Source: a virus. From it: a DNA stretch of 28,368 bases. The notes below the pieces were generated by a model. That model had not been told where the DNA came from. It did no database searches and worked only from the letters and a program-made list of their open reading frames with translations. Positions 1 through 28,368 of this stretch are shown piece by piece. The stretch covers positions 1-28,368 of IMG/VR virus record IMGVR_UViG_3300021598_001024. One strand, written 5' to 3'. Each line of letters begins with the position of its first letter. Within the stretch, counting starts at the first letter, position 1. The position numbers and the translations under genes were made by a program.

Positions 1-56
1 CCCGGCCGGGATACTTCCCGCTCAATCCGCTGTACGATTTTTTGTGCTTTAGCCAT
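1..56 (-). CDS. Small basic protein, N-terminal part (gene continues at right end)
   Basis: ATG at 56 begins a reading frame that runs off the left edge. It starts MAKAQKIVQRIEREV. The whole gene is present at the right end of the window (28199-28333) because of the 91-bp overlap. Its start overlaps the stop of the upstream 70-aa gene by 8 nt, which suggests translational coupling. See the full copy for description. Confidence 0.75.
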   Translation of the reverse strand, partial: MAKAQKIVQRIEREVSRP

Positions 57-91
57 TGGGCACAAGTTCTGTGGGTACGTCCGGGGGAACT
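1..91. repeat. Terminal direct repeat, left copy (circular overlap)
   Basis: These 91 bases are identical to the last 91 bases of the window. The copy cuts through two minus-strand genes: the end of the 70-aa fibre-associated gene and the first codons of the small basic protein gene. Collapsing the two copies gives a circular unit of 28,277 bp with intact frames across the joint. This fits an assembler overlap on a circular or circularly permuted genome better than a functional terminal repeat, but a real 91-bp terminal repeat cannot be excluded from sequence alone. Confidence 0.9.
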
Positions 92-261
92 CCGTTTACG
101 GGTCGGTAAAACAGACCCTCGGCTTCCTCGTACCAATCGCCAATGTATGTAATGCCTTCCACGTCCTCATAGATGTAGTCGTGGGGAAATGGATACGTGG
201 GTGTCTCATCCGCAAGGATGCGGTTTATGACGTATCCGTCTTTCATAATTGCGTAAATCAT
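49..261 (-). CDS. Small tail-fibre-associated protein, unknown function
   Basis: A 70-aa protein beginning MIYAIMKDGYVINRI. A longer reading is possible from a TTG at 288, but the ATG at 261 overlaps the stop of the upstream adhesin gene as TGATG, the coupling style seen throughout this genome, so I chose it. The pattern of a short beta-rich N-terminus (YAIMKDGYVINRILADE) followed by YIGDWYE resembles small proteins often encoded just after phage tail fibres. It may be a fibre chaperone or a short virion component. Function is inferred from position only. Confidence 0.65.
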   Translation of the reverse strand: MIYAIMKDGYVINRILADETPTYPFPHDYIYEDVEGITYIGDWYEEAEGLFYRPVNGVPPDVPTELVPNG

Positions 262-1229
262 CAAATTGTGTATTCGAGTACCAAACAAAATCCGCCCGAT
301 CCGTTGCCCCCTGAACCGCTCGTAAATCCATTACGTGTTCCACCTCCGCCACCTCCCGGTGCGCCATAGTTACCGCCCGCCCCTCCGTTGCCTCCGTTGC
401 CTGTAGGGTTGCCTGCCCCTGATGAACCGGAACAGCCGATGGAAATGGTTGGTGAGGATAGCATTATTATGGGTGAATGCGTCATACGATTTCCCGCATT
501 GGATGCTCCTGTGTTTCCGTTTCCACCCGGTTGCGCTCCTGCGCCCGCCGAATTCGCTGCAACCCCAGACCAGTTGTAAACTCTTGTGCCATTGGCTCCG
601 TTAGACCCCGCGTTTGATGAGTTTACCCCACCTCCCGGAGGTGCGCCTGGATTCACGGCAATGTTTTCAGCGGTCGAATCAAGGGCTTGTGTTGCCCCGT
701 TCTGCCCCGAAGTACCTCCTGACGCGCTATCCTTTCCGTTGCCTCCAACAATAAATGAAAAAGCCCAGTCGGGAGTAGAATTGGTTGCGCTCAAAGACAC
801 TACCGCTGCTCCTTGGCCGTTGTTGCGCGACCCATTCCCACCTTTTCCTAACACGTGCGCCCCAAAGGTTGTATCACCTCCTGCGCCGCCTGTGCCTCCT
901 AACGCATTGGAACCGGACAAACCCGTGCCTCCTGTGCCTCCTGCTCCGATGGTAATGGTTTCCGTTGCCCCTAAAGAGGATGCCAATAAATTAGCCCATG
1001 TAGCGCACGCTCCGCCGCCTCCGCCGCCTCCACGCGCCGCGATACCTGCGGCCGAAGTGCCTCCCGAACCGCCACCACCTCCGCCTCCTACGCACACTAC
1101 CTCCACCATAATTAAGCCCGATGGCTTTGTCCACGTAGCCCCTGCGGTGTATTCCCGTAGCGTGCGTGTAAGTGTTCCGCCGCCCCCACTTGGGTTATTG
1201 GCTGGCAACGCAAATTCTCCTACTGCCAT
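261..1229 (-). CDS. Glycine-rich tail-tip adhesin (receptor-binding candidate)
   Basis: A 322-aa protein with a short N-terminus, then a GATWTKPSGLIMVEV segment near residues 29-45. Phage glycine-rich domain proteins typically have such a segment just before the first glycine run. The rest alternates long Gly/Ala/Asn/Ser stretches (residues about 48-75, 95-130, 175-255, 270-312) with short hydrophobic strands. This composition matches polyglycine-II sandwich adhesins such as the T-even gp38 tip. The likely role is host recognition at the end of the fibre encoded immediately upstream. Its ATG overlaps the fibre stop as TAATG. The glycine loops, rather than a fixed fold, probably set receptor specificity. 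The receptor is unknown. Confidence 0.75.
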   Translation of the reverse strand: MAVGEFALPANNPSGGGGTLTRTLREYTAGATWTKPSGLIMVEVVCVGGGGGGGSGGTSAAGIAARGGGGGGGACATWANLLASSLGATETITIGAGGTGGTGLSGSNALGGTGGAGGDTTFGAHVLGKGGNGSRNNGQGAAVVSLSATNSTPDWAFSFIVGGNGKDSASGGTSGQNGATQALDSTAENIAVNPGAPPGGGVNSSNAGSNGANGTRVYNWSGVAANSAGAGAQPGGNGNTGASNAGNRMTHSPIIMLSSPTISIGCSGSSGAGNPTGNGGNGGAGGNYGAPGGGGGGTRNGFTSGSGGNGSGGFCLVLEYTI

Positions 1230-2917
1230 TATAGGTCAAATATATTCAGCGTGACCGTGATGCTCGCCGCTGGGAGGTTTGTTGAGTAAATCTTAACCGA
1301 CCCCGTGCTGCTGTCCGTACGGGGCAACATCTGCGCTGTCCGGATGGTGGCTGCGCTTGCGTTGTCGGGAATCACATTGACGATGCTCGTTGAAAGAATT
1401 GCAGCATCGGAAATGCTCGCCTCGTAAACTCCGGACACCAAAGACCACGCACCTGTAAGTACGGTCTTTCCGGTTACTTGGGTGGCCTTTTTGGTGGCGT
1501 AGGAAAGAATGCCGCTGCCGTTGGTTTGCAATACCTGGCCGTTTGTTCCGTTGCTTGTAGGCAGCGTGAACGTCACGTTAGACGCAAGCGTGCTATCTAC
1601 TCCAAGGGTCACATAGTTCGCTCCGTTATTGCTCGCCTCGTATAACTTAATTGTCGACCCATTCCCTGCATCTTGGGAAGCCACCTCAAGGTTGAAAAGC
1701 CGGGAAGTGTCAGAGTTAAATACGGCTACGTTTCCGGGAAGGTCGAAGATGCTTAAACTTTCACCATTCAAATCAATCAAACGCGGGCCTTGCAAGGTCA
1801 CATCGTCATTATCCAAGTTTGCGCTGTCAAACGTAATCGTGTCGGTAGTGCCATTGGTGGTGATGGTCATGCCACCCGCTTGCGCAAACGTGACCGTATC
1901 CGTGACCGTATCCGCTGCGACCGTGGTTTGGGTGGCTACCGCAAAGTTGCTGAACGCATTTTGGTTTACCTGCGCACCCGCCTCGATGCCATCTAACTTT
2001 GTTTTGTCGGCCGACGACATAGACCCTGCCGCCGATGTGGTTGCGGCTGTGATGCTAATCGCTGGCGTAGTCCCTCCGCTGCTTACGATAGGAGCAGTTC
2101 CGGTAACTGAAGCCACGGCAGCACCCGCTGTGATTCCATCCAACTTGCTCTTATCCGATGCCGACATCGAACCCGCTGCAAGGGTGGTGGCTGCTGTGAT
2201 GCTGATTGCTGGGGTGGTTCCCCCGCTACTTACAATCGGGGCTGTGCCACTTACCGAGGCCACCGCCGCCCCTGCCGTTACGCTCGTGAGTTTGGTGCGC
2301 TCGGCAGAGGTAAGGAATAAGTTAGTCGTTCCTTGGGTGATGCCATCCGAGGTTCCGGATAAATTACCGGTAGACAAAGACCGCCATTCCGAGGTGTGGG
2401 TGGCATCATCGTAAACAGCCACGTTCCCCGTCACCCCCCGCGCTACGGGAAGGGTGTAATCGTTTGAGGTAGGGCCAACCTTTAAAGCAGGAAACAGCGA
2501 TTGGCTCGGGCCGATGGTTGCCGCTGTTGTTCCGTTGACCGTAAAGACCGCTTTTTGATTCGTAGAATCGATTTCTAACTTGTTGCTCGTATCCACCTGC
2601 AAGCCGGTAAGGGTCGCCACTGGGTACTTCAACACGGCCTTGATAGCGTTAATGTTATTCTCCGCAGCCGTCAAATCCTGGTCAATCGAATCCCCCGTTG
2701 TGCCTACCCGCTTAATTTCCGTGCTGTCCAAAGACACCGTGCCCACCTCCCCGTTGACACTCACCACCGGGGCTTTGGTCATCAGGTTGGCGACGGTGAT
2801 TTTCTTGGAGGTTCCTAACGCGCCTCCGGCCGTGTCGGATACATCCACCAAATATGCCCAATCCCCGTTTGCCGGAGTAATCAGTTCTGTTTGGTCTGTG
2901 AGTTTACTTTCGGCCAT
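1229..2917 (-). CDS. Tail fibre protein with 49-residue tandem repeats
   Basis: A 562-aa protein rich in Thr, Ser, Ala and Val with almost no Cys, as expected of a beta-structured trimeric fibre. Residues 214-262 and 263-311 are two near-identical 49-residue repeats containing GTAPIVSSGGTTPAISI and SKLDGI motifs; a partial unit precedes (SAERTKLTSV) and follows (KLDGIEAGAQVN). The N-terminus (ELITPANGDWAYLVDVSD) resembles the virion-attachment end of such fibres. It lies between the head completion gene (2-nt gap) and the glycine-rich adhesin (1-nt overlap), so the two likely form one host-binding device. Assignment is by composition, repeats and position. Confidence 0.75.
   Translation of the reverse strand: MAESKLTDQTELITPANGDWAYLVDVSDTAGGALGTSKKITVANLMTKAPVVSVNGEVGTVSLDSTEIKRVGTTGDSIDQDLTAAENNINAIKAVLKYPVATLTGLQVDTSNKLEIDSTNQKAVFTVNGTTAATIGPSQSLFPALKVGPTSNDYTLPVARGVTGNVAVYDDATHTSEWRSLSTGNLSGTSDGITQGTTNLFLTSAERTKLTSVTAGAAVASVSGTAPIVSSGGTTPAISITAATTLAAGSMSASDKSKLDGITAGAAVASVTGTAPIVSSGGTTPAISITAATTSAAGSMSSADKTKLDGIEAGAQVNQNAFSNFAVATQTTVAADTVTDTVTFAQAGGMTITTNGTTDTITFDSANLDNDDVTLQGPRLIDLNGESLSIFDLPGNVAVFNSDTSRLFNLEVASQDAGNGSTIKLYEASNNGANYVTLGVDSTLASNVTFTLPTSNGTNGQVLQTNGSGILSYATKKATQVTGKTVLTGAWSLVSGVYEASISDAAILSTSIVNVIPDNASAATIRTAQMLPRTDSSTGSVKIYSTNLPAASITVTLNIFDL
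1985..2278 (-). repeat. Two tandem 147-bp repeats in tail fibre gene
   Basis: Units at 2132-2278 and 1985-2131 encode 49 residues each and differ at only a few codons. The in-frame length means copies can be gained or lost without breaking the gene, which would change fibre length. Confidence 0.8.
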
Positions 2918-2919
2918 AA

Positions 2920-3483
2920 TCAGTAGAGTTTGATGTTAGCCCCCAATGCAAACGCTTTGGTTTTGTTGGGCCACGGGTACGGAGGATACACGTTGATGCC
3001 GCTGAAGTAGTTTCTCACCGTCGGCACGATGTCCGGCCCCGTGTTCGTGTTGTACTCGGGGAACAGGGTCGTGTTGTACAGCAGATAGTCAATCATCTGC
3101 TCGCGGTAGAACTCTGCGATATGCGTAGCCGTATCCACTACGGGCTTGATGTCTTCTCGGCTCGCCGCGCTGCCCTGTTCGCTTGAGGGGACGCTCACCG
3201 CGTTGTTGGAGAAACGCACCCGCAGGACGTAAGCCATCTGCGCAAAGACAAACTGCACCAACGCAGGCTGGATGTAGTCCACCACCAGAGTTTGGTAGTT
3301 GCCTGTCAGCGTGTTGTTTTGGATTTTGGTCTTCAGGGCCGCGTCCAACTTGGTACCCAGGTAGGGCAGGATTTCTTTGGCCTGAACCATCACAATCACG
3401 GGGCGAATGATATTCTCATCCACCGCGCTTCCGAGGAGGGTGTCCTTCTTGACCTTCTCGGCCGAAACATATAGTGTTGCCAT
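2920..3483 (-). CDS. Head completion / connector protein (DUF6712-like)
   Basis: A 187-aa protein starting MATLYVSAEKVKKDT. An upstream in-frame ATG at 3498 would overlap the portal extension; the ATG at 3483 sits just after that stop and is preferred. The helical pattern (IIRPVIVMVQAKEILPYLGTKL, DYIQPALVQFVFAQMAYVLR, the central acidic/Ser linker, then HIAEFYREQMIDYLLYN) fits small neck proteins that I recall as DUF6712 in Bacteroidota phages. The C-terminus ends in a Pro/Tyr-rich tail (NVYPPYPWPNK). Located directly after the portal, it likely docks to the portal ring and prepares the head for tail joining. The function is inferred. Confidence 0.65.
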   Translation of the reverse strand: MATLYVSAEKVKKDTLLGSAVDENIIRPVIVMVQAKEILPYLGTKLDAALKTKIQNNTLTGNYQTLVVDYIQPALVQFVFAQMAYVLRVRFSNNAVSVPSSEQGSAASREDIKPVVDTATHIAEFYREQMIDYLLYNTTLFPEYNTNTGPDIVPTVRNYFSGINVYPPYPWPNKTKAFALGANIKLY

Positions 3484-3484
3484 T

Positions 3485-4138
3485 TTATTGCATTTCAATT
3501 GGTGCTATACCTTCCACTCCAGGCTGGGGGACATACGGGTTGTTGCCCACGCGCATCATCACCTCGTCCCATTCGTCGGCGGCAGGGATGTCGCCTTCCC
3601 AAGGCTCCCCTGCGTCCCCTTCGGGAGCGTAGATATAGATGAGTCTGTCCCACCAGTGGTAGCAGTTCTTGCCACCTTTCCATTCAAAAATATCGTAGGT
3701 GCTTTCGCCCTTTGCGGCGAACTCTCCGTTGATTCCGTCCGCGCTCATGTCGGCGATGTCCTCGTAGCGGTACTGCACGCCTTCCTCGGAAAGGGCCACC
3801 ATGTTCTGACAGAAATCCCTGCTCACTCCCGTTTTGCTGACGGCGGTGGAGTCAAACTGGCTGTAGGCATAGCGCAGAGCAAAGAAATATCCATTCGGAC
3901 TGATGACGTCGCCCCAGTCGCTGAACTCGGTGTGGTTGTCGTAGGACTCGAGCGTCGACGCGGAGTCGCTGAAAGACCGTCGGCTATTGATTCTGTGGTC
4001 GACCAAGGGTTCGGTCACTCGCTCGCGGCGGAACAGCCTCCATCCCGGAGGTGTCGGAGAGGCCTTGTCCGCGAGGAAATCTAACCACACTTCTGCTTGA
4101 CTATCTGAAATTCTCTCCGGTTGGAAACGACTGAAGTT
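3485..4138 (-). CDS. Portal C-terminal extension in -1 frame
   Basis: This 217-residue frame has no good independent start: a GTG at 4090 is the only candidate, and it overlaps the portal stop by 10 nt. Read back to a run of nine A on the minus strand (4137-4145), the frame is open and continues the portal without a stop, giving NFSRFQPERISDSQAEVWLDFL. Further on it contains SRDFCQNMV, YRYEDIADMS and STYDIFEWKGGKNCYHWW. I recall these motifs as parts of the C-terminal region of longer Bacteroidota portal proteins. A -1 shift would give a 587-aa portal. The alternatives are a separate protein started at GTG, or a homopolymer sequencing error that split one gene. Confidence 0.65.
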   Translation of the reverse strand, partial: NFSRFQPERISDSQAEVWLDFLADKASPTPPGWRLFRRERVTEPLVDHRINSRRSFSDSASTLESYDNHTEFSDWGDVISPNGYFFALRYAYSQFDSTAVSKTGVSRDFCQNMVALSEEGVQYRYEDIADMSADGINGEFAAKGESTYDIFEWKGGKNCYHWWDRLIYIYAPEGDAGEPWEGDIPAADEWDEVMMRVGNNPYVPQPGVEGIAPIEMQ

Positions 4139-5247
4139 TTTTTTTCCTCGTCCATAAAGGCGGCGGGGATGAGTTTCTTGAACTCCAAAGGCAGCGTGAT
4201 GTTCGCCGCAGAAAGTACGGGCCGGATGCCGTCGAGCAGGATTTCCTGGAAAGGCAGGATGACCGTCTTGAGCATCAACTCATAGGCATCCTTCATCTCG
4301 TCCGCGTTACTTCCGAATCCCGTATCCCCTCGCAACCCAAAGAGAAGAGGCGAGGTCACCCGATGGCCCGACAGCACCTTGAGGCTGACCTCTTTGGAGA
4401 GGTAGTCGTACAGGCGATGAGGGTCAGGGATGTTGAACGGCTCGACCGTCGGAGCGTTCTCTTTGTCGTCGTTGTAGACGATAAGCATCCTTCCTGCGTT
4501 TTCCGCCCCGCTGAATTTTGCGTTGATGGCACGCTCCATTTCCACCCGCTCGTCGTCCGTAGGCTGCCCGTTATTGAACGAAATCATCATCGAAGGGAAC
4601 AGGCCGTTCTTGATGCTGGCGAGGTGGTAATCGGCGATGTTTTTGTCCAACTCGATATACTTCGTCGAACCCACGTAATCCGGGATGCCGTAGTAGAAAT
4701 CGATGGGGCTGTAAACCTTGATATGAATCAGGTGCGAAGCGGCCGTGCGGTCGTCCGTGCTGAAAGCAGGGATGGGCTGTGGCTCGCTGCGGCCTGCGTT
4801 GACCTCCGCCCAGTTCGTCGAGTAGTAGAACGTGGGAACTTGGTCTTGGTCGTCGGCCTTTCCGCAACGCACGTACGAAGCAGGGACGTGATTGGTCTCT
4901 GCGATGGTGCTGCGGTCTTGGCTCCAAATCACTTGGAAGTAGCAGTTGCCGTACAACTTGAGGTCGTGGGCGGCACGCTTCATACAGTCCTTTTTAAACA
5001 GCCCCTGCAACTTAAGCCACTGGTCGACGTGGGCATCCTTGTCGGGGGAGTCCAACCCTTCCCCGTAAATCATGTCCCCGATGCCTTTGATGATGGCCGA
5101 ATTGATGGCCGAACTAATGTACAAGTCCTCGAGGTAGTAGGGGTAGGCGTTGTCGTCGCCAAAGAACGCCCACTCCTTGTTGTTCGTGATGAACGCGCTG
5201 CCTAACTCCGGCCCGTAATTGAGGACGCTTAATGAAATCTTAGTCAT
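4081..5247 (-). CDS. Phage portal protein (frame-0 product)
   Basis: A 388-aa protein with portal-like features: an N-terminal part with ISSAINSAIIKGIGDMIYGEG, a central wing with LKLYGNCYFQVIW and a long stretch SPIDFYYGIPDYVGSTKYIELDKNI, then a stem-helix region (LSGHRVTSPLLFGLRG, MLKTVILPFQEILLDGI). The portal forms the dodecameric ring at the packaging vertex and binds the terminase. The frame-0 product ends only 18 residues after an A9 run. At that run a phased A_AAA_AAA heptamer (4144-4138) could shift translation into the downstream frame. The start ATG overlaps the previous stop by 8 nt. Unusually, it lies after the capsid gene and far from the terminase. Confidence 0.8.
   Translation of the reverse strand: MTKISLSVLNYGPELGSAFITNNKEWAFFGDDNAYPYYLEDLYISSAINSAIIKGIGDMIYGEGLDSPDKDAHVDQWLKLQGLFKKDCMKRAAHDLKLYGNCYFQVIWSQDRSTIAETNHVPASYVRCGKADDQDQVPTFYYSTNWAEVNAGRSEPQPIPAFSTDDRTAASHLIHIKVYSPIDFYYGIPDYVGSTKYIELDKNIADYHLASIKNGLFPSMMISFNNGQPTDDERVEMERAINAKFSGAENAGRMLIVYNDDKENAPTVEPFNIPDPHRLYDYLSKEVSLKVLSGHRVTSPLLFGLRGDTGFGSNADEMKDAYELMLKTVILPFQEILLDGIRPVLSAANITLPLEFKKLIPAAFMDEEKKTSVVSNRREFQIVKQKCG
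4137..4145 (-). other. Candidate -1 ribosomal slippery site in portal gene
   Basis: Minus strand reads GAG GAA AAA AAA ACT in the portal frame. The heptamer A AAA AAA (4144-4138) is in the canonical X XXY YYZ phase, after portal codon 370. Slipping back one base gives AAC and enters the open frame that ends at 3485. I see no clear downstream hairpin, so a sequencing indel or strain-specific frameshift mutation remains possible. Confidence 0.5.
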
Positions 5248-5590
5248 CTACGTAGACGTGGTTAGGGCTTTGGGCGGGGTTGTACTCGACAAATGTACTC
5301 TCCGTCAGAGGGGTTCCGTTGCAGACGTAAGCCAAATGTCTCTGCAACAATGGCCCTGCTACGGTCTCATTTACTCCCACAATATACATCCCTTCAGGCA
5401 ACCCCTCGAAATCGTAAATGTACTCGGTAGCACGCTCGGTGACGCTGTTCACGTCGATGTCGAAGGTGAACGTCTCTTGAGTTACAAGATGCTTGAAATC
5501 GAAGAAGTTTCTGTCTCCCGCCAGGGCAGTCGGGTAGTACAAATAGAAGGTTGTATAGTTGTCTTTGCCTTGTGTTGTGATGAGTATCAT
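5240..5590 (-). CDS. Small structural-region protein, unknown function
   Basis: A 116-aa beta-rich protein starting MILITTQGKDNYTTFYLYYP. It contains the pattern YDFEGLPEGMYIVGVNETVAGPLL, which I recall from small proteins near head/tail connector genes of Bacteroidota phages. There is no signal peptide or membrane segment. It is the first gene after the terminator hairpin at 5604-5635 and overlaps the portal start by 8 nt, so it is probably co-expressed with the portal at a lower level than the capsid gene. Its role (connector, decoration or neck) cannot be decided. Confidence 0.6.
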   Translation of the reverse strand: MILITTQGKDNYTTFYLYYPTALAGDRNFFDFKHLVTQETFTFDIDVNSVTERATEYIYDFEGLPEGMYIVGVNETVAGPLLQRHLAYVCNGTPLTESTFVEYNPAQSPNHVYVDD

Positions 5591-5603
5591 GTCTCAAAGA
5601 TGC

Positions 5604-5635
5604 AAAAAAAGGGGCAGCACTTTTGCCGCCCCTTT
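5604..5635 (-). terminator. Rho-independent terminator after tail tube gene
   Basis: On the minus strand a 9-bp stem (arms 5624-5632 and 5611-5619, one G-U pair, 4-nt loop) is followed directly by seven T (5610-5604). The flanking A/T bases can lengthen the stem to 12 bp. It lies 19 bp beyond the tail tube stop and 14 bp before the next start. This is the best terminator in the window, and it sits inside the structural operon. Confidence 0.85.
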
Positions 5636-5654
5636 CCACTTGACCAAATCAACC

Positions 5655-6209
5655 TTATACAGCCGCAACCACCGCAATGCCATCAATGGCACTGAATGGG
5701 TTGGCTGCTGTTCCGGCTGCGCCATAGTAGCACATCTGACGTTCACGGCCCGTGAACTCCAGCGTGATACCTTTCATATCATTCATCGCAGTTCCTGAAG
5801 CAAAGGAACCGCTGGTCACATCCATGCCGTTACGCGCACCCAACAGATAGAGTTTGTCATCGTTGTCGAGTACCCAAATGTTTGGACGGCCATAGGTGAG
5901 GTTCTGTACCTCTTCGATGTCCGTTGCATCGGGATGCTGCAAAACGATAGTCAACTTTTGGCTGTAGTAGTACGTGCCGTTGTTGATGTCCGTAGAGATG
6001 CTGATGTCAAAATTTGACAACTCCGGCCGCAGTTGATACTCGTAGACGGACAAGTCCGACCCCGAGGTCACAATCGTGATGGTGTTGCCCGTGGCGACAA
6101 ATCCCGTTTGAGCGGGAATGTCCACGTAGTTTTGAATGTACACCTTACGGATGCCGCCTAACTGATTCTTACAATCAATTGAGCGGCCCGCTGTAATGTT
6201 ACAAGGCAT
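5655..6209 (-). CDS. Major tail tube protein (probable)
   Basis: A 184-aa protein starting MPCNITAGRSIDCKNQLGGIRKVYI. The dCK..GGI.KVYI opening, the middle block FDISISTDINNGTYYYSQKLTIVL, and the later blocks PNIWVLDNDDKLYLLGARNGMDVTSG and GITLEFTGRERQ form a beta-sandwich pattern that I recall for tail tube proteins of Bacteroidota phages. Placement right after the major capsid gene and before a strong terminator fits a second highly expressed virion protein. The tube subunits would stack around the tape measure protein encoded at 10742-12811. Alternative: a head decoration protein. Confidence 0.65.
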   Translation of the reverse strand: MPCNITAGRSIDCKNQLGGIRKVYIQNYVDIPAQTGFVATGNTITIVTSGSDLSVYEYQLRPELSNFDISISTDINNGTYYYSQKLTIVLQHPDATDIEEVQNLTYGRPNIWVLDNDDKLYLLGARNGMDVTSGSFASGTAMNDMKGITLEFTGRERQMCYYGAAGTAANPFSAIDGIAVVAAV

Positions 6210-6216
6210 CGTTCAA

Positions 6217-7215
6217 TTATGATACCCAAGTTGCACCAACAATGGCATCGGCAGCGATACGCGATTGCGTACCCAACGCGAACCGCATCACGATACGGAT
6301 GTTGTCCGAACCATCGTATTGGTAGGTCGGAATCCACTGGATGTCGGTTTGGTCGGTACCCACGTTCGAGCCATACACGAGGTTTTCCTTGTAGGTCAAC
6401 ACAATCGCATCGTCGAACATACCGGGGCAGACGTTGATGGGAACACCCATAAAGCCAATGCCGTCGAAGTTCTGCGCGGTTGCGAGGTTGTTGATACCGA
6501 GGTTGTTGGCAGTAACGCCTGCGCCCAAACCTGCGAGTTGCTGGCAGTACAGAGCGTAGGTCTTTTTGTTCACGTAGAACGCCAACCCTGGCTTGGACAA
6601 GATACCCGGCTTATCGGTTGCGGCCTTCGTGTACACCAAGTTGAACTGGGTGATGGCGTTCAGGTTCGTGATGGAAGTGATGTCTACCGTCGTGGCTCCA
6701 TTTAATGTGCCATTTGCAAAGTTCGTTGCATCAAAGGTTCCGTTCCCCGAAAGGAATCCTGCACCAAAGACGGTGCCGCCCTTCCACAGGTTATTTTCGA
6801 TGTTTTCAGCGGTCTTTGCTGCAACCTCGGCCAACGTAAAGTTGACAAACTCCGGGGTCATCACATTCGTGGTAGCCCGAGCAGTTGCTGCTCCGTGCCA
6901 TCCCGGATACACGGTCTTACGGCAAATTTCCTCATTCACCATGAGGTCTTTCAGCGTCAAAACCTTCTCACCGATGGTCAACGATGCGTTGTCATCAAAC
7001 GCACACGATGCTGCTTGCAGAGTGTCAGCCACGGTCAACGATGGAAGTACGGCCTTGTAATGGATGCCTTCCAAAACGGTCACAAATCCTTTGGCGACGG
7101 TATCGTTTGATTTCGTTGCTGCTGCCAAAATGGGGTACTTCAGTTCCCCTGCGTAGGTCGACGTTCCGGGTGCAATATCGAAATGCCGACGACGGGTGTT
7201 AATTCCAAAACTCAT
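6217..7215 (-). CDS. Major capsid protein
   Basis: A 332-aa protein starting MSFGINTRRRHFDI. Longer readings from upstream would overlap the scaffold gene in another frame; ATG 7215 lies just past the scaffold stop. The sequence is a typical well-packed capsid subunit: LTLKDLMVNEEICRKTVYPGWHG, then a helix (EFVNFTLAEVAAKTAENIENNLWKG), a glycine/asparagine loop, YTKAATDKPGILSKPGLAFYVNK, and a C-terminal beta region with GFMGVPINVCPGM and IVMRFALGTQSRIAADAIVG. It forms the icosahedral shell (HK97 fold by inference). Scaffold immediately upstream and tail tube downstream support the call. Confidence 0.8.
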   Translation of the reverse strand: MSFGINTRRRHFDIAPGTSTYAGELKYPILAAATKSNDTVAKGFVTVLEGIHYKAVLPSLTVADTLQAASCAFDDNASLTIGEKVLTLKDLMVNEEICRKTVYPGWHGAATARATTNVMTPEFVNFTLAEVAAKTAENIENNLWKGGTVFGAGFLSGNGTFDATNFANGTLNGATTVDITSITNLNAITQFNLVYTKAATDKPGILSKPGLAFYVNKKTYALYCQQLAGLGAGVTANNLGINNLATAQNFDGIGFMGVPINVCPGMFDDAIVLTYKENLVYGSNVGTDQTDIQWIPTYQYDGSDNIRIVMRFALGTQSRIAADAIVGATWVS

Positions 7216-7216
7216 C

Positions 7217-7792
7217 TTACAACCAATTTTTAAGTGCTGCAAAAACCCGGCTCTTTGCGTCTCCATCCTGCGGAATTGCAACCTGTGCATTCCGGCCTTG
7301 TGGGGCACGTGAAAGTTTCTGGGCGGCGGGTGCTGCGCCCATCTGTGCGAGTTGCTTACGCAATTCGACAATCGTAGCCCGCTGGCGACGAATCACATTA
7401 GCGGACAAATCGGTACGACCTTCTGAACCACGACGTCCTTCGCGGGACAATTCGCGACGCGACTGCGGCATACGCTCTTCGCGGCGGAAACGACGCTCCC
7501 GCGAAAGTTGACGTTCCCGACGTGCGCGTTGGAATTCACGCTCCCGACGGAGGCGTGATGCTTCGGTCTTTTGGGGCTGCTCGCCGCCCCCTGCGTTGAC
7601 TAAATCTTGTGCCATTTGAAACACTGCTTCGGCTTGTTCGGCGGATAGCCCCATATCCGTCAGGAGTTGAACAAATTGTGACTGGGAATCCGGGGCCGAT
7701 TCCTCAGTGGTGGTCTCGCTGGTTTCAGCGGTCTCCTCGGAGGCTACCTCCTCGAAGTTGCGGCGGTGCCGCTTAAAAAGTGTGCGTGCCAT
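7217..7792 (-). CDS. Capsid scaffolding protein (probable)
   Basis: A 191-aa highly charged protein starting MARTLFKRHRRNFEEV. Residues about 17-45 are Glu/Thr/Ser-rich, then comes a helix (QFVQLLTDMGLSAEQAEAVFQMA), then a long Arg/Glu-rich stretch (about residues 78-130) likely to be an extended helix or coiled coil. The C-terminal part has IVELRKQLAQM and ends DAKSRVFAALKNWL. Such composition just before the major capsid gene is typical of scaffolds that guide head assembly and are removed by the prohead protease. An in-frame ATG at 7870 is rejected because it overlaps the upstream gene. Confidence 0.65.
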   Translation of the reverse strand: MARTLFKRHRRNFEEVASEETAETSETTTEESAPDSQSQFVQLLTDMGLSAEQAEAVFQMAQDLVNAGGGEQPQKTEASRLRREREFQRARRERQLSRERRFRREERMPQSRRELSREGRRGSEGRTDLSANVIRRQRATIVELRKQLAQMGAAPAAQKLSRAPQGRNAQVAIPQDGDAKSRVFAALKNWL

Positions 7793-7805
7793 ATTTATTT
7801 GGGTC

Positions 7806-8066
7806 TCAATATTCTTCGCGAATGTAGAAAATCGCCTCACTTGGACTGACAACATCGAAGTCGTCAACAATCACGTAAAAAGCCTCCATCAGAGCGTCTT
7901 GCACTTCGTACCATTCGATGGGCACAAATGCCTTCAGGTGGAGAGCGGTCACAATGCCTTGATTTTCAACATCGGTGACAATCACTTCTCCGTCGGTCAT
8001 CTTGCCGAGTTCGTTCTCAATCATCCACACCCAAGGCGGCAGGGTGGCAAAGCGGTGGTGGTTCAT
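7806..8066 (-). CDS. Small acidic protein, unknown function
   Basis: An 86-aa protein with many more Asp/Glu than Lys/Arg (about 16 against 4). It opens MNHHRFATLPPWVWM and continues with beta-strand-like stretches (GEVIVTDVENQGIVTALHLKAF) and a final acidic helix. No known motif is recognised. It is one of seven small genes clustered on both sides of the prohead protease, five bases after its upstream neighbour. A late, virion-related or host-takeover role is possible; nothing in the sequence decides it. Confidence 0.6.
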   Translation of the reverse strand: MNHHRFATLPPWVWMIENELGKMTDGEVIVTDVENQGIVTALHLKAFVPIEWYEVQDALMEAFYVIVDDFDVVSPSEAIFYIREEY

Positions 8067-8070
8067 GGTC

Positions 8071-8526
8071 TCAGATATAACGCTCCAGCCAGGTTCCCCA
8101 CTGAGAGTCGTTCCACTTCAGTCGGTCGTTGGGGCTGATAAGCCAGTAGTTCTTGTAGATTTCCCGTGCTGAGTCCTCGTCCAAGTCGGGGCCAAGGAAC
8201 TCAACCCATCCTTCCTCGTCGAAGAACTCCATCGAGTTAGCCAGTTGGTCAATCAGCAAGCCAACCACCCCGGCTTCGGAAGCGAATTCGCGACTGAAGT
8301 CGCTGCGTTCAAAGTCGATTTGCTTCTTTAATCCTTCGATTGCATAAGAAAAGTCCTCACGAGCCTTTTCAACATCTCTAAACATAGCATCGGAGAAGTC
8401 CATGCTTTCATTTGAATAGCGGGCCAACTTTTTTGAAATATTCAAAAGTTCATCATCCACGCCTTGCATCTCCTCATACAAGTCCTCCCAAGCATTCAAA
8501 TCGTTGGCAAAATTTCTACGTTTCAT
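8071..8526 (-). CDS. Acidic helical protein, unknown function
   Basis: A 151-aa protein starting MKRRNFANDLNAWEDLYEEM. An ATG at 8538 would add four residues and overlap the upstream gene; the ATG at 8526 is one base beyond that stop. The N-terminal two thirds are predicted helical, with repeated hydrophobic/acidic spacing (ELLNISKKLARYS, MFRDVEKAREDFSYAIEGLKKQ) suggesting a coiled coil. The C-terminus is acidic and aromatic (EEGWVEFLGPDLDED, WNDSQWGTWLERY). No family is recognised. Its place between protease and scaffold may mean a role in head assembly, but this is a guess. Confidence 0.6.
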   Translation of the reverse strand: MKRRNFANDLNAWEDLYEEMQGVDDELLNISKKLARYSNESMDFSDAMFRDVEKAREDFSYAIEGLKKQIDFERSDFSREFASEAGVVGLLIDQLANSMEFFDEEGWVEFLGPDLDEDSAREIYKNYWLISPNDRLKWNDSQWGTWLERYI

Positions 8527-8527
8527 T

Positions 8528-8791
8528 TCAGAATTCATTTAGGTACTTCACTTCTTCTAACACCCGCAAAAACAAGTCCAAATCGTACTCGCGGATGAAT
8601 CCGAAGAGGCCGTTGGCTTGGGTTTCGACTGCAAACCAGTCGCGCCTTTCGATGGCTTGTTGCAGGTTGGGCAGTTGATTCTGAACGTAGTCGTCGAAGT
8701 AGTAGTCGATGGCAAACTCGTCCAACATCATCTGCAATTCCTCAAGCGGGCTGTTCGTCCACGTGCGGTATACTTTATTCCAAAATCCCAT
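8528..8791 (-). CDS. Small acidic helical protein, unknown function
   Basis: An 87-aa protein starting MGFWNKVYRTWTNSPLEELQ, with about 16 acidic and 7 basic residues and mostly helical pattern (LEELQMMLDEFAIDYYFDDYV, LPNLQQAIERRDW, DLDLFLRVLEEVKYL). It starts 5 bp after the protease stop. No family is recognised. Size and charge resemble the other small proteins of this cluster. Confidence 0.6.
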   Translation of the reverse strand: MGFWNKVYRTWTNSPLEELQMMLDEFAIDYYFDDYVQNQLPNLQQAIERRDWFAVETQANGLFGFIREYDLDLFLRVLEEVKYLNEF

Positions 8792-8795
8792 CGTC

Positions 8796-9713
8796 TTACT
8801 TGCTTTGGGAGAGTTGTTGGTAACGCTTCTCGAAGTAGCGTTTCCAAAGATTCACCTTGTCTACGGGTGCGGCCATCTTCTCCTCGGGTTCCGCTTCGAT
8901 GACCTCGGACACCTTTCCGTCGTAGTCCACCAACACGCCATCAAAGACCTCGATGGGAACCCCAGCCTCGGTGGTGTAGTTTCCGTTGGCAAGGGGAACG
9001 GGCATGCCCTCGCTGTCAAGGGTGAAGACCGAAACTCCGGGTTCCAACTTCTCCGCTTCCGTTCCGATGACTTTGCCATCAGACAACTTCGCCTCGGCGT
9101 AGAGTTTTCGCTGACGCATGACCTTCATCAACTTGGACATCAGGCTTTCGCGTTGCGCCTTGAGGATTTTGTCTGCAAAGTATCCCTCGATGCTGAAGCC
9201 TCGCAACTCCCCTGATTTCACCTTGCCCCACATCTCCTCGTTGGCACAATGCACGCGAACCATCCACGTCCCTTCAGGAACGGAGAGTCCGTAGTGTTTT
9301 GCCTTGTCGAGTTCGGGATTGACCACAAGCCAGGATTCCACCACCGAAACTCCGTCTACGGGAATCTGATGCTCGAAGGTGTGGTTGTTGGCGCGGTTCT
9401 CTTTCAGGAAAAGTTCAGCGCATTGGCGCACGGTCTCCTTGCTGAAGAAGACGTCGTACTCTTCGTCGGAGCCTTCATCCAAGCGGGGGATGTGCTTGTC
9501 GGGGATGAGGGCGGGGCCGATGAGTGTCTGCTTCTCTTCGTCGATGGCTGCCAACTGCGTGAGTTGGCTCTTGCCCTGCTTGGAGAAGTAGATGAAGTTG
9601 CGCTCGATGGCCGGGTATTTTACAAGCGAGATGGCTTCGACCCCGATGGCTTGTTCCTCGGGGTCAATGAGCAGTTCTATGAGTTTGCGCTCTGCCACCT
9701 GATTTTTTGTCAA
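8796..9713 (-). CDS. Prohead protease / XkdF-like head maturation protein
   Basis: A 305-aa protein. Its start codon appears to be TTG at 9713, overlapping the upstream stop as TTGA; a GTG at 9698 is the alternative. The middle region VVESWLVVNPELDKAKHYGLSVPEGTWMVRVH, followed by GKVKSGELRGFSIEGYF, matches the conserved core of XkdF-type prohead serine proteases, with His from the NHTFEHQIPVDG segment and Ser in RGFSIEGY as catalytic candidates. The enzyme would trim scaffold and other head proteins during maturation. The C-terminal part (about residues 195-290) is a separate acidic region with GTEAEKLEPGVSVFTLDSEG. It lies 1-2 kb upstream of scaffold and capsid genes, as expected. Confidence 0.8.
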   Translation of the reverse strand: MTKNQVAERKLIELLIDPEEQAIGVEAISLVKYPAIERNFIYFSKQGKSQLTQLAAIDEEKQTLIGPALIPDKHIPRLDEGSDEEYDVFFSKETVRQCAELFLKENRANNHTFEHQIPVDGVSVVESWLVVNPELDKAKHYGLSVPEGTWMVRVHCANEEMWGKVKSGELRGFSIEGYFADKILKAQRESLMSKLMKVMRQRKLYAEAKLSDGKVIGTEAEKLEPGVSVFTLDSEGMPVPLANGNYTTEAGVPIEVFDGVLVDYDGKVSEVIEAEPEEKMAAPVDKVNLWKRYFEKRYQQLSQSK

Positions 9714-9964
9714 GTTAGCGTGACCTGCAAGTGTGCCACACCGTCCTCAATGTAATCAACGTACACGTAATAAGCACCCATCCTCTCAAACGCATCTACG
9801 GAATGGTCAACATAGTCGTCTCCACTTACATAAACGTTATAGTGATACAGGGTTTTCATGCCATTCTGCTCCTCGTAATCAAACTTATATTCAACAATCC
9901 ACCCGTATTTTTCCTCAATGCGCCGAGCCATGTCGGCCATCTCTTTGTCTGTGTAGTACTGCAT
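9710..9964 (-). CDS. Small acidic protein, unknown function
   Basis: An 84-aa protein starting MQYYTDKEMADMARRIEEKYGW. Residues 1-22 look helical; the rest is Tyr- and Asp-rich with alternating strands (WIVEYKFDYEE, LYHYNVYVSGDDYVD, YYVYVDYIEDGVAHLQV), about 17 acidic to 7 basic. Small acidic alpha/beta folds like this occur among phage host-protein inhibitors and DNA mimics, but no specific match is claimed. Its stop overlaps the TTG start of the protease gene. Confidence 0.6.
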   Translation of the reverse strand: MQYYTDKEMADMARRIEEKYGWIVEYKFDYEEQNGMKTLYHYNVYVSGDDYVDHSVDAFERMGAYYVYVDYIEDGVAHLQVTLT

Positions 9965-9977
9965 TCTTTCTTGCGGA

Positions 9978-10166
9978 TTAGAAATCGCCCTCGGCCAAAT
10001 AACGGGATTCGTACAACTCCTCTGTGAGGTCTTCCAAGGCAGTCAAAGCGGCCTCGTACTTATCCCACAAGCGATGGTCGTACACATCGGGGGATTCTTG
10101 CAGGTAATCCCAGATTCCTTGGGTGCGAATCTGCTTCAGCAACGCTGCAATTTCACGTGGTTCCAT
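9978..10166 (-). CDS. Small acidic helical protein, unknown function
   Basis: A 62-aa protein, MEPREIAALLKQIRTQGIWD onward, almost entirely helical by pattern, with 15 acidic and 6 basic residues. The C-terminal half (YEAALTALEDLTEELYESRYL) could form a short coiled coil. No family recognised. Gaps to neighbours are 12-13 bp. Confidence 0.55.
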   Translation of the reverse strand: MEPREIAALLKQIRTQGIWDYLQESPDVYDHRLWDKYEAALTALEDLTEELYESRYLAEGDF

Positions 10167-10178
10167 TTCGCTTATTTC

Positions 10179-10424
10179 TTAAAATCCGACATCATCGATT
10201 GACGCAATCGCCAGACCGTAGTAATCAATTATTTCTTCCACTTGATTTTCAAAATCGCGACCATCCAAATCGGAAAGAAACTCAAAAATGTACCCGAATG
10301 GACGCATTTCAGCATTCGTCAAACCTAATGGCTCCAACTCGTAAAGCAAGTTGGTATGATTGACACTTCGGTTGTCATAATCATAATCAAATGGGGTAGT
10401 CACAATAACCTCGTATAGTGGCAT
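10179..10424 (-). CDS. Small strongly acidic protein, unknown function
   Basis: An 81-aa protein, MPLYEVIVTTPFDYDYDNRS onward, with about 17 acidic and only 3 basic residues, the most acidic of the cluster. An N-terminal strand is followed by LLYELEPLGL, FGYIFEFLSDLDGRDFENQVEEIIDYYG and a short C-terminal strand. The charge density would suit a DNA-mimic or a protein that binds a basic host factor; this is speculation based on composition only. Confidence 0.6.
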   Translation of the reverse strand: MPLYEVIVTTPFDYDYDNRSVNHTNLLYELEPLGLTNAEMRPFGYIFEFLSDLDGRDFENQVEEIIDYYGLAIASIDDVGF

Positions 10425-10427
10425 GGC

Positions 10428-10712
10428 TTATCCGTTGATTGCGTCCAAAATAGGATCAACTAAATGGTACGCCCAAGATTCTCGTTCTCGTTCATACATA
10501 GTTGGGCCATAGTATTCCCACGCACTTACAACTGCATCGGCAATTTCCGAGAAACGATCATAACGAATCGCATCTTCAATCGCCTCAATCGCACGCAAAC
10601 ACTCCGGTGATGGATTCATGCGCATCAACGCATCGATGCCACGCTCAACAATGGCCTCCAAACTAAACGCGGAATCCACGTAAACATCGAGGAAATTCCT
10701 TTTCTGATACAT
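10428..10712 (-). CDS. Small acidic protein at head of late sub-operon, unknown function
   Basis: A 94-aa protein, MYQKRNFLDVYVDSAFSLEA onward, helical, with about 18 acidic and 9 basic residues. It includes ECLRAIEAIEDAIRYDRFSEIADAV, which resembles a short helical repeat. It is the first gene after the tape measure and is preceded by a TACATTTG box (10732-10739) that could be a promoter. Function unknown. Confidence 0.6.
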   Translation of the reverse strand: MYQKRNFLDVYVDSAFSLEAIVERGIDALMRMNPSPECLRAIEAIEDAIRYDRFSEIADAVVSAWEYYGPTMYERERESWAYHLVDPILDAING

Positions 10713-10731
10713 CCCTTTTCCTTTAATGGTT

Positions 10732-10739
10732 CAAATGTA
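10732..10739 (-). promoter_or_regulatory. Candidate promoter -7 box (TACATTTG)
   Basis: Minus strand TACATTTG matches the Bacteroidota TAnnTTTG box and lies 20 nt before the ATG at 10712, the same spacing as the better promoter at 25025-25055. The -33 region is weak (TTGC, 21-nt spacer), so the call is tentative. It could start separate transcription of the small acidic cluster and head genes. Confidence 0.35.
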
Positions 10740-10741
10740 TG

Positions 10742-12811
10742 TTACAACCTGGCCCTTCGCGCAATGCCTGCGGTCATATTTAGTTGCGCTTGCATTTGGC
10801 TCTCAACCACGTACGCTTGTACGGGGCCGATGTTGAACTGCGGGTTGGTCGGAGGTGCCACGTTGGGAATAAGGGCTTGCGAAATCGGCCGTGAGGCCGT
10901 GTCGGGTTCGTTGCCTTGAGGTGCGCCGATGATTCGTTTGATACTGCTGAAGGCAGCAACTACTGTGCCTATCATCGAAGCGATGTAACCGGCAATGGCA
11001 AATGGCGCACCTGGCCCGGCAGCCGCTGCTGCTGCCGCTGCCCCCTTTACTGCGCTCGCCATCGCCTGCGCTTGGCTCAACAGCACCTCGGCAATGGCCA
11101 ACTTGCGTTGATTCTTACTTCCCTCCTCGCTTAAGTCAGCCAGTTGCCCAAAGAGGCTGCTGACCTCGTTAGCGAAGCCTTGGATGGCTTGGAACCGCTC
11201 GTCGGCGTATTGGCGCGATTCCTCTGCGGCCTCCTCTTCAATGGCGGCGATTTGTTTGGCTTTCCACTCCTCCAACTTGACCGTCTCCAGCCCGTACTTG
11301 GTGGCGATGGCCAGTTGCTCTTGATACTCCGTTTCGAGGTCTGCAAGTTTCTTTTCCTTGTCGGTAAAGAAGAAGGCCTCGTAATCGGCACGCGCCTTCG
11401 TTTCAGCATCGGCATCCTCCTTGCGGTAGTTCTCCCGCAGTTCGGTCAACTCCATCAGGTACTGGTCTTCTATCGCCTTCAGAGCGTTGGCCTTCTCTTC
11501 GGCCGTCATCTTCAACTTGTCCAACTGAGCCATCTGCTCCGTCAGTTCATCGCCCAAACGCTTCTCAGCCAGTTCGCGCTCCGACAAGTTGAACTCCTGC
11601 TGACGATTTAACTGCTCCTCCCAAAAGGCATCTCTTGCCTCGGCCTCTTGGTCAAGAATGGCCTTGTCTTCCTTTGCCCAGCCAGCCTCCATCTCTTTTA
11701 ACTCCAAGCGGTACTTGGTGTAGATGTCGTCGATGAGTGCTTGGCCTGCATTGATGGCTTTTGCCTTCTCCAATTCGTCGGCACGGGCATACTCCAACTC
11801 TTTACGTGCGCGGTCGCGGTCGTCGGCGATTTTAGCCAACGTAATCTCGCGGTCTAACTTGCGAGCCATCTCTGCACGGGCCTTGGCATCTTGGGCGGCC
11901 TTGCGTGCGGCCTCCTCTGCTTTGCGTGTGGCTTCTGCTTTGTCTCTTTCCGCTTGGGCGGCAGCGTTTGCGGCCTCCGCCTGCTTGCCTTCCACATACA
12001 TCAATTCACCCGTGACGCGAGTCAGGCGTTCGGTGATGTCGGCTACGTCTTTGGACGCGCTCTGCTGCCCAGCCATGGCCGATACCAAGTATCCCCACGT
12101 TCCCAAATAGTCGTACCACTGCTTTTCTGCCTGCTCTACCGCTTGGGCCTCCGCTTCCAACAAGGCCTGTTGCAAGGCCTGCTGTTCCGCACGCAGACCT
12201 TCCAAGCGGATGTTTTCGCGGATGGCGTTTGACAAACGCTCCTCGCTTACCGCCTGCTCCAAAGTGAGACCTTGGAGTTCGGGCATGATTTTCTGCAACT
12301 CGCGCAGGGCTTGATTCCTCGCAGTCAACGAAGCGGTGCTGTTCTCGACAATGTTTGAGAGGAACTGGGTGCTGTTGGTGAACTCGTTTACGGCATCTGA
12401 CCCTGCTTTGGCCGCCTCCTTCATCGCCTTCATCCCTGCCGTGGTTCCCGTAAAGAAATCGGAAATCTTCTCCCAATTGTCGATAATCCAGCGGAAGCCT
12501 TCAATGATGAGGAAGATGGGAACGGCCTTAATTGCCGCCCCGAGGACTTTAAAGGAGCCACCCATCCTTCCTACCTGGCGCGAGGTGGATTCGAACCTCC
12601 GCTGAAGCATTTGCAGGTTGCGAGGCAGCAAATCCTTAAACAAGTCGAGACCCTGCTTCCACCCTCCCGTGGCTTTCGCTCCTGCCTCCGAACCTTTGCG
12701 GCCGGTGTTTTCCAACTTCGCTTGTGTCGCCTCCGCCGCGCTTCCTACCTCTTCAATGGCAGCAACGGCCTCCGAGGAGTCCCCGTTGATTTTAATATCT
12801 GCTTGTTGCAT
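10742..12811 (-). CDS. Tail tape measure protein
   Basis: A 689-aa protein with the expected layout. The N-terminal region is helical (DSSEAVAAIEEVGSAAEAT) and is followed by a hydrophobic segment at about residues 88-112 (FKVLGAAIKAVPIFLIIEGF). A very long Ala/Glu/Lys/Arg coiled coil covers about residues 190-560. A second hydrophobic Ala/Gly region lies near 585-625 (SAVKGAAAAAAAAGPGAPFA, then IASMIGTVVAAFSSI). It would span the tail lumen and set tail length. It follows the tail tip genes and lies far from the tail tube gene. Its start overlaps the preceding 58-aa gene by 20 nt. Confidence 0.8.
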   Translation of the reverse strand: MQQADIKINGDSSEAVAAIEEVGSAAEATQAKLENTGRKGSEAGAKATGGWKQGLDLFKDLLPRNLQMLQRRFESTSRQVGRMGGSFKVLGAAIKAVPIFLIIEGFRWIIDNWEKISDFFTGTTAGMKAMKEAAKAGSDAVNEFTNSTQFLSNIVENSTASLTARNQALRELQKIMPELQGLTLEQAVSEERLSNAIRENIRLEGLRAEQQALQQALLEAEAQAVEQAEKQWYDYLGTWGYLVSAMAGQQSASKDVADITERLTRVTGELMYVEGKQAEAANAAAQAERDKAEATRKAEEAARKAAQDAKARAEMARKLDREITLAKIADDRDRARKELEYARADELEKAKAINAGQALIDDIYTKYRLELKEMEAGWAKEDKAILDQEAEARDAFWEEQLNRQQEFNLSERELAEKRLGDELTEQMAQLDKLKMTAEEKANALKAIEDQYLMELTELRENYRKEDADAETKARADYEAFFFTDKEKKLADLETEYQEQLAIATKYGLETVKLEEWKAKQIAAIEEEAAEESRQYADERFQAIQGFANEVSSLFGQLADLSEEGSKNQRKLAIAEVLLSQAQAMASAVKGAAAAAAAAGPGAPFAIAGYIASMIGTVVAAFSSIKRIIGAPQGNEPDTASRPISQALIPNVAPPTNPQFNIGPVQAYVVESQMQAQLNMTAGIARRARL

Positions 12812-12968
12812 TGTGCTTAATCATGTTCTTGCGCTCGCGCAGAGGCTTGTCCATCGAGTACAACCCATAAAACCTGTTAAGGATAGGATGCCCGTAGACC
12901 GTCCGCGCTTGGCCTTGTTCAATAATTGCGGGGATGCGGCACCCCACGATGTTCAACCACTGCTTCAT
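12792..12968 (-). CDS. Small tail-region protein (58 aa), unknown function
   Basis: A short gene easily missed because of its size. It starts at ATG 12968, overlapping the stop of the long tail protein as ATGA, and ends inside the tape measure start (20-nt overlap). The product begins MKQWLNIVGCRIPAIIEQGQ and continues with VYGHPILNRFYGLYSMDKPLRERKN. It is basic, with an amphipathic N-terminal helix. Stop-start coupling and complete coverage of the gap between two tail genes support a real gene. Function unknown, possibly a small tail assembly factor. Confidence 0.7.
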   Translation of the reverse strand: MKQWLNIVGCRIPAIIEQGQARTVYGHPILNRFYGLYSMDKPLRERKNMIKHNATSRY

Positions 12969-15886
12969 TCCCAGTTCATAAATACGCCATCCTCAAACAA
13001 AATCTCATCCGAGTTTTCCCACAAAGCATCGCCCTCATCGGTCACATCAGGAATCATCCGCTTGATGGTGCTCACTCGATACATCGTTACGTCAATGGCC
13101 CACATCACATCGACGTTGTTGGCCCCCGAAACGAGGATGCGGAACTCGCTGGGGTATCCTCCAATGCAAGCGAGCGTGATGGTCTTGGCTCCGCCGCCCG
13201 TACTCTTGACCTCGGCGACCATATGCTGTCCAACTACGCGGGCCACGTTTTGAATCACCTGAACCGCTCCAATCCATTCTTGATGGTGAGTGTGGCCTAT
13301 CGTTCCCGAGGTGCCTCCTACCTCCGTAGCCACCACGGTGATGCGCATCGAGTAGATGCCTTCCTGCGCCAAGTAAATCTTGCCGCTTTTAATCTCCGTA
13401 GCCTCCGTTGGCGTGGCGTTGGTGGTGTATTGGGTCAACTGAAAACCCGAGATGGCAATGGGGACATCGCCGTTGCTGCTGGTGTGAACGGTCGTCTCTT
13501 GGCCCTCGAATGGATAGGGCGGTTCTGTGCCGGGGATAGGATTTGTTGGCCCCGTGTCCGTTGGAGTTCCGATAGGGTCTTGGTAGTCAAAGCCTCCACC
13601 CGGAACGCGCCAAAAGCACTCGCCGATTTCGCTGTCCCACGCGTACCCATAACGGACACAGCACTTGGCCGTTCCCGCAGTGGGGTTGCCCTCGGTATCC
13701 ACAAAGGAGATGGTTCCGTCTGCCTCAAAGCGGTCGATGACGACATCGCAGTCGTAGGCACCCTTTTCCAGCACCTTTATCAGCGTCACCTTTGCCGGCT
13801 TATCCCCATCGACGTTCCACCCGTTGATGGAAACCACGCGCCAGTACCCATCCACAATCCAAATGGCGTCGCTCCATTCCAAGTTGCGCACGTCTTCGGC
13901 AGTCAAGTACATGGTGCATTCCAGCGTGCGGCAATCCTCCGAGTACAACTCGTTGATGTATGCGGCCCAAAACTTCCGGTAGCATCCGTAGTCCATGGCT
14001 TCGCCGATGGCCCAAAACTGATACGGATGTGGATGCCAAGCCAGCGACCAACTCTCCTCATCGGTGACCGCTTCGCTGTACATGGTGAAGTTTGGATAGG
14101 ACAAGGTCTCCGTTCCATCAATCCAAAGGCCAAAATTCACCGTCCGCAGGCCGTGGTAGAAAGCGAGAATCGGCCCTCCCGTGGCTGGGCTGTCATCGCC
14201 ATCATTGTACTCGAATAACTGATGCCACGTGTATTCATAGTTGAATTGATTCAAGTCAGTTCGGCGCAGCAAACTCAACTGATGCGGAACAAACGTCCCT
14301 CCGATGGTTTCCTCTTCCGTGGCAAAGGCGTTGGTGTTTTCGTATCGGTATGTGCCGTAAACCTCGCCGTTTAATTCTTGGAACCCTTTATTCTTGTGGT
14401 CGTTGCCTTCGGCATCGGTGAAAATCAACGTCTTCTTCTGCAAGTCCGTGGTTGGCTTCATCAACATCGAAGAGTTCATATCCAACTTCGCTGTCCAGTC
14501 CTTCGTCTTGTCTGAGGTGGCAATGAAGTCGGGCCACGGTTCGCACTTGATGTAGACGCTTTCTTTTGGCGCAGGAGCCACCACAAGGTTGAACTTGGTG
14601 ATGACCGCCTTCAGCCAAGCATCGACGGAAATCTTGGGGAAGTTGGCGATGACATCAACGATGCCCACGCTTCCACTCGAATAGTTAATCAGTTGTACAA
14701 AGGTATTTGTGCCTGCAAGAAGGACGGCAAATGGTGAGCCGACCACTTGAATGTAAAATCTTAACTCTTGGCCCTCTTCCAAAGGAGCCCAAAATGTCCG
14801 CGAATAAAGTTGGTTACCTCCCGACGGTGACGGAAAGAAAGAATCCTCGTGAAACAGTGTCGTTTGTGGCGTTTGAGCCACGGTATGAACACTGTACGCC
14901 GCCGTGCCAGGATTGACGTAATGGTAGATTTTCCAAATGAACTGGAAAGTTCCTGTAAAAGGAGCCACAAAAACACCCGAGGCAAAGTGGTTATCAGGGT
15001 CGAAAAATGGCGAGGCTTCATTCGTTGGTAAAAACGGGCTCAGAAGGTTGTTGTTAGCGACGATGGTTTGATTCGCGGTCAATCCCACTTTGGCAGAATA
15101 GGTATTGCGGCCGACCACGCGCTCCGTCTGCGTGCCGAGGAACATGTAAATCTTGGCAAAGTCCGCAGAGTCGATGAAGTTGCTCTGCAAGACAAAACCA
15201 GCCCGCCTCACCACTTCCAGCAACAGCCACTTGAGTTGGATGGCCGGACGGAATTGGTAGGGCCGCATCTGACGGATGCCATCTGCAAATACTGCCGATT
15301 GTCCTGCCTCGCCCCACCATTGGCTCTCTTGGTCTTCGTTGTAAACGTGCAAGGCATTGTCCGTCATCGGGTAAACGATGACCCCAGCCCCTACCGCTCC
15401 AAACGTGATGTCATTTGTCAGCGTCCAAGAGTTGATGATGTTGGCCGCCGTCAACGCGTGGTCTAAATCATCATAAGGATTGATGTCACCCCCCCGGAAA
15501 AAGTCGGCCCAGTTTTTTCCGCGCACCTTCTCAAACAAAGAGGCCGTGGAGGACATCACCACGCACCGATACATCTGCTCCTGAACATCTACCTCGAGGA
15601 GTTGCAGGATGCCTTGGAAGATGATTCGGCCGTCATTTAAGACCTCGGCAGTCGTTTCCGCGTATGCGCTGAAGGTTCCCGTGGCGATGTTGGCCTCGTA
15701 GTAGTGCCCAAAGAACTGGTTGTTCGTCCTGGAAAAGGGCAGTTGAAAGGAGTTTGAGTGCGGAGCGTGAACGACCGTGAGGTCGGAGATGTCTTGGATT
15801 TGGAAGTTCATCTCCACCGAGGCTCCCACCAAGTCCAACTCGACCCCGCCTGACCCTGATTGTCCGTGTGCGTAAATCTGTACCAT
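12965..15886 (-). CDS. Large tail protein (tail tip / baseplate-hub candidate)
   Basis: A 973-aa protein. ATG at 15886 overlaps the upstream stop as TGATG; a GTG one codon earlier is possible. The N-terminal region (ELDLVGASVEMNFQIQDISDL, SFQLPFSRTNNQFFGHYYEAN, DGRIIFQGILQLLEVDVQ) is a pattern I recall for large tail proteins of Bacteroidota phages. The middle is beta-rich; near residues 785-825 there is a Gly/Pro/Thr linker (PGGGFDYQDPIGTPTD), followed by a compact C-terminal domain with IYLAQEGIYSMRITVVATEVG that looks like a jelly-roll or C1q/TNF-like head. It likely forms the tail tip or hub, with a host-contacting C-terminus. Confidence 0.65.
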   Translation of the reverse strand: MVQIYAHGQSGSGGVELDLVGASVEMNFQIQDISDLTVVHAPHSNSFQLPFSRTNNQFFGHYYEANIATGTFSAYAETTAEVLNDGRIIFQGILQLLEVDVQEQMYRCVVMSSTASLFEKVRGKNWADFFRGGDINPYDDLDHALTAANIINSWTLTNDITFGAVGAGVIVYPMTDNALHVYNEDQESQWWGEAGQSAVFADGIRQMRPYQFRPAIQLKWLLLEVVRRAGFVLQSNFIDSADFAKIYMFLGTQTERVVGRNTYSAKVGLTANQTIVANNNLLSPFLPTNEASPFFDPDNHFASGVFVAPFTGTFQFIWKIYHYVNPGTAAYSVHTVAQTPQTTLFHEDSFFPSPSGGNQLYSRTFWAPLEEGQELRFYIQVVGSPFAVLLAGTNTFVQLINYSSGSVGIVDVIANFPKISVDAWLKAVITKFNLVVAPAPKESVYIKCEPWPDFIATSDKTKDWTAKLDMNSSMLMKPTTDLQKKTLIFTDAEGNDHKNKGFQELNGEVYGTYRYENTNAFATEEETIGGTFVPHQLSLLRRTDLNQFNYEYTWHQLFEYNDGDDSPATGGPILAFYHGLRTVNFGLWIDGTETLSYPNFTMYSEAVTDEESWSLAWHPHPYQFWAIGEAMDYGCYRKFWAAYINELYSEDCRTLECTMYLTAEDVRNLEWSDAIWIVDGYWRVVSINGWNVDGDKPAKVTLIKVLEKGAYDCDVVIDRFEADGTISFVDTEGNPTAGTAKCCVRYGYAWDSEIGECFWRVPGGGFDYQDPIGTPTDTGPTNPIPGTEPPYPFEGQETTVHTSSNGDVPIAISGFQLTQYTTNATPTEATEIKSGKIYLAQEGIYSMRITVVATEVGGTSGTIGHTHHQEWIGAVQVIQNVARVVGQHMVAEVKSTGGGAKTITLACIGGYPSEFRILVSGANNVDVMWAIDVTMYRVSTIKRMIPDVTDEGDALWENSDEILFEDGVFMNWE

Positions 15887-17112
15887 CACCGCAGTTCTTT
15901 CGTGCGCTTGGCATCGCGGAACTCGAAGTCGTACTGAATCAACTTGTCATTCAGTTCGGTTTGGATTTCGAGGTCTCTTGTCGTCAGCACCACCGGAATC
16001 CAACGGCCTAAATCGTAACGGAGGATGCGTGGAGAGAGGAGGAGGTCTTTAAACACCGCGTTGTAGGACTCTTCGTAAAAGCCACTGGAAGCCACGTAGG
16101 ACGATTCTAACTCGCTGTTGGTCACCCGCGTGCCTCCGTCATTTACCGCTCGGGCATAGGGAACTCCCGGCCCTGCCTGAAACCAGTTGCCCCCGATGGA
16201 GTCGTAGTTCTGTTGGCTCACCTTCACCCTGGGTTTCAGCGCGTTACGGAAGTTGATGTAGTCCCACCCGCCGAGCGAGTTCCAAAACGCCAACCTCGTA
16301 TATGGGTACTTGCACTCTTCGTCAAGGAAGACGGTGTAGGTTTGGCTCATCTTGGGGCTGCTGGGAAGCGTTGCCGATTTCAGCACCACGGTGTAGTGCG
16401 TCCATCCAGCATTTGCGCTTGGCCGCATCGAGGTGTTGATTGTTTGGGCCTCCAAGTTGTTTGGATAGATGCCGATATACAGCAACTTATTTGCAAACGT
16501 CCCTGTGGTTGGGACTTGAAAATGATGGCTATTAAGGGCCGTGTTCCCGGAGAAGTATTGGATGTACACGTAGCGCGACCCCGAGTAGCCGGTGTTGATG
16601 AGCGTCACCGTCCCGTAGTCCTTGACCTGCGCATAGATTTCCGTGGGCAGGATGCTCGCAAATTTGCTGGTAGTCGAATCTGGGATGTAGGTGTCGTTGA
16701 TGCCTTGGTCGTAGGGGCTGTATACCTGCTCAAATTGCGCGTTGACGAAGGTGGCCGTGGTGCTGATTTCGTCCAAGTATTCCACGGGCTCGTCGTTGGC
16801 CGTGGGAGCCGATTCAAATCCGAACTTAATCGTGATGAATTTGTAGGCCTTGGTGAACCCAGTGAACATCGCCGAGGCATGGATGCCTTCGTCCTGATAG
16901 ACGTAGTCGCTGACGATGCGGTGGATATCAAACACCCCTGCGTTCGCTGAGTTGGGAAGTTGTTTCAACTTGGCCAGTTCCGTCGTTCCTTCGAACACTT
17001 GGCAGATGTAGCGGAACTTGGGGTCGGTCACATTCACCCCGTCGTAGACCACATAAACCGCGAGGTCGTTGGCTCCGAGGATGGAATGAGAAGGTTGGTA
17101 GTTGATGGTCAT
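15886..17112 (-). CDS. Tail protein, distal-tail-like (unknown detailed role)
   Basis: A 408-aa protein starting MTINYQPSHSILGANDLAVY, with ATGA overlap to the upstream gene and 1-nt overlap to the downstream one. It is beta-rich with aromatic residues and has GVFDIHRIVSDYVYQDEG near residue 60, which I recall from a tail protein that precedes the large tip protein in Bacteroidota phages. The later part includes YTRLAFWNSLGGWDYINFRN and ESYNAVFKDLLLSPRIL. Position suggests a distal tail or hub-adaptor component. No enzymatic motif is visible. Confidence 0.6.
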   Translation of the reverse strand: MTINYQPSHSILGANDLAVYVVYDGVNVTDPKFRYICQVFEGTTELAKLKQLPNSANAGVFDIHRIVSDYVYQDEGIHASAMFTGFTKAYKFITIKFGFESAPTANDEPVEYLDEISTTATFVNAQFEQVYSPYDQGINDTYIPDSTTSKFASILPTEIYAQVKDYGTVTLINTGYSGSRYVYIQYFSGNTALNSHHFQVPTTGTFANKLLYIGIYPNNLEAQTINTSMRPSANAGWTHYTVVLKSATLPSSPKMSQTYTVFLDEECKYPYTRLAFWNSLGGWDYINFRNALKPRVKVSQQNYDSIGGNWFQAGPGVPYARAVNDGGTRVTNSELESSYVASSGFYEESYNAVFKDLLLSPRILRYDLGRWIPVVLTTRDLEIQTELNDKLIQYDFEFRDAKRTKELR

Positions 17113-17720
17113 ATCGTAATCTTAAAAGTGACCTCCATCTCTTCAGGGAAGTTGGCCTTCAAAAAGTCATCCACGTCCATCTTGAATGCAGCCTCAAGGC
17201 GGGGGATGGACTGGTTGTAAAGCATCTCGAAGGGGTCGCTGATAAAGTAAGTGGGCCTGATTCCATAAAGGTACACGCTTCGGGCTATGCGCTTAATCAT
17301 CTGTTGGCGAGGAACGAAGCGGCCCTTCTCGTCGCGCAGGTCAGGCAGACCCTTGACGATGGCCCAGCGGTCGATGGCAGGAATCAACTTGCCCTTCGGC
17401 CCCGTCCCTGAGCCAAACTTAAAGGGGCTGTTAGGAGCCTTGGCATTACTCGCGAATCCTTGCACCCCTTTGTCGACAAAGTTCCAGTAGGGCGACTTCT
17501 TGAATGGGAATGTCAAGGAGAACTCCTGCCCAGTCAAAGGCATCTCCCACACCACATCGCGGTACAAATTGCCCGTGGCGTTCTTGTTTTCTTTGTCAAG
17601 GGTCTCCCGAGCGATGGAGGCGATGCGGTCGGCCACCGTGGACATCTCGAAATAGAGATGCTTGGCGGAGAAAAGGGCCGTCTCACCCTGCCACTTTATC
17701 GGAAACTCAATAAAGGGCAT
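17109..17720 (-). CDS. Tail completion / HK97-gp10-like neck protein
   Basis: A 203-aa protein starting MPFIEFPIKWQGETALFSAK. It has an N-terminal helix (VADRIASIARETLDKENKNA), the segment SPYWNFVDKGVQGFA, which resembles the VDxGV motif of HK97 gp10-like minor proteins, and a C-terminal helix with SRLEA-like packing (NQSIPRLEAAFKMDVDDFLK). Such proteins act at the head-tail joint or in tail completion. It overlaps its neighbours by 14 nt and 4 nt. The call is from motif and neighbourhood. Confidence 0.6.
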   Translation of the reverse strand: MPFIEFPIKWQGETALFSAKHLYFEMSTVADRIASIARETLDKENKNATGNLYRDVVWEMPLTGQEFSLTFPFKKSPYWNFVDKGVQGFASNAKAPNSPFKFGSGTGPKGKLIPAIDRWAIVKGLPDLRDEKGRFVPRQQMIKRIARSVYLYGIRPTYFISDPFEMLYNQSIPRLEAAFKMDVDDFLKANFPEEMEVTFKITI

Positions 17721-18171
17721 CGCACAAATTCAGCGGGTTCGGCACGTTGATGTCGACCTCCACTCCCCATCCCGTCAGCATGTTGTTAAACCTTGCGGTG
17801 AACGGGGTGAGGTTCAGCGGGAATCCAATGACCCATTTGCCAGGAACGAACTGCCCCGAGGTGCTGGCCGCGAGGTTGAACTGCGCCACGATGTCGCGCA
17901 TGATGAGGTGGGTTTCCGAATACACCTGAATCAAATCGACCCCCTGCTGCTCCTCGATGACGAGGTCGGCCACCACAAACTCGTAGGTAAACGTCTCCGA
18001 GTTTTCGTTCGTGGTCACCCGAGTACACTGCGCGTAGAACAGCGGGTACATGTCGATGGTGATTTTGTCGATGTCCAACTCGTCGATGGCCGTGGTGTAG
18101 AACGCTCGGATTTGGTTGTGGTTTGCCGCGAGGTTCCGGAGGATGGTGTCGATGTCAGATAGCGTTACCAT
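17707..18171 (-). CDS. Tail terminator-like protein
   Basis: A 154-aa protein starting MVTLSDIDTILRNLAANHNQ. The pattern N-terminal helix, then IDMYPLFYAQC, YEFVVADLVIEEQQ, ETHLIMRDIVAQF and a C-terminal beta region WGVEVDINV is the general layout of tail terminator / minor tail proteins that cap the tube. It directly follows the tail chaperone and precedes the gp10-like protein, the usual order for tail completion genes. No catalytic motif. Confidence 0.55.
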   Translation of the reverse strand: MVTLSDIDTILRNLAANHNQIRAFYTTAIDELDIDKITIDMYPLFYAQCTRVTTNENSETFTYEFVVADLVIEEQQGVDLIQVYSETHLIMRDIVAQFNLAASTSGQFVPGKWVIGFPLNLTPFTARFNNMLTGWGVEVDINVPNPLNLCDALY

Positions 18172-18385
18172 TGATTTTGTTCGTGTTAGCGTTCAGGTCG
18201 TTTTCGTACGCAAGGTAGGTAAGCACCTCCTCCACCCGCAGGTTCGTCACCGCCTCAAACCGAAGAATGTCGCCCTGAGCCAGCCCGTGAATAACTTGAT
18301 ACCAACCCCACTTCGACCCCATCTTGGACTGCTCGCCTGCAAAGAGGACTCCGTAACGCGACCAAATACCCTCCCGGTATCGTAA
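18155..18385 (-). CDS. Tail assembly chaperone, T-like domain reached by -1 frameshift
   Basis: A 76-residue frame following the T9 slippery run. It contains KWGWYQVIHGLAQGDILRFE and VEEVLTYLAYEND. I recall this WGWY...LAxGDIxxF...VT...LTYLxYE signature as a small conserved protein of Bacteroidota phages located beside the frame-0 protein. An in-frame ATG at 18424 exists inside the upstream gene, but the residues before the slip site (MSDERSPRRDG) look like antisense of meaning rather than protein. The best reading is a -1 fusion of 171 frame-0 residues plus 76, 247 aa in all, analogous to lambda gpGT. Confidence 0.7.
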   Translation of the reverse strand, partial: LRYREGIWSRYGVLFAGEQSKMGSKWGWYQVIHGLAQGDILRFEAVTNLRVEEVLTYLAYENDLNANTNKINGNAI

Positions 18386-18897
18386 AAAAAAACCATCGCG
18401 CCGAGGGCTACGTTCATCGGACACTCAAGCATCTTGTCCCTTTGGCCGGGTGAGGGCTTGTAGGGTTGAATCTCGTACAGCGGTCCCATCGATGAAACCA
18501 CGGGGCGGTACATCACGGACAGCACGTCCGGCAAACTCTCCCAAACATCTCCCTTGCAGTACTCTTCCAAGTCGACAAACTCGCCGAGGGACAACTCGCT
18601 CCAGTCGGGGATGAATCCGTACTCCACGTTCCCGAGAAAGAATCTCGGCACGAGAGGGAACTCCTCCGTTTTGGGTGGCTCCATCAACTTGACCATGATG
18701 CGTGCAATCCTGGCCACGTCCGCAAAGGCGATGCGCTGAACCATTGGCTTGGGCAATCCGCACAGGATTTCGATGCCCAAACGGACAGCGTCCATCCCCT
18801 CCTTGGGTGGGTCGTTTGCCTTGGCCAACTTGATGTAGGTTCCGACGGTGACGTCGGCCATCGTCTCCGGCACTTGGATTCGTTTACGAGTAGACAT
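18247..18897 (-). CDS. Tail assembly chaperone, G-like frame-0 product
   Basis: A 216-aa protein starting MSTRKRIQVPETMADVTVGT. It contains VEYGFIPDWSELSLGEFVDLEE, VLSVMYRPVV and CPMNVALGAMVFFYD, a set I recall in a chaperone-like tail protein of Bacteroidota phages. After the slippery run at codons 169-171 the frame-0 tail still ends in SGVGIKLFTGWLRATFFGLR, resembling the normal end of the family, so the short product is probably real as well. It overlaps the terminase stop by 14 nt. Together with the -1 product it would bind tape measure and tube proteins during tail assembly. Confidence 0.7.
   Translation of the reverse strand: MSTRKRIQVPETMADVTVGTYIKLAKANDPPKEGMDAVRLGIEILCGLPKPMVQRIAFADVARIARIMVKLMEPPKTEEFPLVPRFFLGNVEYGFIPDWSELSLGEFVDLEEYCKGDVWESLPDVLSVMYRPVVSSMGPLYEIQPYKPSPGQRDKMLECPMNVALGAMVFFYDTGRVFGRVTESSLQASSPRWGRSGVGIKLFTGWLRATFFGLRR
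18366..18392 (-). other. Candidate programmed -1 frameshift signal in tail chaperone
   Basis: Minus strand reads ATG GTT TTT TTT TAC: nine T at 18392-18384, with heptamer T TTT TTT (18391-18385) in correct X XXY YYZ phase. Slipping gives TTA and enters the open frame ending at 18155. Four bases further on, an inverted repeat ATACC/GGTAT (18380-18376 and 18370-18366, 5-nt loop) could form a small stimulatory hairpin. Confidence 0.7.
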
Positions 18898-20035
18898 AGT
18901 GGCCCGTTTTGCGCATTATCTTGTTGAGGCAAATGTACCTAACCGCATCGACGATGTGGTTGAAAGCGTCGACAGGCTGGTTGAGCACCTTGCCGTTTTT
19001 GTCGGTCATCCACTTGTAGTTCCTGAACTCCTTTTGAGCGTTGACATCTTCCTCGCGGACGTGGAGGCGGTACCTGCGCATCAGGTCGATGCCGATGCGA
19101 ACGGAGTCCGGCCCCTTCTTCGAGGGCTTGATGTTGAATCCCATGCGGTGCAGTTCGTCGATGGATTTGGGTTCGGCGGAGTCGGCTATGATTTCGGCCC
19201 TGCGGTCAAGGCCCAGCCTGCGCAACTCGTCTGCGATGTCGGTGTTGGTCATCCGTGTTTGGTAGAGCAACTCCTCCACGTAGAGGTCGTCCCCGTCGAG
19301 GTAGACCAGCACCAAGGCCGTGGGGTCGTTGGCGTAGCCCCAGTCCATCCCATAGGCCAGTGGCTTGGCCGTGGCCGGAACCTTGGAATAGATGCTGAAC
19401 TGGAAGATGGTCTCACGGGATTGCCCGCGTTCTCCCAAGCCATAGATACGCCAGTACATCTCGTCGATGGTTTTCAGGCGTTCGATTTCCGCGATGGTCT
19501 CCGGGTTGAGATACGGGTTGTCGAGGTAGGTGGTCTGAAAGAAGGCCGCGTCGTCCCGAGGAATCACCTGCTCGTAAATCCAGTGGAACTCGTCCGACGG
19601 GTTGTAGTCGATGATGACACGGTCGGTGGTTCGCAGCACCAACTGCTGCCAGTCCTCAAACCGTAGTTCGTTGGCTTCGTTGATGAAGAGGATGTCTCTC
19701 TTCCGTCCGCGCACCTTTTGCGCTTGGTCGACGGAGATGAACTCCACGAGGTTTCCAAAGAGGAGGTAGTTGGCTTCGGACTTGTTGTGGTGTTCCTCGG
19801 AGTAGATGTTCTCGCGTTCCAGGATTTCGAAGAAGTCGCGCATCACCGAACCGCGCAACGAGGGAAAGGACTTCCTCGCGATGGTGATGATGGCCCCGCT
19901 GTTTTGATTCTTGAAGGCCAACTCGATGAGGGCCAAGAGGATGGAGTACGTCTTCCCGCTTCGCGTCCCGCCTTGGTGGACTTGGATGCGCTTGTTGCAG
20001 TTCTTGACGTGGTAATAGGTGGCCGCGAGTTTCAC
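18884..20035 (-). CDS. terL: Terminase large subunit
   Basis: A 383-aa ATPase-nuclease that drives DNA into proheads. Walker A is GGTRSGKT (residues 22-29), Walker B DILFINE (114-120), and the coupling segment is around IIDYNPSDEFHW (141-152). The C-terminal RNase H-like nuclease has AYGMDWGYANDPTAL (Asp231), IIADSAEPKS (Asp285) and HIVDAVRY (Asp363), giving the expected three metal-binding acids. It resembles the Terminase_3 / PBSX-like group. The start is GTG at 20035, overlapping the small subunit stop as GTGA. A large plus-strand frame opposite this gene is a shadow. Confidence 0.95.
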   Translation of the reverse strand: MKLAATYYHVKNCNKRIQVHQGGTRSGKTYSILLALIELAFKNQNSGAIITIARKSFPSLRGSVMRDFFEILERENIYSEEHHNKSEANYLLFGNLVEFISVDQAQKVRGRKRDILFINEANELRFEDWQQLVLRTTDRVIIDYNPSDEFHWIYEQVIPRDDAAFFQTTYLDNPYLNPETIAEIERLKTIDEMYWRIYGLGERGQSRETIFQFSIYSKVPATAKPLAYGMDWGYANDPTALVLVYLDGDDLYVEELLYQTRMTNTDIADELRRLGLDRRAEIIADSAEPKSIDELHRMGFNIKPSKKGPDSVRIGIDLMRRYRLHVREEDVNAQKEFRNYKWMTDKNGKVLNQPVDAFNHIVDAVRYICLNKIMRKTGHYVYS

Positions 20036-20352
20036 TCCTTAAACCACGACAGAGGTTGATGGGGGTGAATCTCCACCTCCTGCCGTTCCACGTAGCCACG
20101 GGCCTTCCCTTTGGTTTTGAGGAAGAAGATGGTGGCGGCGGGGTTTCCCTCCTTGACCAGTTTGTAGAGGTGGCTTTCGGCAAAGTCCAAAACCGAGTCG
20201 TTGATTTCGTTGACTCGCTTGCGGTACTCTTCGTCCTCTTCCATCCAGTTGTAGTGCGACCTACGTGAGACGTCGGCGGCCTTGCACGCTGTCGACACGA
20301 TGCCCAAAGACCTCTCCAAGGCTTCGAGCAAGTCCTCTTTTTTCTTGTGCAT
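20032..20352 (-). CDS. terS: Terminase small subunit (probable)
   Basis: A 106-aa protein starting MHKKKEDLLEALERSLGIVS. An HTH-like segment GIVSTACKAADVSRRSHYNWMEE (about residues 16-38) is followed by oligomerisation helices (YRKRVNEINDSVLDFAESHLYKL) and the segment AATIFFLKTKGKARGYVERQ, common in small terminases that recognise packaging sites. A longer start at 20391 would run through a C8/G8 tract and an intergenic hairpin, so ATG 20352 is preferred. Its stop is coupled to the large subunit start. Confidence 0.8.
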   Translation of the reverse strand: MHKKKEDLLEALERSLGIVSTACKAADVSRRSHYNWMEEDEEYRKRVNEINDSVLDFAESHLYKLVKEGNPAATIFFLKTKGKARGYVERQEVEIHPHQPLSWFKE

Positions 20353-20364
20353 TTTGTGAAAGTA

Positions 20365-20392
20365 AATGGGGAGGTCAACGTCCCCCCCCATT
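20365..20392. other. Intergenic hairpin before terminase genes
   Basis: In the 43-bp gap between methyltransferase stop and terminase start, AATGGGG (20365-20371) and CCCCATT (20386-20392) form a perfect 7-bp stem with a 14-nt loop. There is no T-run after it in the direction of transcription, so it is not a classic terminator. It could be an mRNA processing/attenuation element or part of a packaging site. Confidence 0.4.
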
Positions 20393-20395
20393 CGT

Positions 20396-21592
20396 TCAGG
20401 TATTGGGTAGAACGTTCGTTGCTTCTTTGGTGGCTTTCTTGCCAGTGAACTCTTCCCACCGCTTTACGATGACGTCGCAGTACTTGGGGTCGAGTTCAAT
20501 TCCGTAGCATGCTCGCCCTGTTTGTTCGGCGGCGATGACGGTGGTGCCTGAACCCAGGAAAGGGTCGTACACGATTTCTTTGGGCTGTGAGGAGTTGACC
20601 ATCAGGTAGGTAAACAACTCTACGGGCTTCATCGTTGGGTGGTCGGCGTTCTTGCTCGGCTTGTCGAACTCAAGGATGGTGGTCTGCTTGCGGTCGCTAT
20701 ACCATCCGTGTCCTGCTCCGGCCTTCCACCCGTAGAGGCAGGGTTCGTGCTTCCACTGGTAATCTTGGCGGCCCATCACCAAGGCGGACTTGTTCCAAAT
20801 GAGGCATTGCTTTACCTCTTGGCCGCAGTCTTTCACTGCCCCTCGGAAGTTGTACCCTTCGGAGTCGGCGTGCCAAATGTAGAAGGCTGCCCCTTCGTTC
20901 ATGTTCTCGAAGGAGAGTTGCAGGAACTGAAAGAGGAAGGTGCGGAAGTCGGAATCGCTCATGGAGTCGTTTTCGATTTTCAACTTCTCCTTTGTGCCTC
21001 CTTGGTAGTCGACGTTGTAGGGTGGGTCGGTGAGGAGGAGGTTTGCTTTCTGCCCTGCCATCAGTTGCGCCACGGTGTCCGGCTCACGCGAATCTCCGCA
21101 GATGAGTCGGTGGTTGCCCAGCACGTAAACGTCCCCCAGTTGTGTGGTTGCCTCTTTGGGTGCGGCGGGAACCTCGTCGGGGTCGGTGAGTCCTTCCTCG
21201 GTCTTCTCGGGCACCCACACGTCGAGACCCCACGCTTCCAACTCGGCGGCATCCCACTCGTTGGCCAGGATATCCCAGTCCCACTCTCCGTAGCCTACGT
21301 TGTCTTTGATGATAAACTGGCCGTTTTTGTCGCTTTCCCAGTTGGCGATGTAGACGGGCACCTCTTTGAGTCCTGCTTCGAGGCACGCTTTGAGGCGCAT
21401 GTTGCCGCCCAAGACCACCCCGTCGGGGGAGCAGACGATGGGACGCGCTTCGAGCATCTCCGGGAAGTCGCGGATGGATTGTACCAACTTGGCAAACTTG
21501 TCATCCTTGATGACTCGCGGGTTGGTGGGGTTGGGTATCAGTTTGGTTGTTGGCCACAACTGAAAGGACTGCGGGTGCTGTTTGGTCTTCAC
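20396..21592 (-). CDS. ParB-domain fused DNA methyltransferase (N6-adenine/N4-cytosine)
   Basis: A 398-aa protein with GTG start coupled to the upstream stop (GTGA). Residues about 15-85 are a ParB/Srx-like domain (LIPNPTNPRVIKDDKF, VVLGGNMRLKACLEAG). Residues about 155-385 are a class-beta amino methyltransferase: catalytic DPPY at 189-192, HPTMKP at 318-323 and the AdoMet-binding VYDPFLGSGTT around 341-351, followed by YGIELDPKYCDVI. The target base could be adenine N6 or cytosine N4. It likely modifies phage DNA to resist host restriction; its position next to the terminase genes is common for this fusion. No matching endonuclease is visible. Confidence 0.9.
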   Translation of the reverse strand: MKTKQHPQSFQLWPTTKLIPNPTNPRVIKDDKFAKLVQSIRDFPEMLEARPIVCSPDGVVLGGNMRLKACLEAGLKEVPVYIANWESDKNGQFIIKDNVGYGEWDWDILANEWDAAELEAWGLDVWVPEKTEEGLTDPDEVPAAPKEATTQLGDVYVLGNHRLICGDSREPDTVAQLMAGQKANLLLTDPPYNVDYQGGTKEKLKIENDSMSDSDFRTFLFQFLQLSFENMNEGAAFYIWHADSEGYNFRGAVKDCGQEVKQCLIWNKSALVMGRQDYQWKHEPCLYGWKAGAGHGWYSDRKQTTILEFDKPSKNADHPTMKPVELFTYLMVNSSQPKEIVYDPFLGSGTTVIAAEQTGRACYGIELDPKYCDVIVKRWEEFTGKKATKEATNVLPNT

Positions 21593-21792
21593 TTCTCGAG
21601 CAGTTTGTATAGGGCGATGACCGCTTCTACATGTACGTCAGGATGGAATCGCAGGTCTTCCAAAGATTTGGAGAGGTAGGCTATCTCTTTGTTGACCACC
21701 TTGGTCAGCGTGGTTTTGTCTACCGTGCTGGTGCGGTAGGTTCCTTTCGGCCGGCCGGAGGGGTTTCCGGATTGTCCTTTTACGAATGGCAT
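21589..21792 (-). CDS. DUF5681-like small protein
   Basis: A 67-aa basic protein with the N-terminal signature FVKGQSGNPSGRPKGTYRTS, typical of DUF5681-like domains found near terminase and methylase genes in phages. The rest is a helix pair (LTKVVNKEIAYLSKSLEDL, VEAVIALYKLLEK). It overlaps its upstream neighbour by 13 nt and the methyltransferase start by 4 nt. The Gly/Pro/Arg N-terminus may bind nucleic acid; function is not established. Confidence 0.7.
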   Translation of the reverse strand: MPFVKGQSGNPSGRPKGTYRTSTVDKTTLTKVVNKEIAYLSKSLEDLRFHPDVHVEAVIALYKLLEK

Positions 21793-22148
21793 GGTTGGTT
21801 CGGGATTTCTTTTGCGCGGCTATCCCACGCATGTCTTACAAAAAAGTTCTCGCGCTCCCCGGCTTTCACCCACTTGCGGTAGCGTATCAACTTGCGCTCG
21901 GCTTTCAGGGTCTCGACTGCGCCTGCGTCGCTGATGTAGAACTTGTCGTTAAACTGAAAGACCAGCCCTTCGTCCATCAGGTGGGAGAGGGCGGCGGTCA
22001 GCGTTTGGTGTTTCATGTTTGTGTACTTCCGCAGTTCGTCCAAGTTGAAGCAGTGCTTTTTGAGGCTGACGTACACCACCTCTTTGTTGGTGGTGATGCG
22101 ATTGTTGCGGATGTTCTCGTAGAACGTCTCGAGGCTTTTTTGACTCAT
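21780..22148 (-). CDS. Winged-helix DNA-binding protein (possible regulator)
   Basis: A 122-aa protein starting MSQKSLETFYENIRNNRITT. Residues about 36-75 (LDELRKYTNMKHQTLTAALSHLMDEGLVFQFNDKFYIS, read in pieces) form a winged-helix pattern: helix, turn, recognition helix, then a beta wing. The C-terminal part is basic (LKAERKLIRYRKWVKAGERE). It is preceded by the leader CAAACGACAAACG before its ATG, similar to other early genes. It may regulate the middle-to-late switch because it lies between early and packaging genes; that is inference. Confidence 0.65.
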   Translation of the reverse strand: MSQKSLETFYENIRNNRITTNKEVVYVSLKKHCFNLDELRKYTNMKHQTLTAALSHLMDEGLVFQFNDKFYISDAGAVETLKAERKLIRYRKWVKAGERENFFVRHAWDSRAKEIPNQPCHS

Positions 22149-22169
22149 CGTTTGTCGTTTGATGGTTTT

Positions 22170-22541
22170 TTAGTCGCAGGAGGCTTCGTAGGCTCCTTGG
22201 AGTTCTTGCAACATCGAGGCGAGGCAACTGCCGCACCCCTGCACCTTGCGGTTCCGCTTGAGGACGTCTTTGTAGAGTCCTTCGAGCGTCGCAATCTCTG
22301 CTCCCTTCATGACCTCTCCTTCTTTTCGGTCGGCGAAGGTGGTGCGCCACAAGGTCTTCTGCACCTCGTTCATCGGCACCGCGTAGGGGAACGCCACGTT
22401 GAGCCAGCGTTTGCGTTTGTCGCACCCGCAGTCGTCGCCGAGCACCGCTTTGGCTACCTCGGCCACCCCGGTCACCTCGAGGACTTTCTCGACTGTGTCG
22501 CCCAGGCCTTTGGAGCGTCTTGTGTACTGTCTCTTTGCCAT
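22170..22541 (-). CDS. Conserved Cys-rich small phage protein, unknown function
   Basis: A 123-aa basic protein, MAKRQYTRRSKGLGDTVEKV onward. It carries GDDCGCDKRKRWLN (about residues 35-48) and CGSCLASM near the C-terminus, so five cysteines in two groups could bind a metal ion. I recall the CGCDKRKxxLN signature in Bacteroidota phage proteins of unknown role. Neighbours are a NinG-like recombination protein and a winged-helix protein, so a nucleic-acid-related role is likely. Confidence 0.6.
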   Translation of the reverse strand: MAKRQYTRRSKGLGDTVEKVLEVTGVAEVAKAVLGDDCGCDKRKRWLNVAFPYAVPMNEVQKTLWRTTFADRKEGEVMKGAEIATLEGLYKDVLKRNRKVQGCGSCLASMLQELQGAYEASCD

Positions 22542-22550
22542 GCTGTAAAG

Positions 22551-22943
22551 TTAGGTGATTGCTTTGATTAATTCCTGTATCTCTTTGTTGTAGTGGTCAA
22601 TCCATTGTTGAGCGTTGTCCTCGCTCATCTTGAGGACACGATGGCTTTTGACCATCAACTGCTCCGCTGTGCCTTCCCCGTAGATTCCGTCGAGACGGCA
22701 TCCAAAGATGTACTGCTGTCCGTTGCCGTAGAGGTTGCAGGCGGGGCATTGGGGCTTGACGTTCATGTCGTCCCAACGAGTCGCGTACTTGGCCCGCGTC
22801 ACAAAATGGCCTGCGTGCATCTTTGTCCAGTGGTTGCTTTTGCCACAGGTGAAGCACGCAACTATCCCTGCGTGGTCGGCATCCTTCATGCGCACCCACT
22901 TCGAAAAAACGGTGTCTAACTTCTTGCGTGTTGGTGCTTTCAT
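22551..22943 (-). CDS. ninG: NinG/Rap-like zinc-binding recombination protein
   Basis: A 130-aa protein; ATG 22943 overlaps the methyltransferase stop (ATGA) and is preferred over 22955. It has a zinc-finger/HNH-like core: CFTCGKSNHW (CxxC), then MHAGHFVTRAKYATRWDDMNV, then CPACN (CxxC), matching the lambda NinG (Rap) family, a Holliday-junction/recombination nuclease. It is shorter than lambda NinG, lacking much of the N-terminus. Its coupling to a DNA methyltransferase might suggest a restriction pair, but the NinG signature argues for recombination instead. Confidence 0.75.
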   Translation of the reverse strand: MKAPTRKKLDTVFSKWVRMKDADHAGIVACFTCGKSNHWTKMHAGHFVTRAKYATRWDDMNVKPQCPACNLYGNGQQYIFGCRLDGIYGEGTAEQLMVKSHRVLKMSEDNAQQWIDHYNKEIQELIKAIT

Positions 22944-23698
22944 TGCTTCGCGCATTCAATGGCGCGAAATAACTGAAAAGCAAGTTGAGGAACAATAGCA
23001 TTGCCGTACGCCTTTAAGGATTCGTTGCGCCACTTTGAAAAGGTAACTCCGTCCAGTTCGCGGGGAAGCCCATCATCTCCGCTACAAAGCGGGGATTGAG
23101 ATGAGAAGTTTTCCCACGGGTTGGGTCGTGCATCGCGTGAGCCAGCGTGTCTCTTTGCCTTGTTGGGTCGGGCCTCGTGCACCCTCCCTTGGGGTCGCTG
23201 GTTGCCGTTGGCGTAGGAAGCCACCCACCAAATTCTGTCCCGTCGGTGGGGTGCGCCGACACCAGCAGCCGGAAGGATACCCGTCCAAACCTCGTACCCC
23301 AAATACTCCAAGTCAGCGCACACCTCTTCGAAGACCACTCCCCCGTTCCAATTAAGCAGGCCGCGTACGTTTTCGCCCACAACGTAGGCCGGGGCAACCT
23401 CGAGTATGATGCGACACATTTCGGGCCACAGGTGGCGTTCGTCGTCCTTTCCAAGTCGCTTCCCTGCGCTTGAGTAAGGTTGGCAGGGGAATCCTCCGGT
23501 GAGGATGTCCACGTGTCCGCGAAAAGGTCTACCGTCGAATGTTTTGACATCGCTGAATGCTTGTGAACCTGGAAAATGGTGTGCCAGTACGCGCTGGCAA
23601 AAGGGGTCTCTTTCCACGTGGAAGACGTTAGTCCACCCCATCCACTCGGCAGCGAGGTCGAACCCGCCTATCCCCGAGAAAAGAGACCCATGCCTCAT
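22940..23698 (-). CDS. dcm: C5-cytosine DNA methyltransferase
   Basis: A 252-aa enzyme with the ordered Dcm motifs: I SLFSGIGGFDLAAEW (residues 5-19), IV GGFPCQPYSSAGKR with catalytic Cys72, VI GENVRGLL (108-115), VIII APHRRDRIWWVAS (149-161), a short target-recognition region (about 162-225), and X SLKAYGNAIVPQLAFQLF (227-244). All catalytic residues are present, although it is shorter than typical (300-400 aa) because the target-recognition region is compact. ATG 23698 overlaps the upstream stop as ATGA; an upstream TTG/ATG extension in this frame is antisense-like. It probably protects phage DNA from host restriction. Confidence 0.92.
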   Translation of the reverse strand: MRHGSLFSGIGGFDLAAEWMGWTNVFHVERDPFCQRVLAHHFPGSQAFSDVKTFDGRPFRGHVDILTGGFPCQPYSSAGKRLGKDDERHLWPEMCRIILEVAPAYVVGENVRGLLNWNGGVVFEEVCADLEYLGYEVWTGILPAAGVGAPHRRDRIWWVASYANGNQRPQGRVHEARPNKAKRHAGSRDARPNPWENFSSQSPLCSGDDGLPRELDGVTFSKWRNESLKAYGNAIVPQLAFQLFRAIECAKQ

Positions 23699-23868
23699 CG
23701 CTTTGTGGCGTAGTATGCCCCGCGTACTTTCTCGCGGATTTGATACTTGAAGTCGTCGAGGATGCGCTCCAACTCGCGTTCGAAGTTCATGTCCTCGTGC
23801 CACTCATTGAACGACCCCGGTGAACGGTCGGGTTCGCTCGTGCTGTGTACTTTCAGGTGGTTAGGCAT
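23695..23868 (-). CDS. Small protein (57 aa), unknown function
   Basis: A short gene filling the gap between the 84-aa gene and the methyltransferase. ATG 23868 overlaps the upstream stop by 8 nt and its stop overlaps the methyltransferase ATG by 4 nt. The product begins MPNHLKVHSTSEPDRSPGSF and ends in an amphipathic basic/acidic helix (FERELERILDDFKYQIREKV). It has no recognised family. Tight coupling on both sides supports translation. Confidence 0.65.
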   Translation of the reverse strand: MPNHLKVHSTSEPDRSPGSFNEWHEDMNFERELERILDDFKYQIREKVRGAYYATKR

Positions 23869-24115
23869 CTAAAGCGTTTTTGAAAGTTTGAACGATGTCG
23901 TAGGCTTTGTCGAAGTTGGCGAGTTCCGCCTCGGTCATCACATCGAAGTGTCGGCTCCATGCCCGTATCATTTCGACGGCCGTTTCAAGCAGGAGGTGGC
24001 TCTGTGCCATCGTGTAGGCTTCCCCGTAGGGCAGGGAGGTGGTGGCAATCACCGATTCGTTTTCGTCGGTGATGTAGTAGTAGCCTTTGGCTTGGTGGAG
24101 TTGTCGCTTGTTCAT
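23861..24115 (-). CDS. Small early protein, unknown function
   Basis: An 84-aa protein starting MNKRQLHQAKGYYYITDENE. ATG 24115 overlaps the upstream stop (ATGA); longer readings in this frame are antisense-like. A beta hairpin (GYYYITDENESVIATT) is followed by helices (YTMAQSHLLLETAVEMIRAW, ANFDKAYDIVQTFKNAL). No family recognised. Part of the early run of short coupled genes. Confidence 0.6.
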   Translation of the reverse strand: MNKRQLHQAKGYYYITDENESVIATTSLPYGEAYTMAQSHLLLETAVEMIRAWSRHFDVMTEAELANFDKAYDIVQTFKNALDA

Positions 24116-24366
24116 AGTTTCTCGATGATGAAGTTGCAGCCACTTACGGCATCGATGGGTCTCATACACTTGGCAGCAAACTCGCGCTCGCGGCCGTAGA
24201 TGTAATGGTCGCAGATGCCTACGTACACGTAGCCCCGCTCCCGGAGCCAGTCGCGTGTTGCTGGCTTGTCCCACGTGCCCTCGTTCAGCCACGTAAAATC
24301 GTCGTTGTAGTAAAGGTTGCCCGTTGCTTGGGCCGCCCCCATCTCGTGGTCATCGTGTCTTCTCAT
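24112..24366 (-). CDS. Small early protein, unknown function
   Basis: An 84-aa protein from ATG 24366 (MRRHDDHEMGAAQATGNLYY onward); starts at 24342 (76 aa) or 24396 are alternatives, as overlap with the upstream gene does not settle it. Aromatic and charged, with two Cys and a C-terminal FIIEKL. Segments DWLRERGYVYVGICDHYIYG and EFAAKCMRPIDAVSGC suggest a small alpha/beta fold. No family recognised. Confidence 0.55.
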   Translation of the reverse strand: MRRHDDHEMGAAQATGNLYYNDDFTWLNEGTWDKPATRDWLRERGYVYVGICDHYIYGREREFAAKCMRPIDAVSGCNFIIEKL

Positions 24367-24562
24367 CTTCGATTGTGATGTTAACCATGTTTTCAATCAG
24401 TACAGCCATTTCACCCAGCATATCGTCCCACACCACCATCGTGCCTGTGTCCTCGTCGGCCGAAATGGTTTGCTTCAGCACGTTCACGATTTGTTGTGGC
24501 GAACGCCCATCCGCATGGAATAGGCGTATCGCACGTTGTACATTCTCGTATCGGGGTATCAT
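24350..24562 (-). CDS. Small early protein, unknown function
   Basis: A 70-aa protein starting MIPRYENVQRAIRLFHADGR; ATG overlaps the upstream stop (ATGA). The first half (NVQRAIRLFHADGRSPQQIV) is reminiscent of a helix-turn-helix-like half, the second half is acidic (MVVWDDMLGEMAVLIEN). No firm family. One of several unknown early genes that may act in host takeover. Confidence 0.55.
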   Translation of the reverse strand: MIPRYENVQRAIRLFHADGRSPQQIVNVLKQTISADEDTGTMVVWDDMLGEMAVLIENMVNITIEDEKTR

Positions 24563-24783
24563 GCCGTCTCTTTGTCGAAGAGTTTACACTTCAACTCGTA
24601 ACTGTCTGCCGCTCGCTTGGCATCCCAGTTGTCGATGAAGAGGAATACCATGTCTCCATCGGGGGCGGTGAACTGCAACCCCAATTTCCATCCATCGATG
24701 GGATCGAAGAAGGTCTCCGTCACAAACCCGCGTGCCTCGTAATGTCCTGCGGCCGCGATACACATCTCTTTTGTCAGTTCCAT
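24559..24783 (-). CDS. Small early protein, unknown function
   Basis: A 74-aa protein starting MELTKEMCIAAAGHYEARGF, helix then beta strands (WKLGLQFTAPDGDMVFLFID), ending in an acidic/basic helix. Its start codon and second codon lie inside a 20-bp leader sequence identical to that of the next upstream gene (24778-24797 and 25000-25019). No family recognised. Confidence 0.6.
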   Translation of the reverse strand: MELTKEMCIAAAGHYEARGFVTETFFDPIDGWKLGLQFTAPDGDMVFLFIDNWDAKRAADSYELKCKLFDKETA

Positions 24784-24797
24784 TGTTCGTTGTTTGA
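24778..24797 (-). repeat. Conserved 20-bp early-gene leader, copy 2
   Basis: Minus strand TCAAACAACGAACAATGGAA, ending with ATG and the second codon of the 74-aa gene. Identical to 25000-25019. Likely a translation leader in a phage without Shine-Dalgarno sequences. Confidence 0.7.
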
Positions 24798-24798
24798 G

Positions 24799-25005
24799 TC
24801 ATTTTTGCGCGAAAAAAGCAAATGCTTCCTCTTCGCTCTTGAATTTGCATAAAGTTGCGCCCATTATTTCACCGGGGACAATAAGTTCCAAATGCCATTG
24901 TGCTCGCGTTCCAATTCCATATTTTTTTAACAGGAGCGTCGGCGTTTCGCTGATATCGATTTCGTACTTCGTTGGCGAAATCTCCCAAATTTGAATGTGT
25001 TCCAT
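24799..25005 (-). CDS. Small early protein, unknown function
   Basis: A 68-aa protein from ATG 25005 (MEHIQIWEISPTKYEIDISE onward). An in-frame ATG at 25047 lies upstream of the promoter and is rejected. It looks like a small alpha/beta protein: strands, the segment TRAQWHLELIVPGEIMGATL and a final helix (KSEEEAFAFFAQK). It is the first gene after a strong promoter (25025-25055) and shares its leader with the next gene. No family recognised; early expression suggests a host-interaction role. Confidence 0.65.
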   Translation of the reverse strand: MEHIQIWEISPTKYEIDISETPTLLLKKYGIGTRAQWHLELIVPGEIMGATLCKFKSEEEAFAFFAQK

Positions 25006-25019
25006 TGTTCGTTGTTTGA
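25000..25019 (-). repeat. Conserved 20-bp early-gene leader, copy 1
   Basis: Identical to 24778-24797; covers the leader, ATG and second codon of the 68-aa gene. Related leaders precede the genes starting at 22148, 26213 and 26837. Confidence 0.7.
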
Positions 25020-25024
25020 CGCAC

Positions 25025-25055
25025 CAAAAATAGTCATTGTTCCTCAATATCCAAA
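25025..25055 (-). promoter_or_regulatory. Bacteroidota-type promoter
   Basis: Minus strand has TTTG (25055-25052), a 19-nt spacer and TATTTTTG (25032-25025), a full match to the Bacteroidota TTTG/TAnnTTTG consensus. The expected start point is near 25018, giving a leader of about 13 nt before ATG 25005. It partly overlaps the end of the upstream gene. Confidence 0.75.
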
Positions 25056-25612
25056 CTTGGGGTTGGATTTTTTTCCCAGTATTCTCTGAGGCGGGTTCCG
25101 CTCCCCACGAATGGTCGGCGTTCGTCTTTCAGCGTGGCGGCCAACTGACTCAACCCAAGGGGCTGAAGCGGCCCCGTCGCCTCGAAGGTCTCCTTGTGCT
25201 GGGTCTCCAAAATCTCCGTGCGGATGTTGCCTTCGTAGGTTCGCAAGGCTTCCAAGATTTCGGCGGTCTTCAGTCGCTCGTACATCTTGATGAGTTGGCC
25301 CTTGCGAATCATGTCAAAGGCCACGCGCACCTCCTCCAACTTGATGGCCGGAAACTCCTCGAGGATGGCTCGGCAGGTGAAGATGAAGTCATCGTTCGTC
25401 GTGAGCGTTTTGTTGGCGTCTACGTCCCTGCAAAGCCTCCCTACCTCGGCGACAAGCCATGCCCGCGTTTCGTTGGGCATCTCCTTGGCCGCACGTTGGA
25501 GATTCGTTCCACCCTGCCAAGCCAGGGCAGGCGTGAGTTTGACGGGCTCACCCTTCAGCAATGAAGTCGTGGAGGCCGTCGGCCGTAACTGTAGGTTGGT
25601 ATCCTTTGTCAT
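25034..25612 (-). CDS. Replication-associated protein, helicase-loader-like (DUF6633-like)
   Basis: A 192-aa protein starting MTKDTNLQLRPTASTTSLLK, overlapping the initiator gene by 65 nt. The core FIFTCRAILEEFPAIKLEEV, then VAFDMIRKGQLIKMYERLKT and LEALRTYEGNIRTEI, resembles DUF6633-like proteins that I recall beside replication initiators in Bacteroidota phages, where a helicase-loading role has been suggested. The C-terminal part is Pro/Arg-rich and acidic. No Walker motif is present, so it would act as an adaptor to host DnaB rather than an ATPase. Confidence 0.6.
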   Translation of the reverse strand: MTKDTNLQLRPTASTTSLLKGEPVKLTPALAWQGGTNLQRAAKEMPNETRAWLVAEVGRLCRDVDANKTLTTNDDFIFTCRAILEEFPAIKLEEVRVAFDMIRKGQLIKMYERLKTAEILEALRTYEGNIRTEILETQHKETFEATGPLQPLGLSQLAATLKDERRPFVGSGTRLREYWEKNPTPSLDIEEQ

Positions 25613-26213
25613 GTTTCAGGGGGAAAAAGCCTTTCCAAGAGTTAGCCAAAGATTGATGAATGATTTGAATAGCCACGCTTTCGTTGCCTTTGGCGAGGTT
25701 CATTAAGCGGGTGAAAGCAGCGCGGGCTCCCCGCCCAGTGTAGGATTCCTTCCTCTCTTTTTTGTCTGCAAGCCACTCCGCCCACGCTTCCGCCAAAACC
25801 TCTCCCATCCGAATTTCACTCTCCTTTGTTTTCTCAAGTGTATTCTCTATATTGTTATCTATAGTGGACAATTTGGCGACCCTTGCCTCGCCAATTTGTC
25901 TACCCTCCCTCGCCAATTTGTCTACCCCCATCGACAAATAGTCCACCCCGTGCGTGGTCAGGACGCGACGGTTCCAGTCCGCCTGCTTCACCAAACCCGC
26001 CTCTTTCAACTTCGAGATGGCCCTTGTGATTGACCGCTCGCTCACGCCAAATTCGTCAGCGACGGTCTTGTTCATCTTTACCCATCCACGGTTCTCTCCC
26101 GACACGGAATCGATGTCCGCCCACAGCATCTTGTCAATGGCTGTCAAGGAGGGGTGGTTGATGATTTGCCGGGGAATCCAAATCCCCTTGAACACCTTGA
26201 ATTCGTTTGACAT
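25548..26213 (-). CDS. Replication initiator (O-like, HTH)
   Basis: A 221-aa protein starting MSNEFKVFKGIWIPRQIINH. Residues about 20-80 carry a winged HTH (SLTAIDKMLWADIDSVSGE, KTVADEFGVSERSITRAISKLKEAGLVK), of the HTH_36 / phage replication type. Residues about 88-130 are a linker, and the C-terminal domain (SYTGRGARAAFTRLMNLAKG, IIHQSLANSWKGFFP) resembles the end of phage initiators. The linker DNA contains the iterons and AT-rich tract described at 25825-25948, as in lambda O, so the protein probably binds its own gene to start replication and recruit the helicase loader downstream. Confidence 0.75.
   Translation of the reverse strand: MSNEFKVFKGIWIPRQIINHPSLTAIDKMLWADIDSVSGENRGWVKMNKTVADEFGVSERSITRAISKLKEAGLVKQADWNRRVLTTHGVDYLSMGVDKLAREGRQIGEARVAKLSTIDNNIENTLEKTKESEIRMGEVLAEAWAEWLADKKERKESYTGRGARAAFTRLMNLAKGNESVAIQIIHQSLANSWKGFFPLKHDKGYQPTVTADGLHDFIAEG
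25825..25948 (-). other. Putative origin of replication (iterons plus AT-rich tract)
   Basis: On the minus strand, two identical 20-bp copies of GGGTAGACAAATTGGCGAGG (25908-25927 and 25886-25905, 22 bp apart) are flanked by a degenerate direct copy (25929-25948, 15 of 20) and an inverted core (25867-25879, 12 of 13). The adjacent 25825-25863 is about 77 percent A+T over 39 bp in an otherwise balanced genome. The 22-bp period is not a multiple of three, so the repeat is at DNA level, not protein level. Confidence 0.7.
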
Positions 26214-26460
26214 AGTCGACCTCGTTTGTTGTTTGAAGAATCATGTCCATCACTACGCTTGGCGGGGTGTCGGTGGCCGCACACAACTCCGGAAGTATGG
26301 TTAAAAACTTCCGAGGGTCGTCCGCAAGCCACCGATTAAACGTCTTCCGCGTTTTGCCAAACCACTCCTCTGCGATTTGGATTTCACCCCAGTGCGCTCG
26401 CAAGAACGCACGCAACGTCAAAATGGGGGACTTTGGGTGGGTGCTTGATAGGTCTCCCAT
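26134..26460 (-). CDS. Small early HTH-like protein, unknown function
   Basis: A 108-aa protein from ATG 26460, overlapping the upstream gene by 43 nt. A TTG at 26421 overlaps the upstream stop as TTGA and would give a 95-aa protein starting at TLRAFLRAHWGE, which may be the true start. The core IQIAEEWFGKTRKTFNRWLADDPRKFLTIL resembles a helix-turn-helix with a recognition helix; the C-terminus is Pro/Asp-rich. It may regulate early genes or bind the origin. Confidence 0.55.
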   Translation of the reverse strand: MGDLSSTHPKSPILTLRAFLRAHWGEIQIAEEWFGKTRKTFNRWLADDPRKFLTILPELCAATDTPPSVVMDMILQTTNEVDYVKRIQGVQGDLDSPANHQPPLLDSH

Positions 26461-26837
26461 TGGTCGCGAATTTTGCTGAGTTCAATAGCCAAGTTTTTCA
26501 CGTTGTCGAGCGTGTGCGGCATCGGACAATAGTCCGGGTCGTTATTCTTGAGGAATTGGATGGCCGCGTTAATCGCCCACTGGCGTTCGATGACCTGCTC
26601 CCTCCCTCCGGACTGGGGCCGTGCCTGTTCAGGCTTTTTTACCTTGCCGTGGGGCACTCCGTTGAACTCCCGAGTCACCTCTATCTCCACCATATCGCCT
26701 GGCTTGAACGGACTCTTGGGTTCTTTGTGGTTGGCCACCAACCACGTGTTGTCTTCGAATTGGTACTCGAACTTGTACAAGGTTCCGTACTGCGAGTCGA
26801 AGGTTCCCGCTCCCTGAATCAACTGAATCTTTTTCAT
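26418..26837 (-). CDS. First early gene, OB-fold-like protein (possible ssDNA-binding)
   Basis: A 139-aa protein starting MKKIQLIQGAGTFDSQYGTL; an in-frame ATG at 26915 lies in the control region and is rejected. The first 65 residues form an OB-fold-like beta pattern (TFDSQYGTLYKFEYQFEDNTW, GDMVEIEVTREFNGVPHGKV), followed by a Pro/Gln/Gly linker and a helical tail (AINAAIQFLKNND, VKNLAIELSKIRDQW). It resembles small nucleic-acid-binding proteins seen at the start of early regions. It is the first gene after the 130-bp control region. Confidence 0.6.
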   Translation of the reverse strand: MKKIQLIQGAGTFDSQYGTLYKFEYQFEDNTWLVANHKEPKSPFKPGDMVEIEVTREFNGVPHGKVKKPEQARPQSGGREQVIERQWAINAAIQFLKNNDPDYCPMPHTLDNVKNLAIELSKIRDQWETYQAPTQSPPF

Positions 26838-26905
26838 TCGTGCGTTGTTTAACATTGCAAACGTACGCACTTCCAACTGAAAGATTGCTACCTGTTCCCT
26901 AATTT

Positions 26906-26914
26906 TTATCCACA
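26906..26914 (+). promoter_or_regulatory. Perfect DnaA box (TTATCCACA)
   Basis: TTATCCACA matches the consensus DnaA-binding site exactly. It is the only perfect copy I noticed in the window and lies in the control region before the early genes. Host DnaA may act on early transcription or replication; a single box can also occur by chance. Confidence 0.5.
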
Positions 26915-26948
26915 AAAGAGGGGGCCGCCCTCGTTAGGACACGCCCCC
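26914..26948 (-). terminator. Terminator candidate after lysis genes
   Basis: On the minus strand GGGGGC (26948-26943) can pair with GCCCCC (26925-26920), or a smaller GAGGG/CCCTC hairpin can form within (26932-26918), followed by TTTT. The stem is GC-rich but the T-run is short, so termination may be partial. Confidence 0.45.
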
Positions 26949-26967
26949 GTCAAACAACAAATCGGAA

Positions 26968-27183
26968 CTATTCTTCCATAAAGGAAAGACACAAAGGGGT
27001 CAATCCAACAGCGCACATCACCACTCCCGGCCAACTGATGCCGTGGGCTACGATGTCATTGCACGCTGTCAAGACCACCACGCCACCGATGGTGCGCTTG
27101 GCCGACCACCGCTTGAGGTCTCCCTTGGTCTTAAAAATCTCCGTGAGGTCTAACTTGGACAGCAGACCCCACAAAGGGTTCAC
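26968..27183 (-). CDS. Small membrane protein of lysis block (holin-like or accessory)
   Basis: A 71-aa protein from GTG 27183, coupled to the upstream stop (GTGA). The N-terminal part VNPLWGLLSKLDLTEIFKTK is basic/amphipathic; two short hydrophobic stretches (TIGGVVVLTACNDIV and WPGVVMCAVGLTPLCLSF) could cross the membrane. Longer in-frame readings belong to the holin gene in another frame. It ends the lysis block before the terminator. Probably a membrane accessory in lysis; other membrane roles are possible. Confidence 0.55.
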   Translation of the reverse strand: MNPLWGLLSKLDLTEIFKTKGDLKRWSAKRTIGGVVVLTACNDIVAHGISWPGVVMCAVGLTPLCLSFMEE

Positions 27184-27335
27184 TTGGACTTGCCCAACAA
27201 AATCGCGGACAGAATGCGCTTGAGGATGTCCAGGATTTGGTCGTCCTTTTTGGTCTCCGTCAGCGCGGTCACGGTTCCTGCGAAAGCGATGACCGCCAGC
27301 AGGAGTTCCGCCCAGTTCTGATACAGCCATTCCAT
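27180..27335 (-). CDS. Holin (probable)
   Basis: A 51-aa protein from ATG 27335 (TGATG overlap with the upstream stop). It opens MEWLYQNWAELLLAVIAFAG, one hydrophobic segment, followed by TVTALTETKKDDQILDILKRIL, whose T...KKDDxIxxxLxxIL pattern I recall for small holins of Bacteroidota phages. It would form membrane lesions that let the amidase reach peptidoglycan. Located two genes after the endolysin, which fits. Confidence 0.65.
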   Translation of the reverse strand: MEWLYQNWAELLLAVIAFAGTVTALTETKKDDQILDILKRILSAILLGKSK

Positions 27336-27589
27336 CAGTAGTTCTCCATCATGCGTTCGAACCACGTGAGTGCGCCACGGGCCACAGAGTAGGCCTCGGC
27401 ATCGCGTGGGTTCACCAGCCCTTGGAGGTCTTCCAAAGCCTCCTGCGCGGTCTCGAGGTCTTCATTGAGGATGGCGTTCATCGCGTCCTCCCACGTGTTT
27501 AAGGCAGTGCCGCTAAAGACATTTGACCAGTCGGCCATGCCCTCGGCACCGCTCTTCTCTAAATCTCGGATGACGTCTGCGTCTAACAT
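27335..27589 (-). CDS. Small acidic protein in lysis block, unknown function
   Basis: An 84-aa acidic helical protein starting MLDADVIRDLEKSGAEGMAD, with about 18 acidic and 5 basic residues and a segment ETAQEALEDLQGLVNPRDAE. It sits between endolysin and holin and overlaps the former by 7 nt. It could modulate lysis timing, or be an unrelated small protein; no family recognised. Confidence 0.55.
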   Translation of the reverse strand: MLDADVIRDLEKSGAEGMADWSNVFSGTALNTWEDAMNAILNEDLETAQEALEDLQGLVNPRDAEAYSVARGALTWFERMMENY

Positions 27590-27990
27590 AGTTCAGGGTA
27601 TTTCTCGTTCACTTTAAAACTGGGGCACGCCTTGTTCGCAAACTCGTTGTGCCCGTGCAACTTCAACGGTCCGAAGATAGTACGAAGTGCCGCGATGAGG
27701 TTGCGGATACTTTTATCTTGTTCAGGGGTGACGGTGTCCTTTGGACGGCCATCTTTCATTCCACCGATATAGCACACGCCAAGGGAGTCGTTGTTGTGCC
27801 CTTTCGTGTGCGAACCGATGTCTTCCCACGAACGGCCCATTTGCACCTTCCCGTCGAGCGTGATGACAAAGTGGTAGCCCACGTCCGCCCAGCCTCGGTC
27901 TTTGTGCCACCGCCGCACGTCATCTACATCGTGGTTGATGCCTGCCTCGGTCGCGGAGCAGTGCAGGATGATTCGGTTGATGCGTCTCAT
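27583..27990 (-). CDS. N-acetylmuramoyl-L-alanine amidase endolysin (T7 lysozyme type)
   Basis: A 135-aa endolysin of the Amidase_2 family that cuts the amide bond between muramic acid and L-alanine. The zinc ligands and catalytic residues of T7 lysozyme are present: His10 (IILHCSAT), Tyr39 (DVGYHF), and His114, Lys120 and Cys122 (HGHNEFANKACPSF). No signal peptide, so export depends on the holin. ATG overlaps the upstream stop as ATGA. Compact, single-domain, as in T7. Confidence 0.92.
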   Translation of the reverse strand: MRRINRIILHCSATEAGINHDVDDVRRWHKDRGWADVGYHFVITLDGKVQMGRSWEDIGSHTKGHNNDSLGVCYIGGMKDGRPKDTVTPEQDKSIRNLIAALRTIFGPLKLHGHNEFANKACPSFKVNEKYPELC

Positions 27991-28202
27991 TCGATTCCGT
28001 GTTTGGATAAGAGTTTGTCCATCCGGGTGAGTGTGTCCTGCACCTTTTCCATAAACCGCAGCACCTCCGTCTCGGTTTTTTCCAAGGCAATGATTCGGCC
28101 TTTAACCTTCGTCAGTTCCTCGTTCATAGACATCCACATTTTGATGATTGACCCAATCAGAGTGATTCCGGTTAAGGCAATCGCGATGATTTCGTAGTTC
28201 AC
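27987..28202 (-). CDS. Membrane/coiled-coil lysis accessory protein
   Basis: A 71-aa protein from GTG 28202 (GTGA overlap). Residues 4-24 (EIIAIALTGITLIGSIIKMW) form one membrane segment, followed by a coiled coil (TKVKGRIIALEKTETEVL, MEKVQDTLTRMDKLLSKHG). Similar one-helix plus coiled-coil proteins occur as lysis accessory or holin-like factors (XhlA-like). It lies directly upstream of the endolysin. Confidence 0.6.
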   Translation of the reverse strand: MNYEIIAIALTGITLIGSIIKMWMSMNEELTKVKGRIIALEKTETEVLRFMEKVQDTLTRMDKLLSKHGIE

Positions 28203-28333
28203 TTCCCTTGGCCGCGATATGGTTTGAAGTAATTCTTGCTGCTCTTCAGTTGCGATTGTTTCGTTTTCGCGTGTACACCCGGCCGGGATACTTCCCGCTC
28301 AATCCGCTGTACGATTTTTTGTGCTTTAGCCAT
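28199..28333 (-). CDS. Small basic conserved protein across the contig junction
   Basis: A 44-aa highly basic protein, starting MAKAQKIVQRIEREVSRPGV and ending SSKNYFKPYRGQGK. The ending resembles a small basic protein that I recall from Bacteroidota phages near lysis genes (SKNYxKxYxGQG pattern). It overlaps the upstream stop by 8 nt and the next start by 4 nt (GTGA). In the circular genome it links the fibre region to the lysis block. Too short for usual gene cut-offs. Role unknown; nucleic-acid or ribosome binding is possible from charge alone. Confidence 0.7.
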   Translation of the reverse strand: MAKAQKIVQRIEREVSRPGVHAKTKQSQLKSSKNYFKPYRGQGK

Positions 28334-28368
28334 TGGGCACAAGTTCTGTGGGTACGTCCGGGGGAACT
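28278..28368. repeat. Terminal direct repeat, right copy (circular overlap)
   Basis: Exact duplicate of the first 91 bases. It contains the start of the small basic protein gene (ATG at 28333) and the last codons of the gene that ends at base 49 in the left copy (its stop is repeated at 28326-28328). Confidence 0.9.

Follow-up and report, generated by a model that had tools for sequence, protein, structure and literature searches.

The portal locus

The window, meaning the whole stretch of DNA analysed here, is IMG/VR virus record IMGVR_UViG_3300021598_001024, positions 1 to 28,368, and its portal region lies on the minus strand. An exact 91-bp direct repeat occupies the two ends (1–91 and 28278–28368), which makes it probable that the record covers the complete genome, assembled as a circle. 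Between 4081 and 20391 the minus strand carries the terminase, tail and tape measure genes, followed by protease, scaffold-like, capsid-like and portal genes. Portal genes commonly adjoin the terminase gene, and against that the order in this genome is unusual. The host of the nearest cultured relative is a Nonlabens/Persicivirga flavobacterium. The portal region contains the following features:

4081..5247, minus strand: portal gene in frame 0, an open reading frame for a short product of 388 aa, with matches to PF04860 and phrog_33693
4137..4145, minus strand: candidate A9 slippage run in the sequence, with A_AAA_AAA in phase; A9–A12 among relatives
3485..4144, minus strand: -1 frame extension for the portal C-terminal domain, identified by its open frame, phrog_33693 and dN/dS
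4081..4083, minus strand: frame-0 stop TAG, the end of the short product; in split relatives the stop lies 17–21 codons past the run
4088..4090, minus strand: GTG, no other candidate start codon lying close to the beginning of the -1 frame; GTA instead in relative L184
2920..3498, minus strand: DUF6712 gene, next after the portal; it overlaps with the last part of the long frame

A T9 run on the plus strand, exactly at 4137–4145, is the A9 run of the minus strand, which reads ATG GAC GAG GAA AAA AAA ACT TCA GTC across it. Frame 0 passes the run as GAG GAA AAA AAA ACT TCA and terminates at TAG (4083–4081) after 388 codons, and its product contains a complete portal core followed by a short tail that ends in KCG. 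The -1 frame continues from the run as KK-NFSRFQPERISDSQAEVWL and is open as far as 3485. Counted from the run it comprises 219 codons plus a stop, of which 217 residues lie beyond KK, giving a predicted fusion of 370 + 217 = 587 aa. The position and -1 phase of the run, the open -1 frame and the product lengths of 388 and 587 aa had been described in an earlier note on this DNA, and they were reproduced exactly when the frames were recomputed. A purine-rich stretch adjoins the A run.

Markov simulations of the window gave an expectation of 0.27–0.55 A/T runs of at least nine, against two observed, so the portal run alone is weak evidence. The case rests on the conservation of both the run and the frame relation among relatives.

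The -1 frame as a portal C-terminus

The portal core (the N part) matches PF04860 above the cut-off in a Pfam profile search (E = 2e-12) and phrog_33693 over profile positions 18–355 of 560 (E = 1.6e-63). The -1 part matches the same phrog_33693 profile farther along, at positions 436–509 of 560 (E = 1.1e-11). Each of the 42 C-part homologues matches this portal family, and one of them also weakly matches another family. The portal of the cultured Nonlabens phage P12024S, like phrog_33693, shares both the core and the C-terminal domain with the window, and the phage carries them in a single annotated gene, one unbroken 560-aa frame, unlike the split gene of the window. Judged by these profile and homologue matches, the -1 part is genuinely the C-terminus of a portal, which bears out the resemblance to the C-termini of longer portals described in the earlier note.

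The fold of a fused in-frame relative, L119, was compared using an AlphaFold model built from 21 sequences (pLDDT 60), which served solely for gross portal matching. Solved portals rank at the top, the best matches being the HFTV1, GTA, FCWL1 and 7-7-1 portals of about 366–401 aa, and by this length the short form is a whole portal core. Among related phages, at about 40% identity, some have short-only portals of about 370–401 aa with the next gene directly after, the start of which resembles the DUF6712 gene of the window. Other related phages have long-only portals of 577–663 aa in a single frame. Since short-only and long-only versions both occur, these relatives indicate that short and long portals are both viable. 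Relatives that do not carry the run have a single portal length, either long or short, so that making both is no universal requirement, which counts against programmed slippage.

Conservation of the run and of the frame relation

The A9 run, the frame-0 stop and the -1 open reading frame are common to 12 other contigs from 12 separate metagenomes (A9 split set L001–L008, L010, L012, L013 and L078/L082, with the gene cut by contig ends in L078/L082). A -1 split with A10 is found in L011, L091, L182, L183 and L184, with a portal core identity of 55–87%. A sister clade of 22 contigs (L106–L127 and L130) keeps an A11/A12 run yet is in frame, and L185, sister of the split L184, is in frame with A10. 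Across these 23 in-frame members the run, of A10–A12, is in the same place. Portals in frame with no run of at least nine are present in L103, L104, L131–L158, L015 and others. Of two scans of genome contigs, the first gave no relative and the second gave one, an in-frame Flavobacteriales relative.

In a tree of the N part the run-bearing members form four well-supported lineages with long branches between them. The window/L011 and L091/L182 lineages are split throughout, the L184/L185 lineage is mixed and the fourth is in frame. Some branches of this tree are long, so these lineages do not stand for a count of events. The split is always -1 and never +1 in every split lineage.

The earlier note had offered a programmed shift and an indel as the two explanations, and the relatives speak for the first. 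A sequencing or assembly error in the homopolymer, or a recent inactivating indel, would mean that the true gene has a single frame, in keeping with the error-prone nature of homopolymers and with the single-frame portals of more distant relatives. However, the exact A9 recurs in the 12 other metagenome assemblies, the -1 relation is kept with A10 in the five more distant contigs, and the -1 frame shows purifying selection at saturating synonymous divergence. Assembly error or a pseudogene is ruled out by these A9 and A10 split contigs together with dN/dS, and this explanation is left with a negligible probability.

It could also be proposed that the length of the run changes during DNA replication and that the long portal is toggled within a population by phase variation. 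Homopolymers are mutable, and the close pair L184/L185 is found in different states, but both members of this pair have A10 and differ in the bases beside the run rather than in its length. Moreover, the run is A9 in 12 of 12 close contigs, none of which is switched on, and the in-frame clade is in frame in 22 of 22 contigs. Phase variation is therefore a very improbable explanation.

In the alignment with related portals that the earlier note had envisaged, the junction peptide KKNFSRFQPERISDSQAEVWL aligns across the run with in-frame relatives, e.g., KKKIFSEQPIRITETQGSIWL, and KK-NFSRFQPERISDSQAEVWLDFLADK of the window aligns residue by residue with KKKIFSEQPIRITETQGSIWLNHLADK of an in-frame relative. 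The fusion is thus the form of the protein that is conserved.

This junction bears on a two-protein arrangement, in which the portal would be complete after 388 aa, with re-initiation at GTG 4090 producing a separate C-terminal domain. The GTG overlaps the frame-0 stop in the window, L005, L011, L091 and L182, as re-initiation would have it. It is the only start candidate there, and the lack of a convincing one described in the earlier note is borne out; L184 has GTA at this position, on which ground an independent start at GTG 4090 was rejected. A separate C protein starting at this GTG would not need the residues upstream of it. Protein-level conservation of the -1 stretch before the GTG, and its alignment with in-frame relatives across the run, speak against such a start. 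Re-initiation also leaves the A run of the in-frame relatives unexplained, and it is an improbable alternative.

Selection on the protein and on the run

For the pair L001/L005, dN/dS is 0.028 in the N part and 0.057 in the C part read in the -1 frame, while the same C-part DNA read in the two other frames gives values above 2. For L001/L011, the C part in the -1 frame has a dN/dS of 0.083, and for pairs more distant than this one dS is saturated. The -1 stretch upstream of the GTG, where the frames overlap, gives 0.27 from few sites. These values indicate strong purifying selection on the -1 part.

The run itself is also constrained. Among 18 distinct run-bearing members, the lysine columns of the run are encoded by AAA in 18 of 18, 17 of 17 and 13 of 13 cases, compared with AAA shares of 0.07–0.92 at 20 other lysine columns (315 AAA vs 270 AAG overall). 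The 18 sequences are related, and in the four lineages every member with a readable junction has the run, so this set was not picked for it. By this codon usage the run is conserved at the nucleotide level beyond the need of the protein.

A stop in the alternative frame follows the run at 17–21 codons in split members. In 14 of 15 in-frame members the distance is exactly 20 codons, and in L185 it is 23. The short form of split members ends near that 20-codon position. The spacing is partly set by a conserved W-L-N motif, which itself favours a stop, so that it is no more than suggestive.

A more distant in-frame relative, L187, has an A10 run (6179–6188, IKKKF) in the linker between the core and the C-domain, possibly an independent slippage site.

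Transcriptional slippage and ribosomal frameshifting

Taken together, the conserved run and frames make it highly probable that programmed slippage on the A run yields short and long portals. By default, most copies would be the 388-aa portal with its complete core. In a fraction of mRNAs the RNA polymerase would stutter on the A run, so that the -1 frame continues; alternatively, a fraction of ribosomes would slip by -1 on A_AAA_AAA. Either way, the slipped product would be the 587-aa portal with an additional C-terminal domain of about 200 aa. Both lengths are then expected to enter a mixed portal ring, supplying a few copies of the additional domain per procapsid, probably on the side of the capsid interior. 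As the in-frame members keep both the run and the alternative-frame stop, either default frame can, in principle, yield both lengths.

A sub-case that would give the same two products is canonical -1 programmed ribosomal frameshifting, acting on A_AAA_AAA in the absence of any transcriptional slippage. The heptamer A_AAA_AAA is among those known for programmed frameshifting (PMC3711429), it is in phase in all split members, and the split is exactly -1 in every split lineage. This phasing is, however, automatic for A runs of at least nine and so cannot separate ribosomal frameshifting from transcriptional slippage; the phase noted earlier was correct.

A second phased homopolymer lies in the tail-assembly-chaperone gene of this genome, as T9 in the minus-strand mRNA:

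18155–18897, minus strand: tail-assembly-chaperone region, a 216-aa open reading frame followed by a -1 open reading frame with KWGWYQVIHGLAQGDILRFEAVTNLRVEEVLTYLAYE; run at 18384–18392 on the plus strand

The T9 run is unchanged in all 17 relatives compared, the most distant of which have about 28% identity. The earlier note had singled out the two phased homopolymer shifts as a pair, and both are present, but this one looks like the ordinary G/GT frameshift of tail assembly chaperones. Such a classic -1 site of fixed length in the same genome lends support to ribosomal frameshifting. The portal run behaves unlike it, varying between 9 and 12 and being kept by in-frame members.

No stable RNA structure was found in pseudoknot-free folds of the 90 nt at and after the run in six split members (z from -0.3 to +0.9), which may also count against ribosomal frameshifting. 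Two in-frame members were folded as well, of which only L119 reached z = -1.8, which is not convincing. Since the run is at least nine long, varies from 9 to 12 and occurs with either default frame, and no stable downstream structure was found, transcriptional slippage is slightly favoured. Canonical ribosomal frameshifting keeps a substantial probability, if one short of even.

The C-terminal domain

The model of the C-domain is weak (pLDDT 63, pTM 0.66). The domain in the window belongs to no Pfam family, has no sequence match in the PDB and, with this model, no significant fold match there. In a fold search the only matches of the model are predicted phage proteins with XkdF-like or portal-like annotations. 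Neither Pfam nor Foldseek, the latter with the same model, gave a match to an Ig-like fold, and one of 21 C-domain homologues has a sub-threshold ig match (E = 0.077). With E allowed up to 1, PF04233 (MuF-like) was matched neither by the domain in the window nor by any of the 21 homologues. The C-domain was found on no other gene in the loci fetched.

By analogy with head proteins of other phages and from this model, the C-domain may be a minor component of the head interior that is required in low copy number, its dose being set by slippage.

The window also has an XkdF-type protease gene (8796–9713, PF14550), which does not contain the C-domain, although the fold of this domain is matched by XkdF-like proteins in other phages. 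A 33-base in-frame deletion in L010 (and L090, L101, L176) takes out some of NCYHWWDRLIY, a motif of the C-domain; it is in one contig and is either an assembly error or a real variant.

Comparison with known recoding systems

A close parallel to the portal run is found in the tssM1 and tssM3 genes of Citrobacter rodentium and Yersinia pseudotuberculosis, in which poly-A transcriptional slippage was experimentally shown to produce short and full-length forms (PMC4256274). In that system tssM1 is split with A11 and tssM3 is in frame with a poly-A run, and each yields products of two lengths (PMC4256274). The portals show the same pair of arrangements, as split and in-frame homologues both have the A run, and this precedent counts in favour of transcriptional slippage. 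However, tssM is a bacterial secretion gene studied by experiment, whereas the portal case is drawn from sequence and spans several deep lineages.

Virion proteins with recoded C-terminal extensions are known in T7/T3, Lactobacillus A2, Listeria PSA/A118/A500 and SPP1 gp17.1* (PMC5009743, PMC6316719), and relatives vary between -1, +1 and in-frame decoding (PMC5009743). As proposed for the portal, some copies of a virion protein there carry a C-terminal domain that the others lack, although these are multi-copy coat or tail-tube subunits, and the extensions are often Ig-like. In lambda, gpG/gpGT are likewise short and long products of -1 slippage, at a site similar to the T9 of the window genome, but they are non-virion chaperones, and T9 is fixed while the portal run ranges from A9 to A12.

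A MuF-like head domain is fused to the portal or protease in Microbacterium phages (PMC7302621). This is reminiscent of the C-domain, the fold of which likewise occurs in portal-like and XkdF-protease-like proteins, although with no PF04233 match the C-domain is only a candidate for kinship.

A search of the open-access literature, with subscription papers outside its scope, gave no report of portal frameshifting or slippage. This suggests that, while coat and tail proteins have known examples of recoded extensions, the portal case is new within that literature.

Implications

Tentatively, and with a probability somewhat below even, the whole can be read as a portal ring of two chain lengths made by poly-A transcriptional slippage, in which the tract is under selection, either frame may be the default, and an internal head domain would be placed at the portal vertex in just a few copies.

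In such portal genes the C-terminal half would escape annotation pipelines. The pairs of split and in-frame relatives that share the A run form a natural experiment for comparing transcriptional slippage with ribosomal frameshifting. Portals are usually treated as 12 identical chains in a ring. If the proposal is true, the ring would be a mixed one of controlled composition, making portal stoichiometry directly testable, and recoded virion extensions would reach the portal, beyond coat and tail proteins.

Follow-up and report, generated by a model that had tools for sequence, protein, structure and literature searches.

The 28,368-nucleotide stretch of viral DNA analyzed here (IMG/VR virus record IMGVR_UViG_3300021598_001024, positions 1 to 28,368; hereafter called the window) contains a gene that is predicted to undergo recoding at a run of T residues. 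Comparison with relatives indicates that this conserved recoding site is real and that it is a variant of the G/GT kind. As proposed in the initial annotation, programmed −1 recoding would generate two proteins, one short and one long, that have the N-terminal half in common, in an architecture resembling that of G/GT. The conserved element differs from the one first described, and we infer that RNA polymerase is what slips, in which case it would set the ratio of the two products.

Two Reading Frames Overlap at a Run of Nine T's

The gene lies on the minus strand, where the sequence around the site is ATG GTT TTT TTT TAC GAT and the run of nine T's (T9) spans positions 18392-18384. The run holds T_TTT_TTT in the canonical phase of the 216-codon frame-0 ORF. 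In the −1 frame, the reading is uninterrupted from a point ahead of the run as far as position 18155. A net −1 shift on T9 gives a fused product of 171 + 76 = 247 amino acids. The exact phase of the heptamer and the products of 216 and 247 amino acids had all been recorded at the outset, and each was confirmed. The relevant features are as follows.

18384-18392, minus strand: T9 slip site (GTT TTT TTT TAC), read from the sequence; nine or more T's in 301 of 301 loci
18247-18897, minus strand: frame-0 ORF encoding the short product of 216 amino acids (N-domain residues 1-171 plus the frame-0 tail); phrog_32199, E 1e-9; AlphaFold pLDDT of the N-domain 91
18155-18385, minus strand: −1-frame C-terminal segment including the stop, 76 amino acids (LRYREG...KWGWY...LAYEND...NGNAI) of the 247-amino-acid product
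18247-18384, minus strand: overlap read in both frame 0 and frame −1
18365-18381, minus strand: small inverted repeat GATACC-GGGAG-GGTATT (arms 18381-18376 and 18370-18365), found in the window's closest clade only

Runs of nine T's are not rare by themselves, as the window contains two matches compared with 0.69 expected by shuffling. The site is considered nonrandom because it is conserved, and not because such runs are rare in the window.

Run Length Is Maintained among Distant Relatives

More than 580 relatives were reached when viral contigs were searched with profiles, and the best of these were retrieved. A profile search of genome contigs gave six loci, including ones from Flagellimonas onchidii and Galbibacter pacificus; these came from a second scan, the first having returned none. 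The set used to examine the junction comprises the 301 loci that reach it, of which 218 are unique and 62 are representatives under 60% local identity, and it extends down to about 25–30% amino acid identity. IMG/VR has ten very close relatives that form two clades; a third, which is truncated, is 68% identical. T9 is in the same register in all of them. One homologue (L109, JAHZJZ010000222.1) is found in a MAG titled Epsilonproteobacteria, although it probably belongs to a mis-binned flavobacterial phage contig.

Nine T's are present in 180 of the 218 unique loci, ten in 37, and twelve in a single locus. No run of fewer than nine T's was found in any of the 301 junction-reaching loci. Moreover, all 301 have the C-terminal half in the −1 frame, whether the run has nine, ten, or twelve T's. 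Eight or ten T's in the raw reads of most genomes and relatives with their halves in one frame were among the outcomes that the initial annotation had set against programmed recoding. Changes in run length among the relatives always keep the −1 relation, and no relative with the site present has its halves in one frame. HMM frame calls of 0 presented four loci (L169, L316, L341, and L345) as in-frame fusions; inspection by eye revealed T9 and the −1 frame in these loci, and the calls were rejected as HMM artefacts. The sole T12 run seen in the family (L315, position 1967) reflects an in-frame gain of three T's, and the −1 relation is kept.

Among the junction-reaching loci, runs of at least nine T's are present in all three codon phases. 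When the T's preceding and those following the core TTT TTT are counted, the 62 representatives have the patterns 2+1 (38 loci), 1+2 (4), 3+0 (6), 2+2 (8), and 3+1 (6). A preceding codon with only one T (GCT, AGT, or GAT) is accompanied by a following codon with two (TTG or TTC), and a following codon that lacks T (CTG) is accompanied by TTT as the preceding codon. If the two sides assorted independently, 7.7 of the 62 runs would be expected to fall below nine, and the minimum in 20,000 permutations was 2, whereas none was observed. Because the flanking T's compensate in this manner, selection appears to hold the total length of the run and not the heptamer. Every run of nine or more T's contains an in-phase T_TTT_TTT, and it is the homopolymer, instead of the heptamer first thought to be the unit under conservation, that is kept.

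Homopolymers are prone to sequencing and replication errors, and the change of frame might reflect an assembly or sequencing error, or else phase variation at a tract that turns one 247-amino-acid gene on and off. However, the same frame relation recurs in all 301 loci, which come from many samples, persists in the T10 and T12 variants, and is never replaced by an in-frame fusion where the site is present. The same site also occurs in sequenced isolates (Flagellimonas, Galbibacter at 413× per its record, and the Nonlabens phages). Both forms of this reading are refuted by the constant −1 relation, and we consider their probability negligible. Only slightly more credible, and still very improbable, is an arrangement of two independent genes in which the −1 ORF has its own start. 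The −1 frame of the window does include a GTG at 18424, and the annotators of phages P12024L and P12024S called two ORFs. Nevertheless, 162 of the 218 unique loci have no ATG, GTG, or TTG in the −1 frame before the KWGW motif, 201 of the 218 have no ATG, and the lineage of L111 has the C-terminal half fused to the N-terminal half in one ORF. The missing start codons rule out an independent start for most of the family.

Evidence That Both Products Matter

Summed over 52 representatives, the open stretch of frame 0 downstream from the site amounts to 3036 codons (typically 59). Synonymous shuffling of the −1 frame yields a mean of 934 and a maximum of 1335, such that the frame-0 tail is about three times longer than this shuffling predicts. 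In 56 independent pairs, the third-position change of the −1 frame is 0.166 within the overlap, versus 0.381 in the N-terminal part and 0.249 after the frame-0 stop. This extended openness and the lowered third-position change in the overlap indicate that most of the family retains the frame-0 tail, which is dual-coded. In the window's GC-rich clade, no constraint on the frame-0 tail is measurable, and the length of the tail equals expectation (p = 0.4). The two sister clades, one of which includes the window, have 27 of 44 identical residues in frame 0 compared with 40 of 45 in frame −1. Thus, the proposal that both products are plausible holds in that both tails matter across the family, but it is weakened for the window's own clade, in which the frame-0 tail gives no evidence of selection.

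In L111 (24% identity), L192, and L193, tandem genes are present: one of 182–185 amino acids that corresponds to the N-domain only, and one of 247–250 amino acids with both domains in one frame. L194 agrees as far as it goes. In the long gene of this distant lineage (L111, L192-L194), no homopolymer reaches a length of 7. The tandem genes are the top matches to the family profile among 129 ORFs, with E values of 1e-5 to 0.002 for the short ones, and the short gene is likely homologous to the N-terminal part despite weak similarity. A short and a long gene in tandem are most naturally read as a sign that neither form can be dispensed with, and on this comparative evidence the two products look functional. 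The tandem homologues (L111, 5454-6738; L192 and L193, 5454-6747) are not on the strand that carries the tail and head genes but on the other one, beside a convergent tail operon.

Polymerase and Ribosomal Slippage as Possible Sources of the Long Form

Translation of unslipped mRNA would produce the short form, which is 216 amino acids in the window. At T9, a fraction of messages or ribosomes would shift register by a net −1, and translation would then proceed in the −1 frame to yield the 247-amino-acid long form with a helical KWGWY...LAYE C-terminal domain. Most likely, the shift arises when RNA polymerase slips and adds one U within the RNA–DNA hybrid. Transcriptional slippage acts at runs of more than 8 T's or more than 7 A's (PMC3711429). 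It needs no RNA stimulator, whereas ribosomal frameshifting usually needs additional ones (PMC4256274). Slippage by the polymerase is favored because the run is never shorter than nine and because no conserved downstream RNA structure is found. We therefore regard it as somewhat probable that RNA polymerase, slipping at nine or more T's, makes the short and long forms.

The 40–110 nt after the site fold no better than shuffled sequences (mean z about 0 to +0.2, n = 53). The initial annotation had noted a small inverted repeat just downstream, which could act as a stimulator of frameshifting. It is indeed present in the window, but it starts 3 nt after the heptamer, its z of −0.8 is not significant, and it is largely lost or weak in the sister clade. 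We rejected it as a stimulator because it is not conserved.

A competing explanation, which is less probable though far from negligible, is programmed −1 ribosomal frameshifting at T_TTT_TTT. By this mechanism, the Phe tRNAs in the P and A sites would re-pair one base back and some ribosomes would make the long form. Every family member has the in-phase heptamer, and ribosomal frameshifting is used by the tail chaperones of many phages (PMC5009743). Furthermore, longer U runs may simply slip better on the ribosome, and amino acid preferences could add to the run-length rule. However, seven or eight T's would be enough for the ribosome, yet 0 of 301 loci fall below nine. The absence of any alternative slippery heptamer in the loci examined and the unconserved downstream structure also argue against ribosomal frameshifting. 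Polymerase slippage is the explanation that we prefer, and polymerase and ribosomal slippage could both act together.

Gene Neighborhood and Identity of the Protein

The recoded gene is flanked by the following genes.

20032-20391, minus strand: terminase small subunit; phrog_4044, E 1.7e-8
18884-20035, minus strand: terminase large subunit, directly upstream; PF04466, PF17288
17707-18171, minus strand: 154-amino-acid protein, the next gene, in the same order in relatives
17109-17720, minus strand: 203-amino-acid protein; phrog_29822
10742-12811, minus strand: tape measure protein, 689 amino acids; phrog_24676, phrog_1538

The window and Galbibacter have in common the order of large terminase subunit, recoded gene, 150-amino-acid protein, phrog_29822 protein, two larger proteins, and tape measure protein. 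The recoded gene directly follows the terminase in the window, P12024L, and Galbibacter, and it lies four genes ahead of the tape measure gene. It does not occupy the lambda-type position between the genes for the major tail protein and the tape measure protein. Elsewhere in the window, a 184-amino-acid protein encoded after the presumed capsid gene (5655-6209, minus strand; phrog_19091) may, by its position and appearance, be a tail tube protein; the chaperone-like gene is far away.

The N- and C-terminal halves were modeled separately. The structure model of the N-domain is confident (pLDDT 91), and the model of the C-domain alone (pLDDT 56) was left out of structure searches. In BFVD, the N-domain matched proteins of uncultured phages, P12024S, and Flavobacterium phage 6H, as well as one protein named tail assembly chaperone (probability 0.96, E 0.048). 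A PDB fold search with the N-domain gave nothing at E < 0.001, the best VIA-align match (Z 2.7, homeodomains) was not meaningful, and no Pfam family was found for either half. Phage 6H (L280, 10047-10927) has a remote 191-amino-acid homologue in phrog_25418 (profile length 293) upstream of its tape measure gene. Behind this homologue, 300 unannotated nt are open in another frame, and no single simple slip joins the two.

Considered together, these analyses make it likely that the gene encodes a G/GT-like tail assembly chaperone. Most likely, its short and long forms would behave as lambda gpG and gpGT do, coating the tape measure protein and recruiting tail subunits. It is unlikely that the recoding is real but that the protein is no tail chaperone, serving for example as a head-completion or packaging factor beside the terminase. 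The location directly after the terminase in the window, P12024L, and Galbibacter and the lack of a match to a known family would fit such a role. In contrast, the architecture of short and long forms is kept even where recoding has been lost, the tape measure gene and its neighbors are in the same order in relatives, and the BFVD matches include both the named tail assembly chaperone and the phage 6H protein. The name of tail assembly chaperone, as originally assigned, is no more than plausible, given that the gene adjoins the terminase and lies four genes upstream of the tape measure gene.

A Second Candidate Slip Site in the Portal Gene

A homopolymer is also present in the portal gene, where the features are as follows.

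4081-5247, minus strand: portal protein, short product of 388 amino acids; phrog_33693, PF04860
4137-4145, minus strand: A9 homopolymer of the coding strand (GAA AAA AAA ACT), ahead of the portal stop; A9 or A10 in 13 of 13 related loci
3485-4137, minus strand: portal C-terminal part, in the −1 frame behind A9; phrog_33693 positions 436-509 and alignment with single-ORF portals

Among the 13 related loci that cover this spot, A9 is found in 12 and A10 in one, and the −1 relation holds in all 13. In relatives with about 50% identity, a single ORF includes the C-terminal part in frame. The portal gene of the window's lineage seems to use slippage a second time, and a slippage mechanism common to both sites would fit their co-occurrence, as long homopolymers with −1 partner frames, in a single phage lineage. 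The contig IMGVR_UViG_3300005662_000010 (L208, L277) carries the portal gene at both ends with overlapping residues (1-358 and 319-388). Such an overlap points to a complete genome of about 27.8 kb that is either circularly permuted or terminally redundant, and as a consequence the 28.4-kb window may be nearly complete.

Relationship to Known Recoding Systems

The gene resembles lambda G/GT (Xu, Hendrix and Duda) in that, within a phage assembly operon, −1 recoding close to where the first ORF ends would give a short and a C-terminally extended protein. As in lambda-type systems, the second ORF overlaps in the −1 frame, needs no start of its own, and has an in-phase heptamer at the junction. 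However, the family keeps nine or more T's and not a heptamer, no stimulator is conserved, the gene follows the terminase with the tape measure four genes on, most of the family has a long frame-0 tail under constraint, and no sequence similarity to a known chaperone family is detectable.

Genes with transcriptional slippage, including Shigella mxiE and spa13, Thermus dnaX, and Citrobacter tssM1, also carry A or T homopolymers about nine or more in length, yield two length variants, and need no stimulatory structure. They differ from the present case, in which the predicted slippage belongs to a phage assembly operon and the site is kept across hundreds of phage loci. For T4-like tail chaperones, the title of one study (Vladimirov et al. 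2022, cited in PMC10885494) indicates a similar production of forms without translational frameshifting. In the open-access papers searched, we found no report of tail chaperone forms made by polymerase slippage.

The cultured Nonlabens phages P12024S and P12024L (Inhavirus; gp38-39 and gp40-41) carry a homologue right after the large terminase gene, with T9 in the same register (CTT TTT TTT TAT) and a −1 partner frame that contains the motif KWGWY...LAYQSDL. Identity with the window protein is about 26%, and the genes are annotated as two hypothetical proteins whose frameshift was not recognized.

A broader scenario can be offered tentatively. In this whole clade of Bacteroidota phages, polymerase slippage at nine or more T's would set the ratio of the chaperone forms through a dual-coded overlap of about 59 codons, and a lineage that lacks the tract would make them from tandem genes. 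The window's lineage would use A9 or A10 likewise to make short and long portal proteins. If the portal A9 site is expressed, portal proteins of different sizes would result.

Members of the family are frequent in aquatic metagenomes. In annotated isolates the family appears as split hypothetical genes, and the long protein is consequently missed. The natural variants in run length and the two-gene lineage provide a ready comparative test. If the polymerase slips, then the ratio of the chaperone forms would be fixed at the level of RNA and not by the ribosome, which would represent a different solution to the problem that is solved in lambda by G/GT.

Follow-up and report, generated by a model that had tools for sequence, protein, structure and literature searches.

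The window analyzed here comprises a whole virus record, 28,368 bases long. Since a 91-bp terminal direct repeat is identical at both ends (positions 1-91 and 28278-28368), the genome is probably complete and belongs to a circularly assembled or terminally repeated phage. Its other genes encode a terminase, a portal protein, a NinG/Rap-like endonuclease and methylases. A DNA methylase gene (20399-21592, minus strand; N6_N4_Mtase, 1.9e-25) carries an N-terminal ParB-like domain (ParB_N, 6e-4), and a C-5 cytosine methylase gene is present besides it (22943-23803, minus strand; 1e-44), thus there are two methylases in this phage. The leader AAACAACGAACAATG is repeated in two perfect copies on the minus strand (24781-24795 and 25003-25017) and more weakly at 26220-26234 and 26836-26850. 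Its copies end at or near the start codons of small genes, and it may act as a signal for translation or as a promoter; matches to its loose pattern (14 counted vs 9.5 expected) are within chance. A scan for sigma-70 promoters was uninformative (one found vs 2.3 expected).

The O-like replication initiator gene occupies 25548-26213 on the minus strand, and some 2.5 kb separate the origin proposed within it from the assembly joint. The product (221 codons, 221 aa) is predicted to consist of a winged helix-turn-helix (HTH), a disordered linker and a helical C-terminal domain. It had been called initiator-like from the sequence alone, and profile searches agree: the C-terminal part matches phrog_678, annotated as 'replication initiation O-like' (4.2e-11), and the N-terminal HTH part matches the initiator HTH families phrog_270, phrog_186 and phrog_428. 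The AlphaFold2 model (m056506cea8c6) is of modest overall confidence, with a mean pLDDT of 70 and a pTM of 0.38. According to its secondary structure, the winged-HTH domain spans aa 15-87 (25953-26171, minus strand) and contains the predicted recognition helix, aa 59-71 (26001-26039), with the codons of R64 at 26022-26024 and of R60 at 26034-26036. The disordered stretch (pLDDT < 50) covers aa 89-132 (25818-25949) and the C-terminal helical domain aa 138-190 (25644-25802), the latter being replaced by unrelated domains in some relatives.

The stretch coding for the disordered linker contains the entire array of repeats together with an A+T-rich tract, so the placement of the repeats between the HTH and C-terminal domains, as originally described, holds in the model. 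The array comprises four 17-bp quasi-palindromic units on the coding (minus) strand, with steps of 21, 22 and 23 bp. Iteron 1 (GTGGACTATTTGTCGAT, 25930-25946) is the degenerate copy already recognized in the sequence-only reading. Iterons 2 (25909-25925) and 3 (25887-25903) have the same letters, GTAGACAAATTGGCGAG, and with their flanks they form the two identical 20-mers CCTCGCCAATTTGTCTACCC reported earlier at 25908-25927 and 25886-25905, 22 bp apart. Iteron 4 (GTCGCCAAATTGTCCAC, 25864-25880) had been described as an inverted core; the site is indeed present, but it is better read as a fourth quasi-palindromic unit, which looked inverted because the repeat unit itself is a quasi-palindrome with the ideal dyad GTAGACA-AAT-TGTCTAC. 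At the position of iteron 4, the relatives L005-L008 carry the perfect dyad GTAGACAAATTGTCTAC. The four sites are therefore confirmed, whereas their division into three direct repeats and one inverted repeat gives way to four dyads. The array is followed, toward the 3' end of the gene, by the A+T-rich tract (25825-25863), a proposed unwinding element. Its A+T content, previously estimated at about 77 percent, was found to be 76.9%, the highest of any 39-mer in the genome.

The array is far above chance and unique in the genome. Its detector score is 19, whereas 5000 codon shuffles peaked at 9, 3000 codon permutations preserving the protein peaked at 15, and the runner-up array elsewhere in the genome scores 6. 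GC skew, which had been suggested as a check, showed no clear inflection at 25.9 kb.

Conservation of the iterons in relatives, to which the sequence-only reading had tied its fate, was observed in both near and distant ones. In L002-L004 (98-99% identical) all four iterons are unchanged. In L005-L008 (82-83% identical) there are five units with steps of 21, 21, 22 and 23 bp, the extra unit lying upstream and the geometry being otherwise kept; comparable additional iterons have been described for Stx-phage origins (PMC7466680). The two nearest clades, with 86% identity between their proteins, differ at 4 of the 35 codons open to synonymous change in the origin stretch vs 52 of 142 such codons outside it (Fisher p=0.004). 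Their longest stretch without any difference measures 48 nt (25818-25865) and covers the A+T tract. From 433 confirmed relatives, a profile search yielded 80 loci, the majority with less than 45% identity to the initiator protein. Among the 58 non-redundant loci of this first set, about 53 carry a significant array at the same place in the linker; for 49 of the 53, the 40 bp 3' of the array rank within the gene's top 5% for A+T. A held-out set of 61 loci, collected from four different seeds and cleared of redundancy with the first set, gave similar values, with arrays in 55 loci and a 3' A+T tract (gene's top 5%) in 51 of these 55. Significant arrays with steps of 20-23 bp were also detected in the cultured phages Cruim01, Skulduggery, HU1 and LspM-01. 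Their initiators, homologous over the full length in Cruim01 and over the N-domain in the other three, are about 25-39% identical over the aligned parts, and their iterons have other sequences; no earlier notice of their origins was found in the literature searched. A Vibrio phage match sharing only part of the protein had no significant array, and a scan of genome contigs confirmed no prophage relatives.

The repeats might in principle be protein-level repeats of the disordered linker, with the repetition of the DNA as a by-product. Iterons 1 and 2, one 21-bp step apart, are in the same reading frame and encode GVDYLSM and GVDKLAR, and related linkers such as VDKLTRAVDKLTR appear repetitive. 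Because this first pair is in frame, the original argument that the spacing places the copies in different frames, and that selection hence acts on DNA, holds only in part; it applies to the remaining units, which are read in different frames. However, the dominant step among the relatives is 22 bp, which is not a multiple of three (103 of 148 steps in the first set, the others including 21 steps of 21 bp and 20 of 23 bp; 80 of 153 in the held-out set), permutations of codons encoding the same protein never equalled the score of the array, and the linker is predicted to be disordered. The 22-bp step and the permutations led us to reject the protein-level explanation, which we regard as extremely unlikely.

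An RNA element in the initiator mRNA, such as an attenuator or a hairpin regulator, has also been considered. The minus-strand RNA folds better than shuffled sequences (z=-4.2) and terminator-like stems are present in the stretch, but in 53 relatives the fold signal is equal on the sense and antisense strands (mean z of -3.20 and -3.16, respectively), the stems vary among relatives, and the lambda ori behaves alike, as expected of DNA dyads. Furthermore, no match was obtained with Rfam, nor in the tRNA scan. The strand symmetry of the fold signal led to the rejection of RNA structure, and such an element is barely conceivable as the explanation of the array.

A closely similar arrangement is known from phage lambda, whose O protein binds iterons located centrally in the O gene; a neighbouring A+T tract opens and the host helicase is loaded (PMC5043065, PMC7466680). 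With the array detector, the lambda O gene (NC_001416, 38686-39585) scores 17, as compared with 19 here, with steps of 20, 24 and 23 bp and an A+T content of 0.80 starting 3 bp after the array. Both loci have four imperfect-dyad iterons, placed centrally in the initiator gene with a mean step of about 22 bp. In both, about 40 bp of A+T-rich sequence follow in the 3' direction of the gene, and the next gene overlaps the initiator gene. On the other hand, the iteron sequence is different, the C-terminal domains of the two initiators match different PHROGs with none shared, and in lambda O is followed by P, while the next gene here is not P-like and has no phrog_109 match. The likeness to lambda O/ori initially proposed thus extends to the architecture, but not demonstrably to homology of the C-domain or of P. 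With regard to phrog_678, lambda O matches at 4-216 (1.7e-35) and our initiator best at 223-290, i.e., opposite halves of the family, which are bridged by the match of the relative L022 (58-313, 1.9e-17). In architecture, and probably also in its N-domain, the initiator resembles lambda O. Since neither its C-domain nor its downstream gene shows a detectable relation to those of lambda, it is, judging from these comparisons, not an orthologue of lambda O.

A second likeness concerns the RepA_N plasmid initiators of the pSK41 type, which also have a winged-HTH N-domain and an origin within the initiator gene, although they belong to plasmids and not to phages. Among its better structural matches, Foldseek aligned the initiator N-domain with 4pql, 4pt7 and 5kbj, named as initiator or Rep-DNA complex, with a probability of 1.00 and an E of only about 0.03; we take these structures to be RepA_N proteins. 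The Pfam RepA_N domain (PF06970) was absent from the initiator at E up to 0.1. In pSK41-type RepA_N initiators, the Rep boxes are central in the rep gene, the linker is encoded by the origin and the C-domain interacts with the host (PMC5703833). Origins inside initiator genes already have precedents in lambdoid phages and, among plasmids, in the RepA_N group with pSK41 (PMC5703833).

It may also be asked whether the site is an operator or a partition site, at which the initiator or another protein regulates transcription or segregates a phage-plasmid instead of starting replication. Repressors too use a winged helix on dyad sites, and a plasmid-prophage relative, Leptospira phage LE1, has parA and parB genes. 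Yet, just as in lambda, the site is flanked by a conserved A+T tract and lies in the middle of a gene; among PHROGs with an assigned function, the initiator protein matches replication initiators most strongly; no ParA was found in the subset of gene products scanned, and the ParB-like domain belongs to the DNA methylase. We thus consider this possibility very unlikely. As to LE1 itself, the N-domain of its Orf5 (Rep; L391:1916-2458) is 45% identical over 72 aa to the family member L025, and the LE1 rep gene has been used in replicating Leptospira biflexa shuttle vectors, with a rep-deleted control (PMC4338851). The array detector found no iteron array in the Orf5 gene, and the origin of LE1 may lie elsewhere.

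Evidence concerning recognition of the iterons by the initiator comes from covariation among the relatives. Iteron similarity tracks N-domain similarity when the C-domain is controlled for (partial Mantel r=0.36, p=0.0005). In a per-column test controlling for overall N- and C-domain similarity (permutation 99.9% limit of 0.29), the residues best predicting the iteron sequence were 64 (r=0.56) and 60 (r=0.39), the next best reaching 0.18; both lie on the predicted recognition helix, at a distance of four residues. The hypothesis relating residues to bases was written before the held-out search, in which residue 64 again ranked first of 68, with r falling to 0.26, and residue 60 was only 8th. 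Where residue 64 was Arg, the fifth half-site base was C in 28/28 cases (held-out 14/14), as opposed to 0/6 (held-out 0/10) for proteins with other residues. Among Arg64 proteins, Arg60 was accompanied by A or C at the preceding base in 16/16 cases (held-out 3/3), as opposed to 2/12 (held-out 1/11) for those without Arg60. These counts include only odd-centred dyads passing the register rule, with A required at the next half-site base; dyad registers are ambiguous for Asn60 and for some even-centred arrays, which were partly left out. In a tree built without columns 64 and 60, residue 64 changed about four times and the base about five times, with five joint changes, and Fisher p-values overstate the residue-64 association because the independent changes are few and the effective sample is small. 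The covariation of recognition helix and iterons is indirect evidence that the initiator binds the iterons.

In addition, domain swaps are seen in several relatives. In L022 and L078 the N-domain and the iterons are shared (0.98-0.99) and the C-domain is not (0.30). Including the pairs L048/L066 and L023/L073, N-domain and iteron similarity is 0.89-0.99, while the C-domains are unrelated (0.19-0.30), and the joint of the swap sits just beyond the origin. Such swaps are as expected if a fixed pairing of N-domain and origin is required and the C-domain serves separately for recruitment. On balance, we slightly favour a code, spanning a large and mostly uncultured family of O-like initiators, in which residue 64 would fix one half-site base (C with Arg64, mostly A with others) and residue 60 the preceding one (A or C with Arg60, mostly T with others), together with an exchange of C-domains that would use the origin as a recombination joint.

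The next gene (25034-25612, minus strand; 192 aa) overlaps the initiator gene by 65 bp and is by position a candidate helicase loader. It matches phrog_35728 and phrog_29547 and, weakly, DUF6633. Related genes occupy this slot in most relatives, with either type of C-domain. In other relatives it is taken by IstB/DnaC-like (L061, L067, L088), G39P (L076, L087) or DnaB (L064) genes, and by annotation it holds a DnaC-like loader in Skulduggery and a helicase in HU1. In L064, the DnaB-type helicase gene (4804-6147) directly follows the initiator, in the slot held elsewhere by putative loaders. The predicted fold of the 192-aa product (pLDDT 77.5) gave a meaningless best PDB match (E=0.67), and profile comparison with G39P loaders gave a probability of 1.5%. 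Since neither fold nor profile matches a known loader family, the designation as loader is a positional one; as the slot holds putative loaders or helicases in other relatives, the role is plausible.

We believe that the array and the A+T tract very probably constitute the phage replication origin, located inside the initiator gene, which would fire as follows. The N-terminal winged helix of the initiator would bind the four dyad iterons, its recognition helix reading the half-sites, with Arg64 tied to C and Arg60 to the A or C before it. As the units are about two helical turns apart (21-23-bp steps), the bound initiators would form a nucleoprotein complex, which may strain and finally open the adjacent A+T tract at 25825-25863. 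Recruitment of the host helicase would then fall to the C-terminal domain, probably together with the next gene's product. The array, the dyads, the A+T tract, their conservation, the covariation and the domain swaps were established by computation; binding by the initiator, unwinding, helicase loading and firing of the origin we infer by analogy with lambda. A lambda-type reading is well supported, since arrays, steps of about 22 bp and an A+T tract on the same side recur in relatives. Neither the family-wide array nor the residue-base rule was found in the literature covered by a limited search.

Origins of uncultured phages are rarely known, and in this family the sequence by itself suffices to locate the origin in over 100 non-redundant relatives. 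If the code is true, origin specificity would be readable from the protein, and natural variation would predict which initiator reads which origin, with relevance to incompatibility, satellites and phage-plasmids. Finally, swaps at the origin may be a way for phages to trade the helicase-recruiting part while the initiator and its origin are kept matched.
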